The notes under the pieces are model-generated. The model was not told where the DNA came from. It saw nothing but the letters and a program-made list of their open reading frames with translations, and searched no databases. Shown in pieces: positions 1-33,253 of a DNA stretch of 33,253 bases. Source of the DNA: an uncultured Actinomycetes bacterium (GTDB lineage Bacteria > Actinomycetota > Coriobacteriia > Coriobacteriales > Atopobiaceae); contig OMTG01000032.1 in assembly GCA_900313905.1 (NCBI GenBank), positions 1-33,253 on the forward strand. Direction: 5' to 3'. Both the position numbers and the translations under genes were made by a program. The number at the start of each line of letters is the position of its first letter. Position 1 is the first letter of the stretch.

Positions 1-1
1 C

Positions 2-1015
2 CTACTTGAGATTCGAGTTGGTGCCTGCAAGCGGCTTCTCGCCCGGACGTGCCTTCGGCCCGACCAGCTCATGCGGACGGTAGGGCTCCTCGAGATAGGC
101 CACCTCGTCGGCCGTGAGCTTCACATCCATCGCGCGCACTGCGTCATCCACACGGCTTGGCTTGGAGCAGCCGACGATCGGGGCATCGATGCCCTTTGCC
201 CAGTGCCAGGCAAGGGCGATATCCGCCATCGGCACGCCATGCTTCTCGGCAATCTCGTGGACACGGGCGACGATCGGCATATCGATTGCTTCATCATGGT
301 CGTACTTGTTCCTCATCGTCCCGTCGGTCGTGGAGCGGACGCTCTCGGAGTTCCAGGTCGGACGGGTCAGATGTCCCGAGGCAAGCGGGCTGTACGGCGT
401 GAGGGAGACATTCCATTCCTTGCAGATGGGGATCATCTCGCGCTCATCCTCGCGGTAGAGCAGGTTGTAGTGGAGCTGCATGCTCGAGAACGGCGTGAGC
501 CCCTGCTCCTTTGCGATGACCTGCATATCATGGAACTGGTAGCCATACATGGCAGAGGCACCAAGGGCACGGACCTTGCCTGCACGCGCCAGCTCGTCGA
601 GGGCTGCCATCGTCTCCTCCATCGGCGTGCCGTAATCGAAACGATGGATGATGTAAAGGTCAAGATAGTCGGTCTGGAGACGCTTCAGCGTGCTGTCGAT
701 CTCGCGCATGATCGCCTCGCGGGAGAGGTGCCCTTCATTGAAGTAGACCTTGGAGGCAAGCACGACATCCTCGCGCTTGACGCCGAGGTTCTTGAGGGAC
801 TGTCCGATGAACTCCTCGCTCGTGCCATGGGCATAGATGTTGGCGGTATCGAAGAAATTCACGCCCAGCTCGAGCGCGCGTGCCAGCACTGCTTGCGTGG
901 ACGGCTGGTCTATCACCCACTGGTGGAAGTCCGGGAAGACCTTGCCGAAGCTCATGCCGCCAATGCAGAGCTTCGAGATCTGAATGTCCGTCGTGCCGAG
1001 GTTCGTGTATTCCAT
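2..1015 (-). CDS. aldo/keto reductase
   Basis: This 337-residue protein is a member of the aldo/keto reductase superfamily, cytosolic NADPH-dependent TIM-barrel oxidoreductases that reduce aldehydes and ketones. The catalytic tetrad is visible as D56 and Y61 (in FFDTANIY), K89 (in LASKVYF) and H124 (in YIIHRFD). A C-terminal PIVGCSKPSR segment matches the cofactor-phosphate-binding region of the family. The frame is open upstream of the chosen start, but MEYTNLG is where family homology begins and the ATG at 1015 is preceded on the minus strand by a GAAGGGG ribosome site. The physiological substrate cannot be read from the sequence; it resembles the YhdN/general-stress branch. The stop codon lies 1 base from the window edge, so downstream neighbours are unseen. 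Confidence 0.95.
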   Translation of the reverse strand: MEYTNLGTTDIQISKLCIGGMSFGKVFPDFHQWVIDQPSTQAVLARALELGVNFFDTANIYAHGTSEEFIGQSLKNLGVKREDVVLASKVYFNEGHLSREAIMREIDSTLKRLQTDYLDLYIIHRFDYGTPMEETMAALDELARAGKVRALGASAMYGYQFHDMQVIAKEQGLTPFSSMQLHYNLLYREDEREMIPICKEWNVSLTPYSPLASGHLTRPTWNSESVRSTTDGTMRNKYDHDEAIDMPIVARVHEIAEKHGVPMADIALAWHWAKGIDAPIVGCSKPSRVDDAVRAMDVKLTADEVAYLEEPYRPHELVGPKARPGEKPLAGTNSNLK

Positions 1016-1076
1016 CTGCTGCCCCTTCTCGTGGGTTTCTGTCCGAGAAGAGTATGGCACGGATATCTGGCGTTGC

Positions 1077-1117
1077 ATTATACCTATTGTAATGACTCTG
1101 ATATGCATTGAATGCAT
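1077..1117 (-). promoter_or_regulatory. promoter and 15-bp palindrome upstream of the aldo/keto reductase
   Basis: Read on the minus strand, a consensus TATAAT -10 box lies at 1082-1077. A perfect 15-bp palindrome, ATGCATT-G-AATGCAT, lies at 1103-1117 and overlaps the expected -35 position, where no good -35 hexamer is visible. That arrangement fits a promoter that needs an activator or is blocked by a dimeric repressor. The -10 itself sits in a CATTA...TAATG inverted repeat. The boxes are seen; the regulator is unknown. Confidence 0.55.
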
Positions 1118-1202
1118 GGCAAAAGGCTGCACGACAAGAAGGGGGCACCCTTTGCAGGATGCCCTCTCAGGAAGGAAGGACGCATGCTGCGGCAGCGCTG
1201 CC

Positions 1203-1916
1203 TCAAGCCCCGACAGGGGCGCCCAAGAGTTCAGGACAGGGCAGCGTCTGGCTGAGATATTGCTGGAGAGCCAGGGAATCCGCCCCCATGGTGCAGGGCT
1301 CGGCACCAGCATCCTCCAGATATCCTGCCATCCATCCAGGAAGGGAGACGGCATGGCAGGGCTCGATGAGGAGCGTGCCCTCAGGCAGGACCTCGGCTCC
1401 CGCTGCGCTGGCAAGATTCAGGGCATGGGTGCGGCACCTCATGCTGCGCAGGATGCTGATGCTCAGATCCTGTTCCTGGCTGCACCAGGCCTCAGTCTCC
1501 AGCGACGCGAAGAAGGCAGGCCTGAGGCTTCCGACCTGACGGACAAGGGACCTCACGCTGCGTCCCAGGCGGTTATGGACAAAGGCCTCTCCCCGAGCCA
1601 GCAGCAGCGCATCCCGCGAGGAGATGCTGCAGCGCAGCATCGAAGGGAAGAGCCCGCCCCACTGGGCATGGACAAGAGCAGCCCCATCCTCGAGATGGGC
1701 GGCTGATGTGCCCTCGATCCAGATGCAGTGCTTCGTGCCTGCGCCACCTGCGATGGAGCGCGCCAGGCTGCGGTCCCCGCTATCCAGGTAGACCCGCGCG
1801 ACCGTGCCTGCCGAGACGGCAGCTTGACCTGCATGCTCACAGAAGAGCTCCTCGAGCTCTGGCATCAGCGCGCGCTCCACCAGATAGCTATGGCGCTTCT
1901 CGAATGTCTTTGCCAT
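1203..1916 (-). CDS. hypothetical protein, 237 residues
   Basis: I do not recognise this protein. It starts MAKTFEKRHSYLVERAL at 1916 behind a strong GAGGAGG-type ribosome site; the frame is open further upstream but that part looks non-coding. It has no obvious signal peptide or membrane segment, and it contains several cysteines (EAWCSQEQ, RSMRCRTH, LIEPCHA, AEPCTMG, LPCPELL). An N-terminal helix-rich part is followed by alternating strands and helices. It lies downstream-facing toward the aldo/keto reductase with 187 bp between them, so the two could share a transcript, but the reductase has its own promoter. The coding call rests on length, ribosome site and codon-like composition only. 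Confidence 0.6.
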   Translation of the reverse strand: MAKTFEKRHSYLVERALMPELEELFCEHAGQAAVSAGTVARVYLDSGDRSLARSIAGGAGTKHCIWIEGTSAAHLEDGAALVHAQWGGLFPSMLRCSISSRDALLLARGEAFVHNRLGRSVRSLVRQVGSLRPAFFASLETEAWCSQEQDLSISILRSMRCRTHALNLASAAGAEVLPEGTLLIEPCHAVSLPGWMAGYLEDAGAEPCTMGADSLALQQYLSQTLPCPELLGAPVGA

Positions 1917-1947
1917 CTCTCCCGCCTCCTCAAGGCGCTTCCTCTTG

Positions 1948-1963
1948 TGCTGGAACCAGCATA
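1948..1963 (-). promoter_or_regulatory. operator-like palindrome over a TATGCT box
   Basis: TGCTGG-AA-CCAGCA at 1948-1961 is a perfect dyad. It overlaps a minus-strand TATGCT -10-like hexamer (1963-1958) about 42 bp upstream of the 237-residue hypothetical gene. A weak -35 leaves the promoter call tentative. Confidence 0.35.
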
Positions 1964-2156
1964 GGATGCAAACCTGAAAGCCCTCTGAGGCAGCAGGGCT
2001 GCGCGACGATCCGTTACAAAGCTTTTGGTTTTCTGAAACATCGGGTATTCCCGTCCTGCAGCAAGCCTCCCGGAGACCGGATTTCGCTGCAGGCAGCCCG
2101 GCAAGGCGCCGGTCCTGCACCAGCGGCAGACACCGCATGGCATGCACACACGCAGT

Positions 2157-2165
2157 TGGTATACT
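2157..2165 (+). promoter_or_regulatory. extended -10 promoter of galE
   Basis: TGG followed by TATACT (hexamer 2160-2165) forms an extended -10 element. No convincing -35 lies 17 bp upstream, as is usual for extended -10 promoters. Transcription would start near 2172, leaving a leader of about 60 nt before the AAGGAG ribosome site at 2221-2226. Confidence 0.5.
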
Positions 2166-2232
2166 TTCAGATGCCCGTCAAACATCGAAGGCAGGCCCTT
2201 GGGGCCCTGTCCGCAACAGCAAGGAGACATGC

Positions 2233-3288
2233 ATGGGCCAGAAGAAGGATCCCCAGGATACCTGCGTCCTCGTCACCGGCGGCGCTGGCTTCATCGGCAG
2301 CCATACCGTGGTCGAGCTCCTGAACAGCGGCTACCAGGTCGTGATCGTGGACGACCTCTCCAATGCATCCGAGAAGGTCATCGGCCGCATCGACACAATC
2401 GTGGGCGAGGAGGCCGCCAAGAGGCTGACCTTCTACAAGGCCGACGTCAATGACCGCGAAGCGATGGAGGAGATCTTCTCCGACAACGCTATCGACCGCG
2501 TCATCCACTTCGCCGGCTTCAAGGCAGTGGGAGAGTCCGTACAGAAGCCGATCGAGTACTACACGAACAACCTCGGCAACACCCTCACCCTCGTCGATGT
2601 GATGCGCAACCATGGCTGCAAGGACATCATCTTCTCCAGCTCCGCCACGGTCTATGGCAGGCCGGACAAGCTCCCCCTCACCGAGGAGAGCCCGAAGAAG
2701 CCCGCCACGAACCCGTACGGCTGGACGAAGTGGATGATCGAGCAGATCCTCACCGACCTCCACACGGCAGATCCCGAGTGGAACGTCGTGCTGCTCCGCT
2801 ACTTCAACCCGATCGGCGCCCATCCCTCAGGCCTCATGGGCGAGGACCCGAAGGGCATCCCCAACAACCTGCTCCCCTACGTGGCACAGGTGGCCGTCGG
2901 CAAGCGCGAGTATGTCCACGTGTATGGCGACGACTACGACACCCCCGACGGCACGGGCGTGCGCGACTACATCCATGTCTGCGACCTCGGCACAGGACAC
3001 GTCGCAGCGCTGAAGTGGATGAATGGCCGCACGGGCGTCGAGATCTTCAACCTCGGCACCGGCAAGGGCACCTCGGTCCTCGAGATCGTCAAGGCCTTCT
3101 CGAAGGCCTGCGGCAAGGAACTCCCCTACAGGATCGAGCCGAGGCGTGCAGGCGACGTGGATGCCAACTATGCCGACTGCTCCAAGGCCAAGCGCGAGAT
3201 GGGCTGGGAGGCCAAGTACACGATCGACGACATGTGCCGCGACTCCTGGAACTGGCAGTCCAAGAACCCGAACGGCTACGAAGGGTAG
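2233..3288 (+). CDS. galE: UDP-glucose 4-epimerase
   Basis: GalE interconverts UDP-glucose and UDP-galactose (Leloir pathway, and supply of cell-surface sugars) with a tightly bound NAD. The 351-residue length is typical. The N-terminal Rossmann motif GGAGFIG has its glycines at G16, G19 and G22. The short-chain dehydrogenase active site is complete: SSSATVYG with S137, and NPYGWTK with Y162 and K166. The ATG at 2233 follows AAGGAG at 2221-2226. Only 8 bp separate its TAG from the next gene, a polyprenyl diphosphate synthase, so the two are probably co-transcribed from the extended -10 promoter. No galK or galT lies nearby, which favours a role in envelope precursor supply over galactose catabolism. 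Confidence 0.97.
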   Translation: MGQKKDPQDTCVLVTGGAGFIGSHTVVELLNSGYQVVIVDDLSNASEKVIGRIDTIVGEEAAKRLTFYKADVNDREAMEEIFSDNAIDRVIHFAGFKAVGESVQKPIEYYTNNLGNTLTLVDVMRNHGCKDIIFSSSATVYGRPDKLPLTEESPKKPATNPYGWTKWMIEQILTDLHTADPEWNVVLLRYFNPIGAHPSGLMGEDPKGIPNNLLPYVAQVAVGKREYVHVYGDDYDTPDGTGVRDYIHVCDLGTGHVAALKWMNGRTGVEIFNLGTGKGTSVLEIVKAFSKACGKELPYRIEPRRAGDVDANYADCSKAKREMGWEAKYTIDDMCRDSWNWQSKNPNGYEG

Positions 3289-3296
3289 ACAGATTC

Positions 3297-4340
3297 ATGG
3301 CCCACGACAGCGGCCGCCTCTTTGCGGCGTACCTCACGAAGAAACGTCCGGTGATAGAGGCCTATCTGGCCGAGCATGCTCCCCGGCCTGAAGCTGGGGA
3401 GCCCTCCCGTGCCGATATGGACCGCTATGCCTATGCCCCGCTCGCCCATTTCACCGAGCAGGGCGGCAAACGCACACGGCCGGCACTCGTCCTTCTGGGC
3501 TGCGAAGCGGTCGGAGGGGACGCGAAGCGCGCCCTCTCCTCCGCTGCCGCAATCGAATACTTCCAGTCTGCCGCCCTCATCCACGACGATATCGCCGATG
3601 AGGGGAAGCTGCGCCGCGGCGAGCCCTGCACCTATATCACGGAGGGCACCGGCGTCGCAATCAATATCGGCGACCTCGGGATCGTCCACACCTTCCGCCT
3701 CATCCTGGACGACGAGATGCTGGACGGCGCAACGAAGCTCTCGGTCCTCCACCTCATCGCGCAGATGGAGCAGCGCACGGTCGAAGGCCAGGCGATGGAT
3801 CTCGGCTGGACCCGGGATGGGCGCTGGGACATCACGGCAGATGACTATATGAGCATGGCACGGCACAAGACGGCCTACTATTCGGCGGCAACGCCTCTCT
3901 CTGTGGGAGCGCTCTGCGGTGGCGGCACGAAGGAGCAGATAGACGCCCTCCATGCCTTCGGGATGGATGCCGGCCTTGCCTTCCAGCTCCAGGACGACCT
4001 TCTGAACCTCGTCGGCGATGCAGGGAAGCAGGGCAAGGACTTCCGTACCGATATCACGGAAGGAAAGCGCACGCTTGCAGTCGCCTATGCGCTGGGGCAT
4101 CTTCCCGACAAGAAGCGCTCCGAGCTCATCTCCATCCTGTCTGCACGCACCGAAGATGAGGCAGAGCTCGCCCGTGCCGTCGCTCTCATGGACGAGGCAG
4201 GTGCCATCGAGTACGTGAGAAGCACGGCACGCGGGCTCGCTGCCTCCGCCAAGCAGCAGATCGCATCCCTTGCATGGGCACCGGATGCGCAGGAGCTCCT
4301 TTCTGCAATGGCGGACTTTTTTGTGGAACGGGTCGGCTAG
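3297..4340 (+). CDS. polyprenyl (isoprenoid) diphosphate synthase
   Basis: This is a trans-isoprenyl diphosphate synthase that condenses isopentenyl diphosphate onto an allylic primer. GGKRTRP (56-62) binds the substrate diphosphate. The first aspartate-rich motif is DDIAD (97-101). The second, in QDDLLN (232-237), ends in Asn instead of the usual Asp. The GKDFRTDITEGKRT segment following it is also family-typical. The length of 347 residues suits a long- or medium-chain synthase, such as a menaquinone side-chain or geranylgeranyl/farnesyl enzyme; chain length cannot be fixed by eye. The ATG at 3297 lies 8 bp after the galE stop, with AAGGG overlapping the end of galE as ribosome site. Confidence 0.93.
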   Translation: MAHDSGRLFAAYLTKKRPVIEAYLAEHAPRPEAGEPSRADMDRYAYAPLAHFTEQGGKRTRPALVLLGCEAVGGDAKRALSSAAAIEYFQSAALIHDDIADEGKLRRGEPCTYITEGTGVAINIGDLGIVHTFRLILDDEMLDGATKLSVLHLIAQMEQRTVEGQAMDLGWTRDGRWDITADDYMSMARHKTAYYSAATPLSVGALCGGGTKEQIDALHAFGMDAGLAFQLQDDLLNLVGDAGKQGKDFRTDITEGKRTLAVAYALGHLPDKKRSELISILSARTEDEAELARAVALMDEAGAIEYVRSTARGLAASAKQQIASLAWAPDAQELLSAMADFFVERVG

Positions 4341-4416
4341 CCCTCTTGCGCCAGAAGCTTCCCTGCAAATCAGGTAGTATGCAAATCTGCAGGGATTGTT
4401 GGATTGCGAGAGGGCT
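4339..4416. repeat. nested inverted repeats between the prenyl synthase and the PG-binding gene
   Basis: AGCCCT-CT (4339-4346) pairs with AGAGGGCT (4409-4416). Inside it, CCCTGCA (4361-4367) pairs with TGCAGGG (4388-4394). The outer arm overlaps the prenyl synthase stop codon. Lacking a T-tract, it may be an actinobacterial-style terminator or an RNA structure in the next gene's leader. Confidence 0.45.
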
Positions 4417-4424
4417 GCCTTCGC

Positions 4425-4436
4425 ATGCAGCTGCAT
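4425..4436. promoter_or_regulatory. 12-bp palindrome upstream of the PG-binding gene
   Basis: ATGCAG-CTGCAT is a perfect palindrome 23 bp before the ATG at 4459. It could be an operator; nothing else in the window shares it. Confidence 0.3.
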
Positions 4437-4458
4437 GTGTCGATATGGGGGCTGAACG

Positions 4459-5388
4459 ATGAAAGAAGAACGGATGAATCCGATCCTCGAAGGCATGAGC
4501 GGCGACGCTGTCGAGGATATCCAGGACAGGCTTGCCCATCTGGGCTATGAGATCGACGGCGATGAACGGAAGGAGAAGCGCTTCGGCTCCTCCACTGCCA
4601 ATGCGGTCGCCAAGTTCCGCCTTCAGCACGATCTGCCGCTCGGCCAAGCGGTAGATACGCAGACCTGGTCGGCGCTCGTCGACGAGTGCTACGAGATGGG
4701 TGACCGCACGCTCTATCTGCGCCTTCCGAATTTCCATGGCAACGATGTCCGCCAGCTCCAGAATGCCCTGAACATCCTGGGCTTCTCCTGTGGCGAAGCC
4801 GATGGCTTCTACGGCGCCCATACCGAGGCAGCCGTCAAGTCCTTCCAGGAGTCAGTGGGCCAGCTCGCTGACGGCATGGCATTCCCGGAGACCTTCGATG
4901 CGATCGAGCGCCTCCACCATGTCTGGGCAGGCAAGCCTGCCGCAGGCCCCCACCCCATGGGCGTGATGGGCTATGCCCGTGCCGCCAATGTCCTCGAGGG
5001 CACCCACCTTGCAATCACCGGCGAGGACCCGATCAGCCGCAATGTCGCCGGCCGCATGTTCAACCTGGCAAGCGCCACGGCCAACAACTCCGGCCTCGAG
5101 CTTGTCGACGATCCTGGCCGTGCCACCCCGGACTGCGTGGCCGTGTTCACGATCGCTGCATCGCCTCTTCCCGAGAACTCGACGAAGGTCGCGAACCTGA
5201 TGCTCGACGATGCGGATACCCTGGCTCTGCGCATCAGGAGCGCCCTCGAGCTCTCCGATGCCAAGCAGCCGATCCTGCGCATCGAGCTTCCGGTCGGCCC
5301 GGACTACAATGGCACCTTCACGACAAGCGATGCCCAGACGCTCGCGGTGCTTCTGCTCGACGCTATCTGCGCAGCCTTCGCCAAGTAG
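4459..5388 (+). CDS. PG-binding protein with degenerate amidase-like C-terminal domain
   Basis: The 309-residue protein has two PG-binding-1 domains at about 14-75 (GDAVEDIQDRLAHLGY, then AVAKFRLQHDL) and 92-152 (NDVRQLQNALNILGF, DGFYGAHTEAAVKSFQ). Residues 165-309 have the size and rough strand/helix order expected of an N-acetylmuramoyl-L-alanine amidase-3 domain, but I cannot find the zinc-binding His/Glu pattern. There is no signal peptide. This layout recalls mycobacterial CwlM, a cytoplasmic pseudo-amidase that controls MurA; a similar regulatory role here is inference. The ATG at 4459 follows GGGGG; an ATG five codons later (MNPILEG) is an alternative start. Confidence 0.8.
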   Translation: MKEERMNPILEGMSGDAVEDIQDRLAHLGYEIDGDERKEKRFGSSTANAVAKFRLQHDLPLGQAVDTQTWSALVDECYEMGDRTLYLRLPNFHGNDVRQLQNALNILGFSCGEADGFYGAHTEAAVKSFQESVGQLADGMAFPETFDAIERLHHVWAGKPAAGPHPMGVMGYARAANVLEGTHLAITGEDPISRNVAGRMFNLASATANNSGLELVDDPGRATPDCVAVFTIAASPLPENSTKVANLMLDDADTLALRIRSALELSDAKQPILRIELPVGPDYNGTFTTSDAQTLAVLLLDAICAAFAK

Positions 5389-5423
5389 CCACGCTGCCAC
5401 TGGCACCATCGCAGAAGACCTGA

Positions 5424-5429
5424 TAAACT
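5424..5429 (+). promoter_or_regulatory. tRNA-Gln promoter (-10)
   Basis: TGA-TAAACT is an extended -10 with a weak TGGCAC -35 17 bp upstream (5401-5406). It would start transcription about 25 bp before the tRNA. Confidence 0.45.
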
Positions 5430-5459
5430 AGATGCCCGCAGCGATTTGCTGCTACATCT

Positions 5460-5534
5460 TGGAGCATCGTCCAATGGTTAGGACCCGGGTTTTTGGTGCC
5501 TGTAATGGGGGTTCGAATCCCTCTGCTCCAGCCA
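5460..5534 (+). tRNA. tRNA-Gln (anticodon UUG)
   Basis: A full cloverleaf is visible: acceptor TGGAGCA pairs with TGCTCCA; the D stem is GTCC/GGAC around an AATGGTTA loop; the anticodon stem is CGGGT/GCCTG around the loop TTTTGGT; the T arm is GGGGG-TTCGAAT-CCCTC. The loop places TTG at positions 34-36, which reads glutamine CAA (and CAG by wobble). The discriminator is G and the CCA end is encoded. Confidence 0.96.
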
Positions 5535-5544
5535 CTTGCACGCA

Positions 5545-5580
5545 AAGGGTCCCTTCGCAGAAGGGGCCCTTATTGTATTC
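5545..5580 (+). terminator. terminator of tRNA-Gln
   Basis: AAGGGTCCCTT (5545-5555) pairs with AAGGGGCCCTT (5561-5571) through one G-U pair around a CGCAG loop. The T-rich ATTGTATT follows, 10 bp after the tRNA CCA. Confidence 0.8.
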
Positions 5581-5606
5581 CGGAACAATTCCAGCCTGAA
5601 CAGCAC

Positions 5607-5638
5607 AGGCGCCTCCTTCACCTCCGAAGGGGGCGCCT
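5607..5638 (-). terminator. hairpin downstream of the Sel1 lipoprotein gene
   Basis: A 12-bp stem (5607-5618 with 5627-5638) encloses the loop CACCTCCG, 45 bp beyond the minus-strand stop codon. It has no T-tract in either direction, so it would be a U-poor terminator or an RNA-stabilising hairpin. Confidence 0.55.
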
Positions 5639-5683
5639 CACGCGTTGCAGCTGCCTTGCTGTCTCAGGCAGGCCCAGCGTGCG

Positions 5684-6916
5684 CTATCCCAAGCGGGCCA
5701 GCGCCTCGGATGCCTCGTCGTACACGGCCTGGGCATCCTGGGAGCCTGCCGCATCCACGAGATCGAGGTTCTCCTGCGCAGCCTCAAGCGCCTTCTGGTA
5801 ATAGCTGCGTGCCGTTTCGAGGTTCTTCTCGACGCCGAGCCCCTGCTCGTAGAAGCGGCCCAGCGAGAGATAGGTCTGCGGGATGCCGAGCATCGTGGCG
5901 TGGGTGTTCGGATCCGACACGGCCTTCTCGTAGTACTGGGCGGCCTTCTTGTAATCCTGATCTATGCCGTCACGGCCCTCCTCGCAGTAGACCGCGAGCT
6001 TGTAGCAGGACGTGCCATCGAAGGTCCTGCCGTTGCCATCGGCTGCGACCTGGTAGCACTCGGCTGCCTTCGCGTAGTCAGGCTCCACCTGGGTCCCATC
6101 ATCGAGCGTATAGCCTGAATCATAGAGGTCTCCTGCATAGCGGGGACCCTTGAAGTCCGTCTCGACGAGGCCATCCGCCTGGCAGGAATCGAGGAAGTAC
6201 TCCATGGCCTTCTCATCGGAGTGCTCGATGCCCGGGTAGGTGCCCTCATCTGCTTTGTAGACCAAGCCGAGCGCCGTATAGCCATTGCCCTTGCCAATCG
6301 ATGCCATGTACGTGTAGAGCTTCATGGCCTCAGGCACATCCTGCGTGACCCCACGTCCCGCCAAGAGCAGGTCTGCCATGCTGCCGAGGCCACGGTTCTC
6401 CGTATCATTGAAGAAGAACACGTCGTCGTAGGCGCTTGCCCAGGCCGTTTCGTAGTCGCCGCCCTGGCCAGCAGTCACGCCTGCACGGTAGAGCTCGAAG
6501 ACCTTGCCCTGCATGCTCTCGCTCTCGGCGAGCACCTCATCGCGGAAGGAGGCCAGGCTGTCGAGCGCATCCTGCGCCTCCGAGCTCCCTGCATCGGCGG
6601 CCGCCTGGTAATAGGCCTTTGCCATGGCATACCACTGGACGACGCCGTCGCCCGTCTCGTATTGCTTGCCCTTTGCCAGGAGCTCATCGGCAGAGAGGCC
6701 ATCCGTGTCGACCGTAGGCGCGAGATCTGCCTCGATCTCGTCGAGCGTCACATCCGTCTGCATCGCATCGTCCGACTCCTGCTGCGTCGCCTCCTGCGTC
6801 GTTGCGTCCTGCGTGGCCGTGGTCGTCGAGCAGGCTGGAAGCGCCAGCCCTGCCACAAGCGCCATTGCCGCGCATCCTGCCACCACGATGCCCTTCGTCC
6901 TCTCGAAACGCTTCAT
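5684..6916 (-). CDS. Sel1/TPR-repeat lipoprotein
   Basis: The 410-residue protein begins with a type II signal peptide: basic MKRFERTK, a hydrophobic stretch and the lipobox LPAC with lipidated C29. It is therefore a surface lipoprotein. A Thr/Gln/Glu-rich spacer (about 31-55) precedes repeated Sel1-like helical hairpins, such as AKAYYQAAADAGSSEAQDAL, EKAMEYFLDSCQADG, AKAAECYQVAADG, KKAAQYYEKAV and ETARSYYQKALEAAQ. These solenoids mediate protein-protein contacts, so an adaptor role at the cell surface is the reasonable inference. The ATG at 6916 follows AAAGGGAGA. It is a single gene, with terminator-like structures on both sides. Confidence 0.88.
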   Translation of the reverse strand: MKRFERTKGIVVAGCAAMALVAGLALPACSTTTATQDATTQEATQQESDDAMQTDVTLDEIEADLAPTVDTDGLSADELLAKGKQYETGDGVVQWYAMAKAYYQAAADAGSSEAQDALDSLASFRDEVLAESESMQGKVFELYRAGVTAGQGGDYETAWASAYDDVFFFNDTENRGLGSMADLLLAGRGVTQDVPEAMKLYTYMASIGKGNGYTALGLVYKADEGTYPGIEHSDEKAMEYFLDSCQADGLVETDFKGPRYAGDLYDSGYTLDDGTQVEPDYAKAAECYQVAADGNGRTFDGTSCYKLAVYCEEGRDGIDQDYKKAAQYYEKAVSDPNTHATMLGIPQTYLSLGRFYEQGLGVEKNLETARSYYQKALEAAQENLDLVDAAGSQDAQAVYDEASEALARLG

Positions 6917-7032
6917 CTCAATCTCCCTTTCCGCTCCCCCGGAGCTGCTTCCTGCTGTCCTGATTGCCGATGCCGTGGAGACGCTGGCGCATGCCTTCCC
7001 CTGCAGATGTCCGCTGCAGCATCTCTCGGCAC

Positions 7033-7055
7033 AAAAAGGGCGCAGCCGGTTGCCC
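7033..7055 (-). terminator. probable terminator of the PTS gene
   Basis: Read on the minus strand, GGGC...GCCC closes a short stem followed directly by TTTTT (7037-7033). A second small hairpin, CCTGTC-CTGA-GACAGG (7070-7085), lies between it and the PTS stop codon. Confidence 0.5.
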
Positions 7056-7109
7056 AGCCACGCCCGCATCCTGTCCTGAGACAGGCCGTGTCCTATGTGA
7101 GAGCGAGTG

Positions 7110-8573
7110 CTACTCGACCTTGAGGGTGAAGCCCTTGTTGCCTGCATCCTTTGCAGTGCCGATTGCAAGCGCTGCGATGAGTGCGCATACGAATGCGGCG
7201 ACGCCGGAGATCAGAAGGCCGATGAAGCCAGCATCGATGCCGGCAGGGTTGATGAAGGAGGGGAAGCCAAGCGGGCCGGAAGCACCGAAGGAGTAGAGCT
7301 TGGCGCCTGCTGCACCGGCGATAGCGCCGCCGATGCCTGCGGAGATGAAGGTTGCCCACATGAGCTTCTTGCGCGGGATCAGGATTGCGTAGAGAGCCGG
7401 CTCATTGACACCGAAGATCGAGGAGACCAGTGCCGGGACGTTGACCTCGGCGTTCTCGTTGGCATCCTTCGTGCGGACCATGACGCCGATGACAGCGCCG
7501 ATGATGGCGCAGCCGCCTGCATAGACGAGCGGGTTGATCAGGTCGTAGCCATAGGTGGCAACGTCGAGGAACCAGAGCGGGATGATGCCCCAGTGCAGGC
7601 CGAACATAACGAGGAGCGACCAGAAGGTGCCGATAACGAAGCCGGCGATGGCAGGCTGGAAGTTGATGAGGGCCATGATGAAGGCAGCGACGAGGTTGGA
7701 GAGTACCGTAGTGACCGGGCCGATCACGACGAGGCCGACGATGCCGCAGATGAAGAGGGTGAGGATGTTGGAGAGGAAGGTGGTCACGAGGGACGGCAGC
7801 CTGTCGTAGAGCGCCTTGTGCACCTTGGAGGCAAACCAGACGACGAAGATGGCCGGGATGATCGTGGAGGAGTAGCTCTGCATGACCAGAGGAATGCCGA
7901 AGATGTCGCCGTAGACGTTGGCCTCGAAGATGGTGCCAGCGCCGATCGTGTAGATCGGGTCGTTGGACATGAGGGCGACGAGCGTCGGGTAGACGAGGAT
8001 GCCACCGAGGGCCATGCCCATGACCGGCTTCAGGCCGAAGCGCTTCGCGGAGGTGAAGCCGATGATCAGCGGGAAGAAGTAGAAGACGGAATCGCCGATG
8101 GCGGACAGGACCACATAGGTCGAGCTTGTCGATTCAAGCCAGCCAGCGACCGAGCAGAGGGCCAGCATCGACTTGATGAAGCCGCCTGCCATAAGGACGC
8201 CGAGGATCGGCTGGAGGATTTCGGAGATGACGCCCAGAAGACGCGTGAACGGGTCCTGCTTCTTTTCGTTCTCGCGGGCAAGATCCTTTGCTGCATCCGG
8301 GTTCATGTCGACCGCGGGCTCAGCAGAGAAGCCGCCGACCTGGAGGAGGTCCGTATAGATGGCCTCGACCGCAGAGCCGACGACGACCTGGTACTGGCCG
8401 CCTGCCTGGATGACGTCGATGACGCCCTTCGTCGCCTTGAGGCCTTCAGTGTCGGCCTTGGACTCGTCCTTCAGATGGAAGCGCAGGCGCGTGATGCAAT
8501 GGCTGACATCCTTCACGTTGTCCTTGCCGCCCACCTTCTCTATGATCGTTTCACAGAGTTCTTGATACTTCAT
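7110..8573 (-). CDS. PTS transporter EIIBC, glucose-superfamily (beta-glucoside-like)
   Basis: The 487-residue membrane protein combines EIIB (about 1-90) and EIIC (from about 108). EIIB carries the phospho-cysteine C26 in SHCITRLRF. EIIC has roughly ten hydrophobic segments and the conserved GFTSAKRFG, NVPALVSSIFGVNEPALY and GLHWGIIPL regions. It imports a sugar and phosphorylates it, with phosphate passing from HPr through an EIIA. No EIIA domain is fused and none lies nearby, so it must borrow one. The closest type by eye is the beta-glucoside/sucrose/trehalose branch; the sugar is unknown and no phospho-glycosidase is adjacent. It has its own promoter (8733-8710), whose control element matches that of the hydrolase operon at 12.3 kb. 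ATG 8573 follows GAGAGGA. Confidence 0.93.
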   Translation of the reverse strand: MKYQELCETIIEKVGGKDNVKDVSHCITRLRFHLKDESKADTEGLKATKGVIDVIQAGGQYQVVVGSAVEAIYTDLLQVGGFSAEPAVDMNPDAAKDLARENEKKQDPFTRLLGVISEILQPILGVLMAGGFIKSMLALCSVAGWLESTSSTYVVLSAIGDSVFYFFPLIIGFTSAKRFGLKPVMGMALGGILVYPTLVALMSNDPIYTIGAGTIFEANVYGDIFGIPLVMQSYSSTIIPAIFVVWFASKVHKALYDRLPSLVTTFLSNILTLFICGIVGLVVIGPVTTVLSNLVAAFIMALINFQPAIAGFVIGTFWSLLVMFGLHWGIIPLWFLDVATYGYDLINPLVYAGGCAIIGAVIGVMVRTKDANENAEVNVPALVSSIFGVNEPALYAILIPRKKLMWATFISAGIGGAIAGAAGAKLYSFGASGPLGFPSFINPAGIDAGFIGLLISGVAAFVCALIAALAIGTAKDAGNKGFTLKVE

Positions 8574-8667
8574 CGCGGTATCCTCTCTGAGGTTTCCCCC
8601 TCATTGATGACTTCGACGGTGCGCTTCCCTAGTCGACATCAGGAAGTCCGAGTGAGCCCTGTTTGAT

Positions 8668-8708
8668 GCCTTGCCAGATCTTTGAGTTCCTTTCTCATCT
8701 GGCAAGGC
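8668..8708. promoter_or_regulatory. 12-bp-arm inverted repeat at the start of the PTS transcript
   Basis: GCCTTGCCAGAT (8668-8679) and ATCTGGCAAGGC (8697-8708) are perfect inverted repeats 17 bp apart. The right arm begins 1 bp downstream of the predicted -10 box (8715-8710), so the repeat covers the transcription start and early leader. It may be a repressor operator pair or an RNA hairpin. It does not resemble the BglG/LicT antiterminator sequence and has no T-tract. Confidence 0.6.
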
Positions 8709-8709
8709 C

Positions 8710-8770
8710 AGTGTACGGTGCGAATTATTCCGCGGCAATTCCGCTTGAATGTTTACTTATTCCTTAATTG
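8710..8770 (-). promoter_or_regulatory. PTS promoter with 45-bp shared control element (copy A)
   Basis: Read on the minus strand, TTGCCG (8738-8733) and TACACT (8715-8710) are 17 bp apart. The element at 8726-8770 contains TATTCC (8726), AATTCC (8737) and TATTCC (8758), spaced 11 and 21 bp, close to one and two helical turns. It matches copy B (12327-12371) at 32 of 45 positions, with both -35 boxes at the same offset. A LysR-type activator site is the likely reading. Confidence 0.65.
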
Positions 8771-8797
8771 ACTAATGCAAGGCAGGAAAGCCGCCCT

Positions 8798-8822
8798 GCC
8801 GGCGAGCCTGCCGCTCGCCGGC
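8798..8822 (-). terminator. terminator of the hydrolase operon
   Basis: GCCGGCGAG (8798-8806) pairs perfectly with CTCGCCGGC (8814-8822) around a 7-nt loop, 22 bp past the stop of the last hydrolase gene. The following minus-strand sequence is T-poor. It isolates the operon from the PTS promoter downstream. Confidence 0.65.
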
Positions 8823-8844
8823 CTCAAGCTACCGTTCGCGCAGC

Positions 8845-9969
8845 TCAGCGGGCAGAAGAAGCATCAAAAGCTCCCAGGAGCCTCGATGCCTGGCAGAACT
8901 TGTCCACGATCTTCTCCGGCTCCCCCTTGGGAATCTGGGTATGCGCGGTCTCGAAGGAGAGGCCGTATTCCCACTCCGGGAAGAAGTACTCGTGATAGCC
9001 GTTCGTATAGCCGAAGACGAGGCCCTGGACCGGGCACTCCTTGCGCATGCGGATGCCGAAGTCTCCGCCAAGCTCGCTCGGGAAGACGAAGAGATGCAGT
9101 CCGCCCAGGCTTATGACCTCGAGCTTCAGATCGAGATGGAAGTCGTCGTGCGCCACTGTGTGGTAGGCCGTCTGGATCTCGATGCGGTCGAGCGCCACCT
9201 CGCGCTCGGGCTTTATCTCGGCGATCGCCGCAGCAAGCCCATCGGAGACACGCTCCACCTCGTCGATGCCCCTTCCCTGCCGGAAGTTGCGGTCCGAGCA
9301 GTCGCCTGCCGCACCGACGATCATGGCCGGGAAGTAGCCAAGTGACTTCTCGAGCTTCTTGCTCGTGAGGCCTGCCAGCTCGCTCGTGAGCTCGGTGCAG
9401 TCCGGACCCACGACGGCAGAATGCACGGCCCAGTTCACGATGCCAGCAAAGGGCTTGCCAGACTCATCGGAGAATTCGAGCACAATCACCTCGTTGTCGG
9501 CGAGCTTCCCGGGCACATTGCGGTTCCCATAGAAGCCTTCCACGATCTTGCTGCCGACCTTCGCAGTCGCCTCCCATGCATTGGCACGGCACTCCTCGAA
9601 GCAGCTGCAGATGGTCTCGAGCAGCCAGTCATAGTAGTGCTGGTCGAACTTGTGCGTCCACCAGGTGCGGTGGTAGGCAGCGATCGATGTATGGTCATGC
9701 GTCGCCGAGAGCAGCACCGCATCGCGGTCGATCCCGTAGCGCGTCGCCAGAAGCGTCTTCACGTCTTCTGCCATGGACTCCTCGAACTCGAGGACATCGG
9801 CGGAGAGCACGAAGACCTCACGCTCCCCCTCCTGGAAGAGCAGGGCATTCGCAAAGACATCGTCGTGGATCGCAGTCGCCGGCTTCAGCCTGTTGGGCAG
9901 GTCCCTATAGCCGATCAGATACACATCCCCCGAAGGCGTGATGTCACGCCGGGCGCATCCTATCTTCAT
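8845..9969 (-). CDS. neutral/alkaline ceramidase-like hydrolase (copy 1)
   Basis: The 374-residue protein belongs by motif to the neutral/alkaline non-lysosomal ceramidase N-terminal family, zinc amidases that cut N-acyl bonds. Visible family blocks are the N-terminal GCARRDITPSGDVYLIGY, LSATHDHTS (H91 and H93), NWAVHSAVVGPD (H183) and GAAGDCSDR (219-227). It has no signal peptide and lacks the C-terminal domain of the longer ceramidases, so it is probably cytoplasmic and acts on an imported N-acyl compound; the true substrate is unknown. The ATG at 9969 is preferred over the one at 9975: it overlaps the upstream stop as ATGA and sits 7 nt from AGGAAGGGG, so translation is coupled to copy 2. 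Confidence 0.85.
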   Translation of the reverse strand: MKIGCARRDITPSGDVYLIGYRDLPNRLKPATAIHDDVFANALLFQEGEREVFVLSADVLEFEESMAEDVKTLLATRYGIDRDAVLLSATHDHTSIAAYHRTWWTHKFDQHYYDWLLETICSCFEECRANAWEATAKVGSKIVEGFYGNRNVPGKLADNEVIVLEFSDESGKPFAGIVNWAVHSAVVGPDCTELTSELAGLTSKKLEKSLGYFPAMIVGAAGDCSDRNFRQGRGIDEVERVSDGLAAAIAEIKPEREVALDRIEIQTAYHTVAHDDFHLDLKLEVISLGGLHLFVFPSELGGDFGIRMRKECPVQGLVFGYTNGYHEYFFPEWEYGLSFETAHTQIPKGEPEKIVDKFCQASRLLGAFDASSAR

Positions 9970-11216
9970 GCGCATTCCCCTTCCTCGATCTTCTTCGTCT
10001 CCCGGAGCACCGCATCTGCCAGGAGTGCATCAGCCCCTGGAGCGAAGCCTGAGTTCATCGCCTCATACGTGATATGGTCATAGCTCTCGGCATCCGGCAG
10101 GTACTTCTGCGCGCCGTTCACCATCGTCGCGACCACGAAGGGGCCGCTTTCGTGGGTCCTCAGCGCATGGCCAAAGGAGCTCGCCACCTCAGGCTCCACG
10201 CCGGCAAGCACGATGCCGCCGATGCGCACAAGGCTCACGGTCGTCGAGATTGGATCGGACGCATGCCATTCGATGGCGGCATGCGGTGCCAGGGTCGAGA
10301 ACTCCTCACGCTCCTTGCCCGGAAGGGACACCTCGGAAGATGCCGCAACAAGGCCTGCTCCTCCTGCCTTCCCCATGCCGTCCAGAGTCTCTTCCACATC
10401 GCCCGCGAGCTCGCTTCCAAGCTGGTGCAGCATGCGGTATCCCTCCTCGTGGACATCCGTGCACACAATCGTGCCATCGGCTGCGACTGTCTGGGTGATG
10501 GCTGCCTCCCGCGGCATCTGATCGCCTGCGCAGCCCTCGAGGAAGAGCGCGACCGTGCCCGGATGGCTGCGCTCCAGGGAGGCCGCTGCAAAGCCTGCAA
10601 GGTCGCCTGAGACCAGCCGCTGGCCCTTCGAGTCCCGGGAGCCCGAGAGCACCGAGGACTGGACATCGGCCGAGAACACGATTGCGATGGTCCTGCCCTC
10701 CTCTGAGGAGATCCTCACGACCGGCAGTACATGGTCGGAGAACCCTTCCGGATTGCGCCCGAGCCACCAGCCTGCAGGGGTCGGCACGTCGCGGTTCACA
10801 TTCACCTGCGTCGTGCCCTGCCCTACCTCCACGTCTGCCGGCGCAAGATGCGCCACGGCGCTTGTGCATGCCTCACGGACGGCCTTCGCATAGACACCCT
10901 GGAGCGCCACGTTGCGTTCACGCTCCTCCTCGGATCCGAGATGTCCCGGAGTCCTTGTGTGCGGTGCCGAGAAGCAGTGGGTCGCTGTGACCCAGAGCTG
11001 TGCGCCTGCTGCCCCCGTGGCTGCGCCTGCAGCCTCCCTGAGGGCAGCAAGCAGGTCCTCCCTGATCGAGGTCAGCTCCATCGACACCAGGCAGATGCGG
11101 ATGCCCTCTTCCAGGACCAGCGCCCGTACCACCAGTGGATGCTGGACGGCATCGAACCCATCGAACGGCAGGACGCCTGCAAGATCCACTTCGGCCTTGC
11201 CTGCTCCAGCTTTCAT
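9966..11216 (-). CDS. neutral/alkaline ceramidase-like hydrolase (copy 2, ligand changed)
   Basis: This 416-residue protein is a second, divergent member of the ceramidase-like family, directly upstream of copy 1. It shows VTATHCFSAPHT (H80, H86), the family NVNRDVPT block (138-145), and VSGDLAGF followed by EGCAGDQMPR. Where copy 1 has AVHS, with the zinc-ligand-like His, this protein has DVQS (Q186), so metal binding may be altered. No signal peptide is visible. ATG 11216 follows AGGAAGGGA. It is 29 bp behind the amidohydrolase gene and overlaps copy 1 by 4 nt, so the three form one operon. The two proteins may form a heteromer or act on related substrates (inference). Confidence 0.8.
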   Translation of the reverse strand: MKAGAGKAEVDLAGVLPFDGFDAVQHPLVVRALVLEEGIRICLVSMELTSIREDLLAALREAAGAATGAAGAQLWVTATHCFSAPHTRTPGHLGSEEERERNVALQGVYAKAVREACTSAVAHLAPADVEVGQGTTQVNVNRDVPTPAGWWLGRNPEGFSDHVLPVVRISSEEGRTIAIVFSADVQSSVLSGSRDSKGQRLVSGDLAGFAAASLERSHPGTVALFLEGCAGDQMPREAAITQTVAADGTIVCTDVHEEGYRMLHQLGSELAGDVEETLDGMGKAGGAGLVAASSEVSLPGKEREEFSTLAPHAAIEWHASDPISTTVSLVRIGGIVLAGVEPEVASSFGHALRTHESGPFVVATMVNGAQKYLPDAESYDHITYEAMNSGFAPGADALLADAVLRETKKIEEGECA

Positions 11217-11245
11217 GCGCGCTCCCTTCCTGTCATCTCCCCCAC

Positions 11246-12280
11246 CTACGCCAGATGGTAGAGGCGTTCGGCATTGCCTGCCAGCATGAGGGCCTTGTCC
11301 TCGCCGGACACGTCGAGGCTCCGCACGAAATCGGGGCCATCGAACAGCCATTCCCTGCGGACCGGATAGGAGGTGCCCCAGATGATATGGTCGGCACCAA
11401 GCACCTTCACGGCGCACTCGAGCGCTGCCGTGCCCCACGGCTGGGCATGGGACATCTCGAAGTAGAGATGCTCGCGCATGCGGTCGGCCAGCTCGCCGTT
11501 GTCCGTCTTGAAGCGCTGCACGGCATCCTTGCGCTTGCTGGGCTTCGGCAGGAGCATCTCGGCGATTGCGAAGATGCCGCCGCCGAGCATCGAATGGACC
11601 AGCTTCAGATGCGGATAGCGCACGAAGAAGTCGCTGAAGAGCTCGCGTCCGACCGCGGTCGTCTGGTCGACGCAGCGCCCATAGGAGCGGCGCAGGTTGT
11701 TGTAGTCCAGAAGCGAATCCGCATCGACGGGGATGGGCACATGGTGGACATAGACCGTGGTGCCCTTCTCGTCGAGCTTCTCGAAGAGCGGCGCGAAGAG
11801 CGGATCGTCCAGGTATTTGGTCCCGTAGTGGGCACAGAGCTGCACACCGGCAAAGCCCAGCTCGTCGAGGCAGCGGTCGATCTCTGCACTGACACGCGGG
11901 CCACCGGTCGGTGGCACGACGGCAAGCGGGATCATGCGGCCCTCTGACGCCTTCGCAAAGGCGGCCATCCCGTCATTGAAGCGCTTGCACATCTCGAGCG
12001 ACATCCACTCGTTGCAGCCCGGGACCTTGAGGACGGCCTTGTCGACACCAGCCTCATCCATATCGGCGAGCATCGTGTCGAGGCGGTAGTCGCCCTGGGC
12101 GTAGTTCAGGCTCGGGAAGCCCTCGGGCTTCTCGACGATGATCTGGGTAGGTCCCTCATCCTTCTTCAGATAGACGTTCGTCCCATAGACGCGGGGCGCC
12201 TCGGCGACGAAGCGGTCCAGCGCCTCCTCATCTTCGAAGAGCTCTTCAGGGAACCAGTACATATTTGCATCGATAACCAT
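11246..12280 (-). CDS. amidohydrolase-2 family protein, metal ligands degenerate
   Basis: The 344-residue protein has the amidohydrolase-2 TIM-barrel pattern of the ACMSD/gamma-resorcylate decarboxylase group. Recognisable blocks are MLADMDEAGVDKAVL, FAGVQLCAHYG, VYVHHVPIP (H179, H180), HLKLVHSMLGGG (H229), LYFEMSH and GADHIIWGTSYPV. The usual N-terminal D-x-H-x-H is replaced by DANMY (N6, Y8), and the C-terminal metal/catalytic Asp of G-S-D-Y-P is T303. It therefore either uses a reduced metal site or has a non-classical activity. Family members are hydrolases or decarboxylases of small acids. ATG 12280 follows AAGGAGG. It heads the hydrolase operon, behind control element copy B. Confidence 0.85.
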   Translation of the reverse strand: MVIDANMYWFPEELFEDEEALDRFVAEAPRVYGTNVYLKKDEGPTQIIVEKPEGFPSLNYAQGDYRLDTMLADMDEAGVDKAVLKVPGCNEWMSLEMCKRFNDGMAAFAKASEGRMIPLAVVPPTGGPRVSAEIDRCLDELGFAGVQLCAHYGTKYLDDPLFAPLFEKLDEKGTTVYVHHVPIPVDADSLLDYNNLRRSYGRCVDQTTAVGRELFSDFFVRYPHLKLVHSMLGGGIFAIAEMLLPKPSKRKDAVQRFKTDNGELADRMREHLYFEMSHAQPWGTAALECAVKVLGADHIIWGTSYPVRREWLFDGPDFVRSLDVSGEDKALMLAGNAERLYHLA

Positions 12281-12309
12281 AGCTGCCTCCTTGGTAGGTT
12301 GCTAGACCC

Positions 12310-12371
12310 AGTCTATCGGAGGCTTCTATTCCAATACAATTCTACTTAAACGTATATTTATTCCGTATTGG
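12310..12371 (-). promoter_or_regulatory. hydrolase-operon promoter with 45-bp shared control element (copy B)
   Basis: Read on the minus strand, TTGTAT (12339-12334) and TAGACT (12315-12310) are 18 bp apart. The element at 12327-12371 carries TATTCC (12327), AATTCT (12338) and TATTCC (12359), the same 11- and 21-bp phasing as copy A. CCAATAC (12331-12337) and GTATTGG (12365-12371) form an extra inverted repeat. It lies 13 bp beyond the end of the LysR gene, the natural candidate regulator. Confidence 0.65.
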
Positions 12372-12383
12372 ATATAAAATCCA

Positions 12384-13292
12384 CTACTTCGCGCTCTCGC
12401 GGTAGACGGCCGCCGCAGCAAGGAAGCGCTCTGCCTGGGGCGTGAGCTCCCCGCTCCTCAGGCGGTAGATCTTGATCTCGGTCGTCACGGTCGGCTCGAT
12501 ATCGACAAGCACCACGTCGTGGGTCGCCAGGTACTCCGCCGGCTTCCTCATGAGGAGCGACACGCCCATGCCGCGTCCCACGAGATCGATAATGTTCTCG
12601 GCGCGCTTGCCCTGGTAGCGGACGCGGGGCACGAACCCTTCGACCGCGCAGGCGTCGAGAATCAGTGCCTGCATGACGGAACCCTTGGGCAAAAGGAGGA
12701 AGTCCTCGTCGGCCAGCTCGCCGAGCTTGAGCTTCGTGTGCCCTGCCAGGGGATGGTCGACTGGCAGCACGGCCACGAGCTGATCCTCAGCGAAGGGCAC
12801 TGTGGCGAACTCCTCGTCTCCTGAATCCTTTGCGGCATCCCCATCCCACTCGCGGATGAAGGCAAGCTCGAGCTTGCCCTGCCGCAGCATCTCGCGGAGC
12901 TCGTCGGCATCCCCCTCATAGAGCTGGATGCGCTCGGTCGGGTTGTCGTGCTCATAACGTGCCATGATCCCCGTGATCCCATAGGGCACCATCACCGGGA
13001 TGGAGCCGATATCGAGGACATGGAGCTCGTTGTCTTCGACGTCAGAGAGCGCCGCCATCATCTCATAGTTGATGCGGACGATCTTCTGGGCATAGGGCAA
13101 AAACACCCTCCCCGCCGGGCTCAGGTCCACATAGCGGGTCGAGCGCGTGAAGAGGGTGACGCCCAGCTCCTTCTCCATCGACTTGATGTGCTTTGAGAGC
13201 GATGACTGGGAGATGAAGAGCTGCTCGCTCGCCTTGAGGTAGTTCCGGGTGCGGGCAAGCACCACGAACTCCTTGCACCGTTCTATATCCAT
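12384..13292 (-). CDS. LysR-family transcriptional regulator
   Basis: The 302-residue protein has a classical LysR winged helix-turn-helix at about 1-60 (FVVLARTRNYLKASEQLFISQSSLSKHIKSMEKELGVTLF) and a periplasmic-binding-like effector domain from about 90 to 295. LysR proteins usually act as tetramers that bind phased sites upstream of target promoters and respond to a pathway metabolite. Its ATG at 13292 is 1 nt after the stop of the ketopantoate-reductase-like gene, and no strong ribosome site is visible, so translation is probably coupled. It lies between two sets of catabolic genes. The phased ATTCC repeats at 12.3 and 8.7 kb are plausible targets. Confidence 0.95.
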   Translation of the reverse strand: MDIERCKEFVVLARTRNYLKASEQLFISQSSLSKHIKSMEKELGVTLFTRSTRYVDLSPAGRVFLPYAQKIVRINYEMMAALSDVEDNELHVLDIGSIPVMVPYGITGIMARYEHDNPTERIQLYEGDADELREMLRQGKLELAFIREWDGDAAKDSGDEEFATVPFAEDQLVAVLPVDHPLAGHTKLKLGELADEDFLLLPKGSVMQALILDACAVEGFVPRVRYQGKRAENIIDLVGRGMGVSLLMRKPAEYLATHDVVLVDIEPTVTTEIKIYRLRSGELTPQAERFLAAAAVYRESAK

Positions 13293-13293
13293 G

Positions 13294-14211
13294 CTAGTAC
13301 GCTGCCTCGATCTTCTGGATCCGCTTGTTCAGGAACGCGTTGACCGGCACGAGGATATCATGCTTCGCGGCACGGCGCATGACCTCGCCGGAGAACTCGT
13401 CGACCTCGGTCGGGTTGTGGTTGATGCGGTCCTGCCCCATCGAGGGCGTCGAGGAGGGATCCAAGGTCTCCTCGAGCGCTGCATAGGCCGTGAGCTCCTT
13501 CTCCGTGAGCGGCACCCCCTCTGCCTGGGCGACGGAGATGACCTCACGCATCGCGGAGATGAAGGTGCGCCAGAGCTCCGAGGTCTTGTCTGCATAGACA
13601 TCCCCGTAGGTCGCCCCGAAGGCGCAGCAGGTCTGGTTGATCCCGACATTGAGCATGAACTTGCCCCACATCCGGTAGCGGATATCGTCCTCCACCACAT
13701 AGCGGATCTGCACTGCATCGAGGATGGCGGCAACCTGGTCGAGGGCCTCTTGGGGCGTCTTCTCGAAGCGGCCGATATGGAGCTCGCCCGAAAGCGAATA
13801 GGTGAGGTCGCACCCATAGTGGGCGGCATCCATGCCCTGGGCGACACAGGGGACGACCCGGTCCCATCCGAAGCGCGCCGCAACCTTCTCTTCGCTCGTG
13901 ATGCCATTGAGGACGCTCACGATGCGGGTCCTCTCACCCAGAAGCTCCGGCACAAGATCGAGCGCTCCGGCAAGGCCACGCGCCTTCGTGGCAAGGATCA
14001 CGAGATCTGCCGTGCCTGCCTCCGCAGGCGTTGCATCCCGGAAGGAGCGCTCCTCCCCATTCACGGTGTAGGTCCTGCCCGCATAGCGCTCGCGGCGTTC
14101 CGCATCCATCACATAGACGACCGCATCCGGCCCCAAGGCCTTCTGTGCCATGTCCCCATAGAGCAGCCCCAAGGCGCCCTTCCCGATGATTGCGATGCGC
14201 GGCGTTCCCAT
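13294..14211 (-). CDS. ketopantoate reductase (ApbA/PanE) family oxidoreductase
   Basis: The 305-residue protein has the two-domain ApbA/PanE architecture. The N-terminal Rossmann fold has the NADP motif GKGALG (10-15) and the LATKARG block. The C-terminal helical domain has YRMWGKFMLNVGINQ, which holds the catalytic-type Lys and substrate-binding Asn. PanE reduces 2-dehydropantoate to pantoate, but family members reduce many 2-oxo acids. No panB or panC is nearby, and the gene sits between a nitrilase and a LysR regulator, so a catabolic 2-oxo acid reductase is at least as likely as a pantothenate enzyme. ATG 14211 follows AAGGAAC. The gap to the nitrilase gene is 37 bp. Confidence 0.88.
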   Translation of the reverse strand: MGTPRIAIIGKGALGLLYGDMAQKALGPDAVVYVMDAERRERYAGRTYTVNGEERSFRDATPAEAGTADLVILATKARGLAGALDLVPELLGERTRIVSVLNGITSEEKVAARFGWDRVVPCVAQGMDAAHYGCDLTYSLSGELHIGRFEKTPQEALDQVAAILDAVQIRYVVEDDIRYRMWGKFMLNVGINQTCCAFGATYGDVYADKTSELWRTFISAMREVISVAQAEGVPLTEKELTAYAALEETLDPSSTPSMGQDRINHNPTEVDEFSGEVMRRAAKHDILVPVNAFLNKRIQKIEAAY

Positions 14212-14248
14212 AAGAAGTTCCTTTCAGAGGTTTCCTGATGCAGATATC

Positions 14249-15175
14249 CTACCGGTCATCGACCTCGAGATGCAGCACATCATGACGGGCGTAGTGGCCG
14301 ATCGGATCGAACTCCCACTTGGCCTGATACACCTCGGTCATATCAAGGGTGGCATAGATGATGCCGGGCTCTCCCCAGAGCGGCTCTGTGGCATAGTGGC
14401 CATAGGGATCGACGATGCAGGACCCTCCCGCATAGACGACCTCAGGCAGCGCCGCCACCTCCTCGGGGCAGTCAAGGTCATCGGGGTAGTCTTCCCGCCT
14501 CACGTACGGCGTGCAGTTCACCACATAGCAGCGGCCTTCGAGCGCGATATGCTGGATCGTCGCCTGCCATTCCGGATTGGAGTTCGTGTTGGGGGCTATA
14601 TAGAGCGTGATGCCCTTCTGGTAGAGCGCCACGCGTGCAAGCGGCATGTAGCTCTCCCAGCAGATGAGGGTCCCCAGAGGCCCCCACGGCGTCTCAGAGA
14701 CCGGGAAATAGTGGTCCTGGGCATCGCCCCAGACGCAGCGCTCGGCGCCTGTCGGCTTGAGCTTCCGGTGCACCGCATCGATCTTCCCATCAGGCGAGAA
14801 GATGATGTTGGTGTTGTAGAGCGTGCCTGACACTGCATCGCGCTCGGAGATCCCGAGGCTCACCCATGCCTGCGCCCTTCTCACGGCCTCCCCGATCCTG
14901 TCGGTCTCAGGGCCCGGGACCAGAAGCGACCCTTCGCAGTATCGCTTCCAGTCGCGCCTCCCTGCCTTGCGGCGCTCCCCGACGACGAACCCGAAGCTCA
15001 TGCCATGGGGATAGCCGAGAATCAGGAGCTCAGGGAAGACGATAAGGTCAGAGGGGTGCTCCTCTGCGATGCGGTCCAAGGTGGCCACCACATCGGCCAC
15101 GCCTGCCGCACGGTCAAAGAGCTTCGGCTCTGCCTGCACGACCGCAATGCGGCACCGCTCCTCGATATCTTTCAT
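14249..15175 (-). CDS. nitrilase (branch-1 carbon-nitrogen hydrolase)
   Basis: The 308-residue protein carries the Glu-Lys-Cys triad of the nitrilase superfamily: E49 in VFPELLILGYP, K138 in HRKLKPT and C172 in LICWESYMPLAR. The CWES context, the KLKPT block and HIALEGRCYVVNC (family HIA-EGRC-V) match true nitrilases, which convert R-CN to the carboxylic acid and ammonia, better than amidases. Substrate class is not readable; aliphatic, arylaceto- and cyanide-active forms share these blocks. ATG 15175 follows GGGAGGT. It heads a probable operon with the PanE-like and LysR genes. It lies divergent from glmU across 394 bp. Confidence 0.92.
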   Translation of the reverse strand: MKDIEERCRIAVVQAEPKLFDRAAGVADVVATLDRIAEEHPSDLIVFPELLILGYPHGMSFGFVVGERRKAGRRDWKRYCEGSLLVPGPETDRIGEAVRRAQAWVSLGISERDAVSGTLYNTNIIFSPDGKIDAVHRKLKPTGAERCVWGDAQDHYFPVSETPWGPLGTLICWESYMPLARVALYQKGITLYIAPNTNSNPEWQATIQHIALEGRCYVVNCTPYVRREDYPDDLDCPEEVAALPEVVYAGGSCIVDPYGHYATEPLWGEPGIIYATLDMTEVYQAKWEFDPIGHYARHDVLHLEVDDR

Positions 15176-15340
15176 CTGCGACCTCCCTTGGCATGCTCCG
15201 CTTACGAGCATTCTAAAGGTTCGACAAGGAGGCTGCCCCCGGCAAAGCGGCAGAGACTCCCTGCGCACAAGGCAACGATTCCCACATCGAAGCAGCATGC
15301 AGGAATCCGTGGCATGCCTCAAGCCGGCACCATGCAGCTG

Positions 15341-15363
15341 CCTGTCGAGTTCAACTCGACAGG
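15341..15363. promoter_or_regulatory. 23-bp perfect palindrome (TGTCGAGTT operator)
   Basis: Arms CCTGTCGAGTT and AACTCGACAGG flank a single C. It ends 4 bp upstream of the glmU -35 box, which centres it near -51, a typical activator position; it could also serve the divergent nitrilase operon. Related sites lie upstream of glgP. Confidence 0.7.
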
Positions 15364-15367
15364 CGAC

Positions 15368-15396
15368 TTATGCAAGCGCCGTGTTCAGACTATAAA
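15368..15396 (+). promoter_or_regulatory. glmU promoter
   Basis: TTATGC (15368-15373) and TATAAA (15391-15396) are separated by exactly 17 bp. Start of transcription would be near 15403, giving a leader of about 165 nt. The palindrome at 15341-15363 is immediately upstream. Confidence 0.6.
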
Positions 15397-15569
15397 AAGG
15401 TTGTGTCATGTGCATGAGAGCCACATTCGTAGCATTCTGTCCAGCCTTAGCTGCGCTATGATTATTTCTAACTGCGGATTGTTTGTTCTGGACAGCGAAT
15501 CCCGAAGAGCAGCCATCCGCACTATGTTTGACGGATTTGAAGCATAGCAACTTCGTTGGAGGCCGCTCT

Positions 15570-16979
15570 ATGCCATTTACCGCGATCGTCCTCGCTGCGG
15601 GCGAGGGTACGCGAATGAAGTCTCGTCACCCCAAGGTCATGCATAAGGTTCTGGACAAGCCACTTGTATGGTGGGCTGTCCGTGCTGCCCGCAAGGCTGG
15701 CGCTTCCCGCATCATTGTCGTAATCGGAAACGGCGCGCAGGAGGTCCGTGACTTCTTCGCATCCAAGCCCGTCCCGGAAGGCGAGGCTCCAATCGAGTTC
15801 GTCGAGCAGACCGAGCGCCTCGGTACCGGCCATGCCGTGCGTGTCGTGCGCGATGCGATCGGTGGCTTCGAAGGCCCCGTCTGCGTGCTTTCCGGCGACT
15901 CCCCGCTCCTCAAGCCTGAGACCATCAAGGCCCTCGTCGACGAGACGAAGGCAAAGCACAACGCCTGCACCGTGCTCACCATGACGCCATCGGACTGCAC
16001 CGGCTATGGACGCGTCCAGCTGGATGAGGCAGGCCAGGTCCAGGCCATCATCGAGCACAAGGACTGCACGCCCGAGCAGCGCGAGACCCTCACCGAGTGC
16101 AACTCCGGCGTCTACTGCTTCTGCGGACGCCGCCTCTCCGAGAACATCGATAAGGTCGGCAACGACAACGCCCAGGGCGAGTATTACCTGCCTGACATGA
16201 TCGGCATCTATGTCGGGATGGGCGAGCCTGTGAGCTCCGTCCACTGCGACGACTACACCGAGCTCGTCGGCGTGAACAACCGCATCCAGCTTGCCGAGGC
16301 CACCAAGATCATGCAGCGCCGCATCAACGAGGAGCTCATGCTCTCCGGCGTCTCGATGCTCGATCCCGACCAGGTCTGGGTCGGCGCCGATGTGACCGTC
16401 GGCCAGGACACGGTCCTCATGCCGCAGACCATCCTCTTCGGCCACACGACCGTCGGATGCGACTGCACGATCGGCCCGAACAGCCGCCTCACGGATGCCC
16501 AGGTCGGCAATGGCTGCACAGTCGACGAGTCCATCATCGTGGATTCCGCCATCGACGACGATGTCAACTGCGGACCGCGCGCCTATCTGCGCGGACACAC
16601 GCATCTGCTCAAGGGCGCCAAGGCTGGCACCCATGTGGAGCTCAAGAATTCAACCGTGGGCGAAGGCTCCAAGGTGCCGCACCTCTCCTACATCGGCGAC
16701 TGCACGATGGGGAAGGGCGTGAACATCGGCGGCGGCTCCATCACCTGCAACTACGATGGCAAGCACAAGAGCCATACCGAGATCGGCGACCATGTCTTCA
16801 TCGGCTCTGACACGATGATGGTGGCACCGGTGACCATCGGGGAGAACGCGCTCGTCGGCGCGAGCTCCTGCATCACGCACGACGTACCCGCTGGGGCGCT
16901 TTCCCTGGAGCGCAGCCAGCAGACCATCAAGGAAGATTGGGCAAACCGCTACTGGGAGCGTCTAAAGAAAGAGGACTAA
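15570..16979 (+). CDS. glmU: bifunctional UDP-GlcNAc pyrophosphorylase / GlcN-1-P acetyltransferase
   Basis: GlmU makes UDP-N-acetylglucosamine, the entry to peptidoglycan. Its C-terminal half acetylates glucosamine-1-phosphate and its N-terminal half transfers UMP. The 469-residue protein shows the nucleotidyltransferase motif AAGEGTRM (9-16), SGDSP with D110, and QGEYYLPDM (202-210). A left-handed beta-helix of hexapeptide repeats follows (about 255-450), with the catalytic-type H371 in KVPHLSYIGD and the NYDG block (394-397). ATG 15570 follows GGAGG at 15558-15562; the frame is open upstream but not conserved there. Its TAA overlaps the prs ATG by one base, so the two are translationally coupled. 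Confidence 0.98.
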   Translation: MPFTAIVLAAGEGTRMKSRHPKVMHKVLDKPLVWWAVRAARKAGASRIIVVIGNGAQEVRDFFASKPVPEGEAPIEFVEQTERLGTGHAVRVVRDAIGGFEGPVCVLSGDSPLLKPETIKALVDETKAKHNACTVLTMTPSDCTGYGRVQLDEAGQVQAIIEHKDCTPEQRETLTECNSGVYCFCGRRLSENIDKVGNDNAQGEYYLPDMIGIYVGMGEPVSSVHCDDYTELVGVNNRIQLAEATKIMQRRINEELMLSGVSMLDPDQVWVGADVTVGQDTVLMPQTILFGHTTVGCDCTIGPNSRLTDAQVGNGCTVDESIIVDSAIDDDVNCGPRAYLRGHTHLLKGAKAGTHVELKNSTVGEGSKVPHLSYIGDCTMGKGVNIGGGSITCNYDGKHKSHTEIGDHVFIGSDTMMVAPVTIGENALVGASSCITHDVPAGALSLERSQQTIKEDWANRYWERLKKED

Positions 16980-17974
16980 TGTACGAGAACCTGTGCGAAC
17001 CCATCCAGGTAGAGAAGAACATCCGACTCTACTCGGGCACAAGCAACCCTGGCCTTGCTTCGAAGATCAGCGAGATCCTGCACCTGCCGCTTTCCGGCCT
17101 GAAGATCGAGAAGTTCGCTAACGGCGAGATCTACGCCCGCTTCGAGGAGACCGTCCGTGGCTCGGAGGTCTTCTTCATCCAGTCCCTGGCTGGCCAGAAC
17201 GTGAATGACCTCATAATGGAGACCCTGATCGTGGCCGATGCCGCTTCCCGTGCATCTGCAGCCTCCTTCACGGCCGTCATCCCCCACTACGGCTATGCCC
17301 GCCAGGACCGCAAGGCAGCATCCCGCGAGCCGATCACGGCACGCCTCGTCGCGAACCTTCTCGAGGCCGCAGGCGTCGACCGTGTCATCACCCTCGACCT
17401 GCACTCCAACCAGATCCAGGGTTTCTTCGATATCCCGGTCACGCACCTGACTGCCCTCTACCAGTTCGGCGACTACTTCAAGACCAAGGACTTCGACTGG
17501 GAGAACACCGTCGTCGTCTCCCCGGACATGGGCCGCGCCAAGGTCGCCAAGAAGCTCTCCGACTACCTCGGCTGCGAGGTCGCCATCGCCCACAAGAGCA
17601 GGCCGAAGCACAATGCCGCTGAGGTCATGGGCGTCATCGGCAACATCGTCGGCAAGACCTGCATCATCAACGACGATATGATCGACACGGGCGGCACCCT
17701 CGTCGGCTCGATCAACAAGCTGAAGGAGATGGGCGCTGGCGACATCTACATCTCCGCCACCCACGGCATCTTCTCCGGCGCTGCCATCGAGCGTCTCCAG
17801 AATGCCCCGATCGTCGAGTGCGTCGTGACCGATGCCATCCCCTGCGAAGCCGCGAACAAGCCTGGCTCCAAGATCAAGTCGATCTCTGTCGCCAAGGAGC
17901 TCGCAGACGCTATCTATGCGGTCTACGCGAACCACTCCGTCTCCGAGATTGCCGGCGGCAACTCCGAGATGTAA
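16979..17974 (+). CDS. prs: ribose-phosphate pyrophosphokinase
   Basis: Prs makes PRPP from ribose-5-phosphate and ATP, for nucleotides, histidine and tryptophan. The 331-residue protein has KFANGEIYARFEETVRG, the YARQDRK block (106-112), the LHSNQIQGFF region and the PRPP-binding DDMIDTGGT loop (232-240). The ATG at 16979 shares its A with the glmU stop codon (TAATG). AGAAAGAGG just before it serves as ribosome site. The glmU-prs order is common in Gram-positive bacteria and joins UDP-sugar and nucleotide precursor supply. A strong hairpin follows the stop. Confidence 0.98.
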   Translation: MYENLCEPIQVEKNIRLYSGTSNPGLASKISEILHLPLSGLKIEKFANGEIYARFEETVRGSEVFFIQSLAGQNVNDLIMETLIVADAASRASAASFTAVIPHYGYARQDRKAASREPITARLVANLLEAAGVDRVITLDLHSNQIQGFFDIPVTHLTALYQFGDYFKTKDFDWENTVVVSPDMGRAKVAKKLSDYLGCEVAIAHKSRPKHNAAEVMGVIGNIVGKTCIINDDMIDTGGTLVGSINKLKEMGAGDIYISATHGIFSGAAIERLQNAPIVECVVTDAIPCEAANKPGSKIKSISVAKELADAIYAVYANHSVSEIAGGNSEM

Positions 17975-17998
17975 GGGTCTCCCACAGATTCCAGGTGC

Positions 17999-18034
17999 GA
18001 GGGGAGGATGCAGCGCGCATCCTCCCCTCTTCTC
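17999..18034 (+). terminator. glmU-prs terminator
   Basis: A perfect 13-bp stem (17999-18011 with 18017-18029) around AGCGC is followed by the T-rich TTCTCATAT, 25 bp after the prs stop. Confidence 0.88.
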
Positions 18035-18079
18035 ATATATAGAGTGAGCAGCCCTCTTTTGCCTGCGTGCATGGCATGG

Positions 18080-18120
18080 CCTAAAGCAAAGAGCCCCCAG
18101 ACCAGAGGTCCGAGGGCTCT
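18080..18120 (-). terminator. glgP terminator
   Basis: Read on the minus strand, AGAGCCC (18120-18114) pairs with GGGCTCT (18096-18090), with an inner GACC/GGTC pairing, and is followed by TTGCTTTAG. It lies about 70 bp past the glgP stop. Confidence 0.75.
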
Positions 18121-18188
18121 CGGGGAGAACATCGCTCCATGTGGCACAAGGGAGGAAGCCATATGGAGCAGGAAACATGGGGGCGAAG

Positions 18189-20447
18189 CTAATCGAGATG
18201 CCAGATCTCGTCGTTGTACTGCTTGATGGTGCGGTCTGAGGAGAACTTTCCTGCCATCGCCGTATTGACCAGGGACTTCTTCAGCCAGGAGCTGCGGTCC
18301 TCGTAGTCTACGTACATGCGCTCCTTCACCTGGATGTATTCCTCCAGGTCGAGTAGCGCCATGAACCAATCCTTGTTCGCCATATCGTCGTGGAGACGCT
18401 TCAGGCGCTCCGGGTTCCCTGTTGCCATGAACTTCGGGTTCGTGATGAAGTCGACGAGGAGCTTCGTGCCTGGACGCAGGTACAGGCCATGAGGACGGTA
18501 GGCATTCTCGGCGTAGAGGCGCACGACCTCCTCGGAGGAGGCGCCGAAGGTATAGATGTTCTCAGGGCCAACGAGGTCGGCGATCTCGACGTTCGCGCCG
18601 TCCATCGTGCAGAGGGTCACGGCACCATTGAGCATGAGCTTCATGTTCGACGTGCCCGAAGCCTCCTTGGAGGCAAGGGAGATCTGCTCGGAGATGTCAG
18701 CTGCCGGGATGAGCTTCTCGGCTGCAGTGACGTTGTAGTTCTCGACCATGATGACCTGGAGATACGGCGAGACATCAGGATCTGCTGCGATCCACTGCGA
18801 GAGCGTCAGGATCAGATGGATGATGTCCTGGGCGATCACATAGGCAGGGGCAGCCTTGCCGCCGAAGATCACCGTGATCGGGCGCGCCGGGATATTGCCA
18901 TTCTTGATGTCAAGATACTTCCAGATCAGGTAGAGGGCGAGCATCTGCTGGCGCTTGTACTCGTGGATGCGCTTGATCTGGACATCGACGATCGCGTTGC
19001 GCGGGATATCGATGCCACGGTTCTGCTTGATGAAGGCGCGCATGCTGCGCTTCGCGATCTCCTTCGCATCGCCGATCTTCTCCAGCATCTCCGGATCGTC
19101 CTTGTACTCCATGAGACCGGAGAGGTCGCCCGTCGTATGCCACTCGGTGCCGAGCGTCTCATCGAGGAGGCTCGTGAGCGCCGGGTTGCATCCCATGATC
19201 CAGCGGCGGAACGTGATGCCATTCGTCTTGTTCGAGAACTTTTCGGGGTAGAGCTTGTAGAAGGGCTTGAGCTCGGACTCCTCCAGGATCTTCGTATGGA
19301 GTGCCGCCACGCCGTTGATTGAGAACCCATAGTGGATATCGATATGGGCCATGTGCACGATATCGTTCTGGATGATCGCGACAGCGGGGTCTGCGTCCTT
19401 TTCCTTCTCGGCGTAGTCGAGCTTCTCGATAATATCGGCAATGCGCGGCGAGACGGTGCGCAGGAAGGAGAGCGGCCACTTCTCGAGGGCTTCGGCGAGG
19501 ATCGTATGGTTCGTGTAGGCAACCATCTTGCGGACGATCGAGACTGCCTCATCGAAGTCGATGCCATGCTCGTCGACGAGGAGCCTGATGAGCTCCGGAA
19601 TCACCATGGTCGGATGGGTGTCGTTGATCTGCACGACCGCATACTCGTCGAGGTCGTGGAGGTCGCTCCCCCGCTCCAGCGCCTCTTCGATGATGAGCTG
19701 GGCGGCGTTCGACACCATGAAGTACTCCTGGTAGACACGCAGAATCCTGCCCTGGTCATCGGAGTCGTCCGGATAGAGGAAGAGCGTGAGGTTCTTCTTG
19801 AGGGCCGTCTTGTCGAAGTCGATCGAATCGGCAGACACCAGGCTTTCGTCGACGCTCGTGAGGTCGAAGAGGTGGAGATGGTTCTTCGTCTTCCTCCCGT
19901 AGCCCAGCACGTCGATATCGTAGAGCTTCGAGGTGACCGAGAAGCCGCCGAAGGGCACCGTGTAGGACTTGCCGGTATCGACGAGCCAGCCCTGCTCATG
20001 CAGCCACTCGTCCGGCAGCTCGGTCTGCTGGTTGTCGCGGAACTTCTGGTGGAAGAGGCCGAAATGGTAGTTCAGGCCGACGCCGTCGCCCGGAAGCCCG
20101 AGCGTGGCGATGGAATCGAGGAAGCACGCTGCCAGCCTGCCGAGGCCGCCGTTGCCGAGCGAAGGCTCGACCTCGCACTCCTCGACCTTGTTCAGGTCAT
20201 GGCCAGCATGGTAGAGCTGCTCCTTCACCTCGTTGTAGATGCCGAGGTTGATCAGGTTGTTCGTGAGCAGCTTGCCGATCAGGAACTCGGCAGAGATGTA
20301 ATAGAGGCGGCGCTTGCCCTCGGTATCCGGGAGGCTCTGCGCCTTCTCCCGCACAATCTCCATCAGCATCGTATAGGCATCGGAGTCATCCAAGGCAGCA
20401 AGGGGAAGCCCGTACTTCTCATGGGCACGCTTCTCAAGATCAATCAT
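18189..20447 (-). CDS. glgP: glycogen/starch/alpha-glucan phosphorylase
   Basis: GlgP releases glucose-1-phosphate from glycogen or maltodextrin ends using PLP. The 752-residue length is slightly short of the usual 790-840. Visible blocks are RLYYISAEFLIGK, EPSLGNGGLGRLAACFLDS, QINDTHPTMVIPEL, FSNKTNGITFRRW, QIKRIHEYKRQQM and EASGTSNMKLMLNGA, with the PLP lysine at about residue 603. The ATG at 20447 starts MIDLEKRAHEKYG behind AAGGAG; the open frame upstream runs through palindromic control DNA and is not coding. It is a single gene with its own terminator. No other glg gene is nearby. The upstream region is unusually rich in operator-like sequences. Confidence 0.97.
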   Translation of the reverse strand: MIDLEKRAHEKYGLPLAALDDSDAYTMLMEIVREKAQSLPDTEGKRRLYYISAEFLIGKLLTNNLINLGIYNEVKEQLYHAGHDLNKVEECEVEPSLGNGGLGRLAACFLDSIATLGLPGDGVGLNYHFGLFHQKFRDNQQTELPDEWLHEQGWLVDTGKSYTVPFGGFSVTSKLYDIDVLGYGRKTKNHLHLFDLTSVDESLVSADSIDFDKTALKKNLTLFLYPDDSDDQGRILRVYQEYFMVSNAAQLIIEEALERGSDLHDLDEYAVVQINDTHPTMVIPELIRLLVDEHGIDFDEAVSIVRKMVAYTNHTILAEALEKWPLSFLRTVSPRIADIIEKLDYAEKEKDADPAVAIIQNDIVHMAHIDIHYGFSINGVAALHTKILEESELKPFYKLYPEKFSNKTNGITFRRWIMGCNPALTSLLDETLGTEWHTTGDLSGLMEYKDDPEMLEKIGDAKEIAKRSMRAFIKQNRGIDIPRNAIVDVQIKRIHEYKRQQMLALYLIWKYLDIKNGNIPARPITVIFGGKAAPAYVIAQDIIHLILTLSQWIAADPDVSPYLQVIMVENYNVTAAEKLIPAADISEQISLASKEASGTSNMKLMLNGAVTLCTMDGANVEIADLVGPENIYTFGASSEEVVRLYAENAYRPHGLYLRPGTKLLVDFITNPKFMATGNPERLKRLHDDMANKDWFMALLDLEEYIQVKERMYVDYEDRSSWLKKSLVNTAMAGKFSSDRTIKQYNDEIWHLD

Positions 20448-20470
20448 GCGCGTCTGCTCCTTACATACAA

Positions 20471-20500
20471 GAGGGACCACGGGGCAGGGCCCCATCCCTC
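20471..20500 (-). promoter_or_regulatory. leader hairpin before the glgP ribosome site
   Basis: GAGGGA (20471-20476)/TCCCTC (20495-20500) encloses GGGGC/GCCCC (20481-20485/20489-20493) with an AGG loop. In the mRNA it ends about 8 nt upstream of the AAGGAG ribosome site, so it could affect translation initiation. Confidence 0.45.
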
Positions 20501-20565
20501 TTCCGGACATTCGGAATTGGTGGAACAGCGAACTGGGAACCTCTCCCTGAGGATTGGTGGTATCC

Positions 20566-20585
20566 GGCTGGAAACGTTTCCAGCC
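20566..20585. promoter_or_regulatory. LacI/GalR-type operator upstream of glgP
   Basis: GGCTGGAAACGTTTCCAGCC is a perfect 20-bp palindrome with the AAACGTTT core and central CG typical of LacI-family operators, including MalR and cre-like sites. It sits 119 bp upstream of glgP, likely just after the promoter. A carbohydrate-responsive LacI-family repressor encoded elsewhere is the expected partner. Confidence 0.7.
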
Positions 20586-20637
20586 CGCTCTTGAGTTGAG
20601 TACACAATACACCACCCCGACCAGTCTGTCTTCGAGA

Positions 20638-20742
20638 AACTCGACATTTCCGAAAAATATTTACACCCTGTCGCGTTGAACTCGACACCCCCTTAATACC
20701 TGTCGAGTTCGCTGAAAATCGCGAGGTCAGGAACTCGACAGG
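20638..20742. promoter_or_regulatory. cluster of TGTCGAGTT/AACTCGACA sites upstream of glgP
   Basis: AACTCGACA occurs at 20638-20646. A 19-bp near-palindrome with one mismatch lies at 20669-20687. TGTCGAGTT lies at 20701-20709 and AACTCGACA at 20732-20740. The last two extend to 12-bp inverted repeats (20699-20710 and 20731-20742). The sequence matches the perfect palindrome upstream of glmU at 15341-15363. Confidence 0.7.
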
Positions 20743-20806
20743 TGACAATCAGGCGCAGATAGGCCCTTTTGGACCACCTGGGTGTGGAACCGCTTGCACA
20801 TTCATT

Positions 20807-21904
20807 GGCGAATCCACACTCCGAGTGCAACAGGATATTACGAGGTAGCCGCCCAGGCACGACCTATGATGATGCTTGCGGAGACATGCATCATTGGAGG
20901 CACCATGGACGGCTACAGCCATCCTGGCATCGCGGAGCGCGAGGACATCATGGTCCGCTGGAAGGGCCATGAGGGGGTCAGCCAGATAGCGAGGGAGCTC
21001 CACAGGGACAAGCCGGCCATATCCCGCGAGATCGGGCGGAACGGCTGGCAAGGCCCTGCAGGACGCCGCTACCGCGCGCCTGCGGCACAGAGGAAGGCGG
21101 ACAGGAGGAGGCTGCGCTGCAGGCGCCCCAGGCTCATGGACGAACCCGAGAGGCGCTCGCTGGTCGTGAGGCTCATGCGGGACGGGCACTGGTCCCCGGA
21201 GGAGATATCGGGCCGCATCTCGGAGGGGCGGCCCGGCCTCGCCGTGAGCGATTCCGCCATCTGCCGTGCCGTGGAGCCGGGATCCCCAGGCTGCGGGCCT
21301 CCGGGGCACAGGAAGGCCGCAAGGCTGCTCAGGCACCATGGAAAGCGCAGGCACAGGAAGGGAGGCCAGGAGCGCAGGGGCAAGGTGCGCATAACCCATG
21401 ACATCTCCGAGAGTCCGGAAGAGGCATCGTCCAGGAGCCGGACAGGCGACTGGGAAGGCGATACGGTCGCTGGCAGGCAGGGCGGTGCATGCCTTGTCAC
21501 CCAGGTCGACAGGATGAGCGGATACCTTATCGGCGGCAAGGCCGCCAGGAAGGCCCATGCCGAGGCCAGCGAGGCCACGGAGAGGGCGCCGGGGGAGAGG
21601 CCGTCCATACCGTCACTCCCGGCAGGGGCAAGGAGCTCTCGGATGCAGAGGGCCTCCAAGAGGCGCTGGGTGCGCCGGCCTGCTTCTGCCATCCCCACCA
21701 TCCATGGGAGCGGGCACCAACGAGAACACCAATAGCCTTCTCAGGGACTGGTTCCCGAAGGGCGAGAGCCTCGACGATGTCAGCGACAGCGAGGTGCAGG
21801 AGGCATGCGATTCACTCAACCGGAGACCACGCAAGCGTCTCAAGTGGAAGTGCCCCTGGGAGGTCTACCACTGCCAGTCGTTGCACTTGCTCTGAGGATT
21901 CGCC
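20807..21904 (+). mobile_element. IS30-family insertion sequence, decayed
   Basis: The ends are imperfect inverted repeats. The left end starts GGCGAATCC at 20807 and continues to AGTGCAAC; the right end, read inward from 21904, starts GGCGAATCC and also reaches AGTGCAAC at the same spacing. The element is 1098 bp, normal for IS30. Flanking TT on both sides (20805-20806 and 21905-21906) would fit a 2-bp target duplication. It encodes one transposase, now broken. It lies between glgP and the choloylglycine hydrolase gene. Confidence 0.85.
20905..21895 (+). pseudogene. IS30-family transposase, frameshifted
   Basis: The coding sequence starts MDGYSHPGIAERED behind GGAGG. It has the N-terminal helix-turn-helix (GVSQIARELHRDKPAISREI) and the first catalytic region GDWEGDTVAG. 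It changes frame near 21600, before HTVTPGRGKEL, and again near 21710, between HHPWER and GTNENTNSLL. In the second frame the expected catalytic Asp of TPDRG is Gly (codon at 21621-21623). The end NRRPRKRLKWKCPWEVY is the typical IS30 C-terminus. Two frameshifts plus a lost DDE residue mean it is inactive. Confidence 0.88.
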
Positions 21905-21953
21905 TTCAAAATTTCTGCTATCCGTTGCTCTGTGCGGGTATGAATGCAGCAGA

Positions 21954-21972
21954 GGAGCCAGGATGTGGCTCC
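21954..21972 (+). promoter_or_regulatory. leader hairpin before the choloylglycine hydrolase gene
   Basis: GGAGCCA (21954-21960) pairs with TGGCTCC (21966-21972). It ends 10 bp before the GGGAGG ribosome site. No good promoter is visible in the 92 bp between the IS end and the gene. Confidence 0.4.
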
Positions 21973-21996
21973 CTGTCATGCTGGGAGGTACTGTCT

Positions 21997-22953
21997 ATGT
22001 GCACTGCCATCCGTTTCAGTGACGACGCGGGCAATCTCTACTTTGCCCGCAACCTCGATTGGAGCTGTGGCTACGGCGAGCGCGTCGTGGTCGCCCCTGC
22101 GGGATACACGCCACAATCCGCCTTCGGCGCCACGCCGACCCTTCCCCATCCTGTCATCGGCATGGGCATTGTCGAGAAGAATACGCCGCTCTACTTCGAC
22201 TGCGCGAACACCGAGGGGCTTGCCTGCGCAGGGCTGAACTTCCCAGGCTATGCCCAGTACGAGAAGGAAGCTATCCCGGGCAAGACCAATGTCGCCTCCT
22301 GGGAGCTCCCGCTCTGGGTCGTCGCGAACTTCACGACGGTCGATGAAGCGAAAGCAGCCCTGAAGGACGTCGCTGTCGTCGACAAGCCGATCGTGGACAA
22401 GTATCCGACGTCGCTGCTCCACTGGATCATAGGCGACGGGACGCGGAGCATCGTCGTCGAGTACACCGCGGATGGCATGCATGTCTTCGAGGACGACGTG
22501 GACGTGCTCGCGAACCAGCCTGGTTTCGGCTGGCACGCGGAGAACCTCAGGAACTATCTCAATGCCACAAGCGAGGTACCTTCGACCCAGACCTGGGACA
22601 AGGCCGAGCTCACCCCGTACGGCTCTGGCGGCGGCATGAGGGGCATCCCGGGCGACTACTACTCCCCCTCGCGCTTCGTGCGCATCGCCTACCTCAATGC
22701 GAACTACCCGGTCCAGACGACCGAGGAGGCCAACGTCTCCCGCATGTTCCATGAGCTGGGAGGCGTCGCGATGATCGACGGCGCGGCACGGATGACGAAC
22801 GGAGAGTTCGAGAAGACCATCTACACCGGTGGCTACTCGCAGCGCACCCACACCTACTACTACAGCACCTACGACGATCCTGCAATCAAGGCCGTCTCGG
22901 CAGACGAGGAGCTTGCCGCCCATTCGGGCACAGAGCTCATCGAGGTCGCATAG
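21997..22953 (+). CDS. bsh: choloylglycine hydrolase family protein (bile salt hydrolase-like)
   Basis: The 318-residue protein is an Ntn-hydrolase of the conjugated bile acid hydrolase/penicillin V acylase family. After removal of Met1, Cys2 becomes the N-terminal nucleophile. The other active-site residues are present: R18 and D21 in FARNLDW, N81 in GLNFPGYA, N173 in LANQPGFGWH and R226 in SPSRFVR. The length is exactly family-typical. GLNFPGYAQY fits bile salt hydrolases, which release glycine or taurine from bile salts in the gut, but penicillin V or acyl-homoserine lactone amidase activity cannot be excluded. No signal peptide is present, so it is cytoplasmic. ATG 21997 follows GGGAGG (21983-21988). 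The IS30 remnant ends 92 bp upstream. Confidence 0.93.
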   Translation: MCTAIRFSDDAGNLYFARNLDWSCGYGERVVVAPAGYTPQSAFGATPTLPHPVIGMGIVEKNTPLYFDCANTEGLACAGLNFPGYAQYEKEAIPGKTNVASWELPLWVVANFTTVDEAKAALKDVAVVDKPIVDKYPTSLLHWIIGDGTRSIVVEYTADGMHVFEDDVDVLANQPGFGWHAENLRNYLNATSEVPSTQTWDKAELTPYGSGGGMRGIPGDYYSPSRFVRIAYLNANYPVQTTEEANVSRMFHELGGVAMIDGAARMTNGEFEKTIYTGGYSQRTHTYYYSTYDDPAIKAVSADEELAAHSGTELIEVA

Positions 22954-22974
22954 GCGCTCATTTCAGGCGCGCAG

Positions 22975-23010
22975 AGCAGGGCATCTCATCAGGAGGTGCC
23001 CTGCTTTTCT
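22975..23010 (+). terminator. choloylglycine hydrolase terminator
   Basis: AGCAGGGCA (22975-22983) pairs perfectly with TGCCCTGCT (22997-23005) and is followed by TTTT, 22 bp after the stop codon. Confidence 0.88.
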
Positions 23011-23012
23011 GT

Positions 23013-23714
23013 CTAGCGGCCCTCCCTCTTCCAGAGGAGCCAGGAGTAGAGCATGGACCAGAGGGCCACGCCGATCACGGCAGCAAGGAAGACCCAGATG
23101 CCGAAGACAGTTACCGCATCTGGCGCCACGAAGCCCAGGACTGCCAGGATGAAGGAGAGCACGCCCAAGGCGACGAAAGCACGCCCACTCGCGCGCTGCG
23201 TCTTCTCCCAGACCTCCCTCGAGGCGAGCGTCCAGGGCGTCTTCACGCCCATCGTAAAGTTCTGCCGCACCCGTGGCAGATAGTTGCCGATGTAGATGAA
23301 GAGCAGGCTGCACCCCATGAAGACGAAGCCATTCATCACGGCGCCCTCGGGCAGGACGCCTCGAGCCGTCAGGATGCCGCACCAGGTGATCGCGATCATG
23401 AAGAGGGTGAAGATGAGGGCAAATCCCCGATAGAAGCGGGCCATGTGACGGTAGCTCTCCTGCTTGGGCTCGATCTTGGGCACGACCACGAAAAGCAGAA
23501 GTACGCCGAGCGGCAGGAACGACAGGGCGAAGTCTGCGAGCTTGGACACCGTCCCATCGACCATGCCCTGCGCATTCCAATGCGAGGGGATGATGTCAGG
23601 AAGAGATGGCAGAAGGAGGGCATGCGCCGCCACATTCACGAGGCAGAGCGCAGCCAGCACGCCTATGAAGCGCTTGGACAGGACCTGTTCCTCATTCCCC
23701 TTCATGGCACTCAT
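23013..23714 (-). CDS. SdpI-family membrane protein (DUF1648/SdpI)
   Basis: The 233-residue protein has six or seven hydrophobic segments. A DUF1648 signature, LPDIIPSHWNAQGMVDG, lies at about 38-54. The SdpI signature, GNYLPRVRQNFTMGVKTPWTLAS with KT closely following, lies at about 143-172. In Bacillus, SdpI gives immunity to the SDP cannibalism toxin and also sequesters the repressor SdpR at the membrane. Here the gene overlaps an ArsR/SdpR-like repressor gene by 4 nt (ATGA), the same pairing. No SdpABC toxin gene is seen, so the role could be immunity to others' toxins or simple stress sensing. ATG 23714 follows GGGAAAGGA. Confidence 0.9.
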   Translation of the reverse strand: MSAMKGNEEQVLSKRFIGVLAALCLVNVAAHALLLPSLPDIIPSHWNAQGMVDGTVSKLADFALSFLPLGVLLLFVVVPKIEPKQESYRHMARFYRGFALIFTLFMIAITWCGILTARGVLPEGAVMNGFVFMGCSLLFIYIGNYLPRVRQNFTMGVKTPWTLASREVWEKTQRASGRAFVALGVLSFILAVLGFVAPDAVTVFGIWVFLAAVIGVALWSMLYSWLLWKREGR

Positions 23715-23989
23715 TCCTTTCCCTTGACATCCAGGACATCCATGCACCACTGCAGGAGCTCCTGGAAGACCGTGGTCTCGAGATGGTAGACAAGGCTCTG
23801 CCCCTGGCGCTCGACGCTCACGAGGCCAGCAGCCTTGAGAATCTTCAGATGGTTCGAAACCGAAGGGCCGCTTATCTCGAAGTGGCTGGCGATCTCGCCG
23901 GCTGTGCGGTCATGCTCTGCCAGAAGCTCGAGGATCTTCCTCCGCGTCGGATCGGCAAGCGCCTTGAAGCCATCTCCCGTTCCCGCCAC
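23711..23989 (-). CDS. ArsR-family (SdpR-like) autorepressor
   Basis: This 92-residue winged-helix protein has the family core ALADPTRRKILELLAEHDRTAGEIASHFEISGPSVSNHLKILKAAGLVSVERQGQSLVYHLE. It lacks the metal-binding ELCVC-type motif, which fits the non-metal SdpR branch. The start is GTG at 23989 behind GAGGAGG. Its stop overlaps the SdpI-like gene start (ATGA), indicating a coupled repressor-sensor operon. The inverted repeat at 24040-24061 is the obvious operator, so it probably represses itself and its partner. Confidence 0.93.
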   Translation of the reverse strand: MAGTGDGFKALADPTRRKILELLAEHDRTAGEIASHFEISGPSVSNHLKILKAAGLVSVERQGQSLVYHLETTVFQELLQWCMDVLDVKGKE

Positions 23990-24039
23990 AGCTGCCTCCT
24001 CTCTTCAGTCTGAAGGAAGCATACCCCATTTCATCTCTG

Positions 24040-24061
24040 TATTTAGGTATATTGCTAAATA
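24040..24061. promoter_or_regulatory. probable SdpR-like operator
   Basis: TATTTAG (24040-24046) and CTAAATA (24055-24061) form a perfect inverted repeat with an 8-bp spacer. It lies in AT-rich promoter DNA 51 bp upstream of the ArsR-type gene and 28 bp past the end of the MFS gene. Confidence 0.6.
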
Positions 24062-24088
24062 TCTACAGCTGTGCAGAAACCTGCGCTG

Positions 24089-25306
24089 CTATCGGGATTC
24101 CCGGGTGCGGATGGTCCATATCAGAGCGCAGATGCCGATGGCAAAAGCGATGGCAGAGGCGCTGAAGAGGGTGGCCTGCACGCCGAAGGCATCAGCCAGG
24201 AAGGGCGCGACGAGGAGCGGCAGCGTCCCTGCGCTGTTCATGCCGACGCTCAGGACCGAGGTCACCCTCCCCAGATAGGAAAGGTCGCAGCTCTTCTGGA
24301 GGACTGTATCCTTCACGGGGCCCAGGGCGCCAAACCCCAGCCCGGAGACGATCTGGCCGATGACGGCAATCTCGACGTGGTTCGTGCCCACATAGATCAT
24401 CGATCCCACACCGACCACGACGAGGAGCGCTGCGCTGGTCGTGAGGTCGAGGCGCCTCACCGGAAAACGCGAGACCGCCAGGGCGCCTACAGTCGCCCCC
24501 AGGCCCGCGCAGGCAGAGAGCCATCCCATCCACTCGGATCCCACCTGGAGCACATCGCGGTAGAAAAGCGCCTCGAGGGAATCAAAGGCCCCATAGGCGA
24601 AGTAGCCGAGGAAATAGATCAGGAAGAGCGCCCGGATGACCGGATGGGAGAAGGTGATCTGGATGCCCTCGGCCAGCTGCTTCCAGAAGGCCTGCGAGCT
24701 CTGCCTCTCCTGATGCTCAGGATGCAGGAGCTCGGGCGTCAGCCAGACGAGGACCGCAGAGAGGAAGGTCGTCACGGGCAGCACCGAGAAGACCAGCTGG
24801 TTCGAGGAGACCGCCGTGATCCAGCCTCCCAGAAGAGGGCCTGCGATAACAGCGACGCAGTTGGCCGTGTTGTTGTAGCTGTTGATCTTCTGGAGGCCTG
24901 CCACCTGCTCGGTGAGGTAGCGCGGATAGGCAGAGGCAGCAGTGCTGCAGATGCCTGCGGCGCATCCTTCGAGGACCGTGACGATTACGAGCATCGGGAT
25001 GCCGAGAGGCAGGGCAAGGGCCAGAAGACCTGTCGCGCCGAGCACGATGAGGGTCGCAAAGAGCGTGAGGCGGGGCCCGATATGGTCGACCAGCACGCCG
25101 GCCAGGCCTCCTGCGACCACGATCGAGATGTTGAGAATCACGATCAGGAGCGAGACCTCGAAGGCATCGGCGCCCAGAAGATAGGTGGCAGAGCCAATGA
25201 TGCCGACAAAGTAGGTGGCCTGGAAGCCCAGGGCCCTCAGGAATGTGGATGCGACAAAACGGAGAGACAGGGCGTTCACGCCCTGTGGCAGAGCATGCGA
25301 AGACAT
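24089..25306 (-). CDS. MFS transporter
   Basis: The 405-residue protein has about 12 hydrophobic segments arranged as two six-helix halves around a central basic/acidic loop (HPEHQERQSSQAFWKQ). This is the pattern of major facilitator superfamily efflux permeases of the MFS_1/MFS_3 type. The GGLAGVLVDHIGPRLTLF segment corresponds to the conserved loop 2-3 motif. Substrate is unknown. Drug or metabolite export is the usual role, and the neighbouring SdpR/SdpI pair has no evident link. ATG 25306 follows GGGAGGA. A possible promoter, TTGCCC (25465-25460) with TAAGCT (25443-25438), lies 130 bp upstream on the minus strand. Confidence 0.9.
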   Translation of the reverse strand: MSSHALPQGVNALSLRFVASTFLRALGFQATYFVGIIGSATYLLGADAFEVSLLIVILNISIVVAGGLAGVLVDHIGPRLTLFATLIVLGATGLLALALPLGIPMLVIVTVLEGCAAGICSTAASAYPRYLTEQVAGLQKINSYNNTANCVAVIAGPLLGGWITAVSSNQLVFSVLPVTTFLSAVLVWLTPELLHPEHQERQSSQAFWKQLAEGIQITFSHPVIRALFLIYFLGYFAYGAFDSLEALFYRDVLQVGSEWMGWLSACAGLGATVGALAVSRFPVRRLDLTTSAALLVVVGVGSMIYVGTNHVEIAVIGQIVSGLGFGALGPVKDTVLQKSCDLSYLGRVTSVLSVGMNSAGTLPLLVAPFLADAFGVQATLFSASAIAFAIGICALIWTIRTRESR

Positions 25307-25609
25307 GGATTCCTCCCAATGAACGGAGTTCGGCAGATCGCTGAAGAGCCCAGTTCCCTAATGGCGTCCTGCGCTCTTGTCCTGCACTTCCATGCTGCCC
25401 CCTTCAGGACGGGCGTGCTCTTTTCAGATGCTTCAATAGCTTATCATCTCTCATACTCCGGGCAAGGATGGACATGCTTTGCAGCCGCCATGCATAAGCA
25501 CCCATCCAGTGGCCTGCCCGCTTTTGCCTCTCCCGTCCGCTGTGCCCGGCATTCTGGCATTCTCCCTGGTCCTGCCGCTGTCACCTGCCCAGAGGAGCCC
25601 CGCCTTCCA

Positions 25610-25708
25610 CATTATTCGCAATATAGAATCGCCGATTTGCCGCATTATTCGGCTTCTGGATTGGCCATTTTCCCGCATTATCCGCAATCTGACATCATGT
25701 CATCTTTG
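25610..25708. repeat. three imperfect 33-bp tandem repeats
   Basis: Units start at 25610, 25643 and 25676, each beginning CATTATTCG or CATTATCCG and carrying an AT-rich middle and a CCG end. The period is a multiple of three: the plus strand reads repeated R-I-I-R segments and the minus strand repeated R-I-M-R segments, 11 residues apart. The third unit decays after about 20 bp. Confidence 0.65.
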
Positions 25709-25911
25709 TCCCATCTTCAATGGAATGTATATTCCGAGCCATGGATAACAGCTTCGTGCATACTCTACAACACAGAAGCCGGTCTCTAGGGTGGGGTTCC
25801 CGGATAACGTCCTCCGACAGATTGCGGTCTTGCCCGTCTGTAAAAGGCTGTCCAGCCGCAGAAAGCACCGATGTCATCCACCGACACCGCTCCATCAAAC
25901 AAGCCCATCTG

Positions 25912-25940
25912 TTAACTGCATGGCAAAGGGGCAGTACTAT
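25912..25940 (+). promoter_or_regulatory. promoter of the TIR-methyltransferase gene
   Basis: TTAACT (25912-25917) and TACTAT (25935-25940) are separated by 17 bp. Transcription would begin near 25947, with a leader of about 89 nt. Confidence 0.55.
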
Positions 25941-26035
25941 CGTTATCAGCATCGAGGCGCTATCAGGAATGGGCTAAGGCCTCATTCCAGACAGGGCTCT
26001 GCGAATTCTTTCCGACAACGATAGGAGCATCTGCA

Positions 26036-27421
26036 ATGAATGTCGATAACGATATCTTCATCAGCTATCGCAGATCGGATGCAGAGGACTTTTCTGCCAA
26101 CCTGGCCGATCGCCTCCGCTGGAGCGGCTATTCAGTCTTCTTCGACCACGATAATCTGAAGGGCGGGAATTTCAGGCACAACATCGAGGCAGCAATCGAT
26201 GCCTGCACCGATTTCATTGTCGTCCTGTCCAAAGACACGTTCTCGGATCGGATCCAGAACGAGGACGATCCCATGAGGATGGAAATCGCCCGGGCCCTCA
26301 GAATGAAGAAGAACATCGTATGCGTGGCAATGCGAAGCTGGCCGGATGCATTTCCCGACAAGCTTCCTCCAGAGTTGGACCAGATCCGCTGGATGAATTA
26401 CCTGCCCTGCGAAAATACCGCAGCACGGGAACAGAACTTCAAGAAGCTGACGCATTCCCATGATTATCTGAAGTCGAATCCCCATGCCGACAGCCACGCT
26501 GCCAAGGATGCAAAGCCATCCCGCCATTCGAGCGCGTACTGGAAGAAGAATTCTGACAGGCTTTTCGAAGAGGACCTGCTCGGCGAGCAGGAGGCTGTGC
26601 TCCGGAAATTCGATAACGATGTATATGATGACCTGCTCGCAGGCGCATCGGACCTTGCCGTGCTTGATATCGGCTGCGGCAACGGTCTCACGTTGATGAA
26701 GCGGCTTGGAAACCGGCCGGAGGTCACCCACATCCTGGGCGTGGACTCCGACCCAGATTCAATACGAGCTGCACGCGAGCAGTATCCAAGCACGGCGGAA
26801 TGCCAGGTCGACTTCGAGGTGATGGACTGCGAGGCTGACGATTTTATCCCTCGCCTCAAGGACTACTTGCGCAGGAACAATCTGAGCGGCTTCGATTTCG
26901 TCAATATCAGCATGACGCTGCTGTTCCTGCGCGATCCCCGCAAGATGCTTGATGGCATCAGAAGCGCCCTCTCTGATGGCGCACAGTTCTTCGTGAGGGA
27001 TATAGACGATGGACTGGACATCGCCTATCCCGATGAGAAAGGCGACTTCGCCCATCTGAACCAGCTGGTTGGCCGCATCCTGGCCACCGGCTTTAGGACA
27101 AGCGGCAGGCAGCTGTTCTCCGTCTTCTACCGTGCAGGCTACAGCAACATCCGTCTCAGGAAAGCCGGGCTCTCTACCGTCGGCATGGGCTATGCCGACA
27201 AGCATCGCCTTTTCAAGTCGAGCTTCGGCTGGGCACGAGAAGAGCTGGAGGCTGCCCAGAAATCCGACAGATCCAAAGAGGATCTCGACCAGGACCTGAT
27301 CTGGTACGACGACAATATCGATAGGCTGCAGATGGAGTTCCAAGGCCCAGACTTCTTCTACCAGGAGGGCCATGTCATCTACACCGCCCGCTATGTCAGC
27401 GATCCATCTGACGACTATTAA
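26036..27421 (+). CDS. TIR domain-SAM methyltransferase fusion protein
   Basis: The 461-residue protein joins two domains. Residues 1-140 are a TIR domain: DIFISYRRSDAEDFSANLADRLRWSGY, a BB-loop-like FDHDNLKGGNF (36-46), FIVVLSKDTF, and E83 in DPMRMEIARAL at the place of the NADase glutamate. A polar linker (about 146-168) leads to a class I methyltransferase (170-455) with motif I VLDIGCGNG (209-217), acidic motif II GVDSDPDS and the FDFVNISMTLLFLRDPRKML region. Bacterial TIR domains cleave NAD or make cyclic ADP-ribose signals, mostly in phage defence; the methyltransferase could sense or modify a target (inference). The gene stands alone with its own promoter and lower GC (27/60 at 26041-26100 against 37/60 at 28801-28860), which suggests transfer. 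Confidence 0.88.
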   Translation: MNVDNDIFISYRRSDAEDFSANLADRLRWSGYSVFFDHDNLKGGNFRHNIEAAIDACTDFIVVLSKDTFSDRIQNEDDPMRMEIARALRMKKNIVCVAMRSWPDAFPDKLPPELDQIRWMNYLPCENTAAREQNFKKLTHSHDYLKSNPHADSHAAKDAKPSRHSSAYWKKNSDRLFEEDLLGEQEAVLRKFDNDVYDDLLAGASDLAVLDIGCGNGLTLMKRLGNRPEVTHILGVDSDPDSIRAAREQYPSTAECQVDFEVMDCEADDFIPRLKDYLRRNNLSGFDFVNISMTLLFLRDPRKMLDGIRSALSDGAQFFVRDIDDGLDIAYPDEKGDFAHLNQLVGRILATGFRTSGRQLFSVFYRAGYSNIRLRKAGLSTVGMGYADKHRLFKSSFGWAREELEAAQKSDRSKEDLDQDLIWYDDNIDRLQMEFQGPDFFYQEGHVIYTARYVSDPSDDY

Positions 27422-27446
27422 AGACGGCAAGGTACCTCGAGCATGC

Positions 27447-27483
27447 AGGAGGGCCAGGGAGCACGCAGCTCCCTGGCCCTCCT
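27447..27483. terminator. bidirectional hairpin between the converging TIR-methyltransferase and ABC genes
   Basis: A perfect 16-bp stem (27447-27462 with 27468-27483) encloses ACGCA. It lies 25 bp after the plus-strand stop and 19 bp after the minus-strand stop. Neither side has a T-tract, so it is a U-poor terminator. Confidence 0.75.
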
Positions 27484-27502
27484 CCCATATCGGTCGCCTT
27501 CC

Positions 27503-29386
27503 TTATGCCATCCGGTCGAACTGGGACTGGTAGAGCTCCGCATAGACGCCCTGCTTCGCCAGCAGCTCCTCATGGGTGCCCGACTCCACGACGTCGCCAT
27601 CCTCAAGCACGAGGATCTTGTCTGCATCCCGGATGGTCGAGAGCCTATGGGCGATCACGAAAGAGGTGCGCCCTGCCATCAGCTTGTCCATCGCGCGCTG
27701 GATGCGCCATTCGGTCCTCGTGTCGACGTTCGAGGTCGCCTCGTCGAGGATGAGGATGGGACGGTCTGCCAGGACGGCACGGGCAATCGTCAGGAGCTGG
27801 CGCTGGCCTTGGGAGATGTTCGTGGCCCCCTCATTGAGCTCGAAGTCATAGCCTCCCGGCAGGGTCTTGATGAAGTGCTCGCAGTGGGCATAGCGGGCTG
27901 CAGCCTCCACCTCCTCGTCGGTCGCATCGAGCCTGCCGAAGCGGATGTTCTCGCGGATGGTCCCCTGGAAGAGCCAGGAGTCCTGGAGCACCATCGCGAA
28001 GTTGCCGCGCAGGTCCTTCCGCAGGATGTCCCGCACATCGTGCCCATCGACCGAAAGGGAGCCTCCGTCAACATCGTAGAAGCGCAGGAGCAGCTTCATG
28101 AGGGTCGTCTTGCCAGCACCGGTCGGGCCGACGATCGCGACGGTCTTGCCTGCCGGCACATCGGCCGTGAAGTCGTGGATGATGGTCTTGCCAGGGAGAT
28201 ACCCGAAGGAGATATGGTCGAAGTCGACCTTGCCCTGGGCGGTGCCGAGATGCTCGATCTCGCCGGTTGCAGGATCGGCCTTTGCCGTCTCCTCCTCTTC
28301 CGGCGCATCGAGGAACTCGAAGATACGCTCGGCGCAGGCAGCCATCTGCTGCAGGGTGTTCGAGACCGAGGCGAGCTGGGTGAGCGGCTGCGTGAAGTTC
28401 CTCACATACTGGATGAAGGACTGGATGTCGCCCGGCTGGATGGCGCCCTGGACCGCAAGGCCGACACCGACCACGACGACGCCCACATACCCCAGATTGC
28501 CGACCAGGCCCATGAGCGGCTGCATGAGGCCGCTTAAGAACTGGCTCTTCCAGGCCGAATCGAAAAGGGCGTCATTCTCCTTCTCGAACTCGGCGATGGC
28601 GCGGTCCGTCTGGTTGAAGGACTGGATCACGACCTGGCCCGAGAAGTCCTCCTCGATCTTGCCATTGACGGCACCGAGCTGGGCCTGCTGCGCCTTGAAG
28701 TAGCGCTGGGAATAGCGGATCAGCACGAAGAGCACGAGCGCTGCCAGAGGGAGCGTCAGGAAGGTGACTCCTGCCAGGGGGAGCGAGATGGAGACCATCA
28801 TCACCGCGACGCCAATGACCTGGGTGAGCGAGGTCACAAGCTGCACGAGCCCGTTGTTCAGGGTCTGGCTCAGCGTATCCACGTCGTTGGTCATGCGTGA
28901 GAGCGCATCGCCCTTCGAGATGCCCTCCCCATCGAAATAGGAGAGCGGCACCTTCGCGATCTTCTCGGCGATCTGGCGCCGGAAGCGGAAGACGGTCCTC
29001 TGCGATATTCCCGTCATGAGCCAGCCCTGGATGGCCTGGGCAGCAGACGAGAGGCAATAGATGGCAAGCAGGAAGAGCAGTATCCGGGCAATCGCCGCAA
29101 AGTCGATGCCACCTGTCCCCTGCGCCTTGGCGGCGACGCCCAGGAAGACCTCGTTTGTCGCCTGGCCCAGGATCTTGGGACCGACCACGCCGAAGATGAC
29201 AGAGATGACCGCAAGGACGAGCGCGAGGATGAGCTTCGGCAGCTCTGCCGAAAGCGCCCCCAGGAGCTTCCTCAGCGTGCCCTTGAAGTCCTTCGCCTTC
29301 TCGCCGCCGGCAAAGCGGTTCTTCGGGCCGCGCATGCGGCGCGCCCGTGCCTGCTGCTCCTTAAGAGATGCATCTTCTTCTGCCAT
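27503..29386 (-). CDS. ABC exporter subunit, permease-ATPase fusion (canonical ATP site residues)
   Basis: The 627-residue half-transporter has six transmembrane helices (about 45-350) followed by an ATPase domain. Walker A GPTGAGK is at 420-426, the signature reads ISQGQ (524-528) instead of LSGGQ, Walker B LILDE holds D548 and catalytic E549, and the switch His is H580 in VIAHRLS. The N-terminal 40 residues are basic and cytosolic. It pairs with the 584-residue subunit encoded 5 bp upstream, whose own ATP-site residues are degenerate, as in heterodimeric exporters such as TM287/288, LmrCD and BmrCD. Drug, peptide or lipid export is likely. ATG 29386 follows AAGGAGG inside the end of the upstream gene. 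Confidence 0.95.
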   Translation of the reverse strand: MAEEDASLKEQQARARRMRGPKNRFAGGEKAKDFKGTLRKLLGALSAELPKLILALVLAVISVIFGVVGPKILGQATNEVFLGVAAKAQGTGGIDFAAIARILLFLLAIYCLSSAAQAIQGWLMTGISQRTVFRFRRQIAEKIAKVPLSYFDGEGISKGDALSRMTNDVDTLSQTLNNGLVQLVTSLTQVIGVAVMMVSISLPLAGVTFLTLPLAALVLFVLIRYSQRYFKAQQAQLGAVNGKIEEDFSGQVVIQSFNQTDRAIAEFEKENDALFDSAWKSQFLSGLMQPLMGLVGNLGYVGVVVVGVGLAVQGAIQPGDIQSFIQYVRNFTQPLTQLASVSNTLQQMAACAERIFEFLDAPEEEETAKADPATGEIEHLGTAQGKVDFDHISFGYLPGKTIIHDFTADVPAGKTVAIVGPTGAGKTTLMKLLLRFYDVDGGSLSVDGHDVRDILRKDLRGNFAMVLQDSWLFQGTIRENIRFGRLDATDEEVEAAARYAHCEHFIKTLPGGYDFELNEGATNISQGQRQLLTIARAVLADRPILILDEATSNVDTRTEWRIQRAMDKLMAGRTSFVIAHRLSTIRDADKILVLEDGDVVESGTHEELLAKQGVYAELYQSQFDRMA

Positions 29387-29391
29387 AGCGA

Positions 29392-31146
29392 TCAGGCCTC
29401 CTTTCCAAGGCCAAGCTCTTCGGGAGAGAGCTGGCTCGTCGCGATCTCGCGGTAGGCGGGACAGGTCTCCAAGAGCTCCTGATGGGTCCCCTGCCCGACG
29501 ACCTTCCCCTCATCCAGGACCAGGATCTCGTCTGCCTGCATGATGGAGGCGACCCGCTGGGCCACGACCACGACAGCCATGTCCTTCGTCTCCGCGGCCA
29601 GAGCACGCCTGAGCCGGGCATCCGTCGCATAGTCCAGGGCCGAGAACGAGTCATCGAGCACGAGCACCTCAGGCCTGAGAGCCAGCGCACGGGCTATCGC
29701 AAGCCTCTGGCGCTGTCCGCCCGAGACGTTGGTGCCGCCCTGGGTGATGGCGGTATCGACCCCATGGGCACTCGATGCCACAAGGTCGTCCGCCTGGGCA
29801 AGATGGATGGCGCGGGCCATCTCGTCGTCCGAGATGCTGGTGTCCCCATACTTAACATTGGAAGCGATGGTGCCCGTGAAGAGGAAGTTCTGCTGCGGCA
29901 CATAGCCAATCCTGCTCCTGAGCTCTGCCAGGGAGAGCTGCCGCAGGTCCACCCCATCGAGCTCGATCTCTCCTCCGGTCGGATCGTAGAGCCTGGGTGC
30001 CAGCTGCACGAGGGTCGATTTGCCCGAGCCAGTCGAGCCGATGATCGCCGTGGTCTTGCCTGGGTGGGTCTTGAAGCTCACGTGCTCGACGACCATGCCC
30101 TCGGCATCCGGATAGGCGAAGCTCACATCGTTGAAGGCAAGCTCGCCTTTTGCAGCAGACCCGGCAAGGCTCTGGGGCTTCTCCACCTCGCGGATGGCAG
30201 GCTCCTCTGCCAGCACCTCATTGATGCGGCCTGCAGAGATCTCGGCACGCGGCAGGAGCACCGCCACCATCGTTACCATAAGGAACGCCATCACGATCAT
30301 CATCGCGTAGCTGATGAACGCCATGATGTCACCGACCTGCATGGAGCCGACATCGACGCCCTGGGCGCCGAACCAGACGATCGCGACGGTCGCGAGGTTC
30401 ATGACGAGGGTGAGCGCCGGCATCATCAGCGTCATCGCCCGGTTCACGTAGAGCTGGGTCTCCATCAGGTCGCGCGATGCACCATCGAACTTCTCGAGCT
30501 CGTGGTCCTCACGACCGAAGGCGCGGATGCTCATGACGCCGTCGAGCATCTCGCGCGCCACGAGGTTCACCCTATCGACCAGAGACTGCATTCTGCGGAA
30601 CTTCGGCATCGCCAGCACGTAGAGCGCGATCATGATCGCAAGGACCGCCAGAAGCGATGCCCCCACGATCCAGAGGAGCCCTCCTCCGAGTGCCACGACC
30701 TGCACAATCGCGATGGCGCCCATGAGGGGCGCCAGCAGCACGATGCGGAGCAGCAGCACGATCGTCATCTGAATCTGCGTCACATCGTTCGTGGAGCGGG
30801 TGATGAGCGACGACGGGGTGAACCTGTTGACCTGTGCCGGCGAGAAGCGCATGACCTGGGAGAATATCTGGGAGCGGAGGCTCTTCGCGACCGTGGCGGC
30901 AAGCCGTGATGCCAGGAAGCCGCAGAGGGCCGATGCCACGACCGACCCCAGGCAGAGCCCGAACATGGCCAGAGCCACACCGGCAAGGTATCCCATGTCG
31001 CCGCCCTGCGCCCGGACGATCCCGTCATTCACGGCAGAGGCCATGTAGCGCGGAAGCGATAGCTCGCAGAGCGCCTGCACCGCAAGGCAGACGATCACGC
31101 CGATGACCTCAGGGATATGCCCCTTGAGATAGCGGAGGGTGTTCAT
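29392..31146 (-). CDS. ABC exporter subunit, permease-ATPase fusion (degenerate ATP site residues)
   Basis: The 584-residue partner has six transmembrane helices and an ATPase domain. Walker A GSTGSGK is at 370-376 and the standard signature VSGGQ at 474-478. Walker B ends LVLDD, so the catalytic Glu is D499, and the switch His is Q530 in VVAQRVAS. These two changes mark the degenerate half of a heterodimeric exporter. Its intact VSGGQ completes the active site formed with the other subunit's Walker A and E549. The ATG at 31146 overlaps the MarR stop as ATGA, so the operon is marR-like gene, degenerate subunit, canonical subunit, all translationally linked. Confidence 0.95.
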   Translation of the reverse strand: MNTLRYLKGHIPEVIGVIVCLAVQALCELSLPRYMASAVNDGIVRAQGGDMGYLAGVALAMFGLCLGSVVASALCGFLASRLAATVAKSLRSQIFSQVMRFSPAQVNRFTPSSLITRSTNDVTQIQMTIVLLLRIVLLAPLMGAIAIVQVVALGGGLLWIVGASLLAVLAIMIALYVLAMPKFRRMQSLVDRVNLVAREMLDGVMSIRAFGREDHELEKFDGASRDLMETQLYVNRAMTLMMPALTLVMNLATVAIVWFGAQGVDVGSMQVGDIMAFISYAMMIVMAFLMVTMVAVLLPRAEISAGRINEVLAEEPAIREVEKPQSLAGSAAKGELAFNDVSFAYPDAEGMVVEHVSFKTHPGKTTAIIGSTGSGKSTLVQLAPRLYDPTGGEIELDGVDLRQLSLAELRSRIGYVPQQNFLFTGTIASNVKYGDTSISDDEMARAIHLAQADDLVASSAHGVDTAITQGGTNVSGGQRQRLAIARALALRPEVLVLDDSFSALDYATDARLRRALAAETKDMAVVVVAQRVASIMQADEILVLDEGKVVGQGTHQELLETCPAYREIATSQLSPEELGLGKEA

Positions 31147-31634
31147 CGCCCATCGCCCCCTTTGCCTTGCTCGTCTGCACAGTGCGCCGCATAGAAGCGC
31201 GGCGCGATCTCGCCGATGCGCCTGAGAAGCCGCACCAGCTCACGTGTGTCGTCTGCCCCAAGCTCCTTCAGGAAGGCCTTGATGTCCTCATCGATCTCCC
31301 GACGCTTCGCCTCGACGAGCTCTCTTCCCTTGTCTGTGAGCGACACGAGGGTACGGCGTCCATCACGAGGATCGTCCTTGCGCACCACGATTCCCTGCTC
31401 CTCGAGCTGGTTCAGCGCCTTCGCGATGCGGGCGGTCGACACCCGGCATTCCTTTGCCAGCGCCCCTGGCGTCATCTCCTCGCCGTTCTTGTCCAGGACA
31501 TGCAGGATCTCGCGCTGCCCTGACATCTCGAAATCGCGCCGCTCATGATGGGGAGGACGCGAGGCATGCCAGGCGTGGTAGAGCTCGTGGACCATCTGGT
31601 CCCACTCTTCCTCGCTCATCTCTCGATCTTCCAT
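31143..31634 (-). CDS. MarR-family transcriptional regulator
   Basis: The 163-residue protein has the MarR winged helix-turn-helix: EMTPGALAKECRVSTARIAKALNQLEEQGIVVRKDDPRDGRRTLVSLTDKGRELV, including the conserved D-x-R-D-x-R wing. MarR dimers usually repress their own operon and an efflux system until a drug-like ligand binds. Here the gene heads the ABC exporter operon and two perfect operator palindromes flank its promoter, so autorepression is well supported. ATG 31634 follows AAGAAGG. The N-terminal stretch DREMSEEEWDQ is acidic; a second ATG six codons in is an alternative start. The acidic/basic C-terminal tail is variable in this family. Confidence 0.95.
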   Translation of the reverse strand: MEDREMSEEEWDQMVHELYHAWHASRPPHHERRDFEMSGQREILHVLDKNGEEMTPGALAKECRVSTARIAKALNQLEEQGIVVRKDDPRDGRRTLVSLTDKGRELVEAKRREIDEDIKAFLKELGADDTRELVRLLRRIGEIAPRFYAAHCADEQGKGGDGR

Positions 31635-31658
31635 GGGGCCTTCTTTCAGCCAATTCTT

Positions 31659-31676
31659 TTGCTAACCCTGTTAGCT
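31659..31676. promoter_or_regulatory. MarR operator O1
   Basis: The 18-bp sequence contains GCTAAC-CCT-GTTAGC, a perfect dyad, and is the exact reverse complement of O2. It covers the start of the marR-like transcript, downstream of a TATGCT -10 (31693-31688 on the minus strand). Confidence 0.8.
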
Positions 31677-31711
31677 TTACAGCACACAGCATACCCTTTG
31701 AGTGCCTATTC

Positions 31712-31729
31712 AGCTAACAGGGTTAGCAA
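31712..31729. promoter_or_regulatory. MarR operator O2
   Basis: GCTAAC-AGG-GTTAGC with flanking AA is the exact inverted copy of O1, with centres 53 bp apart (about five helical turns). Its left end overlaps the TTAGCT -35-like hexamer of the marR promoter. It also lies 128 bp upstream of bioY, so bioY could be co-regulated. Confidence 0.8.
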
Positions 31730-31856
31730 TTCATAGGGGCTTCACATTGCATCTGCAGCAAGACCGCTTCACATCCAAGCGCAATCGCTCCCGCTCATGC
31801 TATGTTGTCCAAAGACAGGCGTGCCGTGCCTGCCTCGCAACGAGATTGGAGATGCC

Positions 31857-32465
31857 ATGAACAGAAATCCGCAGCCTCTGACCCAGGAAGGCATTCCTCA
31901 GGCCAGCTTTGCCCCCCAGCATAAGGAGACCCTGAAGGCCCTTGCCCGCGTGGCTGCCGCTGCCATCGCCCTCGCTATCGCAGCCAACATCGAGGTGCCG
32001 CTCTATCCGGTGCCCATCACGCTCCAGATCCTCGCCCTCGGCTTCATCGCGGCGACCCTGCGTCCCCGCAAGGCCTTCTGTGCCGTCGCCTCCTACATCG
32101 CGCTCGGCGCCTGCGGCGTGCCGGTCTTCTCGGGCGGCATGGCAGGTGCAGCCTGGCTGCTCGGCCCCACCGGCGGCTTCATCCTCGGCTTCGCCCTCGC
32201 AGCACCGGCCGCCTCCTGGCTCCTGGGCCGCATCTCCCAGACATGCCTTCCCTGGATTGCCTCCTGCCTCGTATCAATGGTGGCGATGACGGGGATCGTC
32301 TATCTCTTCGGCTGGGCCCAGCTCATGGCGGTCGCCCACCTCGATCCTGCCGCTGCCTTCGCCGCAGGCGTCGCACCTTTCCTGGCCGTCGACCTCCTGA
32401 AGGCCGGCATCGTCTCCTGCACGTCTGCCGCAGGACGCCTCGCCTGGAAGAAGAGCCAGCGCTAG
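31857..32465 (+). CDS. bioY: biotin transporter BioY (ECF S component)
   Basis: BioY is the membrane S component that binds biotin for energy-coupling-factor transporters. The 202-residue protein shows the family signature VPLYPVPITLQILALGFIAATL, then ALGACGVPVFSGGMAG and GPTGGFILGF, and six hydrophobic segments. No EcfA or EcfT gene is adjacent, so it must use a shared ECF module or work alone. ATG 31857 follows GGAG at 31848-31851. TATGTT at 31801-31806 is a possible -10. No BirA-type palindrome is seen upstream. The absence of bio synthesis genes in the window fits a biotin scavenger. Confidence 0.96.
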   Translation: MNRNPQPLTQEGIPQASFAPQHKETLKALARVAAAAIALAIAANIEVPLYPVPITLQILALGFIAATLRPRKAFCAVASYIALGACGVPVFSGGMAGAAWLLGPTGGFILGFALAAPAASWLLGRISQTCLPWIASCLVSMVAMTGIVYLFGWAQLMAVAHLDPAAAFAAGVAPFLAVDLLKAGIVSCTSAAGRLAWKKSQR

Positions 32466-32484
32466 AGGCGCTCCGTCTGTCAGG

Positions 32485-32832
32485 CTACTGCTTCGCCAGA
32501 TGGTGCACGAGAAGGGGTATCCCGAGATCGACAGCCATGCTGCCGAGATAGAGGATGATGGACCAGACGCCGGCATCAGGTGCAAGCGCCCATTTCGCGA
32601 TGGTCATGCAGACTGCGACGATGCTTGCGCAGGCCCAGAGGACGAACCCTGTCTTCCTGCCTGAGAAGATGAAGACGAGAAGGCCTCCCACCATGCAGAT
32701 CTTGGTCAGGACGAAGACCATATCGAGGGCAGAGGTGCCAATGGGATAGAGCAGGAGGGCGCCAGCCACTGCCAGGACCACCGCTGCCCAGGCAGCCTTC
32801 ACGGCCGCATCGCTTCTATGCATTGCCCCCAT
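32485..32832 (-). CDS. small four-helix membrane protein
   Basis: The 115-residue protein has four hydrophobic segments at about 12-33, 36-58, 63-84 and 89-112, separated by short polar loops (SGRKTG, ALAPDAG). I do not recognise the family. The start at 32832 (MGAMHRSD) is chosen because GAGGGGGG lies 7 nt upstream; the frame stays open to 32931. It converges on bioY with 19 bp between the stop codons and no strong terminator. Function is unknown; an integral membrane role is all the sequence shows. Confidence 0.75.
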   Translation of the reverse strand: MGAMHRSDAAVKAAWAAVVLAVAGALLLYPIGTSALDMVFVLTKICMVGGLLVFIFSGRKTGFVLWACASIVAVCMTIAKWALAPDAGVWSIILYLGSMAVDLGIPLLVHHLAKQ

Positions 32833-33253
32833 GATATGCCCCCCTCGTCGAAGCTTCCCTCTCCCCGACCGTAGCCTTTCCTGAACCTGCCGCCCGCAAG
32901 GACAGGCCACATCGCACGGCTGAGGTGCCATCCGTCGGGAACCGGACAGGCCGATTCTTATCCATCCTCAAACACCCCATTCAAGGAGGCCGCAGCGTCT
33001 GGCTGCGGCCTCCTTTTGCTTTCATTCGGTCTCGTGATGCCATTCCATCAGCTTCAGCGCTTCCTGCATCGCCAGCAATGCCCAAGATGTGTGCCGCATA
33101 CGTTCAGCCGCAGTAGCTGGGAACGTCGTACGGATGGGCCACTGCGCAAGCCGCAAGGGCCATGCTGCACCCCTGCATGGGCGAGCATAGGATTCTTTGT
33201 GTACAAGATTCTCGTATTCGAGTATATTTTCTATATGTTGGCAGTATTTTTAT
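32833..33253. other. gene-free right edge
   Basis: These 421 bp hold the leader of the small membrane protein (minus strand), an orphan plus-strand terminator at 32983-33017, a small CCATGC/GCATGG hairpin (33160-33180), and a strongly AT-rich last 60 bp containing CTCG-TATT-CGAG. The AT-rich end looks like promoter or acquired DNA continuing beyond the window. No gene is seen. Confidence 0.5.
32983..33018 (+). terminator. strong orphan terminator
   Basis: A perfect 13-bp stem (32983-32995 with 33003-33015) encloses CGTCTGG and runs into TTTT on the plus strand. The nearest plus-strand gene, bioY, ends 518 bp upstream, with a minus-strand gene between them. Confidence 0.82.

Follow-up and report, generated by a model that had tools for sequence, protein, structure and literature searches.

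A TIR–methyltransferase fusion family of gut bacteria and a candidate sensing role for its methyltransferase half

A gene from an uncultured gut Actinomycetes bacterium of the family Atopobiaceae encodes a TIR domain and a methyltransferase (MTase) in one polypeptide, and it raises the question of what an MTase does as the partner of a TIR domain. The cues to which TIR sensors are known to respond are cyclic nucleotides, guide nucleic acids, phage proteins and NLR ligands, and the original prediction for this locus held that no characterized system is known with an MTase as the partner. In support of that view, no TIR–MTase system was described in the openly licensed literature searched, and no model of PADLOC, NCBIfam or Pfam spans the whole fusion.

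Architecture of the gene and its product

In the window, which is the whole stretch of 33,253 nucleotides that was analysed, the fusion gene is flanked by an MFS gene on one side and an ABC-transporter pair on the other, all of which are encoded on the other strand, and it has no companion gene. The open reading frame starts with ATG, is preceded by AGGAG and encodes 461 amino acids plus the stop. Because both flanking genes are read on the opposite strand, the fusion gene is monocistronic, and an inverted repeat between it and the convergent ABC-transporter genes is a probable terminator, in line with the single transcription unit proposed earlier. The low GC content also noted at the outset was borne out, at 55.4% for the gene against 61.4% for the window and 63% in both neighbours, as was the 729-bp gap upstream, with 54.0% GC. 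A riboswitch or other structured RNA in this gap was not supported by an Rfam scan of the window, in which no family explained the gap and the sole match was a tRNA at 5460, while a promoter scan of the gap stayed at about chance level and repeat and terminator scans were uninformative. The features of the locus are as follows.

26036..27421, + strand: TIR–MTase fusion gene (open reading frame, translation, Pfam, AF2, 50-member alignment)
25307..26035, no strand: low-GC intergenic region upstream of the fusion gene (729 bp, 54.0% GC)
26054..26404, + strand: TIR domain, SARM1-like type, residues 7–123 (TIR_2, SARM1 TIR structures)
26282..26284, + strand: E83, candidate NADase catalytic glutamate, in MRMEIARAL (SARM1 alignment, family conservation)
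26477..26560, + strand: linker, residues about 148–175, predicted to be disordered (AF2)
26561..27391, + strand: class I SAM methyltransferase and its conserved C-terminal part, residues about 176–452 (Pfam, AF2, Foldseek)
26660..26686, + strand: SAM motif VLDIGCGNG, residues 209–217 (conservation in 50 members)
27005..27109, + strand: family signature DDG-x5-P (324–332) and R-xx-GR (354–358) (conservation in 50 members)
about 27447–27483, no strand: inverted repeat between the convergent TIR–MTase and ABC-transporter genes (opposite-strand self-match, sequence)

The N-terminal domain was matched by TIR_2 of Pfam over residues 7–123 (1.1e-15) and by SARM1 TIR structures at the sequence level (2.5e-11), and the AF2 confidence blocks over it lie mostly between 75 and 95. 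When the query is aligned with the solved SARM1 TIR, E83 falls on chain residue 86, counted as E642, the catalytic glutamate of SARM1. E83 is identical in all 50 full-length family members, at 18–34% identity to the query. The TIR fold and the glutamate characteristic of TIR NADases are thus both found, which upholds the earlier proposal of a TIR domain with E83 as its candidate NADase residue. As judged from these alignments, the invariance of E83 indicates catalysis, and the query TIR is a probable NAD-destroying domain. It resembles SARM1 and bacterial TIR NADases (PDB 10ra, 6o0q and others) in its TIR fold and in the alignment of E83 with E642, but the ARM/SAM-domain architecture of SARM1 is missing from the query, in which the presumed regulator is the MTase domain.

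The MTase half follows a linker with AF2 block means of 44–66, in which residues 148–159 fall below pLDDT 50. The AF2 model of the query, calculated with 50 family members as input, has a mean pLDDT of 88.8, and the MTase region, with its C-terminal helix/strand part, is predicted very confidently (block means mostly >90). Five Methyltransf families matched residues about 203–331 above the Pfam curated cut-offs (best, 2e-10), and the Rossmann fold, the GxG of motif I and the acidic residue after strand 2, which together define class I MTases, are all found. VLDIGCGNG at residues 209–217, from which a class I SAM MTase had originally been read, is therefore in place in a domain on which Pfam and AF2 agree, and the original concern that structure prediction might show no TIR fold or no SAM pocket did not materialize, as both halves fold confidently. 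The nearest solved fold in Foldseek is 3mgg, a methyltransferase of M. mazei (E 6.6e-14, TM (target) 0.75), and the next matches are small-molecule MTases. Together with 3mgg, enzymes such as JHAMT, RebM and TleD share the class I fold with the query at 14–18% identity over the MTase part, but these known MTases have no N-terminal effector, and DDG-x5-P/R-xx-GR is common to the query's own family; from its conservation, this signature is presumed to be the substrate site. A function in DNA restriction-modification, or as a DNA amino-MTase, was excluded on motif, because residues 286–298 (FDFVNISMTLLFL) lack [DNS]PP[YFW] after strand 4, where the family reads [NF]xSxxLxHL.

Membership in Thoeris, CBASS, TIR-pAgo, CARF-TIR or NLR systems was rejected because their defining partner domains are absent. 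The PADLOC models PDLC02012, PDLC02421 and PDLC02403, which represent TIR-SAVED CBASS and TIR-pAgo proteins, match the TIR segment of the query at 4e-10 to 1e-12, but SAVED, CD-NTase and pAgo are lacking from the query, the CBASS models cover the TIR only, and the MTase region is unmatched. Thoeris ThsB likewise matches the TIR segment weakly, but ThsB has no MTase and no ThsA-type partner lies beside the query gene, whose neighbours in the window encode MFS and ABC transporters. Neither a NACHT or NB-ARC ATPase nor a CARF domain was matched in the query protein. Among the closest known systems is Cat1, a type III CRISPR effector in which a CARF sensor is fused to a TIR in one chain (PMC12162218). 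Both proteins are single polypeptides that combine a sensing domain with an NAD+-cleaving TIR (cleavage by the query being predicted), but the CARF domain of Cat1 reads cyclic oligoadenylate, while the query has an MTase fold and no adjoining CRISPR gene. By this analogy, the fusion may work like a sensor–TIR fusion such as Cat1 while belonging to no named system.

A family with an exchangeable N-terminal module

Across 84,980 species genomes, 59 loci were detected, and reading of their ORFs showed that at least 54 encode an N-terminal TIR followed by the MTase, the others being L062, L063 and L077, with a HEPN-like domain, L070, with an MTase ORF without a TIR domain, and L067, which is truncated. 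A chance fusion or an assembly error is ruled out by the 49 full-length relatives from other assemblies. The hosts are mostly gut Clostridia and Coriobacteriia and include Christensenellaceae, Lachnospiraceae, Oscillospiraceae, Erysipelotrichaceae, Acholeplasma, Evansella, Collinsella, Olsenella and other Atopobiaceae, with relatives also in a Micrococcales member. Since most carriers are, by record title, gut bacteria, the protein might be imagined as a TIR effector that a commensal aims at its animal host, a role put forward for TIR proteins of the TcpB type. That idea seems very improbable to us, because no signal peptide is evident (the TIR starts at residue 6–7), no secretion genes adjoin, Acholeplasma, Evansella and the Micrococcales member carry relatives, and the MTase would be left unexplained.

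Of all alignment columns, only F8, E83, D211, D324, D325, G326, P332 and R354 (eight in total) show no variation across the 50 full-length members. Near-invariant positions are G213 (49/50), G217 (47/50), the acidic residue at 237 (49/50), G357 (49/50) and R358 (49/50), and at two others the query itself deviates, with F297 for H and L181 for R. Because such residues occur in both halves, both catalytic centers are under strong selection. This conservation bears on an alternative in which an active MTase would methylate a cellular target or metabolite and the TIR would fire when methylation fails, through SAM depletion or a phage-altered target. Such a self-contained modification/toxin unit would be analogous to restriction-modification without acting on DNA. 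That D211, G213, G217 and the acidic residue at 237 are kept in 47–50 of the 50 members, and that the fold is most like those of small-molecule and peptide MTases, agrees with it, and it is the strongest rival to the sensing role discussed below because most members keep the SAM site. We nevertheless think it rather unlikely, given that one clade lacking the SAM motif retains the TIR and the substrate signature and that no partner gene is constant.

The two halves of the query have different nearest relatives. Its TIR is closest to those of L073, L082 and L089 (40–42%), the MTases of which are only 28–31% identical to that of the query, while its MTase is closest to that of L038 (44%), whose TIR is about 20% identical; the query and L038 stand together on a starred branch of the 60-row MTase tree. 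The N-terminal module is therefore exchangeable. When TIR types, assigned by hand from sequence clusters, were placed on this tree, they required eight changes, and the SARM1-like label required at least three on starred branches. In the clade with FKN-type TIRs, Collinsella members are interspersed with Lachnospiraceae and Ruminococcus, a pattern that suggests transfer from one phylum to another.

Exchange also extends beyond TIR domains. In L062, L063 and L077, the same MTase follows an all-helical domain, as modelled by AF2, with an invariant R99-N100-x3-H104 at the end of helix 93–104. HEPN RNases are helical bundles with Rx4-6H near the end of helix 3 (PMC3710099), and these features were found in all three sequences, in a model from three sequences of moderate confidence (mean pLDDT 67, with the N-terminal part mostly at 66–90). 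The domain thus fits a HEPN-like assignment at the level of this model, and Pfam gave a match of just 0.08. Conflict systems typically show such swapping between TIR and HEPN-like domains. A second family of the same order has the MTase fused to a RimI-type GNAT without a TIR (L013–L017, L020–L023 and L030), and the MTase–RimI fusion of L002 exceeds the NCBIfam rimI cut-off; neither tsaB nor tsaD was found beside the RimI fusions in the loci read. An idea that the RimI fusion and a RimK-like neighbour described below reflect guarding of the ribosome is a lead only.

These relatives bear on the proposal that an NAD derivative produced by the TIR (ADPR, cyclic ADPR or nicotinamide) is methylated by the MTase in the same chain, either to yield a dedicated messenger or to be inactivated. 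Methylation of the TIR product, one of the roles first suggested for the query, is weakened by the relatives in which a HEPN-like domain replaces the TIR, and an MTase that merely methylates such a product becomes less likely because HEPN-like and RimI-fused relatives exist. The joint conservation of both active sites in 50 members speaks for signal synthesis, as does a potential receptor, a large membrane protein encoded in a tight operon with the fusion in L050, L054 and L088. However, the same MTase also occurs with a HEPN-like domain, fused to RimI without a TIR, or alone (L070), and no receptor gene lies beside the query, so that we rate this proposal as improbable.

The family further contains a branch without the SAM motif, represented by L018/L091 and by a second TIR–MTase in the query's own genome.

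L008:1495-3126 (contig C157) and L032:3-1481, - strand: second TIR–MTase of the own genome, SAM motif lost (ORF reading)

In these proteins, LDLDCRG or VDLDCRG replaces LDxGCxxG and the acidic SAM residue is also gone, so the GxG and acidic residue of class I MTases are both missing; for the C157 protein, Pfam recognizes a TIR without any methyltransferase. The substrate-site signature is retained, as FDDGTK-x-C-[YF]P and DRFNGRK. We view the MTase half as a recognition module mainly because the substrate signature outlasts the SAM motif, and this clade comprises two lineages only. A precedent for a catalytically dead MTase fold in a counter-invader protein is DndH, which contains an inactive DNA-adenine-methyltransferase module (PMC10853773), but the module of DndH has a DNA MTase fold and belongs to a large protein of many domains, while the query family has a small-molecule-type fold fused to a TIR. 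The gene after the C157 TIR–MTase encodes a GNAT fused to an APH-like kinase, and a GNAT-type gene directly follows the TIR–MTase of L018, in another genome of the family. Far from being a singleton, TIR–MTase thus forms a family in which the N-terminal module can be exchanged and one branch has lost the SAM motif.

Distribution, neighbours and the question of defence

The fusion occurs in 4 of 140 genomes of the bacterial family but in neither congener, in the query genome only among a 396-genome phylum sample, and in five of nine genomes of a second genus. When 398 genomes of the class were searched with a profile, 20 had the MTase, and TIR fusions stood at ten loci, two of them in the query's own genome. 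In the congener G001, the ABC pair and the genes of window positions 18134–22943 share one contig, and the intervening 12.4 kb differs and contains no TIR–MTase; the other congener (G002) is also without a copy. An insertion-sequence-like transposase gene lies at 20807–21904 of the window, between phosphorylase-like and choloylglycine-hydrolase-like genes, and many copies of it, 73–96% identical, occur in both congeners. With its patchy occurrence at a variable locus, absence from both congeners and low GC content, the fusion gene looks acquired, and in some genera its chromosomal position is constant, with ordinary genes around it. Carriage by phages or prophages as the means of spread is not supported, as two scans of IMG/VR and one search of INPHARED gave no copy; PLSDB plasmids gave one match, to a TIR-only protein at 31%, and no full match.

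Among the 76 nearest neighbours scanned, clear defence genes are few and most genes are ordinary or housekeeping ones, by an uncontrolled raw count. The defence neighbours are Cas9 beside L039, a RyR-domain gene beside L090, and matches to AbiL/AriA-like proteins, HerA and dGTPase. The original description of a typical acquired defence gene thus holds for acquisition, which the patchy occurrence and low GC content support, but not for the defence-typical setting, with few defence neighbours and no copies in IMG/VR or INPHARED. The search for homologues with the same fusion that was first proposed gave at least 54 loci, and clear defence genes adjoin only a few of the family's loci. The fusion gene is a plausible candidate for a defence gene.

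Several partner genes recur in a clade-specific manner. A GNAT gene directly follows L034, L035, L037, L043 and L067 and precedes L048, and a RimK-like ATP-grasp ligase, a possible clue to the substrate of the MTase, is encoded directly downstream of L065, L070 (the MTase alone), L072, L086 and L090. In L050:6739-8778, L054:1253-3454 and L088:1855-3861, from Acholeplasma, Clostridia and Erysipelotrichaceae, the gene for the large membrane protein, which has no informative Pfam match, lies upstream and overlaps the TIR–MTase start by a few bases; this arrangement is a two-gene form of the TIR–MTase system. Such neighbours, which include GNAT, RimK-like ATP-grasp, SGNH-like, GGCT-like and APH proteins in mostly housekeeping surroundings, together with the MTase–RimI fusions described above, would suit a tailoring enzyme of a small-molecule, peptide or protein-modification pathway, in which the TIR would have no part in immunity and would serve for regulation or nucleotide binding. 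Against this stand the clade specificity of the partner genes, the invariant E83, which indicates catalysis, and the TIR/HEPN-like swapping, and we consider it unlikely.

Other arrangements were observed around the family and in the query's genome. Two different TIR–MTase genes lie about 2 kb apart on opposite strands of the same locus in L056 and L061. In the related Clostridia loci L078, L079 and L080, the TIR–MTase and a LuxS-like gene are separated by a few hundred bases at most, and the proximity of LuxS, a part of SAM recycling, is possibly a coincidence among relatives. The own genome (G000, 2.8 Mb) has seven TIR-domain matches with varied partners, six of them over the Pfam cut-off, including L125, with a repeat-rich helical C-terminus, and L126, with a TIR-transmembrane-propeller-like architecture. 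On its contig C121, a 516-amino acid fusion of TIR, BspA-type leucine-rich repeat and CutA1 (L007:1483-3033, + strand) is encoded directly downstream of tsaD, and CutA1 is unusual as a TIR partner. L119 and L120, from the window's family, combine an N-terminal macro-domain-like region with a C-terminal TIR.

Possible mode of action and its meaning

The reading that we favor is a one-gene sensor–effector, an NADase TIR gated by an MTase-fold sensor, to which we would give nearly an even chance. The N-terminal TIR would be an NAD+-consuming effector that is held off at rest, and the C-terminal MTase-fold module would be the sensing half, which would bind a specific small ligand or a modifiable target, and SAM in most members. 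A change of occupancy, because a ligand appears or because SAM or the target is altered in infection or stress, would let the TIRs assemble, and the assembled TIRs would deplete NAD+, so that the cell stops growing or dies; among candidate triggers is phage. The same module may gate other effectors in the relatives, namely several TIR subtypes and the HEPN-like domain, and the recurrence of the fusion with its toxic half swapped suggests that the MTase half decides when the toxin fires. Since one clade lacks the SAM motif, recognition rather than methyl transfer would be the conserved role. More tentatively, gut bacteria would have turned the SAM-MTase fold into a novel type of sensor for immunity or stress, in which one conserved module gates interchangeable toxins (several TIR NADase subtypes and a HEPN-like RNase) and has become a pure ligand receptor in the SAM-motif-less branch. 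Against the sensor–effector reading, most members keep an intact SAM motif, so that real methylation may matter, and the mostly ordinary neighbours, the moderate HEPN-like model, the two-lineage extent of the SAM-less clade, and F297 and L181 of the query also count.

If the sensor–effector reading is true, the family would represent a new way of sensing, in which an MTase fold takes the place of the sensor, the toxic partners can be exchanged and one branch does without the SAM motif. NAD+ depletion would thereby be coupled to methyl metabolism or to a modifiable target. The conserved residues E83, D211, D324–D325, R354 and R358, all invariant except R358, make up a small set of mutants with which the sensor idea can be tested directly. 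The work also adds a family to those of gut Clostridia and Coriobacteriia, in which defence repertoires are less well described.
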